This document shows, piece after piece, positions 1-39,658 of a stretch of DNA of 39,658 nt (positions are counted from its first letter, which is position 1; each line of letters starts with the position of its first letter). The position numbers and the translations under genes were made by a program. The DNA comes from Pirellulales bacterium. GTDB lineage: Bacteria > Planctomycetota > Planctomycetia > Pirellulales > Pirellulaceae. Location of the stretch: positions 1-39,658 of the forward strand of contig JAKUOW010000017.1 in NCBI GenBank assembly GCA_022451045.1, read 5' to 3'. Below the pieces are notes generated by a model. The model did not search any database. It was not told the origin of the DNA and saw nothing but the letters and a program-made list of their open reading frames with translations.

Positions 1-475
1 GACTGCTACTAAACGAGAACAACTCTCCGCTCCAGTTTTCCGTGTATGTCAGTTGTTTGGTATCATAGATTGCAGTCTGCGGCGGTTCCTCACTTACTAC
101 CACATTCACAGCCTTGTTCGTGTTTTTTCCAAAGTGTGAAGTCAGTGCGGCACAAACTCCTCCCAGATCCATATCATTCCAGGAGCCGTCAACACTCTTG
201 GACTCAGGATACTGTCCCCAATGTCCAAATCGCCCATAGTCTAAACCTGGAAAAGCCGGCAGTATCTCTGGCAATTTCCTTCCACCGTCAAGATATGACT
301 GCGCCTGAGTCTTGTAGAATCCGCGCAATCGGTTCTCCGGAAATGACTTAACCTGCTGACCGATAGCAAAGGATGAAATACCAAAAACAAAGAAACCGGT
401 CGATAGAATCACGATAGCACGTATCAACTTAGGTCTTCCTTTTTTAATCATGTATTTTTTCTCAGCAAGCTTCAT
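1..475 (-). CDS. Secreted protein, DUF6797-like N-terminus (partial)
   Basis: An open frame runs leftward from an ATG at 475 to the window edge without a stop (158 codons), so only the N-terminus is present. An in-frame ATG at 451 is an equally good start and puts a basic stretch directly before the hydrophobic segment (about residues 18-38 from the first ATG), which looks like a signal peptide ending near AIGQQ. The mature part contains FPGLDYGRFGHWGQYP followed by a W-N-D-x-D-L-G-G motif. I recognise this pattern from the DUF6797 region of large secreted planctomycete proteins, often fused to haem-binding or other domains. That assignment is from memory. Any catalytic or haem domain would lie outside the window. 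No strong ribosome-binding site is visible for either start. Confidence 0.7.
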   Translation of the reverse strand, partial: MKLAEKKYMIKKGRPKLIRAIVILSTGFFVFGISSFAIGQQVKSFPENRLRGFYKTQAQSYLDGGRKLPEILPAFPGLDYGRFGHWGQYPESKSVDGSWNDMDLGGVCAALTSHFGKNTNKAVNVVVSEEPPQTAIYDTKQLTYTENWSGELFSFSSS

Positions 476-739
476 GTTATCCGCTTTGACTTCAATCAAC
501 TAGAACGCACCAATAAGCACATATCTATTCGTATTGACAATTCGCTGTCGGTGAAATCGCCAATATCGCAAAAGAGCACGAAAACATTCAAAGAAGGTGC
601 GTACTTCATGGAGAGACGAGAACTCAGGCTCCACAAAACCCATATTTGTAAGATTATATTTGCAAAGTATGACCGGCCAAATCGCTGCCGTGTTGACGCG
701 TAACAAAAGAGCCTAACCCGTTCGTATGACTTTACGTTT
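476..739. other. Intergenic stretch, no gene recognised
   Basis: Between the leftward partial gene and the small broken gene at 740. Short open frames exist on both strands, but none has a recognisable motif, ribosome-binding site or coding-like composition. It must contain the promoter of the leftward gene, but I could not pick out a convincing -35/-10 pair. Confidence 0.4.
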
Positions 740-921
740 ATGCAAGTTAGTAAAGGAACCAAACTCGACTATTTGGCAGAGACAAACAGCAAGTGGTATT
801 GAAAAGTAATGCTTGGAATTGTGATGTGATCCGAATGGTAGAAAAGGCGGACGGCGAGTACGTCGCAAAAGTGAAAGACAATGATGAACAACAAAATCCG
901 GTAACGTCAACTGACTCCTAG
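740..921 (+). pseudogene. Small hypothetical gene broken by one frameshift
   Basis: Two consecutive coding-like segments lie in different frames. ATG 740 opens a 20-codon frame starting MQVSKGTKLDYLAETNSKWY and ending at TGA 800-802. In the -1 frame, from about 799, the reading continues as LKSNAWNCDVIRMVEKADGE and on to TAG 919-921. One missing base near 799 would join them into a protein of about 60 residues. The composition (charged and aromatic residues, no low-complexity) is typical of a real protein, perhaps a small SH3-like fold, but I recognise no family. No clear Shine-Dalgarno site is visible. A sequencing or assembly error would give the same picture as a true mutation. Confidence 0.45.
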
Positions 922-978
922 GTGACTATAATTGGGTTCATCTCAGAACAATTTCTTTTCGACCATAAAAGACAAATC

Positions 979-2355
979 ATGATCATCGTAACTTGCCCTT
1001 CATGTAGCCACGAACTAAAACTGCCTGATAATCTTGCAGGTCGCCAGGGAAAATGTCCTAGTTGCCAGAAGCTGATAGTTATTCCTGCTGCAGATGCAAC
1101 ACCACCGGCACAGCAAAACGTTCCGGATTCCACAAGCAAGCCATTACCGCCGGGAATGAGTTCCGCACCGGCTTCACCAGCACCACCCGCAGCAGTCCCA
1201 GCACAACAAGCTTCGGTGCAGCCACCCGTTGTTACACCACCCAGTTCCGCCGCTCCTCAGCCAATAGCGCCTGTCGCTCCGGCCGCACCAGCACCGCCTC
1301 CGGTAGCAGTACCACCGGTGATCAATACCCAGGCACCACAGCCGGTTCAACCTATTGCGCCTGCGGCACCGGTCATCAACACTGCACCGCCCGAACAACC
1401 TGCTACACCAACTGCCGCCTCCGCATCACCGTTTGTTACACCTCAAGCAGGTGAAATAACACCGGCACCCGAAGTACCGGCAGGCTTTCCACAGATCAAT
1501 ACGACCGGTAACAGTAATGCATCTCCCTTTCCGCAAATCAATACGGAAGCAACGGGAGCCAGCCCACCAACGGACCCAGTCGGCGCATATCAGGCTCGTC
1601 AAAAGGGAAAGAGCAAAAAGGTGCTGTTACTTGGTGGAGGACTATTAGGTATTGGAGCCGTTGTCGCAATTCTATTCCTGTTCGTATTCACGGGCGGTGG
1701 ATCGAACTCACTTGCCGGCCTTACACGGGAAATCCTTGGTGAGGTAAACAGTGCGATTGGACCAATCTCGAGCATCACTGATGCTGGAACTGCTCAAAGT
1801 GCTGGTGACGACCTACAGGCGATCGTCCCAACACTTCAGGACATCGCAAAGAGGTTCAAGGATAAAGTTGCAAACACCAGCAAAGAGGATTTGATAAAGG
1901 AAATCGAGGCCTTACTTGATGATCCCAGCATCAAGAATGAACTGGTGTCTTTGATTAAACAAGTGTTACCGTTGCAAACAAAACTCGAGAATCTTCCTCC
2001 GGATGCCATGCTTGCCCTAGGCACAGCGATCGTTGAATTGCAGAACTCAGCTACAACGTTAGGTACAGATTTTGAACAAGCATTTTCTGCTTTGGAGGCA
2101 AAAGTACCTGAGGCAGACTTCGCACCATTGTTGCCCAAGGCGCTAAACCTCCTTACCAACGTTATGACCGAAGTACCGGAATTAAGTGCACTAATGGATA
2201 CTGGTATTCCCGGACTTGGTGGCGGATTCGGCGGCATGTTTGGCGGCGGAGATGAATTCGAGGACGAGAGTGTTTTCATGGATGAAGATGGCGGTCTAAT
2301 GGACGGTGGATTAGAGGAGTTTGATGAAGCAGCACCAGAGAATCCTTTTGAATAG
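979..2355 (+). CDS. Zinc-ribbon, Pro/Ala-rich, single-pass membrane protein
   Basis: A 458-residue protein if read from ATG 979. The frame also extends to a GTG at 922, but the extra 19 residues are not part of the domain. Residues 1-36 form a zinc ribbon of the MJ0042 type, with Cys pairs at 6/9 (CPSC) and 26/29 (CPSC). A Pro/Ala/Thr/Gln-rich linker follows to about residue 210 with repeated VINT/QINT phrases. A basic KGKSKK precedes a transmembrane helix at about 214-236. The C-terminal half is predicted helical and ends in a Gly-rich (GGGFGGMFGGG) and then acidic tail. The zinc ribbon, linker and anchor order is common in planctomycetes. The partner or ligand is unknown. A cytoplasmic ribbon with an exported C-terminal half is inferred. 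A related but smaller protein is encoded at 24829-25551. Confidence 0.75.
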   Translation: MIIVTCPSCSHELKLPDNLAGRQGKCPSCQKLIVIPAADATPPAQQNVPDSTSKPLPPGMSSAPASPAPPAAVPAQQASVQPPVVTPPSSAAPQPIAPVAPAAPAPPPVAVPPVINTQAPQPVQPIAPAAPVINTAPPEQPATPTAASASPFVTPQAGEITPAPEVPAGFPQINTTGNSNASPFPQINTEATGASPPTDPVGAYQARQKGKSKKVLLLGGGLLGIGAVVAILFLFVFTGGGSNSLAGLTREILGEVNSAIGPISSITDAGTAQSAGDDLQAIVPTLQDIAKRFKDKVANTSKEDLIKEIEALLDDPSIKNELVSLIKQVLPLQTKLENLPPDAMLALGTAIVELQNSATTLGTDFEQAFSALEAKVPEADFAPLLPKALNLLTNVMTEVPELSALMDTGIPGLGGGFGGMFGGGDEFEDESVFMDEDGGLMDGGLEEFDEAAPENPFE

Positions 2356-2403
2356 TACTCTTCAAACGATTCCAGTCTCGTGACAATTACCTTGTAACCC
2401 AAT

Positions 2404-2960
2404 TGGATAGACAGCGTGTAATACTCGTTTACTGTTTACCTTAGTAATCGGATTCTCAATCCCCATCCCGCTCATCGCAGACGACACACTTGAGATTTCG
2501 AGAAACGCATTCTTCCCATCATGAATGCGCGGAATCCGTCAAGTTCAAGTGAAAGCTATCTTGTCAGGATCGGTCTAGAAAACTACATCCATCCGACGCA
2601 ATCGAAAACATTTGCCAGCCCGCGCAAACAAGAGCTTATCGATATACAAAATCCGGCTGAGTCAAAGATCCTTGAGTTTATTGCTCGGACACCAAAGGCT
2701 GGTACCACTCCGGTTAGTGCTAAGGTTCGACAACAGGAATTGAACACGTTTAAGACATGGATCAGGCCCGGCAAGCCTAGCAACGAATCCTACCTACCGG
2801 TCGCTACATTGCACGCATTTACATTGATCGTGATGAGAAACTGGCTGACAACAAAGAATTTGGCAAGGAGGATCTCATCACGGAGGTCAGGATAGAATCT
2901 AGTTGGGCACGCGGATATGGGCAGATGACCATTCTTACTTTCCTTAATTTTTCCCAATAA
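2404..2960 (+). pseudogene. Decayed secreted planctomycete protein, several frameshifts
   Basis: Three coding-like pieces lie in successive frames. The first, about 2423-2509, encodes a signal peptide (LLFTLVIGFSIPIPLIADD) and stops at TGA 2510-2512. The second is the open frame 2521-2895, whose useful part reads NPAESKILEFIARTPKAGTT and then FKTWIRPGKPSNESYLP up to about 2798. The third, from 2802 in the next frame, reads RYIARIYIDRDEKL and later SSWARGYGQMT, ending at TAA 2958-2960. The ARIYIDRD...GYGQMT pattern matches my memory of secreted planctomycete proteins associated with haem-binding domains, but I cannot name the family securely. No clean start codon is visible in the signal-peptide frame (TTG 2404 is in another frame). 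The 124-residue open frame inside it should not be read as an intact gene. Confidence 0.55.
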
Positions 2961-3121
2961 TGAACTGTAAACATGGGCTATCAAAAACCGTTTGTTTTTT
3001 TGATATTTGGTGCCCAGTTTCCATGGCTTCAAAGATAATAAATAAAAGAGCACCTGAACGGTGATCAACGGTTTAATCTTGCAACCACTTTTTCAGTCCC
3101 CAAAGCTAAGCCACATTCAGA

Positions 3122-3841
3122 ATGTTTCCTGAGTATACAGCGAATCTCCTAGCTCAATCTCTTGATGCCATAGATAACATCAAGGAACAGGCATCAACCA
3201 CAATCAGTGCGCTCAATATCTCGGACTTCTCGATCAATATCGGGATCACCATCATATTGGCCTTTGTACTTGGGCAACTGTATGTCAGATTTGGACGGTC
3301 ACTTTCAAATCGGACCACGCTTGCCAAAAGTTTTGTATTGCTTGCCTCAACCACCATGGTTGTCATAACCATTGTTAAGTCATCCCTGGCACTATCCCTT
3401 GGTTTGGTCGGTGCCCTTTCAATCGTACGATTTCGTACGGCGATCAAAGAGCCGGAAGAATTGGTGTACCTATTCTTGTGTATTGCCATCGGTCTCGGAT
3501 TAGGTGCTGACCAACGCGAAGTCACTGGAATTGCCTTTGGGATTCTCGCAGTAATCATTATTCTCAGCTCATTGGCAACGCCAACCGGCAAACAGTCGGC
3601 AATGTTTCTGACTGTCACATGCACACCCTCAGATACAGTTACTGTGCCTGCTATCCTTGCAGCAGTCTCGCAATTCTGTAATCGCGTCGACCTCAAGCGA
3701 CTTGATGAATCAGATGTGATCTTGGATGTTGCACTGCATGTTGGGCTGTCAGATATCGATCAACTGGAGTCCTGTCGCCAAGCTCTGCGCGACTTGGATA
3801 GTTCGGTGAAAGTCAGTTTCTTTGATTCAAAACACGTGTAG
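3122..3841 (+). CDS. DUF4956 family membrane protein
   Basis: A 239-residue membrane protein. After a short helical N-terminus come about four transmembrane segments (about residues 38-55, 70-95, 110-125 and 135-152). The signature GLVGALSIVRFRTAIKEPEE between the second and third segments is characteristic of DUF4956. The C-terminal 75 residues form a soluble alpha/beta domain. DUF4956 proteins have no established biochemical activity but are repeatedly encoded beside CotH-like and VTC-domain proteins, as here. The stop TAG (3839-3841) directly abuts the next gene, which implies co-transcription and translational coupling. The start ATG at 3122 has no strong Shine-Dalgarno site. A role as membrane partner for the two downstream enzymes is an inference from gene order. 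Confidence 0.85.
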   Translation: MFPEYTANLLAQSLDAIDNIKEQASTTISALNISDFSINIGITIILAFVLGQLYVRFGRSLSNRTTLAKSFVLLASTTMVVITIVKSSLALSLGLVGALSIVRFRTAIKEPEELVYLFLCIAIGLGLGADQREVTGIAFGILAVIIILSSLATPTGKQSAMFLTVTCTPSDTVTVPAILAAVSQFCNRVDLKRLDESDVILDVALHVGLSDIDQLESCRQALRDLDSSVKVSFFDSKHV

Positions 3842-3859
3842 TTGGATAGGCTGATCACC

Positions 3860-6406
3860 ATGTTGATCCAACGTAAGAATCCGAAATACTCTGGAGGCAA
3901 GCGGAAGCTATCACGCCGTGTTCAGCTATGCCTATTGATTGCCTATACCATTGCCGTTTTGATCACCGGTGCCCTGCTCTTCAACAGTGATTCGATTGAA
4001 CAATCAAAACAAATCCTCTCTGAGAGTCTGGATTCCGTAAAACGCAAAGTGACAGCAATCGGTGAGGAGATCGTTTCGATCGAATTACATGTCAAGTTCA
4101 AAGACGCTGAGCGACTCAATAAACAGCGTGCAAAGGCGCTAGAACTCGGAGTATTAGTTGTCGATGATCAGGACTACGTCAACGCGGATCTTGCGATCAA
4201 CGATGAATCGGCGCCCGTCAGAATGCGATTAAAGGGTGACCTTATTGATCATCTCGCCGGAGACAAGTGGTCCTTTCGCGTCATCTGCCGGGGTGAAAAT
4301 ACATTGCTTGGAATGAAGCAATTCTCACTTCATCGACCAGAAGCAAGAAATTTTATTCACGAGTGGCTATTTCACAAGATCCTCAAATCGGCGGGTATCA
4401 TTGGGCTTCGATATGAGTTCGTTGACCTACACTTCAACGGCAAGTACTGGGGCATCTATGCGATTGAGGAGCATTTTGAGAAACGCCTGATTGAGCACAA
4501 TCATCGACGCGAAGGCCCTATCGTTCGATGGGATGAATCTATGTTTTGGTCGGATGTTATCGCCACCGATGGCCGCGTGAACGGAGATCATCACGCCGCT
4601 GCATATATCTCGACAAAAGCAGATGCTTTTCAGACCGCTAAGTACGCGGAAAGCGAAGTACTTCAAACGCTGCATGACCGAGCCCTTGAACAGCTTGATG
4701 CATTCAAGTCCGGCAAGCTAACAGCGCGTCAGGCATTTAACTGCGACCTACTCGGTAAGTACTTTGCAATCTGTGATGTATTTGGTGCACAGCACGCAAC
4801 CACATGGAACAACATGCGGTTTTATTTCAATCCCGTCAGCCAGCTATTAGAGCCAATCGGCTTCGATGCCGATGCTGGTTTACCGATCCAGAGGATTGGA
4901 TTCACATCAAACATCGGGGCATCCTCTGCTACACAGCGTCAGAAGTTTCACGATCAATTGGCATCCGATACTCAATTCACTTCCGCATATTACAAGTGGC
5001 TGTCCGAATACGCCAACGAGTCCATCATTGAAGAATGGGAGTCAGAATATCAAGGTGCAACAGCACGTTACGAGACACTCATACAAGCCGAGTATCCACA
5101 TTATCAATTCTCATGGGATACCGTGCGTCGCAATCAGGAGTTTGTGAGAGAACAACTTCGCAGGAAGCCAAAACCAATCGCCAGCGCGCTGATTCGCGGA
5201 TCATATCGCTTTATATTGGCGGCAAATCACAGCCCTGTACCGATCACTTGCCAGTCCGTCCGAATCGGCGATCAATTAATCGAGTTAGACCCAACCACAT
5301 TGCCAGGCCGTAACCCTGGAGACGTCGTTCAATTTCTTGAAATTGAGATACCAGACAGCACAGCAGTTTCCGGCAACAGTTGTGAGTTACAGTACTCAAC
5401 AGCAACCGGGAATAAAGGATTCGTCAGTCTTGTCTTTGCAGCAGATCCGACAAGCCTGCTACCTCGCAACAGCGGTTTTCAAGCAACCTCGCTAGCTGAT
5501 TTGGAGTACATCGACGTCGATAAGAAATTCAAGATCGCGACGATTCGACAAGGACAATGGACCATAAACGGACCACTTGTGATGCCCGCTGGTTACGAAT
5601 TGCATTGTCATGGCAACACTACGCTTACGATGGCAAATAATTCACGGATTGAGACGCGAGGTGCTGTACGTTTTATCGGATCTGCAGCATCACCTATCGT
5701 GGTGACCTCAGCAAAAGGGGATGCTGCTCACGTCCTTATAAAGGATGGTCAGCGTGACTCCATTTTAGAACATGTACACTTCAGCAATTTTTCGCACACA
5801 CCGGCACCTGGTACTAATATCACTGGTGCTGTGACGTTTTATAACTCACCGGTGAACATCGCCCATTGCAGCTTTAACCACATGCAAGCGGAAGCCAGCC
5901 TAAACCTCATTCGCAGCACGGTGAGCGTAAGTGACACTCGTTTTCAAAACGCGATGAGTGATGCGTTGGATATCGATTTCTGTACTGGGCGTCTCACTAA
6001 TCTGACGTTTAACACGAGTGGCAATGACGCGATTGATCTTTCAGGCAGCTCCATCGAGATTGAAAGTGCGATTATCAACAAGGCAAGCGATAAAGCTATT
6101 AGTTGCGGCGAAGCGAGCGTACTGCGGGCAATCAATATTCAAATCACCGATTGCGAAGTTGGAGTCACATCGAAGGACTCATCCGATGTCATTTTGACCG
6201 ATTCAAATATCCAAAACACCGGTATTGGATTGATGGCCTTTAGAAAGAAGCCTGAGTTTGGACCTGGGGATCTGGCTGCTAGTCAAACGAATATTAACGC
6301 ATCAAAACATCGATACCTTCTTGAGGCCGGTTCGTCCATCATGATCAATCGACAGAGTCAGCCGACCAATGCGAAAGATATTCGCTTTGATCTGTATGAC
6401 AATTAG
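3860..6406 (+). CDS. CotH-like kinase with C-terminal parallel beta-helix
   Basis: An 848-residue protein. I prefer ATG 3860, preceded by GGATAGG about 11 bases upstream; the frame also reaches a TTG at 3842 immediately after the previous stop. A basic N-terminus and one transmembrane segment (about residues 20-40, LCLLIAYTIAVLITGALLF) anchor it. The CotH domain spans about 80-450: it has KYWGIYAIEEHF near 194, and WNNMRFYF followed by GFDADAG (Asp336 and Asp338), corresponding to the metal-binding N...D.D end of the CotH kinase fold. Bacillus CotH phosphorylates spore-coat proteins, so protein kinase activity is plausible but unproven here. From about 540 to the end the sequence shows irregular beta-helix repeats (N-x-I/F alternating with short turns, as in pectin-lyase-like folds). 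The neighbours are DUF4956 upstream and a VTC domain downstream. Confidence 0.8.
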   Translation: MLIQRKNPKYSGGKRKLSRRVQLCLLIAYTIAVLITGALLFNSDSIEQSKQILSESLDSVKRKVTAIGEEIVSIELHVKFKDAERLNKQRAKALELGVLVVDDQDYVNADLAINDESAPVRMRLKGDLIDHLAGDKWSFRVICRGENTLLGMKQFSLHRPEARNFIHEWLFHKILKSAGIIGLRYEFVDLHFNGKYWGIYAIEEHFEKRLIEHNHRREGPIVRWDESMFWSDVIATDGRVNGDHHAAAYISTKADAFQTAKYAESEVLQTLHDRALEQLDAFKSGKLTARQAFNCDLLGKYFAICDVFGAQHATTWNNMRFYFNPVSQLLEPIGFDADAGLPIQRIGFTSNIGASSATQRQKFHDQLASDTQFTSAYYKWLSEYANESIIEEWESEYQGATARYETLIQAEYPHYQFSWDTVRRNQEFVREQLRRKPKPIASALIRGSYRFILAANHSPVPITCQSVRIGDQLIELDPTTLPGRNPGDVVQFLEIEIPDSTAVSGNSCELQYSTATGNKGFVSLVFAADPTSLLPRNSGFQATSLADLEYIDVDKKFKIATIRQGQWTINGPLVMPAGYELHCHGNTTLTMANNSRIETRGAVRFIGSAASPIVVTSAKGDAAHVLIKDGQRDSILEHVHFSNFSHTPAPGTNITGAVTFYNSPVNIAHCSFNHMQAEASLNLIRSTVSVSDTRFQNAMSDALDIDFCTGRLTNLTFNTSGNDAIDLSGSSIEIESAIINKASDKAISCGEASVLRAINIQITDCEVGVTSKDSSDVILTDSNIQNTGIGLMAFRKKPEFGPGDLAASQTNINASKHRYLLEAGSSIMINRQSQPTNAKDIRFDLYDN

Positions 6407-6427
6407 GAATTCAATCAGAGAGTTGAA

Positions 6428-7060
6428 TTGAGATACGAACGCAAATTTGCTAGCACGTCACACGATTTGGGTGAAGTACTTGCGCAGGTTCGTAACCATC
6501 CCAGTTTCTTTCGTCCCATCTACCATGAACGGCAGGTAAACAACGTCTACTTTGACACGATCGACTTACGCTTTCTAGAAGCGAATCTACAAGGTACGGC
6601 AAACAGGAAAAAATACAGACTGCGGTGGTATGATGATCCGGCATCGGAAACTGTTAGTGGGCAATTGGAGCTTAAAAAACGTGTTGGGCAGCTCGTAGAG
6701 AAACATATTTGGTCACAAGGCAAAACCTCTGTAAGTAATTGGTTGGACGGGTCTGCCATCCCAACCGGCATTCCCGACTCCGTGAACAACGAGCTTAAGT
6801 GTCTCCAAGCCACACTATTGAGTGGATACACACGTCAATATTTTTTGTCGGTCGATGGCAAGTTTCGACTAACGGTTGACTGCAATCAATGGTGGCAAAA
6901 CCTGATTGAGGGATCAGAGTGGGAAGATCACCGGCAAGTGATCATTGAGCTGAAGTATGATACGGAATGTGCTGGATTGGCACATCAGATTACAAGTGGA
7001 TTTCCATTTCGCGTATCTAAGTGGTCTAAATATGCAGCTGGATTCCGTCAAGCATCATGA
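6428..7060 (+). CDS. VTC-domain (polyphosphate polymerase-type) protein
   Basis: A 210-residue soluble protein. The TTG at 6428 is chosen because it puts the family's conserved beginning (MRYERKF) exactly at the N-terminus and has a purine-rich AGAGAG upstream. VTC-domain features visible are R2, R5 and K6 in the first strand, VNNVYFDT near 38-45, the basic KKYRLRWYDD near 60-70, ELKKRVG near 81-87, and IIELKYD near 172-178. This arrangement of Arg and Lys inside a beta-tunnel fold is that of the catalytic domain of yeast Vtc4, which makes polyphosphate from ATP. Bacterial members have mostly not been tested. No membrane segment is present, so it is probably cytoplasmic or held by the DUF4956 protein. 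It lies 21 bases after the CotH-like gene and ends the cassette. Confidence 0.82.
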   Translation: MRYERKFASTSHDLGEVLAQVRNHPSFFRPIYHERQVNNVYFDTIDLRFLEANLQGTANRKKYRLRWYDDPASETVSGQLELKKRVGQLVEKHIWSQGKTSVSNWLDGSAIPTGIPDSVNNELKCLQATLLSGYTRQYFLSVDGKFRLTVDCNQWWQNLIEGSEWEDHRQVIIELKYDTECAGLAHQITSGFPFRVSKWSKYAAGFRQAS

Positions 7061-7464
7061 GAGTGCTGCCACATACTAGCCGCACTGGCTGTACGACATT
7101 CCAGAAAACACAGCACTGTGACGTGCGACCTATCGCTGGTAAGACTTGAGTACGATGGGCCTTATGACGCAGCGAATACAAAATCTCTTAATGGCATGTC
7201 TCGTCATCTTCTTAGTGTTCATTGGCCTGTTTGAGCAGGCAACAACGCGTACTGAATCTCACGATGAACAAACTGGCGTTGCAGTTGTATGGTTTCCAGC
7301 AGTCTGGGCTCCAGCTGGAAATACTGTTAAGCGATACATTACTTTTTAGGATTATCAATATGACGACCGCGGACATCATTCATCAATTTCGTCGAATTCA
7401 TGCTTTCGATAGATTGCTTAATTGTCGATAATGCTGGTAGACATTCACTCCCGTTAAGTAGCTC
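7061..7464 (+). other. Intergenic stretch with a doubtful small secreted ORF
   Basis: A 404-base gap between the VTC gene and the DUF1501 gene. The best frame runs from TTG 7146 (in-frame ATG 7155) to 7349, encoding 67 residues with a hydrophobic segment (LLMACLVIFLVFIGLFEQA) that resembles a signal peptide or anchor, then a short tail without a known motif. A second overlapping frame (7222-7431) has no motif. Since the downstream DUF1501 protein normally follows a DUF1549/DUF1553 gene, this could be the relic of one, but I found no CxxCH codons to support that. The promoter of the DUF1501 gene should also lie here. Confidence 0.3.
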
Positions 7465-8847
7465 ATGCTTAGTATTCTTGGCAACACGATCGTCAACCAC
7501 TGTGACAATCTGTCTCGCAGATCGTTCATTCGTATTGGATCGCTTGGGCTTGGTGCCGGACTATCATTGCCAGAAATCTTGCGTGCTAACGCGCGGCAGC
7601 AAATCGATAAAACCAAGTCCATCATCATGGTTTATCTATGTGGCGGACCAACTCAACATGAGACGTTTGACCCAAAACCCGATTCTCCGCAGGAAATTCG
7701 CGGATCGTATAACCCGATTAGCACTAAGATTCCGGGAATTCAGTTTTGCGAGTTGATACCTAAGCTGGCGTCGATGTCAGATCGATTCTCAATTGTAAGA
7801 ACCCTTACAGGCATGGAGAACCGTCACGAATCCTTTCAATGCTATTCCGGTCGTCCTGGTGGTCGGCCGCAAGATGGCGAACCGGCCGGAGGTTGGCCGA
7901 CATTTGGAAGTGTTGCATCCAAGATTTTGGGGCCCGGCGGTGGTGGTGCCCTGCCCTATGTAGATGCATCTCCGAAAATGGGATACGGCCCATATCGAAA
8001 CAAAGGGCTACATGACAATGCAAACAAGAATTCATGGCCCGGTTTTACCGGAATGAGCCATGTTCCGTTTGCAGCGGAAGGCGATATTAATGCAGATTTA
8101 GTTCTCAATGACATCAATTTGGATCGCTTAAATGAGCGTCGAGATTTATTAGGGTCACTCGGCAGAATCCAGGAGCAGGTCAACGTCCAGGAAATCGACG
8201 CTTTTCAGCAACAGGCGTTTGGCATTCTCACATCGAGCCGACTGGCTGATGCAATGAACCTCGAACTGGAAGACAAAAAAACACGTGAACGTTACGGAAA
8301 TCCGACTACGACAGATCCGTCCTTTGGTGCACCTCCACAGAGTCCACAGCATCTATTGCTTGCGCGCCGATTGGTTGAGGCAGGCGTACGATGCGTAACC
8401 GTTGCCTTTGGCGCGTGGGACTGGCATTCGAATCGTGAAGGTACAATCGAATACTTATCCAAGAGGTACTTGCCACCATTTGATCATTCGATTTCGACTC
8501 TGCTGAACGACCTTGAAGAACGAGGTTTATCGGAGCGAGTACAAGTTGTCGTTTGGGGTGAATTTGGACGAACTCCACGCATCAACGCTAAAGGTGGCAG
8601 AGACCACTGGGAGCGTACGCAAAGTGTGTTGCTTGCCGGAGGAAACGTCAAACCCGGCAGAGTTATCGGCACAACCGATAAGACTGGTGGTACACCGGTC
8701 GATCGTCCTGTGCATGTACAGGAAGTCTTTGCAACGATGTATCAACATCTGGGTATCGATGTAAATTCAACGAAGATTGATGACTTGAACGGGCGGCCAC
8801 GCTATCTGGTCGACGAAGACCGACAGCCAATTCCTGAATTGACCTAA
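7465..8847 (+). CDS. DUF1501 family secreted protein (solitary)
   Basis: A 460-residue protein. The N-terminus has a twin-arginine-type signal (SRRSFIRIGSLGLGAGLSLP at about residues 17-36), so export is expected. DUF1501 hallmarks follow: YLCGGPTQHETFDPKP near 54-69, then SIVRTLTGMENRHES, a WPTFGS motif, and a C-terminal sulfatase-like part with WDWHSN, VVVWGEFGRTP and GRDHWERTQSV. The family is related to the alkaline phosphatase/sulfatase fold and is greatly expanded in planctomycetes; substrates are unknown. It usually sits directly after a DUF1549/DUF1553 cytochrome-type gene, but here that partner is absent and a non-coding gap precedes it. It converges with the next operon, with 28 bases between stops. 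The start ATG has a weak ribosome-binding site, and no earlier in-frame start fits the signal peptide. Confidence 0.88.
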   Translation: MLSILGNTIVNHCDNLSRRSFIRIGSLGLGAGLSLPEILRANARQQIDKTKSIIMVYLCGGPTQHETFDPKPDSPQEIRGSYNPISTKIPGIQFCELIPKLASMSDRFSIVRTLTGMENRHESFQCYSGRPGGRPQDGEPAGGWPTFGSVASKILGPGGGGALPYVDASPKMGYGPYRNKGLHDNANKNSWPGFTGMSHVPFAAEGDINADLVLNDINLDRLNERRDLLGSLGRIQEQVNVQEIDAFQQQAFGILTSSRLADAMNLELEDKKTRERYGNPTTTDPSFGAPPQSPQHLLLARRLVEAGVRCVTVAFGAWDWHSNREGTIEYLSKRYLPPFDHSISTLLNDLEERGLSERVQVVVWGEFGRTPRINAKGGRDHWERTQSVLLAGGNVKPGRVIGTTDKTGGTPVDRPVHVQEVFATMYQHLGIDVNSTKIDDLNGRPRYLVDEDRQPIPELT

Positions 8848-8875
8848 CATCAGGATCCGTGACAATTTCTGTGGG

Positions 8876-10357
8876 CTAGGCAAGCAGATCGCTTACTACT
8901 TCTCCACCAACATTGGTAAGTCGCCGCATAATCCCGTTGTGATAATACGTTAGTCGCTTGTGGTCGATACCCAGCGCGTGCAAAAGCGTCGCATGCAAGT
9001 CATTCCAATGCACAGGATTTTCAACGGCAGCATAACCTACCGGGTCTGTACTTCCGTAGGCCAACCCACTTTTGAACGCGCCTCCTGCCATCCAAACACT
9101 AAAACCGTTCTGGTTATGATCACGTCCGGCGCCAACTTCTTCTGCTTTAGACTGGGTAAACGGCGTGCGTCCGAATTCACTCGTAAACAGGATAACCGTA
9201 TCCTTGAGCATGCCACGTTGTTTTAAGTCTTTAATCAATGCTGCTAGTGGCTGGTCAACGCGCCCCGCTTCCCGGGTGTGGTTTTTCTTATTGTCTTCAT
9301 GACCATCCCAGTTCACTCTCGGACTTTGAAAGGCGCCACCAGAAAACAGCTGAACAAATCGCACGCCGTTTTCTAGTAATCGTCTTGTTAAAAGACACGC
9401 ACGCCCAAAGTAATTTGTCTCTCCGTCACCTAGACCATACATCGCATGCGTTTCTTTAGACTCTTTGCCAAGGTCAGTAATCTCAGGCACGACGCGTTGC
9501 ATGCGTGCTGCCAATTCGTAGCTCTTTATCCTTGAAATCAAAACATCATCATCGCCCTGTTCGTTTTGCAACCGGCGATTGAGGCGTGCAAGAAGATTGC
9601 GGGTTGCCGATTCTTGTTCATCACTGATGCCTACAGGTCGATCCAAGTCATCAATCGCTGTTCCCTGACTCCGCATGATCACACCCTGATGGCGTGCCGG
9701 CAGGAACCCGTTAGTCCAGTTTATAGAGCCACCGGCGGGTAAGCTCCTGGCATCAGGGAACACTACATAGGAGGGTAGATTTTGCGTTTCTGCTCCAAGG
9801 CCATATGAAACCCATGAGCCAAAGACAGGGAATCCATTTAGCCGAAACCCCGTAGACTCCTGAAACGTGGCTGGCGTGTGATTTGATGTTTCCGCGAACA
9901 TCGAATTCACAACTGTCAATTCATCAGCGACAGTTGCAAGGTGTGGAAACAAGTCGCTTATCCACAAACCACTTTCTCCATGCTGTTTAAAAGCAAAATC
10001 AGATTGTCTCAATCGACCGACCTGTCCAAAAAACACATCCGGTTGTTCATCTCGCCCAAGTCCTTCGACTAGAGTCTTGCCATGAAACTTGGAAAGTTCC
10101 GGTTTGTAGTCAAAGGAATCCACCTGACTAAAACCGCCGGTCGCCACGACATGTACAACACGCTTGGCTCTGGAAAGATGATGCGGCCCAGGATCTGCTG
10201 CTTCTGCAGGCACTCCACTTTCCTCATCTGCAAGCAGCGCCTTATCTTCAAGCAATAGCGCGGTAGCAGCCGTAGCTCCCAGGCCAAACTGCAGGGATTG
10301 AAGAAAGCCACGACGTGACATGAAAGCGTTTCTGGTATGGGATGGCAATGAAAACAC
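8876..10357 (-). CDS. DUF1501 family secreted protein
   Basis: A 493-residue protein. The GTG at 10357 has a good AGGTGA just upstream. An internal ATG at 10321 (residue 13) would start right before the Tat motif SRRGFLQSLQFGLGATAATA, so either start gives an exported protein. The domain resembles the other two DUF1501 proteins in the window: VVATGGFSQVDSFDYKP near 70-86, FAETSNHTPATFQESTGF near 157-174, LFTSEFGRTPFTQ near 390, and GRDHNQNGFSVW near 410. It is the last gene of a leftward operon, three bases after the DUF1549/DUF1553 gene, which is the standard planctomycete pairing. The function of the pair is unknown; roles in processing sulfated or complex polysaccharides have been proposed from genome context only. 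Confidence 0.9.
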   Translation of the reverse strand: MFSLPSHTRNAFMSRRGFLQSLQFGLGATAATALLLEDKALLADEESGVPAEAADPGPHHLSRAKRVVHVVATGGFSQVDSFDYKPELSKFHGKTLVEGLGRDEQPDVFFGQVGRLRQSDFAFKQHGESGLWISDLFPHLATVADELTVVNSMFAETSNHTPATFQESTGFRLNGFPVFGSWVSYGLGAETQNLPSYVVFPDARSLPAGGSINWTNGFLPARHQGVIMRSQGTAIDDLDRPVGISDEQESATRNLLARLNRRLQNEQGDDDVLISRIKSYELAARMQRVVPEITDLGKESKETHAMYGLGDGETNYFGRACLLTRRLLENGVRFVQLFSGGAFQSPRVNWDGHEDNKKNHTREAGRVDQPLAALIKDLKQRGMLKDTVILFTSEFGRTPFTQSKAEEVGAGRDHNQNGFSVWMAGGAFKSGLAYGSTDPVGYAAVENPVHWNDLHATLLHALGIDHKRLTYYHNGIMRRLTNVGGEVVSDLLA

Positions 10358-10360
10358 AAA

Positions 10361-12661
10361 TCACCTCACAAGGACTAACTCATTGGAATTGAGTACAGCT
10401 CGACACACAGGAACCAATCCAACCTGACCTATAACCTGAACCAAATCTTCCATTTCCTCATCGGTTGGATTACGCGAGTACGCCAATCGAATCAAGTAAA
10501 CCACCTGATCCTCTACGGAATCACCTGCTTCATATACGAGCCGATTGGCAAGCATAGTTGAGGCACGCGTTGCAAATGAGTTGTTCATTAAGGCGAGTGC
10601 CTGCAACGGGGTTGTGGTAACACTTCGATTTGGTGACTTAGTGGATGGATCTGGACAATCAAACGTATCCATGAAGGGACTGCGGCCGGATCTAACAATC
10701 GTGCGATAGACACTTCGTCGGTTAAAAGACTCACCAACCGGATCAAAGACCTCATAGAACTGTGAGTTTGCATTAAACGTCGTGAAGTCGAAGTACCCGG
10801 GCCCATGCATTTCACTTGTAAGCTGTCCGGAAATGGCAAGCAATGTGTCACGCAGCGACTCGGACTCCAGTCTCCTGGGCGTGCGGCGCCATACGAGACG
10901 ATTTCCTGCATCAACGGCCTTGGCATCTTCTCTAGATCGAGACGACTGCTTATAGGTTGCGGAAGTGAGTATCAGTCGATGCATCGATTTAATACTGAAT
11001 TCTTGTTGAATGAACTCGTCGGCAAGCCACTCAAGCAATTCCGGATGACTCCGTTGGCCGCCGTTAAACCCAAGATCATTGGGGGTATCCACCAAGCCCG
11101 TTCCAAAATGATAGTGCCAAAGTCGGTTTACCATTGTTCTGGCAAATAGGGGGTTACCTTTGTTCGCAATCCATTCCGCCAGCGCTAATCTCCTACGGCT
11201 ATCAGTAGCGTCAGTTGGCAGTTCAAATTCCGCAGATACTCCCTTGAGCGACTTTATGCCCGCTGGCTGAACTAACTCTCCACGCGTTTCCGGGTCACCG
11301 CGAAGTAAAACGTGCGTTTCTGGAGGGTCCTGTGATTTAATCGAGTACTGAGAGAAATCACCGTAACGTTCTTTCGATTCTCCCAACTGCTTAATTTCAA
11401 AATCGCTCAGGCCAATTTCCTTGGCAAGGTTTTGACGGTATTCATATACCGCAGACTTCTTCCTGTTGTCATCAAGCTCGGCGGGCGTAGAAACATCAAC
11501 GAAGATATCCTGACCATGAAAGGTACCTGCCAGTGCCGCTGTGATTTGATAGTACTCTTTCTGCAGGATTGGGTCGAACTTGTGATCATGACATCGGGCG
11601 CAGTTTACCGTCAGTCCGAGAAATGTCTGAGTGATTGCAGATGTCATATCTTCGAGTTGATCCTGCCTGACAACGCGTTTAAATACCGGGCTGCGTTGCG
11701 AGAATCCTACTTCGTCCCACTCACCTGCTCCGAGAAATCCTGTGGCAATGCGAGCGTACATGTCGTCACGTGCAATCTCGTCTCCGGCCAATTGCAATTT
11801 CGTGAATTCGTCATAAGGCATATCCTGATTTAGTGCATCAATAACCCAGTCGCGATATCGCCAGGAATTCTTGCGAAGTTTGTCGCGTTCAAACCCCTGA
11901 CTCTCGCCAAAGCGAATGACATCAAGCCAGTGCCGCGCCCAACGTTCGCCATATGTTGGCGAGCTGAGCAAACGATCCACAAGCCTTTCGTAAGCATCTG
12001 TTGAATCATCCACAAGAGCATTCTGCAAATCGTGCGGCGATGGCGGCAATCCGGTCACGTCAAGATAAAGCCGACGTACAAGAATTTCTTTTTCAGCGGG
12101 CGGGGATGGTAAAAGACGATGCTCATCCAGTTTCGCTAGGATAAAGTTGTCAATTGAGTTGTTGGCAACATTCCATTTCTGTTTTGAGATCCTCCGTGAA
12201 TACTCCGGTGGATCAGGTCGAGTGATTGGCTGCAAGGACCACCAGTCATAACCGGCACGATTTTCACTGCTGTACCGGAACACATCGATTGGATCCGTGC
12301 CCCAATTTGCACCTCCGGAAATCCATTTCGCTAACACAGCCTTTTCTTCTTGGGGTATGGGATGCTCTGGCGGCATTTCATCGCTCGCAATACGTTGCCA
12401 AAGCAGACTGTTTTCCAAATCACCAGCTTCCAATGTCGGACCACTATCACCACCTTTTTCAACGGCAGTTTTGGAAAGCAGATCGAGCCCACCCTTCAAG
12501 TCGAAGCCGTTATGACATTCGGTGCAACGCTTAACTAATATCGCTGCAACGCTAGAGTCAAATTCCTGATCCCCAGCTACCACTGGATCGACGACGGCGT
12601 GAAAAAACGTGCCAGAGACAATCAGTAGTGAGATAATTTTTCGCAAATCGGACTTATTCAT
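10361..12661 (-). CDS. PSCyt1/DUF1549/DUF1553 cytochrome-type protein
   Basis: A 766-residue secreted protein with the classic planctomycete architecture. A signal peptide spans about residues 8-30. A PSCyt1 domain carries the haem-binding motif CTECH (46-50) and a distal MPPEHP near 96-101. DUF1549 (PSCyt2) spans about 165-375 and includes RLYLDVTGLPPSP, RWARHWLDVIRFGES and a second CxxCH (CARCH, 354-358). DUF1553 (PSD1) spans about 480-740 and includes LAEWIANKGNPLFART, NRLWHYHFGTGLV and RSVYRT. It probably acts as a c-type cytochrome or redox-linked enzyme in the periplasm; its chemistry is unknown. The start overlaps the end of the upstream isomerase-like gene by 8 bases, and a DUF1501 gene follows after 3 bases, so the three genes form one operon. 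Confidence 0.9.
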   Translation of the reverse strand: MNKSDLRKIISLLIVSGTFFHAVVDPVVAGDQEFDSSVAAILVKRCTECHNGFDLKGGLDLLSKTAVEKGGDSGPTLEAGDLENSLLWQRIASDEMPPEHPIPQEEKAVLAKWISGGANWGTDPIDVFRYSSENRAGYDWWSLQPITRPDPPEYSRRISKQKWNVANNSIDNFILAKLDEHRLLPSPPAEKEILVRRLYLDVTGLPPSPHDLQNALVDDSTDAYERLVDRLLSSPTYGERWARHWLDVIRFGESQGFERDKLRKNSWRYRDWVIDALNQDMPYDEFTKLQLAGDEIARDDMYARIATGFLGAGEWDEVGFSQRSPVFKRVVRQDQLEDMTSAITQTFLGLTVNCARCHDHKFDPILQKEYYQITAALAGTFHGQDIFVDVSTPAELDDNRKKSAVYEYRQNLAKEIGLSDFEIKQLGESKERYGDFSQYSIKSQDPPETHVLLRGDPETRGELVQPAGIKSLKGVSAEFELPTDATDSRRRLALAEWIANKGNPLFARTMVNRLWHYHFGTGLVDTPNDLGFNGGQRSHPELLEWLADEFIQQEFSIKSMHRLILTSATYKQSSRSREDAKAVDAGNRLVWRRTPRRLESESLRDTLLAISGQLTSEMHGPGYFDFTTFNANSQFYEVFDPVGESFNRRSVYRTIVRSGRSPFMDTFDCPDPSTKSPNRSVTTTPLQALALMNNSFATRASTMLANRLVYEAGDSVEDQVVYLIRLAYSRNPTDEEMEDLVQVIGQVGLVPVCRAVLNSNELVLVR

Positions 12662-13544
12662 ATGACTTTAGTGCACGTTGGTCACCGATTTCGGCTAAGA
12701 CCTTTTTCATCCCCTTGAGATTTGCCTGAAGAGCAATTTCTGTATCGGTATCTGATCGATGATCCAGTATGCCAATCGGGCCAGTATATCCACTCGCTTG
12801 TACCGTCTTAATCATCTGAGTCTCAAATTTGCCATCACCGATCGGAAGGATCTTAGGTTGAGCTCCTGCATTCATGCCGTTGAGATTCAGACAATGCAAA
12901 TAGGGCTTCATCGTCTTGAGAGCATTTGCAAAGCGATCGATGTGGTCATGGCCGTGGTGAAAGTTGTAAACCAAGCCAACATGATCTGCATCATGTTTCT
13001 CGCGCAAGTACTTGCACACTGCCACCATGTTCTCAGGTTCACCGCTCCATCCACCGTGATTGTAGATTCCAAGCTTTAGTCCTAATTCCTTAGTCGTTTC
13101 CACCAGATGCATGATGCTCTGTGCAGATGCGGCAATTTTCTCTTGCTGAGTACCTTCAGCCGGACTTCGTGCAATTATCCAAACTTGCGGCTTTATGCCG
13201 TGCTTCTTAATCAGCGGCGTCATGGAATCATGCCAGTCCCAAAATGCGAAGTACTCCAGATCATGCTTTTTGTATTGCAGGATCTCCTCTTCAAAAGTTG
13301 GGATATCCTTAGCACGCCAGTCATATGCCACTCGTTTGATCCCGAGCTTGACTAGCATTTCAGCACGTGCCGCTGGACCACGCATTTTTGAGTCAAACGG
13401 AACGATGCACCATGCAACTAGCTTTTGTTTCTCAAAAATCGATCCTTGTGATTTTGCCGCTTTATCTTCTGCTCGCGTATAGACGGCCATCAATAAGCCC
13501 ATCATTACGGCAACACAGGCCAGGCACGTAAATGGTCGTTTCAT
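12654..13544 (-). CDS. Secreted sugar phosphate isomerase/epimerase-like TIM barrel
   Basis: A 296-residue protein. The first 26 residues (MKRPFTCLACVAVMMGLLMA...) form a signal peptide; the rest matches the AP-endonuclease-2/xylose-isomerase-like TIM barrel family. Visible features are LGIKRVAYDWRAKDIPTFEEE near 67, YFAFWDWHD near 97, a conserved KLGIYNHGGW near 157-166, HVGLVYNFHHGHDH near 191-204, LNLNGMNAG near 221-229, and YTGPIGILDHR near 253. The His, Asp and Glu residues in these strands would be metal ligands. Exported members of this family are frequent in planctomycetes and are thought to act on sugars, but no substrate can be named. It is the first gene of the operon that continues with the DUF1549/DUF1553 and DUF1501 genes; its last 8 bases overlap the next start. 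Confidence 0.82.
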   Translation of the reverse strand: MKRPFTCLACVAVMMGLLMAVYTRAEDKAAKSQGSIFEKQKLVAWCIVPFDSKMRGPAARAEMLVKLGIKRVAYDWRAKDIPTFEEEILQYKKHDLEYFAFWDWHDSMTPLIKKHGIKPQVWIIARSPAEGTQQEKIAASAQSIMHLVETTKELGLKLGIYNHGGWSGEPENMVAVCKYLREKHDADHVGLVYNFHHGHDHIDRFANALKTMKPYLHCLNLNGMNAGAQPKILPIGDGKFETQMIKTVQASGYTGPIGILDHRSDTDTEIALQANLKGMKKVLAEIGDQRALKSYE

Positions 13545-13655
13545 TTCTCAATCCTACTAACTATATGTTGAATACTTGCAAACATTTTAGCCGATGATCG
13601 CAGATCATGTAGGCATCAACTAGTGGTTGGCTGTCAGAGGTGCCATCTCAGGGAA

Positions 13656-16505
13656 TTACCTGAAGAACTCACGCGTTTCAACAGCTTCATCTACGACAAG
13701 CCCGCCCTCAATCGCCTTCTGAAGAAACTCTCGTCCCTCCTCTCGCTGAGCATAGATTAGTTGCCCGGGGCTAACGCAGTCATTCCAATGACGCTGGAAG
13801 ACCTCGGCGATCTCTCGTTTTGTTGCCAACCTACTTGGTACGGCATGTATCATAATGAGCTCGCGTGACACATCAACGTGCTCATACTTCTCCTCAAAAT
13901 ACTTCTTCAGGAAATTCGGAAGCACACTGGCAAACCATGGATGACGCACTTTCGTCGAGAATTTCTTCAAATCTACAAATCGTTCGATCAGGTATCGCGG
14001 TTTTTCCGGAGGTGAGAAAATCTCCGACATCGCAGTCGTGAATACCTCGCGTTCCTCATCTTCTGCTTCTTCAAGAAACACACGTACATACCCACCGGCT
14101 TGTTTGCTGATATGAAGTTGGTCTCTTAATTTCAGCCAATTCCCAAATGGGATTAACTCGGTATCGCGTAGTGCACACAAAACCGCCTCAGCTACTTGAA
14201 GGGTAAAGGACTCACTCGTCCAAGCCACGGCCTGACCTGAAAACGGTGGAAAACCCATACTTAACGGCGTTTTGGTCGCAGATACGGTTACTGACTTCGC
14301 CGCGACTGACTTAAAAGGTTTACCGATCGCCCAGAGCTGGTAATTTTTTTTTCGATCGCCTGCTCGTGAGAGCATATCGTCGTTAAGGATAGCAGTGGTC
14401 TGTTCAATTCCTTTTGGTTTTATTTCCGTGAATGCCGGATGAACATGAGCAACCCCTTTTTCCACCATACCGTCATCCGTAACACCGTAAATGCGTGTGT
14501 GTTTTTTACAGAACCGTTTGTAATCAGAGAGTCCCTTTAGAAATTCCGGGGCAATGCACACAACGTCCCAGTTATTGGCAAGCTTTTGCTTCACATGTGG
14601 ATCTAGCCGCATCGAGCGACCTCGCAACTGATTGACGCTCATGGATGTGGTTACTGTGGTCAGATCCACCAGTACATTAATCTTATTTGCATCCCATCCT
14701 TCGCCCAACAATCCACGCGTTCCAACCAAACAGCGCGTATAACCCTTGAGAAACAAATCCGTGATCATCTCCACGTAAACCCGTGGTACCCAATCAGATC
14801 CTTTTGCCTTAAGTAAACGATAACCCTCCATTTCTTCCCAGCCCAATTCCACTTCATAATCGTTTTCCTGAAGCCATTGGGATGCGGCTTCATGAAACAC
14901 TAGGAACAAATCATCGTCTATCAAAACGGTCTGTCCGGTAACGAGCACCGGATCCAGTTCATCCGTCTCGGCGTCTCGGATAAGCGTCTTAAATGCCGCT
15001 ATAGCACCGCCAACTTCGTTATCAAGAATATGACTCACCTCAGCACTAATCGCTGACGTTTTCTCAAAATCACAAACAACAACCGCCCGGATCGAATCGC
15101 CTAACACTTCGCGTTCTCGAGAGAGAATTGGCACAAGTGCATTCGCTTTGCTCTGCGAATATGCAAGCACACGATTCACAGGTGATGCACACAGTTGATT
15201 TCCGGTTTCGGTGATTTGTACACCTAGCAAACGAAGTTGTCGTTTGACGCGATCTGCCAAATCGTGATTCGCTGCATCCGACGACTTCATCAAGTACAAG
15301 CGCACATACCGATCAACCGTCGGTATCGAGTAAGACAGCAAGTCGTGATATGTCATCCTGAGTGCGTTAGTGACTTCGGGTACGCCAGCTGGGACGTCCC
15401 GATCGTGTTCTGCAAGAAACACCCGTGCAGCGGATGAATAGGACGGTGTCCGATGTGCGAATTCTGCCCAATTTTTTGCTGGGCCGTGTGGTAACAACTG
15501 CTCATCGAGGGATTTGTAAGTCCAGTCGACCAGACTCATACGATCTTCTCCCTCCCCAACATTGTCCAGTTCATGAAGCAATGCCTGCATATGATCGGAT
15601 GTACCGGAGATAAACTCCAATTCTTCAGATGTGGGTCTGACGAAGTAACATAGATCCTTATAGGGAGCCATGAATCCATCTTTTACAACAGCCGGAATCG
15701 GTGTTTCAAAGTCGATGTCGCCAAGCAACTGTGTGTATGTTTCCCAGTCATCGTTTTTCTGTTCATCTTCCGTTGGAGGAGTTGCCGTCAATCCGATGAT
15801 GACCGGGTCATCGAGATGATGTTGGATGGAGTTGAGTATACGTCCCCAATGCCCAACCAGATGATGACACTCGTCGAGAATCACCAAGCCCACACCTACT
15901 TGTTTCAGTAATTCGAGATTCTCAAGTGCACTGGAATGCAAAGTACTAAGTGCTTCATCCGATTGCGTGATAACATCGCGCATCTTTTTACCGTAAAACG
16001 CGATTCGCTGATCATAATAATCGGGATTCTGTTTCGCCAAGTCTTCAATCCACTGCCATGCTTCCTCAGCATTATGAGCCTGCTCCTTTAACATTAACGA
16101 TTCAACCCATAGCTCTCTGGCGAGCTTAACGAGCTCCTCACCTCCTCGCGATGGTAGCGTTAATGACTGATAGGTAAGCGACGTGAATAGAGCCGGTTTC
16201 TTCGGGTTCATCGACAGCAGATTGTCCGGCACGACTTCACCATCAACGGTGAACAAATCCGTACGCGCGAGCCATTGCGATTGGATTGCTGAATTTGGGC
16301 TAAGTACAACTGCAGGCCTTTTGATGAGTTCTGCCCACAGGTAGAGTCCCGTCACTGTTTTACCGGAACCAGGTGGAGCATTTACGTACAGCTTCTTATC
16401 CCCAGCCCGGAGCTGGCTTTGAGCAATTTCCACAACTTCAGCTTGACTAGGCCGAAGTTGACCGGAGAAGGAAATAGAAGGAAAAGAATTCACCACGCGT
16501 ACCAC
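13656..16505 (-). CDS. Large superfamily 2 DEAD/DEAH-type helicase
   Basis: A 949-residue soluble protein with a full set of SF2 motifs: Q-like LRPSQ near 17-21, Walker A APPGSGKT at 43-50, motif II DECHH at 211-215, motif III TATPP at 240-244, motif V GTRGLLGEGWD at 595-605, and motif VI QLRGRSMR at 626-633. There is a long insertion between motifs Ia and II (about residues 115-200, charged and helical), another between the RecA lobes (about 280-440), and a roughly 300-residue C-terminal domain with no recognised motif. No nuclease or methylase motif is visible. The motif V/VI wording resembles uncharacterised helicases of other phyla (from memory, mycobacterial ones). DNA or RNA unwinding is inferred. 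It is transcribed alone and divergently from the phosphate transporter, with 94 bases between the starts. Confidence 0.82.
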   Translation of the reverse strand: MVRVVNSFPSISFSGQLRPSQAEVVEIAQSQLRAGDKKLYVNAPPGSGKTVTGLYLWAELIKRPAVVLSPNSAIQSQWLARTDLFTVDGEVVPDNLLSMNPKKPALFTSLTYQSLTLPSRGGEELVKLARELWVESLMLKEQAHNAEEAWQWIEDLAKQNPDYYDQRIAFYGKKMRDVITQSDEALSTLHSSALENLELLKQVGVGLVILDECHHLVGHWGRILNSIQHHLDDPVIIGLTATPPTEDEQKNDDWETYTQLLGDIDFETPIPAVVKDGFMAPYKDLCYFVRPTSEELEFISGTSDHMQALLHELDNVGEGEDRMSLVDWTYKSLDEQLLPHGPAKNWAEFAHRTPSYSSAARVFLAEHDRDVPAGVPEVTNALRMTYHDLLSYSIPTVDRYVRLYLMKSSDAANHDLADRVKRQLRLLGVQITETGNQLCASPVNRVLAYSQSKANALVPILSREREVLGDSIRAVVVCDFEKTSAISAEVSHILDNEVGGAIAAFKTLIRDAETDELDPVLVTGQTVLIDDDLFLVFHEAASQWLQENDYEVELGWEEMEGYRLLKAKGSDWVPRVYVEMITDLFLKGYTRCLVGTRGLLGEGWDANKINVLVDLTTVTTSMSVNQLRGRSMRLDPHVKQKLANNWDVVCIAPEFLKGLSDYKRFCKKHTRIYGVTDDGMVEKGVAHVHPAFTEIKPKGIEQTTAILNDDMLSRAGDRKKNYQLWAIGKPFKSVAAKSVTVSATKTPLSMGFPPFSGQAVAWTSESFTLQVAEAVLCALRDTELIPFGNWLKLRDQLHISKQAGGYVRVFLEEAEDEEREVFTTAMSEIFSPPEKPRYLIERFVDLKKFSTKVRHPWFASVLPNFLKKYFEEKYEHVDVSRELIMIHAVPSRLATKREIAEVFQRHWNDCVSPGQLIYAQREEGREFLQKAIEGGLVVDEAVETREFFR

Positions 16506-16599
16506 TCTATTGATTAAACTCAGATCCCGCCAAACCTAATACTTATCCATTATACCACGGCCACTGATACAGCCCTAAAAACCGTGTTAAACTTCATGA

Positions 16600-17703
16600 A
16601 TGGGAACTGCAATCATTATTCTCGCAGTCGTCGCACTTGCGTTTGCTAACGGCGCTAACGACAACTTTAAAGGCGTTGCTACACTTGCCGGCAGTCGTAC
16701 AACTACGCAGAAGACAGCTCTGATTTGGGCAACCGTTGCTACATTCCTTGGTAGCCTCACAGCAATCGCACTGGCATCTGCGTTAGCCAATGCATTTGCA
16801 GGCAAAGGCCTCGTGCCGGCGGAACTTGCCCAAACCCAAAGCTATGGAGCAGCGGTGGCACTTGCGGCAGCAGCAACGGTTCTCATAGCTTCCAGCCTCG
16901 GCATGCCGATTTCAACAACACATAGTCTCGTGGGCGCACTTGTCGGCGCTGGCTTGATGGCTAATACACAAATAAACCTTGAGAAACTGAGCAGCGGTTT
17001 TGCCATACCATTGATTACCAGCCCACTGATCGCCATTTCAGCTGCTGCACTACTGTTACCGCTGATCCGGAGGATATCCGGATCGACCTCGATTAGTGAT
17101 GCTGAGTGCATTTGTATTGACACCGAAGAACCGGCATCGGCATGCATGATGAATGACATGGCACTCACCACAGATTCAGCTCCGCGAATCACGACGGGCA
17201 CAAAACAGCAATGCGACGACTCAGCCACCGCATCGACAATACGTGTATCAACAAACCAGATAGTCGATCGATGCCACTTTCTATCTGCCGGCATGGTTAG
17301 CTATGCACGTGGGCTCAATGACACACCGAAGATCGCTGCGATTCTACTGATTCTGCCGTCGTTCTCAGGTCTGACAGGATTTGGCATCGTGGGATTGACC
17401 ATCGCCGCGGGCGGCCTGATGTTCAGCTATCGGGTTGCACAGACAATGAGTGAAGAAATCACTGAGATGACCGCACCACAAGGTTTGCTTGCTAACATCG
17501 TGACGGCCGTGGTTGTCATCGGAGCAAGTGTTCGTGGTTTACCGGTATCCACAACCCACGTAAGCTGTGGATCCCTCATCGGGATCGGTGCCGCAAATGG
17601 CGGTGCGCGGTGGAAGATGATCTCAAGTATCCTCGCCGCATGGTTACTTACCCTACCGGTCGGCGCCTTGTTTGGCGCACTGTTCATTAGTATTCTCGCA
17701 TAA
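16600..17703 (+). CDS. PiT family inorganic phosphate transporter
   Basis: A 367-residue inner-membrane protein with about ten hydrophobic segments in two halves. The N-terminal half carries the PiT signature ANGANDNFKGVATLAGS (residues 16-32) and GMPISTTHSLVGALVGAG (about 104-121). The C-terminal half repeats the pattern with ARGLNDTPKIAAIL near 237-250 and GLPVSTTHVSCGSLIGIG near 309-326. This internal duplication with GxNDx and STTH motifs is diagnostic of low-affinity phosphate (metal-phosphate)/H+ or Na+ symporters. A hydrophilic central loop of about 60 residues (about 165-230) contains several Cys and Met residues and may be regulatory; that is an inference. The protein is shorter than Escherichia coli PitA (499 residues). 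The S9 peptidase gene follows 73 bases downstream. Confidence 0.92.
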   Translation: MGTAIIILAVVALAFANGANDNFKGVATLAGSRTTTQKTALIWATVATFLGSLTAIALASALANAFAGKGLVPAELAQTQSYGAAVALAAAATVLIASSLGMPISTTHSLVGALVGAGLMANTQINLEKLSSGFAIPLITSPLIAISAAALLLPLIRRISGSTSISDAECICIDTEEPASACMMNDMALTTDSAPRITTGTKQQCDDSATASTIRVSTNQIVDRCHFLSAGMVSYARGLNDTPKIAAILLILPSFSGLTGFGIVGLTIAAGGLMFSYRVAQTMSEEITEMTAPQGLLANIVTAVVVIGASVRGLPVSTTHVSCGSLIGIGAANGGARWKMISSILAAWLLTLPVGALFGALFISILA

Positions 17704-17776
17704 CCACAACTGCTTGCTGAACTAATTCATCTATCGTCCTTTCCGCACCTTCGACATTCACCAGGAAAACAAATCG

Positions 17777-19825
17777 ATGCGATTCTGTATCACACTACTC
17801 ATCTGTCTTACAATCTCAATCCCATGTCACGCCGAACCGCTGCAATGGCTCGATGCATTCAAATTGCAATTCGCAACGGAACCGCAGATTTCTCAGGATG
17901 GCAAAAACATTGCCTACATTCGAGTTTCTGGAGATATCAAGACAGATAAATTTCAGAATCGCTTGTGGCTAATCTCAGCAGACGATGACAGTCACCAGCG
18001 AGTTGGTGACATCCATGCATCTCAGTCCAGTCCTTCGTGGTCACCCGATGGAAATACTTTGGCCTTTAGCCAGTCCAAAAATGACAATCACACGATTCAG
18101 TTGAGCAGTCCTGATAAGAGAAAGCCCAACGAATTAGTAAGTCTCAAAAATGGAGCATCCGGTCTTACATGGTCGCCTGATGGCAGCCAAATCGCATTTA
18201 TTCAGTTTGTAGAGGAAGAACAGAACCTTATTGTTGATCTTCCAACTGCGCCAAAGGGTGCAGAATGGGCTAAGGAAATGATTCAAATCGACAAACCGAT
18301 CTATCGGCGAGATGGATCGGGGTATGTGAAATACGGATATGATCAGGTTTTCATCGTCGATATTGAAAGCGGCAAACTTACCCAGGTAACAAGCGACGAC
18401 TATGATCACAGTGGCCCGTTTTCCTGGTCCAAGGATGGTGCATCTATATACATAGCAGGCCAGTTTTACACAGACTGGGAACACACGCCACGAGCCGAGC
18501 ACCTTTACAAGGTGAACGTCGCAACCGGAGAGAAGCAACTGTTCTTGGAACTCAAAGGTCCGGCAAGTGCGCCGTCCGTGTCATCCGACGGAAACACAGT
18601 CGCCTTCCTCGGTTTTGTGGATGACAAGCGTAGCTTCCAACAGACTGATGTTTTCATCGTACCAGCCACCGGTGGTGATCCTGTGAATCTGACGGATGAA
18701 TTTGACCGTTCAATTTCAGCATTGCAGTGGCATGCAGATGGTAAGAGCATTTTCGTTCAATACGATGATCATGGCGTAGGTTGTGTGGGACGGTTGAATA
18801 TTGATGGCTCAATGCAAGTCGATAAAACAACAAACGTTGGTGGTACCGTCGTTGGACGACCATACCAAGGTGGGTCGTTTAGCGCTGCAGATGATGGCAC
18901 GATTGCATTTACCAGTTGTACAAGCATGGAACTGGCAAATATCTCAGTAGATAGCGATGGTGACATCCGACAGTTGACCGAGCTCAACAAGGAATTATTT
19001 AGCAAGAGAGACTTTGGAAAGGTAGACCGCATCACTTACAAGTCATCCATAGATCAGCGGAAGATAGATGGTTGGATCGCATACCCACCTGGCTATAGCG
19101 AGGATAAGAAGTACCCATTGATCCTTGAAATTCACGGTGGCCCGTTTGCAAATTATGGATCCAGATTCGCGATGGAAATCCAACTTTATGCAGCAGCTGG
19201 GTATGTCGTACTGTATACGAATCCACGTGGAAGCACGAGTTACGGCGAAGAGTTCACCGATCTGATCGATCATAACTATCCATGTCAGGAAGACTATCAG
19301 GACATGATGGATGGTGTGGACACATTGATCGCAAACGGAACTGTCGATCCTGAGAGACTATATGTTACTGGTGGTAGCGGTGGCGGAATTCTCACGGCAT
19401 GGATTGTAACCAAAACAGATCGCTTTAAGGCGGCCGTCTCCCAAAAACCAGTAATCAATTGGGCAACCATGGCATATACCTCAGATGCTTACATGTACTT
19501 TAGCTCCTATTGGTTTTCCGATGCTCCATGGAATCCAAAGGAAATGGCAGAATACGTGCGCCGGTCTCCACTGACTTACGTGGACAAGGTAAAAACACCC
19601 ACGATGCTCATGACAGGAGAGCAAGATTATCGCACGCCTATCACAGAAGCAGAGCAGTTTTATCAGGCTTTGCAGCTGCGCAAAGTCGATACCATGATGA
19701 TTCGCGTACCGGATTCTTCACACTCCATCGCTTCTAAGCCAAGTAGAATCATGGCCAAAGTAGGTCACGTGTTAGCTTGGTTTGCAGAATACGGTGGTGA
19801 AGCGATCGATGATAAAGGTAAGTAG
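17777..19825 (+). CDS. Secreted S9 family prolyl oligopeptidase-like peptidase
   Basis: A 682-residue protein. A signal peptide covers residues 1-19 (cleavage after PCHA). An N-terminal beta-propeller of TolB/PD40-type blades spans about 25-400, with repeated SWSPDGNTLAFS-like segments. An alpha/beta-hydrolase domain follows. The catalytic triad can be read as Ser534 in GGSGGG, Asp617 in GEQDYRTP and His649 in SSHSI; the oxyanion-hole region HGGP lies near 454-457, followed by NPRGSTSYGEEF. The family cleaves short peptides, often after proline or as dipeptidyl- or acyl-aminoacyl-peptidases; the exact specificity cannot be read from sequence. Export suggests periplasmic peptide breakdown. All catalytic residues are intact and the length is normal. 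It is probably independent of the PiT gene or in a loose operon with it. Confidence 0.9.
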   Translation: MRFCITLLICLTISIPCHAEPLQWLDAFKLQFATEPQISQDGKNIAYIRVSGDIKTDKFQNRLWLISADDDSHQRVGDIHASQSSPSWSPDGNTLAFSQSKNDNHTIQLSSPDKRKPNELVSLKNGASGLTWSPDGSQIAFIQFVEEEQNLIVDLPTAPKGAEWAKEMIQIDKPIYRRDGSGYVKYGYDQVFIVDIESGKLTQVTSDDYDHSGPFSWSKDGASIYIAGQFYTDWEHTPRAEHLYKVNVATGEKQLFLELKGPASAPSVSSDGNTVAFLGFVDDKRSFQQTDVFIVPATGGDPVNLTDEFDRSISALQWHADGKSIFVQYDDHGVGCVGRLNIDGSMQVDKTTNVGGTVVGRPYQGGSFSAADDGTIAFTSCTSMELANISVDSDGDIRQLTELNKELFSKRDFGKVDRITYKSSIDQRKIDGWIAYPPGYSEDKKYPLILEIHGGPFANYGSRFAMEIQLYAAAGYVVLYTNPRGSTSYGEEFTDLIDHNYPCQEDYQDMMDGVDTLIANGTVDPERLYVTGGSGGGILTAWIVTKTDRFKAAVSQKPVINWATMAYTSDAYMYFSSYWFSDAPWNPKEMAEYVRRSPLTYVDKVKTPTMLMTGEQDYRTPITEAEQFYQALQLRKVDTMMIRVPDSSHSIASKPSRIMAKVGHVLAWFAEYGGEAIDDKGK

Positions 19826-19892
19826 CACATCCGGACTCGCGGAACCAAGCTAGAGATCTCCACAAAAGTCCAAGAGGCTGAATAAATCCTCA

Positions 19893-21131
19893 TCACGGGT
19901 TATCAATACGCGGTATTGAGTTAACCGAATACCGCTCGGCAACATTTTTAAGGCGGTTAAATGTCGCGATTTGAATCGAGTCACGAGATCCGTTCATTCG
20001 ATTTGACATTTCCAGCACGTACATTCTAAATCCATCGTGCAAGTCATATTTTTCGACCAGGTAATGAGCTAAGCCTAGTTGAAAACGTGCCTCCGGATAG
20101 TTTGGTGCCCAAAGCTGAGAGAGAGACCAAGCATCCAGATCCAGCGTTACAAACCCACCTTCGCTTGAGTGCTTAAAATAGGTTATTTCAGCAGGAAGGT
20201 TCGCTAAGTAGCGGTCGTGTACTTCAAATACAACCCGGCTATTGCGCGGTGAATATAGTCCCCATGCTATCCAGTGATCACATCGGCCAAGTGACTCGGT
20301 CACGGGCAAGGCAACGGCGATCATGATAACAACCGTACCAATCATGGACACTTGAGCATCACCATTCCGGGCTCGGCGTCTCAACGGCACTTCTATCTTG
20401 AACAATGCGATCAAAAGCACAACAAACGCAAGATTCCAAATAAGCACTGCTGGCATATGCCCTAGTCCGAATGGGCCAAGAACAACAAACAAGCCGAAGT
20501 GCATAAGAGAAGCCACCCAAATCCCAGTCTTTCGCGTACGACTAAAGCAAAGCAATCCGGCCGCAACGAACTCCGTCGCCGGCAATACGGAAATCAAGCA
20601 CGTCTTCATCGGCTCAACAAAATTATTAATATCTAACCAGACAAATCCCAATATCACACCGATCAAGTCCTTACCTGTCGTGTGATAGAACTGAAAGTCG
20701 ATTTTGCTGATCGCGGAATAGACATAGATACTGATGACTAACAATCGAACCAATTCGATCGCACGTGCCGACTCGCAAGTAACCAATACAATTCCAATAA
20801 GAAAAAACTGATAGGCCCAAGGCTGTAACCGATGTTGGTCAGTCAGAAACAGGAACCCCATCGAGGCAATATAAGTAAGCATGCCTACAATCTGATATCG
20901 CTCAAATCGTTTCACAGGGAGTGTGAGTATGAGGCCACTAAAGAGTGCCAACACAGCTAAGGTTTGCATCCACACAGGGCACAGCAACCCCAGATCGCTG
21001 AGTGGCACCTGTGGAAAATCACTCTGAGGCAACCATAGCTTGATCGTTGTCAGTAGCAGAATCAACTGGCTAATAGACCAACAACCTCGCAGAAGTTGCC
21101 AGGACTCTCGGTGATTTGACGGTATGAACAT
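19893..21131 (-). CDS. Multi-pass membrane protein, DoxX/MauE-like
   Basis: A 412-residue membrane protein with about eight predicted transmembrane segments in the first 270 residues, followed by a basic cytoplasmic turn (PLRRRARNGD), one further hydrophobic segment, and a roughly 120-residue soluble C-terminus. The segment VISIYVYSAISKIDFQFYHTTG resembles the YxxSAxxKxxxxF pattern of DoxX, MauE and vitamin-K-carboxylase-like (HTTM) membrane proteins. The C-terminal part (VVFEVHDRYLANLPAEITYF) shows no known domain. I would not assign a reaction. It faces the S9 peptidase gene tail to tail, with 67 bases between. The start ATG at 21131 fits the first membrane segment; no strong ribosome-binding site is seen. 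Confidence 0.7.
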   Translation of the reverse strand: MFIPSNHRESWQLLRGCWSISQLILLLTTIKLWLPQSDFPQVPLSDLGLLCPVWMQTLAVLALFSGLILTLPVKRFERYQIVGMLTYIASMGFLFLTDQHRLQPWAYQFFLIGIVLVTCESARAIELVRLLVISIYVYSAISKIDFQFYHTTGKDLIGVILGFVWLDINNFVEPMKTCLISVLPATEFVAAGLLCFSRTRKTGIWVASLMHFGLFVVLGPFGLGHMPAVLIWNLAFVVLLIALFKIEVPLRRRARNGDAQVSMIGTVVIMIAVALPVTESLGRCDHWIAWGLYSPRNSRVVFEVHDRYLANLPAEITYFKHSSEGGFVTLDLDAWSLSQLWAPNYPEARFQLGLAHYLVEKYDLHDGFRMYVLEMSNRMNGSRDSIQIATFNRLKNVAERYSVNSIPRIDNP

Positions 21132-21527
21132 GACTCCATCGTAGCCGATGGCCTAATTTCAGGGAGATTTACGAGAGTAACTAGCTCATTAATTGCAGCT
21201 TTTACGCAGTACCACAGAACGATCCTGCTGCGAGAATGGGATCGGGTTTCTCACTTGCATGGAGGAATAACTGCACATCATCAGCCAACGCCTGCACATC
21301 AAAGATTTTTATCAAATAGTCCTCGCCTTGTGTGGATTCACCCGAGCAAAGGTCAAATGTGTTCTTATGAAGGAGGCATGCAATCTTAGGCAACTCGCCA
21401 CCGTCAAACCCGCTGTTAATCTGTAACGGTTATGACGATTCTCCGGCTCTTAACGGTTATATCTGTAGATCCTGTATTAATGATTCTTACGATCGTATCA
21501 ACCGATATCGAGCCATAGAGGATCGTT
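21132..21527. other. 396-base intergenic region, doubtful ORF and direct repeats
   Basis: On the minus strand a frame from TTG 21393 to TAA ending at 21202 encodes 63 residues with coding-like composition (IKIFDVQALADDVQLFLHAS) and three Cys, but it has no good ribosome-binding site and no known motif. It may be a gene remnant or chance. The right part, 21420-21527, is AT-richer and contains the two TAACGGTTAT direct repeats and the leader of the BBP7-like gene. Confidence 0.3.
21424..21460 (+). promoter_or_regulatory. Pair of TAACGGTTAT direct repeats upstream of barrel gene
   Basis: The ten-base word TAACGGTTAT occurs at 21424-21433 and 21451-21460. The start-to-start distance is 27 bases, with 17 bases between copies. 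They lie about 70-100 bases before the ATG at 21528, where an operator would be expected. No regulator is known for them; a transcription-factor site is inferred from identity and position only. Confidence 0.35.
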
Positions 21528-22508
21528 ATGTTAAATCAAAAACGCAATCGGAAATGCATTTACAAAGCGATTACCCTTAGTGTCGCACTTTGCATCTCGA
21601 CAGTCTGCTTGGGTCAACAACAGAGAGTGATGACCGAAGGCTGGACTGCCAACATGGGTGTCTTGTTTTTGCAAAGAGACAATGCCCCAGGTTACGCGTT
21701 GCTTGCCGATGACAATGGAGTTGCCACGCATCTTGGTAGTGACTTTGATTTTCAGAGTGAAGCCGGTATCGAATTCACACTCGAGAGGAAGCTCGACGAA
21801 TGGTTATCCCAAGCACGGTATACAGGAATGTCGAACTGGATAGCAGCACAAATTGGTAGCGGTGACGCCACTGAGAATCTGATCATCGCAAGCAATTTAT
21901 CACAAGATGTTGGCGGCGTCGGATCGTTAATCAACGGTACGGACTTTAAGAGTATTGAATTCAATTTCCAACGATTAGGTCTAACAAAGCACGGGCACCT
22001 TGGCTTTGGTTTTCGTTACTTAAAGCTGGATGACCATTATCAATATCGCGAATCATCCGGTGGTAATCAGGACGTCCTGAATTCCATTGCAAGTAACCAG
22101 TTATATGGCTTTCAATTAACCGGGCACGCCGATGTCTATAGCGGCGATAGCATATCCATTTCACTTGATGGCAATGCTGGAGTCTATCACAACGAAGCAT
22201 CGACCGAGTTAAAACAATACACGACTGGCACTGGAACGAATCAATTAAACCTTGAATCCGTTAATGATGATGCAGCATTTGTCGCTGAACTTCGATTAGC
22301 TTTGAAGTATCATATCAACCCGCGGGTTAGCATCGCGGCAGGCTATCAAGTGATGTGGATTGACGGAATCGCGCTTGGAACAGGGCAAATGAACGACGCG
22401 GTTATAACCGACTCCGGATCATCCCCGATGCAGGGGCTCTTATCTCCGAACCTCAGTGAAACGCTTCAATTCAACGGCGCGTTCGTCCACTTGGTTTATA
22501 CGTGGTAA
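21528..22508 (+). CDS. BBP7-like outer-membrane beta-barrel protein
   Basis: A 326-residue protein. The N-terminus has a basic start and a hydrophobic signal (YKAITLSVALCISTVCLGQ, about residues 12-30). The mature part begins with GWTANMGVLFLQRDNAPGYALL, the W-x-x-x-x-G-x-L-F-L-x-R opening I associate with planctomycete BBP7 proteins, and continues with alternating hydrophobic and polar strands (HLGFGFRYLKLDDHY near 153-168, VSIAAGYQVMWIDG near 262-275). It ends in a short strand with a terminal aromatic residue (HLVYTW), the usual beta-barrel-assembly signal of outer-membrane proteins. The role, whether porin-like or adhesive, is unknown. GAGG upstream of ATG 21528 serves as ribosome-binding site. 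Direct repeats at 21424-21460 may control it. It faces the next operon with only 5 bases between stops. Confidence 0.75.
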   Translation: MLNQKRNRKCIYKAITLSVALCISTVCLGQQQRVMTEGWTANMGVLFLQRDNAPGYALLADDNGVATHLGSDFDFQSEAGIEFTLERKLDEWLSQARYTGMSNWIAAQIGSGDATENLIIASNLSQDVGGVGSLINGTDFKSIEFNFQRLGLTKHGHLGFGFRYLKLDDHYQYRESSGGNQDVLNSIASNQLYGFQLTGHADVYSGDSISISLDGNAGVYHNEASTELKQYTTGTGTNQLNLESVNDDAAFVAELRLALKYHINPRVSIAAGYQVMWIDGIALGTGQMNDAVITDSGSSPMQGLLSPNLSETLQFNGAFVHLVYTW

Positions 22509-22513
22509 CGGAA

Positions 22514-23110
22514 TTACTTACGGATCACACCAAGGAATTCATCGAGCTGTTTGCGCACAGCATCCTTATCTGCATCTTGGTCTGCAATGGGATGCGGGGA
22601 GCGCAGTATCAAAACAACCGTCTTGTCGGATTCCTTGTCATATCTCCGATAGATGTCGAGATAGGTTGTTAGTGGTTTCTTAGTAACAAACGGATCAAAC
22701 CCTTTTAAGGTGACATGCTGTCGACTATATCCTCGCACATTTGACTTCACCTTCATGATCTCAAGGCGGATCTTTGCCTTTTCAAACTGACCGCCATAGA
22801 GGCCTGCATCATATGAACTGAGTGCCCGATTGAGTGCATTCACACCTTTAATCGCATCCCCTTGAAGTTGATACAGAATTGGATAGGACCAAAAGAAATC
22901 ATCGTCTGCCTTAAAGAATCCCGGCGGAAATCGCAATTGGATCGTGCCTTTCCAGGGTAGATCGCGAGCCCATGGTGGTGGATAGGTGGTGTCTTCGGTG
23001 CGCCAGCTTTCCGGCACTGGAAGTTTCAAATCAGCTGCGTGCATTGCACTAGATGCAGCCGATACAAGAATGACAGCCACGAGTAGCTGAAAGCGTTTAC
23101 AAACCAACAC
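22514..23110 (-). CDS. Secreted hypothetical protein
   Basis: A 198-residue protein read from GTG 23110, whose first base overlaps the last base of the DUF1501 stop, indicating translational coupling. A signal peptide is clear (FQLLVAVILVSAASSAMHAA, about residues 7-26). The mature protein is rich in aromatics and prolines (TYPPPWARDLPWKGTIQLRF near 42-61), with a charged C-terminal helix (DKDAVRKQLDEFLGVI). It has no Cys after the signal peptide and no metal-binding motif. I do not recognise the family. Its position after DUF1501 suggests a periplasmic partner of that protein, or at least co-expression. The length and intact frame indicate a real gene. Confidence 0.7.
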   Translation of the reverse strand: MLVCKRFQLLVAVILVSAASSAMHAADLKLPVPESWRTEDTTYPPPWARDLPWKGTIQLRFPPGFFKADDDFFWSYPILYQLQGDAIKGVNALNRALSSYDAGLYGGQFEKAKIRLEIMKVKSNVRGYSRQHVTLKGFDPFVTKKPLTTYLDIYRRYDKESDKTVVLILRSPHPIADQDADKDAVRKQLDEFLGVIRK

Positions 23111-24555
23111 TATGCAAACAACTCCATGACGGCGTTTCCGGTTGACAGAAGGTGAGGTCTACCAGCTGCGTCAGGGATTTGCCAATCAGGATTAATTCCA
23201 AGTGCCGTAAATATGGTTGCGGCCATATCTTCCGGACTGACAGGATGCTCGGTGGCATAAGCAGCATGTTTATCTGTACTACCGTAAATGAATCCCTTCT
23301 TGATTCCTCCGCCAACTAATACCGCCGGGAACAAGGTGCTCCAGTGATTTCGACCCCAGCTTGCATTCGCTTTTGGTGTACGGCCCATTTCACCCATAGC
23401 AACAATGAGCGTTTCGTCCAGAAGACCTCTATCTTCAAGGTCCTTCACGAGAGCCGTAAATGCCTGGTCAAAGGTGGGTAACAAGTATTTCTTGACATCG
23501 TCGCTATTTCGGTGTGAGTCCCAACTGTAACCATCAACACAATCATATTGAACGGTGACGAATCGCGATCCCGCTTCGATGAGCCGCCGAGCCACAAGTG
23601 ATGATTGACCATACAAGTGGCGACCGTAGGTATCTCGTATCGAATCCGGTTCCTTCGTCACATCGAATGCTTCACGAGCCTTACTGGAAAGCACCAATTC
23701 CAATGCACGCTGACGGTACTTATTGAATGTTCGCGTTCTAGAAAGCTCACCCAGTGCAACTTGCTGTTGATTGATCTGATCGAGTAATGATGATCGCTTC
23801 GCATAACGATTGATCGTCATACCAGCATGTGGTTTAAGTCCATTGATGCTGAAATCCAATTCTTCATCATCGCAGTCACGCCAGTATGGATTGTCTTCAA
23901 CCGACTTCTTCTTGACGCTCGTTACAAGAGGTTCGTACCCACCGCCAAGCCATCCTGCCGTTTCGCCGGGACGGAAGATACCACCCTTCTCCTGAAAACT
24001 GCCGAGCGCGTTGGGTAACACAACATAAGTTGGTGCGTCGCTGATCCTGTCTGCCTGCACATCGAAGTACTTAGTCACCGACCCCATTGCAGGCCAGTCA
24101 TTTGGCGTCACATTAAACCCACCGCCAATATTGATATGCCAGCGATGACCAGTTTGCACATAATGACCACCACCAGAGTGATCATTAAAGCTGTGGGTCA
24201 TAGTTTTGACGATTGAAAGTTTATCGGAAATTGATGCGACCCCTGGAAGGTACTCGCCGATGAGAAGACCTGGTGTTCTACAAGCAGTCGGCTTAAACGG
24301 TCCTCTGATTTCTACCGGCGCATCTGGTTTCAAATCAAATGTCTCAAGCTGGCTCGGTCCACCAAACAGATGCATGAAAATCACATTTTTCGCACGTGGA
24401 CGTGGAGCATTCGGCAAAGTCAACGACTCGGCCTGGAGTACTTCTGGCAGGTTTACACCAAGCATTCCGGCGCCGGCAGCTTGAATGAGCTTGCGTCTCG
24501 ACATGCTCTTACTACAGTTGGCACGTGAATTCGGTTTATCGAAGACCGTTAGCAT
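23110..24555 (-). CDS. DUF1501 family secreted protein
   Basis: A 481-residue protein. ATG 24555 is preceded by an AGGAAT ribosome-binding site. The Tat-type signal is MSRRKLIQAAGAGMLGVNLP at about residues 18-37. DUF1501 landmarks are IFMHLFGGPSQLETFDLKP near 59-77, SIVKTMTHSFNDHSGGGHY near 112-130, WPAMGSVTKYF, and in the C-terminal sulfatase-like part VTVQYDCVDGYSWDSH, VAMGEMGRTPKAN and GRNHWSTLFPAV. As for the other members, the fold is alkaline-phosphatase-like and the substrate is unknown. The usual DUF1549/DUF1553 gene is missing upstream (24556-24828 is non-coding or a remnant). A secreted hypothetical gene follows with a one-base overlap, forming a two-gene operon. Confidence 0.9.
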   Translation of the reverse strand: MLTVFDKPNSRANCSKSMSRRKLIQAAGAGMLGVNLPEVLQAESLTLPNAPRPRAKNVIFMHLFGGPSQLETFDLKPDAPVEIRGPFKPTACRTPGLLIGEYLPGVASISDKLSIVKTMTHSFNDHSGGGHYVQTGHRWHINIGGGFNVTPNDWPAMGSVTKYFDVQADRISDAPTYVVLPNALGSFQEKGGIFRPGETAGWLGGGYEPLVTSVKKKSVEDNPYWRDCDDEELDFSINGLKPHAGMTINRYAKRSSLLDQINQQQVALGELSRTRTFNKYRQRALELVLSSKAREAFDVTKEPDSIRDTYGRHLYGQSSLVARRLIEAGSRFVTVQYDCVDGYSWDSHRNSDDVKKYLLPTFDQAFTALVKDLEDRGLLDETLIVAMGEMGRTPKANASWGRNHWSTLFPAVLVGGGIKKGFIYGSTDKHAAYATEHPVSPEDMAATIFTALGINPDWQIPDAAGRPHLLSTGNAVMELFA

Positions 24556-24828
24556 TTTTGATTCCTATCAACAAAGAAGGTGCTATTCATTGTATCGACT
24601 ATGGTCGTCTAGGTCATGAGATTTGTGTTCTGGATGCTGCTTGGCTAATGTTCTTTCCAGAGCTTAGCGACATGAGGGCCTTTCGCCTGTTCGCAGCTTT
24701 CGGTCGTCGGGATTCGGCACCTTCACAAAGATGATTACAAAATCCAAAGAACAATCGCCTTCAAACGAGTTGATTAGCGTCTATAAAAGAAGGAAAGATT
24801 AATCGAGCCTATAAGTTTGGATTCGGAA
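24556..24828. other. Divergent intergenic region
   Basis: This 273-base gap separates the leftward DUF1501 gene from the rightward zinc-ribbon gene and must hold both promoters. A plus-strand frame crosses it (to TGA 24734) and minus-strand fragments show some coding-like words, but no frame has a start, ribosome-binding site and recognisable motif together. No DUF1549/DUF1553 signature is present, although that gene usually sits here. Confidence 0.35.
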
Positions 24829-25551
24829 ATGCCACTACAATTCGTTTGTCCCCAATGTCAGCAACTCACGACCGTTGGTGATGAAATGGCCGGTCAGGTT
24901 TACACATGTACCTGTGGATTCATGCTACGGCTAGCGTCGCCGGAGCCACCCGCTGCACCGGCAGAAAGTCCGTATACTGCACCGAACTTATCGGGGTCAG
25001 AAAATACAGATGGTACAGCGGCCACACCGGGCGATGCGATCCCAGCAGATTCGAGTGCAAAGAAAAGGGGATTCTTTACACCGGGCCGCATCGTTATTTA
25101 CACACTGTTGGGGGCATTTATTGTTGCCGCCATATTGGAATTCTCGGCCAAAGGAAATGCGCAAGCCGTTTACGATACACTCGACGCTAACGTAGGTGAT
25201 GAAGCGGCAGTCCAAGATCAGCTCGTCGACCGCAAAGACGGCCTGCGAATGTACATCAAAGAGCTACACGGGCTTGAACCACTTGAGGGCGACTACGGTA
25301 ACAAAGATATTTTCAGTTTTGGAGGCACGCTGCGTAAGTACTACATCATCGTTCAATACGCAATGACCGGCCACGTGCGCGATATCGAACTCGCATCGCC
25401 TATGTTTACCGAAGATCCTGATTTTCTGAAACCGAATACGACTGGGAACTCAGGTATCATTGGCCCGAATACACTCGGGGAAGATGACAGAAGGAAAATG
25501 CAGGAGATGTCTAAAATGATGGGAGACAACAGAGAAAGCACCGACGAATAG
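24829..25551 (+). CDS. Small zinc-ribbon membrane-anchored protein
   Basis: A 240-residue protein from ATG 24829 (an in-frame TTG at 24817 is less likely; GGA sits before the ATG). Residues 1-33 form a zinc ribbon with CPQC (7/10) and CTC (27/29), the second pair having unusual one-residue spacing. A Pro/Ala/Ser-rich linker runs to about 75. A basic KKRGFF and one transmembrane helix (about 84-103) follow. The C-terminal 135 residues are soluble, with a FGGTLRKYYIIVQY strand region and an acidic, Met-rich end. The architecture is a reduced version of the protein at 979-2355, although the soluble parts are not obviously similar. Cytoplasmic ribbon and exported domain are inferred. Function unknown. 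Confidence 0.75.
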   Translation: MPLQFVCPQCQQLTTVGDEMAGQVYTCTCGFMLRLASPEPPAAPAESPYTAPNLSGSENTDGTAATPGDAIPADSSAKKRGFFTPGRIVIYTLLGAFIVAAILEFSAKGNAQAVYDTLDANVGDEAAVQDQLVDRKDGLRMYIKELHGLEPLEGDYGNKDIFSFGGTLRKYYIIVQYAMTGHVRDIELASPMFTEDPDFLKPNTTGNSGIIGPNTLGEDDRRKMQEMSKMMGDNRESTDE

Positions 25552-25820
25552 TTTACCTGCAGCGGATTCTGGTAGTAGGCCCTGCGAGTTTGGCTTTGCC
25601 GATTCCGGCGGTTGCATGTGGATAGATACCTAACCGCACCATATTTCGAGAATTCATTAGGCGACGCAGGAATTACGTGCGGGCAAATAATTACGAACCC
25701 ACAGCCCGTTAGATTCTTCTGCGGTTCACTTTCATCGCCCGCCATCGCCACGCTCCGGTGGACGACGCCAGGAAAATAAGAGCCTAACGGCTTTAAAAGA
25801 AACTCAGCAACTTCAACGAC

Positions 25821-26492
25821 TTAGAAGGCAAACGTACCCATGTAGCAACTGCGAGCATTATTCATTTCCCAGCGAGTACCAAGTCCCCTGCCCTTGAATC
25901 CACCTTCGATGGCGACGCCAGCAGCAAGATTCTTTACCGGTGCTAGGGGCGGATAGTAATTTGACTCGTTGGAGCAAACACAATCGCCTTTATTTGCTTT
26001 ACGTGTCTTCAAGCTTACTTCTTTACCCGCTGCAAGGTTTGCCTTGTAGCTGAACAGATCCAGATTCATCTGAATTGGCACATCACTGATTCGAACAACA
26101 TTTTCCGCAGCTTTGCCAGCCCGTTGCTTGGCGAATTCGATCAGCTTATCACGTTGTGCAGAGTTCGCTTTGTCGTCGACCAGAATCACTGACTTAATAG
26201 TCCTAGCGTCCTTTAAGCCTTGGAAAGCAAGCGTATCGGAAGATGCAACCACCAATACAACGCTCAGTCCTTTCAAACTTACCTCATCCATGCTACCGGT
26301 TGTGAATTTCCATGCCATAGTTGCTTCACGACCTGCAAGTCCAATCTCAGCATTGGCAAAACACGGGCCGGTATAAACCTGACATGTCCGGTTTTCCATG
26401 TAGTAGCCGAACAGCCCGTCGGCAGCCTTTGCAGTCAGAGAACTCGAAATGACGGCAATCATGCATAGTACAACTAGTAGATTTCGTCGCAT
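25821..26492 (-). CDS. Secreted DUF1326-like protein
   Basis: A 223-residue protein with a signal peptide (RRNLLVVLCMIAVISSSLTAKA, residues 2-23). The mature N-terminus YYMENRTCQVYTGPCFANAE followed by GLAGREATMAW matches the beginning of DUF1326 proteins as I remember them. Two Cys occur there (RTCQVYTGPC), with a second Cys pair CVC near 170 and a lone Cys near the end (SCYMGTF). Conserved Cys suggest disulfides or metal binding; no reaction is known for DUF1326. It is the last of three leftward genes for secreted proteins that diverge from the molybdenum-hydroxylase operon. It is separated from the middle gene by 118 bases, so it may have its own promoter; AGGATT precedes the start. Confidence 0.75.
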   Translation of the reverse strand: MRRNLLVVLCMIAVISSSLTAKAADGLFGYYMENRTCQVYTGPCFANAEIGLAGREATMAWKFTTGSMDEVSLKGLSVVLVVASSDTLAFQGLKDARTIKSVILVDDKANSAQRDKLIEFAKQRAGKAAENVVRISDVPIQMNLDLFSYKANLAAGKEVSLKTRKANKGDCVCSNESNYYPPLAPVKNLAAGVAIEGGFKGRGLGTRWEMNNARSCYMGTFAF

Positions 26493-26610
26493 GGTTTTAA
26501 TCCTGAATCCTAAGAAAAAACGTTTGATTGGTATGAATGTAAGTGTAACAGAATCCGCAGTGATCCATTAGATGAAATCTAGTTTCACTAAACACAGTCT
26601 TCAGCCAGTC

Positions 26611-27126
26611 TCACTTCTTTTTGCGCGGATCAATAACATTTCTCAACCGCAGTTCGATATCACCCTGACAGCAGTCACATGCTTTTAGCTCGTACATCGC
26701 AATCGCACAAATCTCGCACCAGTAATCCAGATGTTTTGCCTGATCATTATCAAGCACGTATACGCGTACCACACGCAGCGGCCCATCCAGTGAGTCCTTG
26801 CGTACGGTAATAATTACCGGGCGGTTGCATAAGCGTTTGTCTTTGCGGAAGGATCTGCCGCGGACGTCCTGATAAAGCTCATGCGGCTGTTTATCCAAAT
26901 CATAAAATACGGGTGTCTGCTCACGACGGAACTGGACCGGCGTAAACCCTAACCGCCTGGCCTCCACGTCATCAACGGTCTTCACAATGCCGGTGAGCAG
27001 AACGGTAGGAGGCAGTGGCTTTTTGGCATCATCAGACAGACCAACCAGCGATAATGATACAAGACCAATACATACCACCAGCAGGATCATATGATTCCTT
27101 GCGAAAATGGAATGCTTATTCTTCAA
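26611..27126 (-). CDS. Secreted or membrane-anchored protein with Cys-rich C-terminus
   Basis: A 171-residue protein. A hydrophobic segment (MILLVVCIGLVSLSLVGL, about residues 13-30) acts as signal peptide or anchor. The middle part is basic. Residues about 136-156 hold five Cys as CEIC-x8-CDCC, ending the protein in a basic KKK. This clustering resembles metal-binding or Fe-S-like motifs, but I know no family with this exact spacing. The start codon is ATG at 27126. It lies 35 bases after the upstream secreted-protein gene, so the two are probably co-transcribed. The location next to a metalloenzyme operon makes a metal-related role possible, but that is speculation. Confidence 0.65.
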   Translation of the reverse strand: MKNKHSIFARNHMILLVVCIGLVSLSLVGLSDDAKKPLPPTVLLTGIVKTVDDVEARRLGFTPVQFRREQTPVFYDLDKQPHELYQDVRGRSFRKDKRLCNRPVIITVRKDSLDGPLRVVRVYVLDNDQAKHLDYWCEICAIAMYELKACDCCQGDIELRLRNVIDPRKKK

Positions 27127-27161
27127 TGTCTTGCACTCAGGTTGAGTTATGGAGCACTTAC

Positions 27162-27842
27162 TTACTCTGAGGCGTATCCAACCACGACCAAATCGAGAGG
27201 TAGTGGCTTCACTTCATCACCCACCTTGGCATTCGTGTTTAGCCGAACGATCCACCACTCATGCTCTGTGTTCTCGCGGATACTTGGTGCTTTGCTATCA
27301 CCACTAACCTTTTGCAGAGACAGGATGGCGGGATGACTTGACTGTGCAACTTCAGCACTTTGTTCGTTCATTTCGTCACGACTCGCTGGTTTTAGTACCT
27401 TGTCATGCTCTGCGTTCAGCAGCATAAGGAAGTCGCGTGTTGGACTGGTGCCGACGTGAGCACCATCAACAGGTTGGTGTGCGTAACGGAGTGTATAGAC
27501 TCCTGCTTCGATGTCCTGATCCCGAAAATCGCTTCCGCTACGACTGTAGCGAATAACGCCTAGCATTTGGCCTTGAGAAAACGGATAGATGACATCGCCT
27601 TTACCCTTAAGTGCTGGCACAGTTACGCTCTTGAACAACCAGATATCACAAACTTTTCGTGTTTCACCGCGATAGATCGAAATCCCGGTTTCGCTTAGTT
27701 GGGCGGCAACTTCTTTGGAAACACTATCAGCAGGTGCTGACTCTTCAAGCTTTACGATGCGGTGTTCAGCCGCAGACGCGCTGATTTGCGTAAACGCTAC
27801 AAGTGTAAGAGTAGTCAGGGCTGCAAAGAATCGCCGTTGCAT
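27162..27842 (-). CDS. Secreted hypothetical protein
   Basis: A 226-residue protein with a clear signal peptide (RRFFAALTTLTLVAFTQISASA, residues 3-24) and a good AAAGGAAA ribosome-binding site before ATG 27842. The mature part is beta-rich, with IYRGETRKVCDIWLFKSV near 55-72, AGVYTLRYAHQPVDGAHVGT near 113-132, RDFLMLLNAEHD, and HEWWIVRLNTN near 198-208. The V-Y-T-L-R-Y...DG.H.G......D-F-L-L pattern recurs in secreted proteins of planctomycetes and relatives, in my recollection, without assigned function. It is the first gene of the leftward group; the 306-base gap to the molybdenum-hydroxylase operon contains the divergent promoters. Confidence 0.7.
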   Translation of the reverse strand: MQRRFFAALTTLTLVAFTQISASAAEHRIVKLEESAPADSVSKEVAAQLSETGISIYRGETRKVCDIWLFKSVTVPALKGKGDVIYPFSQGQMLGVIRYSRSGSDFRDQDIEAGVYTLRYAHQPVDGAHVGTSPTRDFLMLLNAEHDKVLKPASRDEMNEQSAEVAQSSHPAILSLQKVSGDSKAPSIRENTEHEWWIVRLNTNAKVGDEVKPLPLDLVVVGYASE

Positions 27843-27926
27843 GTTAGATTTCCTTTCGATCAGGTGTAGGCAGAGGCAGGTTTCTCAGGAAGTGTGTAAG
27901 TCACGCAGCTCGTTGCAGCGGTAATA

Positions 27927-28037
27927 TCACCGGGCAAATCGAGTCTGTCGTAGAAGGTTCAGTATATCCTCAAGATCCTGATCCTTCACCCGTGGCAACG
28001 GATATGTTGTCCCTGAATGCGCATGTAATTGGAGCAA
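27927..28037 (-). pseudogene. Possible C-terminal remnant of a cytochrome-type gene
   Basis: Between TAA (28038-28040 on the complement) and TGA (27927-27929), one minus-strand frame of 36 codons reads YPLPRVKDQDLEDILNLLRQ near its end. This has the look of the last helix of a class I c-type cytochrome (M/Y-P-x-x-x-x-x-D-L-x-D-I-L-x-Y-L/I-R). There is no haem motif and no good start, so it could only be a leftover. The evidence is a short similarity judged by eye. Confidence 0.25.
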
Positions 28038-28051
28038 TTAGCGTGAGAAAG

Positions 28052-28080
28052 TTGAAACTGAATACAAAGAGGCTTAGAAT
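28052..28080 (+). promoter_or_regulatory. Sigma70-type promoter of the molybdenum-hydroxylase operon
   Basis: TTGAAA at 28052-28057 and TAGAAT at 28075-28080 are separated by exactly 17 bases, close to the TTGACA/TATAAT consensus at optimal spacing. Transcription would start near 28087, about 62 bases before the first ATG, with the hairpin at 28095-28114 at the start of the leader. The 306-base gap 27843-28148 otherwise shows only the possible remnant at 27927-28037. Confidence 0.5.
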
Positions 28081-28094
28081 CGAGGCACTTATCA

Positions 28095-28114
28095 GTCCCA
28101 ACTGTCAGTGGGAC
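28095..28114 (+). other. Hairpin in the 5' leader of the operon
   Basis: GTCCCA (28095-28100) pairs with TGGGAC (28109-28114) around the eight-base loop ACTGTCAG. There is no T-run afterwards, so it is not an intrinsic terminator. Near the predicted 5' end it could stabilise the mRNA or bind a regulator. It is too small to match a molybdenum-cofactor riboswitch. Confidence 0.35.
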
Positions 28115-28148
28115 GAGTAGTTTACACACACGTCGAAGGACACGTCGC

Positions 28149-28736
28149 ATGTCAGCTTCTTATGAGAAAACTGACGGCTTCAATCGTCGCGCATTCCTCA
28201 AGGGATCCGGCGCTGTTGCCGCGGCCGCGTCGCTTCATCAGCAAGCGAGCGAGGTCTCTGCTGCCGACTCCAAGGAAGTGGTCAGCGGATCAAAGAAAAT
28301 AACACTCAACGTTAATGGTGAAGATGTATCGGTCGAAGTCGAACCGAGAACAACTTTGCTAGAAGCGCTTCGCTACCAACTGGATCTCACCGGTGCCAAA
28401 CCTGTGAGCATGGATGGCAGCAGTGGTGCAAGTACTGTACTGATCAACGGCAAGCCAAAAATGGCTTCAACTACTCTGGCGATTGCATGTCGCAGGAAAG
28501 AGATCACAACGGTTGAAGGTCTTGGTACAGATATCCCGAAAGCATTTGTCGAAGCAGATGCTCAGCAATGCGGGTTCTGCACACCAGGTTTTGTTGTTGC
28601 AGTTTCAGCATTCCTGGATAAAAACCCAGATGCCTCAAATGACGAAATCCGAAACGGACTCAACGGAAATATCTGCCGGTGCGGCACGTACTCCAACGTC
28701 ATTGACGCTGTAACCAACGTTGTGAAGGGAGGCTAA
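28149..28736 (+). CDS. Tat-exported Fe-S subunit of a molybdenum hydroxylase, first cluster lost
   Basis: A 195-residue homologue of the small (2Fe-2S) subunit of the xanthine oxidase family. A Tat signal (NRRAFLKGSGAVAAAAS, about residues 12-28) precedes the plant-ferredoxin-like domain (about 50-115) and the alpha-helical Fe-S domain (about 120-192). In the helical domain the four ligands are present: Cys141 and Cys144 (QCGFCTPG) and Cys176 and Cys178 (ICRCGTY). In the ferredoxin-like domain, where relatives read GCDxGxCGAC and later SCL, this protein reads VSMDGSSGAS and MAST. All four cluster cysteines are therefore serines (87, 92, 95 and 107), while the surrounding framework (LTGAK, TVLINGKP, TLA) is kept. 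Only the cluster nearer the molybdenum site should be assembled. AAGGA precedes ATG 28149. First gene of a four-gene operon. Confidence 0.88.
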   Translation: MSASYEKTDGFNRRAFLKGSGAVAAAASLHQQASEVSAADSKEVVSGSKKITLNVNGEDVSVEVEPRTTLLEALRYQLDLTGAKPVSMDGSSGASTVLINGKPKMASTTLAIACRRKEITTVEGLGTDIPKAFVEADAQQCGFCTPGFVVAVSAFLDKNPDASNDEIRNGLNGNICRCGTYSNVIDAVTNVVKGG

Positions 28737-28738
28737 CA

Positions 28739-30973
28739 ATGGCACAAGTAGAAGATAAACAAGCTCAAGGTCCACAAGGCCCTTACAGCTGGCCGTCCCG
28801 CAAGGACTCCAAAGTGATTGGTAAAAACCATGAACGAATGGACGGTATTGAAAAGAGTACCGGAGCAGCCAAGTACACTTACGACGTCAATCTAAAGAAT
28901 CAGCTGATCGCCAAAGCACTTGGCTCACCGCATGCCCACTGTCGAATCAATGGAATCGATACCACGGCTGCTGAGAAAGTGCCTGGTGTTGTTGACGTCC
29001 ATATCCTGCCACACGCTGAAGCGGGTTCAGAAATCAAATGGCAAGGTGAGCTTTTAGCCATCGTGTCTGCTGAATCTGAAGGCGCTGCTGCTGAAGGCGT
29101 CGATGCACTGAAGGTTGATTACGAAGTACTCGAGAGCTTTACTTCCGACAGCGATTTGAAAGGTGCAGAGGAAGCCGGTGTCACGGCACGTGGTGGTGGA
29201 AAGGTCGAGACCGTCAATGAGCCGGGCGACGATGATGACGAAGATGAATGGGTAGACGCTGAAATCGAGCGGTTATTCAAGGAATCCAAGCACGTCGTAG
29301 AAGGTTACTACGGTATCGATGCGATTACACACTGTTGCCTTGAGCCTCACGGAAGTACGGTTGCTTGGGAAGGCGATAAACTAAAGGCCTATCTATCCAC
29401 GCAAAATGTCTCCGGCACCGACGAGGGATTTGCAAACGACTTGGAAATCTCTGCTGACAGCGTCGATGTCGAATGCACTTACATTGGGGGTGGATTTGGA
29501 AGCAAGTTTGCACCCGATTACTGGGGCATTGCAGCCGCTCGAATCTCAAAACGGACCGGACGGCCTGTGAAGCTCATGCTTTCACGCGATCAAGAACTCA
29601 AGCTTGGTGGAAACCGACCATCTGGTTATCTGCAAGTTAAGCTTGGTGCTAACGCCGACGGCGTTGTCCAGGTTTGGGATTCGCATCACTGGGGTACTTC
29701 TGGTGTAAGTGGTAGTGGCGTAAGTCATACAGTTGTGCCGTATGTTTTAGTACCACCGAATTACCGCCGGAAAGCAACTGCTGTTCGAACCAATCTGGTT
29801 CGTGCCAGAGCATGGCGTGCTCCCAACCATCCACAAGCATGTGCCATAACGCAAACTGCGATTGATGACCTCGCTGCTACGATGGGCAAGGATAGCTATG
29901 ACGTATTCATGGCTAATCTGGTCAATGCGAACAATGAAAAGGCTGATGTATACGCCGAAGAGATGAAGATCGGTGCAAAACTGATCGACTGGAAGGCCAA
30001 ATGGCATCCACACGGTAAAGGTGAACGCAACGGTTCCATCGTGGAAGGGCTTGGAATGGCACTTCACACCTGGGGCGGCGTTGCCAACACAAGCGAATGT
30101 ACCGTAAAGATTCATCCAGACGGTGGCGTAAGCAGTTTCTGCGGCACGCAAGATATTGGATCCGGAACAAAGACGGTTTGTGCCATGGTTCTCGCCGAGA
30201 CACTCGGGTTATCGACGAATCAGGTGACCGTTAACTACGGAAGTTCCACTTATCCGTTCTCCGGAGCATCTGGTGGTAGTACAACCGTCGGTGCTGTATC
30301 CGAATCGCACCGTCGTGCAGCAACAGATGCACTCACTGTTCTTAAGGGAAAAGTTGCTGAGAAGATCGGCGCGGATGCCGGAACACTGGTTGCTTCTGAC
30401 GGACGCATCCATGTGGCAGGTAACAAGGACAAAGGACTTGGCTGGAAAGAAGCCTGTGGTCTTCTTGGACTTAAGCCGCTGGAGATTACACGAGGTCACA
30501 CTCGTGGTGATGCCAGCCCGCTTTCCAATAGCGGCGTTGGCGGTGTCCAGATGGCACACGTCTGTGTCGATCTCGATACCGGTGTTGTGAAGATGAAAGA
30601 GTTCGTGGCCGTTCAGGATCAAGGACTCGTCATCAACCCGGTCACTTGCAAGAGCCAAATCTACGGTGCGGTCATCATGGGCATCGCCGCTGCTCTTTAC
30701 GAGCAACGCATTGCTGATCCGGCCACCGGAGCATTACTTAACGCGGAACTTGCTGATTACCAACTCGCCCGACTTGGCGATATTGGCGATATCAAGATCG
30801 AACTTTACGAACCAGAATCAGAACGTCAGCGTGGCGTCATTGGTAATGGTGAGCCTCCGGCAATCAGTCCGGTTGCTGCGATCTCCAATGCAGTTGCCAA
30901 TGCGATCGGTGCCCGTGTTTCCACGGCACCATACACACCACAAAGAGTTCTTGAAGCACTTAAGAACGCTTAA
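28739..30973 (+). CDS. Molybdopterin-binding large subunit of a molybdenum hydroxylase
   Basis: A 744-residue large subunit of the xanthine dehydrogenase/aldehyde oxidase family. The start lies 2 bases after the small-subunit stop, with GGGAGG as ribosome-binding site. Domain 1 (about residues 30-150) holds GKNHERMDGIEKSTGAAKYTYD. An acidic insertion DDDDEDE lies near 160. The Mo-cofactor part begins with THCCLEPHGSTVAW near 199, then YIGGGFGSKF near 250 and RARAWRAPNHPQA near 356. The C-terminal catalytic glutamate is present in GNGEPPAISP (Glu705). It has no signal peptide and is probably exported in complex with the Tat-bearing small subunit. The substrate (aldehyde, purine, N-heterocycle or CO) cannot be read. 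The CO-dehydrogenase active-site loop with Cys (VAYRC) is absent. Confidence 0.92.
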   Translation: MAQVEDKQAQGPQGPYSWPSRKDSKVIGKNHERMDGIEKSTGAAKYTYDVNLKNQLIAKALGSPHAHCRINGIDTTAAEKVPGVVDVHILPHAEAGSEIKWQGELLAIVSAESEGAAAEGVDALKVDYEVLESFTSDSDLKGAEEAGVTARGGGKVETVNEPGDDDDEDEWVDAEIERLFKESKHVVEGYYGIDAITHCCLEPHGSTVAWEGDKLKAYLSTQNVSGTDEGFANDLEISADSVDVECTYIGGGFGSKFAPDYWGIAAARISKRTGRPVKLMLSRDQELKLGGNRPSGYLQVKLGANADGVVQVWDSHHWGTSGVSGSGVSHTVVPYVLVPPNYRRKATAVRTNLVRARAWRAPNHPQACAITQTAIDDLAATMGKDSYDVFMANLVNANNEKADVYAEEMKIGAKLIDWKAKWHPHGKGERNGSIVEGLGMALHTWGGVANTSECTVKIHPDGGVSSFCGTQDIGSGTKTVCAMVLAETLGLSTNQVTVNYGSSTYPFSGASGGSTTVGAVSESHRRAATDALTVLKGKVAEKIGADAGTLVASDGRIHVAGNKDKGLGWKEACGLLGLKPLEITRGHTRGDASPLSNSGVGGVQMAHVCVDLDTGVVKMKEFVAVQDQGLVINPVTCKSQIYGAVIMGIAAALYEQRIADPATGALLNAELADYQLARLGDIGDIKIELYEPESERQRGVIGNGEPPAISPVAAISNAVANAIGARVSTAPYTPQRVLEALKNA

Positions 30974-30993
30974 GCGATTAGGGAGGACCTGAC

Positions 30994-31980
30994 ATGAAAG
31001 CGTTTGAATATACCGAACCACGTACCGAATCGGATGCCGTTGCCCTGCTGTCTGAACAGCCAGGCCACACGGAAATCCTTGCCGGTGGTACAGATTTAGT
31101 TGGCCTGATGAAAAAGATGATCATCAAGCCAGAGCGTGTTGTAAACATTATGGAGATCCAGTCTCTCCAGAATATCGAGCAGTTGGAGGATGGCTCCGTT
31201 GTCATCGGCGCTGCTGTGACTCTGGATGAAATCCTGGCATTTCCATACATGGAAAACTATCCGGCTGTAACGGATGCCATCCTTGGCATAAATAGCATGC
31301 AGCTTCAGTCGCAGGGAACGATAGGTGGCGAAATCTGCCAACGTCCCCGCTGCTGGTTCTTTAGGAACGGCACGGGACTTTTGGACGACAAACAGGTGGT
31401 CGAAGGTGATAACCGTTATCACGCGATCCTTGGGAATACCGGGGCGGCGAAGTACGTTTCCGGAAGTCGAATTGGGCCTGCCCTAATCGCTCTTGGTGCA
31501 CAAGTCCGCTTAGTTGGACCTAACGACCAGGAGCAAATCATTCCGGTGGCTGAATTTTTCCGAACACCACGTAGCGAACATCATCGCGAAACGGTTCTGG
31601 ATTCAAATCAGTTATTAACGCACTTGATTTTGCCTGCGAAACAATCGGCGACCAACGCCACGTACGAAGTACGTCACGGTGCTGGTCCTGAGTATCCACT
31701 TGCAGCAGCAGCCGCTGAATTGGAAATGGATGCCAATGGCATTGTTCGTAAAGCTAGTGTTGTGATGGGACAAGTTGCACCAACCCCGTGGGTTTCTGCT
31801 GAAGCCGTTCAGGTGTTGGTCGGCAAACCGGTTACCCCTGAAGTTGCGGAAGCAGCAGGACGTGCCGCAGTCGCACCGGCAACACCACTATCGCAAAATG
31901 AATATAAAGTCCAAATGTCGATGGTTGCCGTCAAACGCGCAATCCTTCGGGCTGCTGGCTTGGAAACGGGAGGTTTTTAA
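30994..31980 (+). CDS. FAD-binding medium subunit of a molybdenum hydroxylase
   Basis: A 328-residue protein of the CO dehydrogenase flavoprotein type, with GGGAGG before ATG 30994. The PCMH-type FAD-binding motifs are ILAGGTDLVGLMKK (about residues 28-41) and a second loop GTIGGEICQRPRCWFFRNG (about 109-127). The C-terminal CODH-like domain covers about 220-325. In PaoB/YagS-type relatives the region after QRxRCxxFR carries further Cys that bind an extra [4Fe-4S] cluster. Here the first Cys is kept (QRPRC), but the others are replaced (GLLDDKQVVEGDN and GNTGAAKYV), so that cluster should be absent. The FAD would normally receive electrons from the Fe-S subunit. It lies 20 bases after the large subunit and ends 2 bases before the next gene's ATG. 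Confidence 0.88.
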   Translation: MKAFEYTEPRTESDAVALLSEQPGHTEILAGGTDLVGLMKKMIIKPERVVNIMEIQSLQNIEQLEDGSVVIGAAVTLDEILAFPYMENYPAVTDAILGINSMQLQSQGTIGGEICQRPRCWFFRNGTGLLDDKQVVEGDNRYHAILGNTGAAKYVSGSRIGPALIALGAQVRLVGPNDQEQIIPVAEFFRTPRSEHHRETVLDSNQLLTHLILPAKQSATNATYEVRHGAGPEYPLAAAAAELEMDANGIVRKASVVMGQVAPTPWVSAEAVQVLVGKPVTPEVAEAAGRAAVAPATPLSQNEYKVQMSMVAVKRAILRAAGLETGGF

Positions 31981-31982
31981 TC

Positions 31983-32219
31983 ATGGCATTTGAAAAGAAT
32001 TACGAAGTACCCGGTCTGACCGACAAACCCGCTTGCATTCATCTGCGAAGCAAGGCGATGTACGTGACAGGAAGTCTCTACAAGCCTGACCATCCGGATG
32101 AAGAAGGTGCTCAATATTGCTGGTGTAATGTCACCCAGCATATCGTCGGACCTGACCAGGAAGATGTAAACCGTTGTGATTGCACCAGCAACCGAGGTTG
32201 CTATAAGAATTACTCCTAG
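31983..32219 (+). CDS. Small six-cysteine protein in the molybdenum-hydroxylase operon
   Basis: A 78-residue protein of unknown family, translated from ATG 31983 with a very strong GGGAGG site inside the end of the medium-subunit gene. It has six Cys at positions 18, 46, 48, 65, 67 and 73 (pattern C-x27-C-x-C-x16-C-x-C-x5-C), with His20, His37 and His53 as further possible ligands. It has no signal peptide and no hydrophobic segment. The two CxC pairs suggest metal or Fe-S binding. It is the last gene before a strong terminator, so it belongs to the operon. It could be an electron carrier, a fourth subunit or an assembly factor; none can be chosen from sequence alone. Confidence 0.75.
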   Translation: MAFEKNYEVPGLTDKPACIHLRSKAMYVTGSLYKPDHPDEEGAQYCWCNVTQHIVGPDQEDVNRCDCTSNRGCYKNYS

Positions 32220-32255
32220 TCGGGAGTAGCAAATACAACACTTAATCGTGTAATC

Positions 32256-32297
32256 AAACGGGAGTCACATACGTCATGTGGCTCCCGTTTTTCTTTC
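32256..32297 (+). terminator. Intrinsic terminator of the molybdenum-hydroxylase operon
   Basis: AAACGGGAG (32256-32264) pairs with CTCCCGTTT (32282-32290), extended by CACAT/ATGTG (32266-32270 with 32276-32280) across one T-G mismatch position, with loop ACGTC. A T-rich run (32288-32297) follows. It lies 37 bases after the stop of the six-Cys gene. Confidence 0.85.
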
Positions 32298-32323
32298 GAT
32301 CCCTGACCTATGAAAGTACTATT

Positions 32324-33952
32324 ATGCGGCACTTCACTCGCACCTTGCTGCTGACTCTCTCAATTCTTCTTTCCACGACCGCCATCGATGCAAGAGAACC
32401 GAGCATGTGGCGCACGCTTCATCGGCTCGCACTTCAACAGCGTCAGGGTAACGTCGTGCCACTGGCTGAAGGACACACGCGGCTCCGGTTTGGAATTTCC
32501 CTGACACCTGAAAAGTCCGCCGGCGCTGGGACGATCAAAATCTCACAGATTACGGCTGACGGTAGCCGAAAGCCACTTAAACTGAGTGGCATCATTGAGC
32601 GGGACAACTTCTGGTATTCCGTTGATGAGTCCAGTTTTGTTGACATCCCGAGCCAGAAAGTATCGATAGATATCGTAAAGGGAATCGAGTCTAAATTGGT
32701 GACGCTGGATTTTGATTTGACGAACTCTCGAAATCAGGAACTGGTTATTCCCGTAAATTTGGAACGGTTCAGCCACTTAGCTAAACAAAAAATGATTTCC
32801 GGTAACACGCACGTTCATATCATGCGAAAAACGTATCGGCAGGCGACAGACTATTTACAACTAGTTCCGGAATCCGATGACCTCAGACTCGTCTGGGTTT
32901 CCCATCTCCGCAGAATCCCGGATGAACGGGAGTACATTACAAATCAATTCACTCCGTCTTCGCTCCACGCTATCTCCACGGACAAGGTAACGCTTGGATT
33001 CGGTGAAGAGCATCGTCACAATTTCGGAATCGGTGGTGAAGGATGGGGGCACGTGATGTTACTTGACATTCCCGAACTCGTCCGGCCTGTCAGCATTGGT
33101 CCAGGCATCATGCGTAGCGGTTCGGATGGCCGGCCGGTGCAAAAGGGTATCCTCGCAGCCCGCGGCAGCGGTGGCACCGTGATTTGGTGTCATAATGACT
33201 TCGGGCTCGAAGACATAGCAAACTGGACTCTTGGCTTCATTCATGCGCAGAACATCTTCGATGGTGGCAGCGTCGGAAGCTATGACGCTACGTTTTATCG
33301 CTACCTGAATGTAGGTATGCAGGTACCATTTTCTACCGGCACCGATTGGTTCATTTATGATTACTCGAGAGCCTACGTCCCAGTTAGAGGACGAGTGACA
33401 AGCAACAAATGGCTGGCGGCGCTACGAAAGGGCGAGACTTTCATTACAAATGGACCGGTTCTTTCATTCACTGCTAATCAGAAAAGTATTGGGTCCACGA
33501 TTCAATTGGCGTCCGGCAGTAACACCGTACAGGTTAACGCCACAGGCAAGGGACGAACTGACTTCAAAGGCTTAGAGCTCGTACACAACGGACATGTCGT
33601 TGCGACCGTGGATACTCAATCAACAGACGGCTACTTTGTGGCTGAAATGGACACCACGGTCGACCTCAGCGAACCGGGGTGGCTCGCGGTACGCGTACCA
33701 GTTGATAACAACAAAAACATTTACGACAGACTGATATTCGGACACACAAGCCCAATTTACTTTCAGCAGAATGGGCAATCAATCTTCGATCCTGACGTCG
33801 CGCTGGACCTGATGGCGGAAATGCAACAAGCCCGCGACAAAGCTGCCAGCACTGGGCAATTCGACGATGACGCCGCACGCAATAGCGTCATCGGTGTTTA
33901 TGATAGAGCTATCGAGAGAATGGAAGAGCTGATCGAGTCGGGCGGAAAGTGA
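32324..33952 (+). CDS. Secreted CehA/McbA-like (PHP-type) protein
   Basis: A 542-residue protein. I start it at ATG 32324 because the earlier in-frame ATG 32276 lies inside the terminator stem, and from 32324 the protein begins with a proper signal peptide (RHFTRTLLLTLSILLSTTAIDA, residues 2-23). An N-terminal beta-rich domain (to about 150) precedes the PHP-like part: GNTHVHIMR (His163, His165), VSHLRRIPD (Ser193, His194), FGEEHRHNFG (Glu228, His230), VIWCHND and STGTDWFIYD. A sugar-binding-like tail and a C-terminal helical segment follow. The CehA/McbA family includes carbaryl-type hydrolases, but most members are uncharacterised. In the second PHP motif the usual Asp of TDH is replaced by Ser, so metal occupancy may differ. 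Intact and of normal length. Confidence 0.72.
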   Translation: MRHFTRTLLLTLSILLSTTAIDAREPSMWRTLHRLALQQRQGNVVPLAEGHTRLRFGISLTPEKSAGAGTIKISQITADGSRKPLKLSGIIERDNFWYSVDESSFVDIPSQKVSIDIVKGIESKLVTLDFDLTNSRNQELVIPVNLERFSHLAKQKMISGNTHVHIMRKTYRQATDYLQLVPESDDLRLVWVSHLRRIPDEREYITNQFTPSSLHAISTDKVTLGFGEEHRHNFGIGGEGWGHVMLLDIPELVRPVSIGPGIMRSGSDGRPVQKGILAARGSGGTVIWCHNDFGLEDIANWTLGFIHAQNIFDGGSVGSYDATFYRYLNVGMQVPFSTGTDWFIYDYSRAYVPVRGRVTSNKWLAALRKGETFITNGPVLSFTANQKSIGSTIQLASGSNTVQVNATGKGRTDFKGLELVHNGHVVATVDTQSTDGYFVAEMDTTVDLSEPGWLAVRVPVDNNKNIYDRLIFGHTSPIYFQQNGQSIFDPDVALDLMAEMQQARDKAASTGQFDDDAARNSVIGVYDRAIERMEELIESGGK

Positions 33953-34014
33953 TTTCCTTCGAGCACGGTATTTGCACTCCCATGATTCACCTTACGACAA
34001 CCACCTAATTCTCA

Positions 34015-34449
34015 ATGACCGCTAGAACCGCTGAGAGATATCTTACGCTGACGCTCTATTTCTTTGGGCTGACATGTCTGCTAGCGTTTATCCCATTTGT
34101 CATGCCTGTTAGCTGGATGAAATGGGTTCACGAGCAAGTCCTTGGGATGGGTCAATTTCCAGAAGCGCCTATCACGGTTTATCTTGCTCGCTCTACCAGC
34201 GCGCTATGCGGCATGTACGGATTGTTGGGATTGTTAATGGCGAGAAATATAATAAAGTACGAGCGACTAATTTATTTTCACGGCCGAACCCTTCTAGTGG
34301 TTTGCATTATCGGCGTAACTCTTGCATGGGAATGCGGGTTACCAATGGCATGGGTAATTATTGACGGAATTGGCGGAGTCACACTCGGACTCGTTACAAT
34401 TTATTTACATCGACAGGCTTGTGCACAACCTGCCGGCACAGACGATTAG
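34015..34449 (+). CDS. Small integral membrane protein
   Basis: A 144-residue protein with four predicted transmembrane segments (about residues 10-33, 58-78, 91-107 and 111-131). The loop between segments 1 and 2 has WMKWVHEQVLGMGQFPEAPI and the second segment starts YLARSTSALCGMYGLLGL. It shows no known domain. Similar four-helix proteins with the motif LARSTSALxGxxG are, as I recall, scattered in planctomycetes without function. The start ATG at 34015 has no strong ribosome-binding site. It lies 59 bases upstream of the acyltransferase gene on the same strand, so co-transcription is likely. Confidence 0.65.
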   Translation: MTARTAERYLTLTLYFFGLTCLLAFIPFVMPVSWMKWVHEQVLGMGQFPEAPITVYLARSTSALCGMYGLLGLLMARNIIKYERLIYFHGRTLLVVCIIGVTLAWECGLPMAWVIIDGIGGVTLGLVTIYLHRQACAQPAGTDD

Positions 34450-34508
34450 CCAATGGCTATCGTCAGTTTCAGCACCGGTGTCCTAAGAAGTATCAAACCG
34501 GAGACAAT

Positions 34509-35708
34509 ATGAATCCATATCGCATGGCGCGACCGCCCCGACGGTGGAAACCCAAGCTATCACCTTGGGTCGTAAGGCTCACCAAGAGACTTCGGAAATG
34601 GCAGGGTTTAAAAACATGTCAGCTTGAAGGCGTTGAAATCCAAAATGCCGAAATTGTCAAGGAACAGATTCGCCAAGGTAACGGAGTGCTGATTACTCCA
34701 AATCATTCATCTCATGCAGACCCCTTTTCCATGAATGCCGCTGCGGATGCAACTGGCTTTCCTATGTACTTCATGGCAACCTGGCACGTTTTTGAAAGCC
34801 AGGGGAAAATTGGGCAGTGGCTCCTTCAGAAACACGGTGCATTCAGTATCGATCGTGAAGGCACAGACATGGAGGCCATGAAGACAGCACAAAACATCCT
34901 TCAGGAGAAGAAGTATCCACTGGTGATCTTCCCCGAAGGTGAGGTATATCACACGAATGATCATGTAACGCCTTTCCGTGAAGGTGCAGCGGCATTGGCA
35001 TATCTCTCTGCCAGACGTGCTGATCGAAAAATCGTATGCATACCCACCGCATTGAAATACTGGTACACGAGTGATCCGATGCCGGAATTGCTGGATTTAC
35101 TTATCGAGTTGGAATCGTCAATCCACTGGCGACCCACACCCGAAAAACCAATGGTCGAGAGAATCTATCGAATCGGCTCGGCACTAATGGCACTCAAAGA
35201 ACTGGAACATCTGGACTCCGTACAGGAAGGAACTCTGCCAGAACGTACCGAACGACTTGCTGATCACATCCTCTCTGTCAATGAAGAGCAGTTGGAAATC
35301 GACGCCGGTGATAAAATGCTGCCCGAACGTGTCAAACAACTTCGAAACGAAGTTATCACACAACTTGAGTCAATTGAACCAAGTGACGAAAACAAGCGAG
35401 CAGAACTTGACCACTATCTGGACGATGTATTCCTTGCAGTGCAACTATTCAGTTATCCTGGAAGCTACGTCTCGGACAATCCAACGGTCGAACGCATTGC
35501 CGAAACGCTCGACAAACTGGAAGAAGATGTGCTCAACAAGTATTCAGCTAGTATCAGAGCCACACGCAAATCACTCGTACGCTTCGGTGATCCGATAGAA
35601 GTCATTAGCGAAAAGCGGCGAAACTATGCTTCCGAGCTAACCGATCAACTCAGGAACACGGTGCAGTCCATGATCGATGATATCAATGCAAATTATTCGG
35701 AAGACTAA
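34509..35708 (+). CDS. PlsC-type 1-acyl-glycerol-phosphate acyltransferase family protein
   Basis: A 399-residue protein. I choose ATG 34509, which has GGAG just upstream; the open frame extends further left to 34419, overlapping the previous gene with no domain content. The PlsC domain occupies about residues 30-230. The catalytic HX4D motif is NHSSHADP (His66, Asp71) and the phosphate-binding motif is FPEGE (141-145). No clear transmembrane segment is present, so the enzyme would be membrane-associated. The C-terminal 170 residues are charged and helical (LPERVKQLRNEVITQLESIE), longer than in typical PlsC (about 245 residues). It may act in phospholipid synthesis or modify another acceptor. 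It is followed after 9 bases by the cytochrome-type gene. Confidence 0.85.
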   Translation: MNPYRMARPPRRWKPKLSPWVVRLTKRLRKWQGLKTCQLEGVEIQNAEIVKEQIRQGNGVLITPNHSSHADPFSMNAAADATGFPMYFMATWHVFESQGKIGQWLLQKHGAFSIDREGTDMEAMKTAQNILQEKKYPLVIFPEGEVYHTNDHVTPFREGAAALAYLSARRADRKIVCIPTALKYWYTSDPMPELLDLLIELESSIHWRPTPEKPMVERIYRIGSALMALKELEHLDSVQEGTLPERTERLADHILSVNEEQLEIDAGDKMLPERVKQLRNEVITQLESIEPSDENKRAELDHYLDDVFLAVQLFSYPGSYVSDNPTVERIAETLDKLEEDVLNKYSASIRATRKSLVRFGDPIEVISEKRRNYASELTDQLRNTVQSMIDDINANYSED

Positions 35709-35717
35709 GTCTTGAGC

Positions 35718-37505
35718 ATGCAAAAGCGAAAGTGCCAAACACGTCTTCTGCTCATATTGCTTGTGTGCATTTATGCTGATCACTCACACTCCGCTGAGCC
35801 ACCTCAACTGCACCCGCAGTTTTATGCACCAGTGGAAATGGTAACTGTTGATCAGTGGCTGTACATCGCTAATCAGGATTCGGGAAGCGTGAGTGTGGTG
35901 GAAACTGGTGAGAATCGAATATTTTCTGAAACGCTCATCGGCCAGCGAATAAGTAGCCTTGCTCGAGTCGGCTCACAAGCGAAACTACTGTTCACGGATG
36001 AAGCAAAACATGAGCTCGTGCTTTCATCCCTTGCCCAGGGACACGTCTCAGTTATTAAACGTATTAAGGTCCCCTGCTCTCCCGTAGGCGTAAAAAGCAC
36101 ATCTGACGGCACACTGGCAGTTGTTGCATCCATTTGGGCCAGGCAGGTAACACTTGTTGAAATCCATGAGACCGTTGAATCGGGTTTAGAGATCTCTAAG
36201 AAGATTGATCTTCCTTTCAATCCCAAGGAAGTCTGGATTTCTGACGATGACTCACACGCGATTGTGTCAGATGCATTTGCCGGTCACATCGCTGCGATCG
36301 ACCTGAAGGAGCAACGGTTAACAGGGCTCTTTAATGTCAACGTTCAAAATATCCGCGGATTGACGACTAGTACTGATGGAAAATACCTGACATTTTCACA
36401 TCAGCTTTTGAGTCCTAACTCTGCCACCGTTCGCAATAACGTGTTTTGGGGAAACACCCTCGAAAATCTCATTCGCAGTGTGCCCCTTGAAGTACTACTC
36501 ACACCACAACCAAATCCACAATTAATTACAAAAGTAACGCATTGGCTACAGTATCCTGTCGGGAATCCCGGGAATGCTGCCGGGGATCCCGGCGACATCC
36601 TGTTTACCAGTGATGGAGAGTTATTTATTTGTTTTGGAGGTACCAGCCAAGTTGCTCACGGAAAAGACATGCATAATCTTCTGGAACGCATTGATGTTGG
36701 GAGCCGACCGATAGCACTCGCCACCGATCAAACGGAGCGATTTATTTATATCGCTAGCCACTTCGACGACACAATTGAAGTATTCGACCGCCAGTCGAAT
36801 CGGGTTTTTAAAAGACTGCCACTGGGTGATGGTCAACCAACGTATTCACTTGCTGACAAGGGAAAACGTCTCTTTTACAATTCTCGTCTTTCACTTGATG
36901 GCTGGTATAGCTGTAACAGTTGCCATGTAGACGGCCATACCGTTGGTGGATTGAATGAGAACCTGAGCGATTCAAATAAGTTTTCACCCAAGCGAATTCT
37001 CTCGCTGTTAGGAACCGGGGAAACGGGACCGTGGGCATGGTTGGGTAACAAGATTGACCTCGACGGTCAGGTACTCAAGTCGATTCACATCACAATGCAA
37101 GGCGGCAATTCCGGACTCGCCAAAGGAAACCCCGCACCGTCAATCTCGGCATTCTTGCGAACACTCCAGCCTGCACCGGGTATCCGGACAGCACGTGGAG
37201 AATTGATTGAAGAGCAGATTAAACGAGGGTCACACCTGTTTGAGACTTTGAAATGCAGCGAATGCCACGCACCGCCACTTTACACGACTGTGAACACCTA
37301 TGACGTCGGCATTCAGGACGAATACGGGCTAAAAGAATTTAACCCGCCGTCACTCCGTGGCGTTAGCCAGCGTTACGGGCTATTTCACGATAATCGGGCA
37401 GCCGATGTGAGAGCGGTTTTGGAAGATCATGCACATCCAGATGATTCGATCAACTTATCCGAAGCTGATTTGGAAGCTCTTATACATTTCCTCGAGTCGA
37501 TCTAG
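35718..37505 (+). CDS. Secreted beta-propeller and di-haem cytochrome c protein
   Basis: A 595-residue protein read from ATG 35718 (a TTG at 35712 is in frame). A signal peptide covers about residues 1-27 (CQTRLLLILLVCIYADHSHSA). A seven-bladed-type beta-propeller follows (about 35-370), with YVTN-like phrases such as LYIANQDSGSVSVVE and FIYIASHFDDTIEVFDR. Two c-type haem motifs lie in the C-terminal part: CNSCH (399-403) and CSECH (513-517), arranged like di-haem cytochrome c peroxidase/MauG-type domains. The GLNENLSDSNKFSPKRILSL segment lies between them. The likely site is the periplasm, as an oxidase, peroxidase or electron-transfer protein; the partner is unknown. It ends 22 bases before the stop of the convergent kinase gene. 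Confidence 0.85.
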   Translation: MQKRKCQTRLLLILLVCIYADHSHSAEPPQLHPQFYAPVEMVTVDQWLYIANQDSGSVSVVETGENRIFSETLIGQRISSLARVGSQAKLLFTDEAKHELVLSSLAQGHVSVIKRIKVPCSPVGVKSTSDGTLAVVASIWARQVTLVEIHETVESGLEISKKIDLPFNPKEVWISDDDSHAIVSDAFAGHIAAIDLKEQRLTGLFNVNVQNIRGLTTSTDGKYLTFSHQLLSPNSATVRNNVFWGNTLENLIRSVPLEVLLTPQPNPQLITKVTHWLQYPVGNPGNAAGDPGDILFTSDGELFICFGGTSQVAHGKDMHNLLERIDVGSRPIALATDQTERFIYIASHFDDTIEVFDRQSNRVFKRLPLGDGQPTYSLADKGKRLFYNSRLSLDGWYSCNSCHVDGHTVGGLNENLSDSNKFSPKRILSLLGTGETGPWAWLGNKIDLDGQVLKSIHITMQGGNSGLAKGNPAPSISAFLRTLQPAPGIRTARGELIEEQIKRGSHLFETLKCSECHAPPLYTTVNTYDVGIQDEYGLKEFNPPSLRGVSQRYGLFHDNRAADVRAVLEDHAHPDDSINLSEADLEALIHFLESI

Positions 37506-37527
37506 TCACATGGTGAATCGCTGTTTA

Positions 37528-39069
37528 TTACTGATCAGTAGAGAGGGTAGTCAGGATCGTATTGAGTCGGTCTCTGAGTTCGGTCTTCAATGTTTGAATC
37601 GCAAGAGACTGTGCGGTGGGTTCAAGTTGTCCAACAAGTGCACCCAATTTAGAAAGATGAGAGGCGACCTCATCTGTTTCCCCGCGTACCTGAGCAATGT
37701 TGGCCTGTCCGCATAAGCCAAATGCACGTAATTCAATATCACTACCGTCTAATTTACTCAGGCGTGTGTAAATACGATCTGCTTTTTCCAGCTGATCTTG
37801 TTGCTGGTACAGAGTCGCCAGACGTCTGTCGACCTTCAAGGCAAACTCCTGGTTTGTGGGACTTTCACTTGGTGGAAAGTATCGCTTGACACTCAGTAAC
37901 GCCTTTTCTGTGTTGATTAGTGCCGCGAAAGTAAACTGTTCTTCTACCGATGCCTTCATTTCGATCTCACTGGCAACACCCGCGTCTGCAACGTCAAGCA
38001 TAGAGGATGGAGCGAATGCTGTACCGAAGATGGCACCAATCGCAAACATCAAGAGGATTGCTGCGACCCAACGGCCGTTTAGTACCTTTGGAGGACCCTG
38101 TGCTGATTTCATCAGGGTGCTCAATTGCTGAGTGATCTCCATGCGGCCGTCAGGATTTTCGCTTAAGGACGCATCACCGATTTCGATATTTGGAACCCAG
38201 TGGTCATCAAAACCATCAATATCAATACCTCGCAATTGATCGAGTAACTCTGCGGCTGATTGACAGCGGTTATCCGGTTTCTTCGAGAGCAGTTGATGAA
38301 TCAAGGCAGCGATGTCGCTCGGTAGATCGCTGCGCAATTCCAAAATATGCTCCGGTTCTTTTTTCAGATGTTGGACTACAATACTCAGAGCATTGTCGCC
38401 TTCAAACGGAGTCCGACCACTAAACATGTGGTATGCCGTCACGCCAAGTGAATAGAGATCACTTCTTGGATCGATCCTCCCACCTTCTGCTTGCTCTGGA
38501 CTCATGTAGAGCGGTGTTCCCATGGTCATACCAACCTGGGTTGCATCCATCGAATCTCTGCTGTCCACAACACGCGCTAATCCAAAATCCGCCACCTTCA
38601 CTTCACCGGTTGGTGAAAGCATGATGTTTTCAGGCTTAATATCACGGTGGATGATCCCGCTTTGCCCAGCCTTATCAAGCGCTGCAGCCACCTGCCGTAA
38701 AACACTCAGCCCCATTTGGATACCAACGGCGCCTTGAGATTGTAAGTACTGGCGAAGATTCTGCCCATGTACATACTCTTGCGCGATAAAGTGGACACCG
38801 TCTGTTTGCCCAACTTCATGGATCTGCACGATGTTCGCATGAACGAGCCCAGCAGCTGCCTGTGCTTCTTTATGAAATCGCCGTACGTATGATTCGTCTT
38901 CCGCCAAGTCGGATTTGAGTACCTTGATGGCAACACGTCGTTTAAGTGACATCTGTTCAGCGAGATAAACGACACTCATACCACCGCGGCCAAGCCGCCG
39001 AAGGATTCTATAATCTCCAAGCTGCCTGCCGGCCAAACTCAGATTCAGATTTGCGTCGTTTGATGCCAT
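37528..39069 (-). CDS. Transmembrane Ser/Thr protein kinase
   Basis: A 513-residue Hanks-type kinase. The Gly-rich loop is LGRGGMSVVY (26-35), the catalytic Lys is 49 (VAIKVLK), the catalytic loop is HRDIKPEN (141-148, Asp143), the magnesium-binding motif is DFG (161-163), and the APE-like motif is SPE (190-192). All essential residues are intact, so it should be active. The kinase domain ends near 285. A juxtamembrane linker follows, then one transmembrane segment (334-353) and an exported C-terminal domain of about 160 residues that is helical and TPR-like (YQQQDQLEKADRIYTRLSKL). PASTA repeats are absent, so the sensed signal is unknown. It is likely the only gene of its transcript, or it follows larE, 43 bases upstream on the same strand. 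Confidence 0.92.
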   Translation of the reverse strand: MASNDANLNLSLAGRQLGDYRILRRLGRGGMSVVYLAEQMSLKRRVAIKVLKSDLAEDESYVRRFHKEAQAAAGLVHANIVQIHEVGQTDGVHFIAQEYVHGQNLRQYLQSQGAVGIQMGLSVLRQVAAALDKAGQSGIIHRDIKPENIMLSPTGEVKVADFGLARVVDSRDSMDATQVGMTMGTPLYMSPEQAEGGRIDPRSDLYSLGVTAYHMFSGRTPFEGDNALSIVVQHLKKEPEHILELRSDLPSDIAALIHQLLSKKPDNRCQSAAELLDQLRGIDIDGFDDHWVPNIEIGDASLSENPDGRMEITQQLSTLMKSAQGPPKVLNGRWVAAILLMFAIGAIFGTAFAPSSMLDVADAGVASEIEMKASVEEQFTFAALINTEKALLSVKRYFPPSESPTNQEFALKVDRRLATLYQQQDQLEKADRIYTRLSKLDGSDIELRAFGLCGQANIAQVRGETDEVASHLSKLGALVGQLEPTAQSLAIQTLKTELRDRLNTILTTLSTDQ

Positions 39070-39112
39070 CTAACTAATTTTGCAATTGATCCATACTTAT
39101 TCTTTTCCAAGG

Positions 39113-39658
39113 TCAGCCGACCTCGATATTGACGAGTTGATTCAGGCTTCCTGACTCAAAACCACTGAGATCAAGAGAAACAAACTTAAAACCAATCTCT
39201 TTTAAGTACGTAACAAGTGGGGTTCTTAGTTCATTCGCCACAACGCTTTCAATCTGATCTACAGGAACTTCGATTCGGGCAATATCACCGCGATGGTAGC
39301 GTACCCGAAGGTTTGGGAACCCGTTTTCTTTGAGCCACTGTTCAGCGAGATCCACCATTTGTAATCTCTCTGCAGTCACTTCTTCACCATAAGCAATACG
39401 GCTCGACAAACAGGGAGATGCTGGTTTGTCCCATGTTGGTAAGTCCCAGCCTTCAGCGAGCGATCTCACATCCGCCTTATTCATGCTGCACTCTGCCAGC
39501 GGACTCACAACAGAGTGCTCACTCGCAGCTTTCAAACCTGGGCGATAGTCACCAAGGTCGTCTATATTTGTGCCGTTGAACACGACTTGTACGTCCAGAG
39601 AATCCGACAACCCGTCGAGTTGTGAATAGAGTTCCGTTTTACAGTGGTAGCAACGGTC
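39113..39658 (-). CDS. larE: ATP-dependent sacrificial sulfur transferase LarE (partial)
   Basis: The open frame continues past the right window edge without a start codon, so only the C-terminal 181 residues are present. A TTG at 39610 is not the start, because the codons before it read DRCYHCKTELYSQL, the conserved RCxxCK segment of LarE. The sacrificial cysteine motif KPASPCLSSRI is present; in Lactobacillus plantarum LarE this Cys gives up its sulfur to the nickel-pincer cofactor precursor. GDYRPGLKAASEH matches the family too. The N-terminal ATP-pyrophosphatase domain lies outside the window. LarE works with LarB and LarC to make the nickel-pincer nucleotide of lactate racemase and related epimerases; those genes are not in this window. 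Confidence 0.9.
   Translation of the reverse strand, partial: DRCYHCKTELYSQLDGLSDSLDVQVVFNGTNIDDLGDYRPGLKAASEHSVVSPLAECSMNKADVRSLAEGWDLPTWDKPASPCLSSRIAYGEEVTAERLQMVDLAEQWLKENGFPNLRVRYHRGDIARIEVPVDQIESVVANELRTPLVTYLKEIGFKFVSLDLSGFESGSLNQLVNIEVG

Follow-up and report, generated by a model that had tools for sequence, protein, structure and literature searches.

Enzymes of the xanthine oxidase family pass electrons along a chain that runs from the molybdenum centre to FeSI, then to FeSII, and from there to FAD. FAD subunits of the PaoB type also carry a Cys-rich insert in which four cysteines hold a [4Fe-4S] cluster. Redox values for the centres of the family chain are available (PMC8097209). 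Among solved structures the best relatives of all three subunits of the operon described here are 5g5g, the periplasmic aldehyde oxidoreductase PaoABC of Escherichia coli, and 5y6q, an aldehyde oxidase from Methylobacillus. A shortened chain is known from the Desulfovibrio gigas aldehyde oxidoreductase (MOP), in which the FAD domain has been dropped, both [2Fe-2S] clusters are kept, and flavodoxin is the flavin partner (PMC10223205).

Architecture of the operon

The window is the whole stretch of DNA analyzed, 39,658 nucleotides of a Pirellulales bacterium contig (JAKUOW010000017.1), and contains a molybdenum hydroxylase operon with the gene order small, large and FAD subunit (S-L-F). Its features are as follows.

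28149-28736, plus strand: small (Fe-S) subunit, 195 aa, with a Tat signal; FeSII ligands replaced, FeSI ligands kept
28401-28472, plus strand: former FeSII loops, residues 85-108 (PVSMDGSSGAST ... MAST); dN/dS 0.00-0.30 in close pairs of FeSII-lost relatives
28566-28691, plus strand: FeSI region with Cys141/Cys144 and Cys176/Cys178; CCCC in 144/144 rows
28739-30973, plus strand: large, Moco-binding subunit with Pfam domains MoCoBD_1, MoCoBD_2 and Ald_Xan_dh_C
30994-31980, plus strand: FAD subunit with Pfam domains FAD_binding_5 (PF00941) and CO_deh_flav_C (PF03450)
31983-32219, plus strand: 78-aa Cys-rich ORF directly 3' of the FAD gene, with relatives at the same place in other operons

The small subunit ORF (28149-28736, plus strand) translates to GAKPVSMDGSSGASTVLINGKPKMASTTLA. 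The positions of FeSII, the N-terminal, FAD-side [2Fe-2S] cluster, are occupied by Ser87, Ser92, Ser95 and Ser107, and those of the inner cluster, FeSI, by Cys141, Cys144, Cys176 and Cys178. The translation confirms the original prediction of Ser at all four FeSII ligands and Cys at all four FeSI ligands, and the serine codons (AGC, AGT, AGT and TCA) are the same as those given there. Pfam identifies a Fer2_2 domain (PF01799, E 3.5e-26) with the FeSI cysteines typical of the xanthine oxidase family, as well as a TAT_signal (PF10518; RRAFLKGSG) such as marks the exported PaoABC; there is no Pfam match to a Fer2 domain in the small subunit, and the four FeSII cysteines of the family are absent. 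The earlier proposal that the FeSII site has been lost in an exported (Tat) complex is well supported. The predicted fold of the small subunit is retained (pLDDT 79), with 5y6q_A as the best PDB match (TM 0.82 on target) and PaoA (5g5g_A) in the next group of fold matches.

Motif comparison shows that the large subunit keeps GGGFGSK, QDIGSGTKT, GASGGSTT and the glutamate of GNGE, matching the Moco motifs and the catalytic Glu expected in the xanthine oxidase family (GGGFGSK, QD[IL]G.GT, GGSTT and G[NL]GE); its closest solved relative is PaoC (5g5h/5g5g). The FAD subunit keeps AGGTDL and T[IVL]GGEL, in agreement with the motifs AGG[TN]DL and T[IVL]GG, which are not universal in the family, and its model (pLDDT 87) has TM scores of 0.85-0.87 on PaoB (5g5g_B) and 5y6q_B. 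Of the [4Fe-4S] insert only Cys115 and Cys120 (CQRPRC, window positions 31336-31353) are left, compared with four cysteines in PaoB-type subunits. This two-Cys remnant is common to the window, to both groups of FeSII-lost relatives and to the intact sisters described below; because the insert is reduced in intact sisters too, the [4Fe-4S] cluster was gone before FeSII was lost, and its loss was rejected as a partner event. Cys120 is invariant in all 130 FAD-subunit rows examined, and Cys115 is missing in many. An XdhC gene and a MocA-like gene adjoin each other on contig C367 of the same genome.

Distribution of FeSII loss among relatives

The main set of relatives consists of 144 small-subunit rows, a few of which duplicate one contig. 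FeSI is CCCC throughout. At FeSII 61 rows are CCCC too, and the remaining 83 of the 144 retain one Cys or none; two or three are found in none of the 144, and such intermediates would be either not tolerated or short-lived. A Rhodopirellula sp. MAG, another assembly from the same genus, encodes an identical small subunit; this identical protein, together with FeSII loss in relatives at 58-72% identity from more than 30 other genomes, rules out sequencing error.

Within the family about 35 of 199 genomes contain a relative at 59-72% identity, and within the order 40 of 297 do. All of the Pirellulales-type relatives read have lost the FeSII ligand set and kept FeSI; SSSS is the commonest FeSII state, and TSSS, SSSN, SSCN, SSCS, STSS, CSAN, CSSA, SCSA, SAAD, SSAA and AVSG also occur. 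The sisters at 47-53% identity (Acidobacteriota, Verrucomicrobiota, Hydrogenedentota and other Planctomycetota) have CCCC at the same four columns in 47/47 rows, which rules out chance, and the more distant relatives are CCCC too. Another planctomycete family from this class, referred to here as f21, is a mosaic, its 72 distinct small subunits comprising 38 that are CCCC and 34 that are FeSII-lost. The Ser type accounts for 4 of these 34, and the other lost states are QDDG, KDDG, EDDS, DSDS, DDDG, FSDS, SDDS, EADN, DTDS, ELDG, DVDG, DADG and GDDG. Lost and intact forms alternate among near relatives with the same S-L-F operon.

The presence of the same residue at every ligand had been viewed as part of an argument against random decay. 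Identical Ser describes the window and the state seen most often, but clade-wide the four positions may hold S, T, A, N, D, G or V and sometimes one C. As a sign of design it does not stand, since Ser87, Ser92 and Ser95 are nearly always encoded by AGY in the Pirellulales group, one base from the TGY codons of Cys, and other letters are seen in relatives. Judged from these alignments, the conserved trait is the absence of the FeSII ligand set, not serine. The altered loop could nevertheless bind a different metal or group through Ser/Asp ligands and still relay electrons, as its strong constraint might suggest (DGSSGAST in the Ser group and Asp95 in 17/17 lost f21 rows), but the letters at the four positions differ by lineage (SSSS, SAAD, AVSG, CSAN, QDDG and FSDS) and we know of no redox relay with Ser/Asp ligands of this kind, making this very improbable. 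The same variation rules out a conserved Ser as a metal ligand across the clade.

In FSDS/YSDS small subunits (L213, L217-L219, L247 and L251) the former cluster loop has a one-residue insertion and a stray Cys (DTTSCSG[ST]DTV), as if its geometry were no longer held by a cluster. In one planctomycete MAG (L283; G813:C142) the gene for a CCCC small subunit contains an in-frame TAA, which may reflect a pseudogene or an assembly error. Fuerstiella MAGs contain a second, more distant molybdenum hydroxylase operon (L060:767-4536, L064:768-4894 and L076:1-3638) on the opposite strand and about 4 kb from the FeSII-free operon; its small subunit scores 109-113 bits against the window protein.

Selection and co-variation

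In about 15 close pairs of FeSII-lost relatives, the large subunit has dN/dS values of 0.02-0.17 and the FAD subunit values of 0.04-0.21; those of the Fer2 domain are 0.01-0.34 and those of the former cluster loop (residues 84-108), where computable, 0.00-0.30. Intact pairs fall in the same low range. Purifying selection on all parts and clade-wide fixation argue for a functional, recurrently FeSII-free molybdenum hydroxylase and not for decay, as the original prediction had held. That the operon is decaying, or that the sequence is an artefact, is scarcely credible given the clade-wide fixation, the intact reading frames, dN/dS values far below 1 and the identical copy in a second assembly. 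This is almost certainly a functional enzyme that lacks the FeSII site.

At the threshold applied, no column of the large or FAD subunit distinguishes f21 rows that have lost FeSII from those that are intact. Within the small subunit the four ligand columns separate them fully and columns 45, 91 and 120 do so partly and weakly, so that there is no sign of the enzyme having been retooled for a new partner. Conservation of the FAD motifs is equal in the intact rows, the sisters and the lost rows of the Pirellulales group, and the first FAD motif is somewhat eroded in the lost f21 rows (G31 to A/S in 5/17, and T33 to M/I in 3/17).

History of the loss

Trees were constructed from the large and FAD subunits (L+F), with the trait-bearing small subunit excluded. 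A careful L+F tree of 52 rows contains five state changes, at least four of which are forced by well-supported branches, and a quick L+F tree of 98 rows contains six, of which at least five are forced; the small-subunit tree with ligand loops removed has five changes. A single origin of the loss is present in no bootstrap tree, either for L+F or for the small subunit. Placing all lost rows in one clade is ruled out on L+F (delta lnL 453, p-AU 4e-11), although the small subunit alone does not reject it (p-AU 0.10). FeSII was apparently lost several times over. The nearest relatives of the FSDS pair L247/L251 in the small subunit are the intact L246/L248; the large and FAD subunits group the pair with these and with the intact L260, a placement near intact rows in all subunits that fits an independent loss.

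An alternative to repeated independent losses is that FeSII was lost once, long ago, and that intact copies later took the place of the small subunit on several occasions. In its favour, Asp95 requires two base changes from a Cys codon and yet is present in every lost f21 row of the tree set, and the small subunit data tolerate one lost clade as noted above; the position of the FSDS pair beside intact rows and the lack of any bootstrap tree with one origin point the other way, and we regard this history as unlikely. The f21 switches other than L247/L251 may nonetheless reflect small-subunit replacement.

Conserved neighbours and a possible exit at FeSI

Three genes for secreted proteins lie to the left of the operon and are conserved neighbours.

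25821-26492, minus strand: DUF1326 secreted protein (Pfam PF07040, E 1.1e-9)
26611-27126, minus strand: secreted 171-aa protein with a C-terminal YWCxxCxI...CxCCQ
27162-27842, minus strand: secreted 226-aa protein, divergent here and on the same strand as the operon in most relatives

All three genes accompany many lost operons, and the DUF1326 and 226-aa genes also accompany most sisters. Among operons with a DUF1326 gene, the 171-aa gene is present in nearly all of the lost ones and is much rarer in those that are CCCC. The 171-aa protein family (YxCxxCxI...CxCC[QR]) corresponds to no Pfam family and is encoded beside PaoABC-like operons, more often FeSII-free ones. Relatives of the 78-aa Cys-rich ORF at the other end of the operon, which has no Pfam match, are present in 14 operons, 10 lost and 4 intact.

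These neighbours bear on the proposal that the FeSII-free enzyme is functional and that electrons leave at FeSI for an external periplasmic acceptor, with FAD being structural or vestigial. The acceptor may be a cytochrome, a cupredoxin or a conserved secreted neighbour such as the 171-aa protein (CxxC...CxCCQ), docking at the former FeSII relay site. The conservation of three secreted proteins beside the operon and the skewed occurrence of the Cys-rich 171-aa gene are consistent with such an exit, and the acceptor of PaoABC itself is not known (PMC3958847). However, the same neighbours are found beside intact sisters, no surface residue co-varies with the loss, and the FAD motifs are conserved. 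There is also no cytochrome (CxxCH) gene consistently linked to the operons, and a linked cytochrome was rejected as the new acceptor on this ground. An exit at FeSI is thus possible, although we think it rather unlikely. It is quite doubtful that electrons have been re-routed at FeSI, bypassing both FeSII and FAD, towards a periplasmic partner of the enzyme's own, perhaps the Cys-rich neighbour, and that such an arrangement arose several times; co-occurrence of the 171-aa gene hints only weakly at a partner.

Proposed direct electron transfer from FeSI to FAD

With the FeSII site lost and the rest of the enzyme under selection, electrons need a route unlike that of textbook family members. 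The reading we prefer, with a probability of a little under one half, is that the operon encodes a PaoABC-type molybdenum hydroxylase that is exported by Tat and works without FeSII, and in which electrons would pass directly from FeSI to FAD. The substrate would be hydroxylated at the molybdenum and electrons would reach FeSI one at a time, as we infer from the invariance of the FeSI ligands; they would then move to FAD in the neighbouring subunit by direct, longer tunnelling over an estimated 18-22 Å. This FeSI-FAD distance is our own estimate, from published XO spacings. The step would be slow, yet enough for a low-turnover periplasmic enzyme, and FeSII would be an optional accelerator that was lost in several planctomycete lineages.

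Rates computed for direct FeSI-FAD transfer with the Moser-Dutton formula for electron tunnelling (PMC8097209) are approximately 20-600 per s at 18 Å, 1-40 per s at 20 Å and approximately 0.1-2 per s at 22 Å, and beyond 22 Å they are at most a few per s. Fast electron transfer is usually limited to 14 Å (PMC8097209), and this rule of thumb speaks against direct transfer, as does the eroded first FAD motif in some of the lost f21 rows. Conversely, retention of the FAD site without compensating changes slightly favours it, and since the FAD site is intact and no residue of the large or FAD subunits co-varies with the loss, a new exit is no more likely than direct transfer.

The loss of FeSII without compensation elsewhere would also be expected if the reaction involved no net export of electrons – a transhydroxylation, an isomerisation or a molybdenum-local cycle – with FeSI serving for assembly only and FeSII being dispensable. 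This is improbable, given that FeSI is invariant across the whole set of small subunits and that the FAD subunit is under strong selection.

Comparison with known systems

No FeSII-free member of the family was found described in the open-access literature, a coverage that is incomplete for subscription papers. The four-centre chain of Mo, FeSI, FeSII and FAD has been treated as the core of the family, and in the planctomycete operons nature has repeatedly removed FeSII and nothing else from it, leaving the FAD subunit in place. Pairs of lost and intact operons (for example, L247/L251 and L246/L248) offer a ready test of the role of FeSII and of the tunnelling distance. Annotation of these proteins as two-cluster small subunits would give the wrong cofactor content for a large planctomycete group.

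The best NCBIfam models are of the PaoA, PaoC and 4-HBCR/XDH types, all far below their cut-offs, and the equivalog scores are 141/322 bits for PaoA and 294/1180 bits for PaoC. The enzyme is treated here as a novel variant within the xanthine oxidase family and not as a PaoABC member. Common to this enzyme and to PaoABC and 5y6q are the three subunits, the Tat signal on the Fe-S subunit, FeSI, and the folds of the FAD and Moco subunits; PaoA, however, binds two [2Fe-2S] clusters, and the small subunit here is without the FeSII site. The sister operons of Acidobacteriota, Verrucomicrobiota and Hydrogenedentota (L086-L133) are closer, with a 47-53% identical small subunit, the same S-L-F order, DUF1326 and 226-aa neighbours, and a [4Fe-4S] insert that is already reduced as it is here, but unlike the window they have FeSII as CCCC. 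The D. gigas aldehyde oxidoreductase has also dropped one link of the chain; it is shortened at the FAD end, whereas in the planctomycete enzyme it is FeSII, the link before FAD, that is gone and the FAD subunit that is kept.
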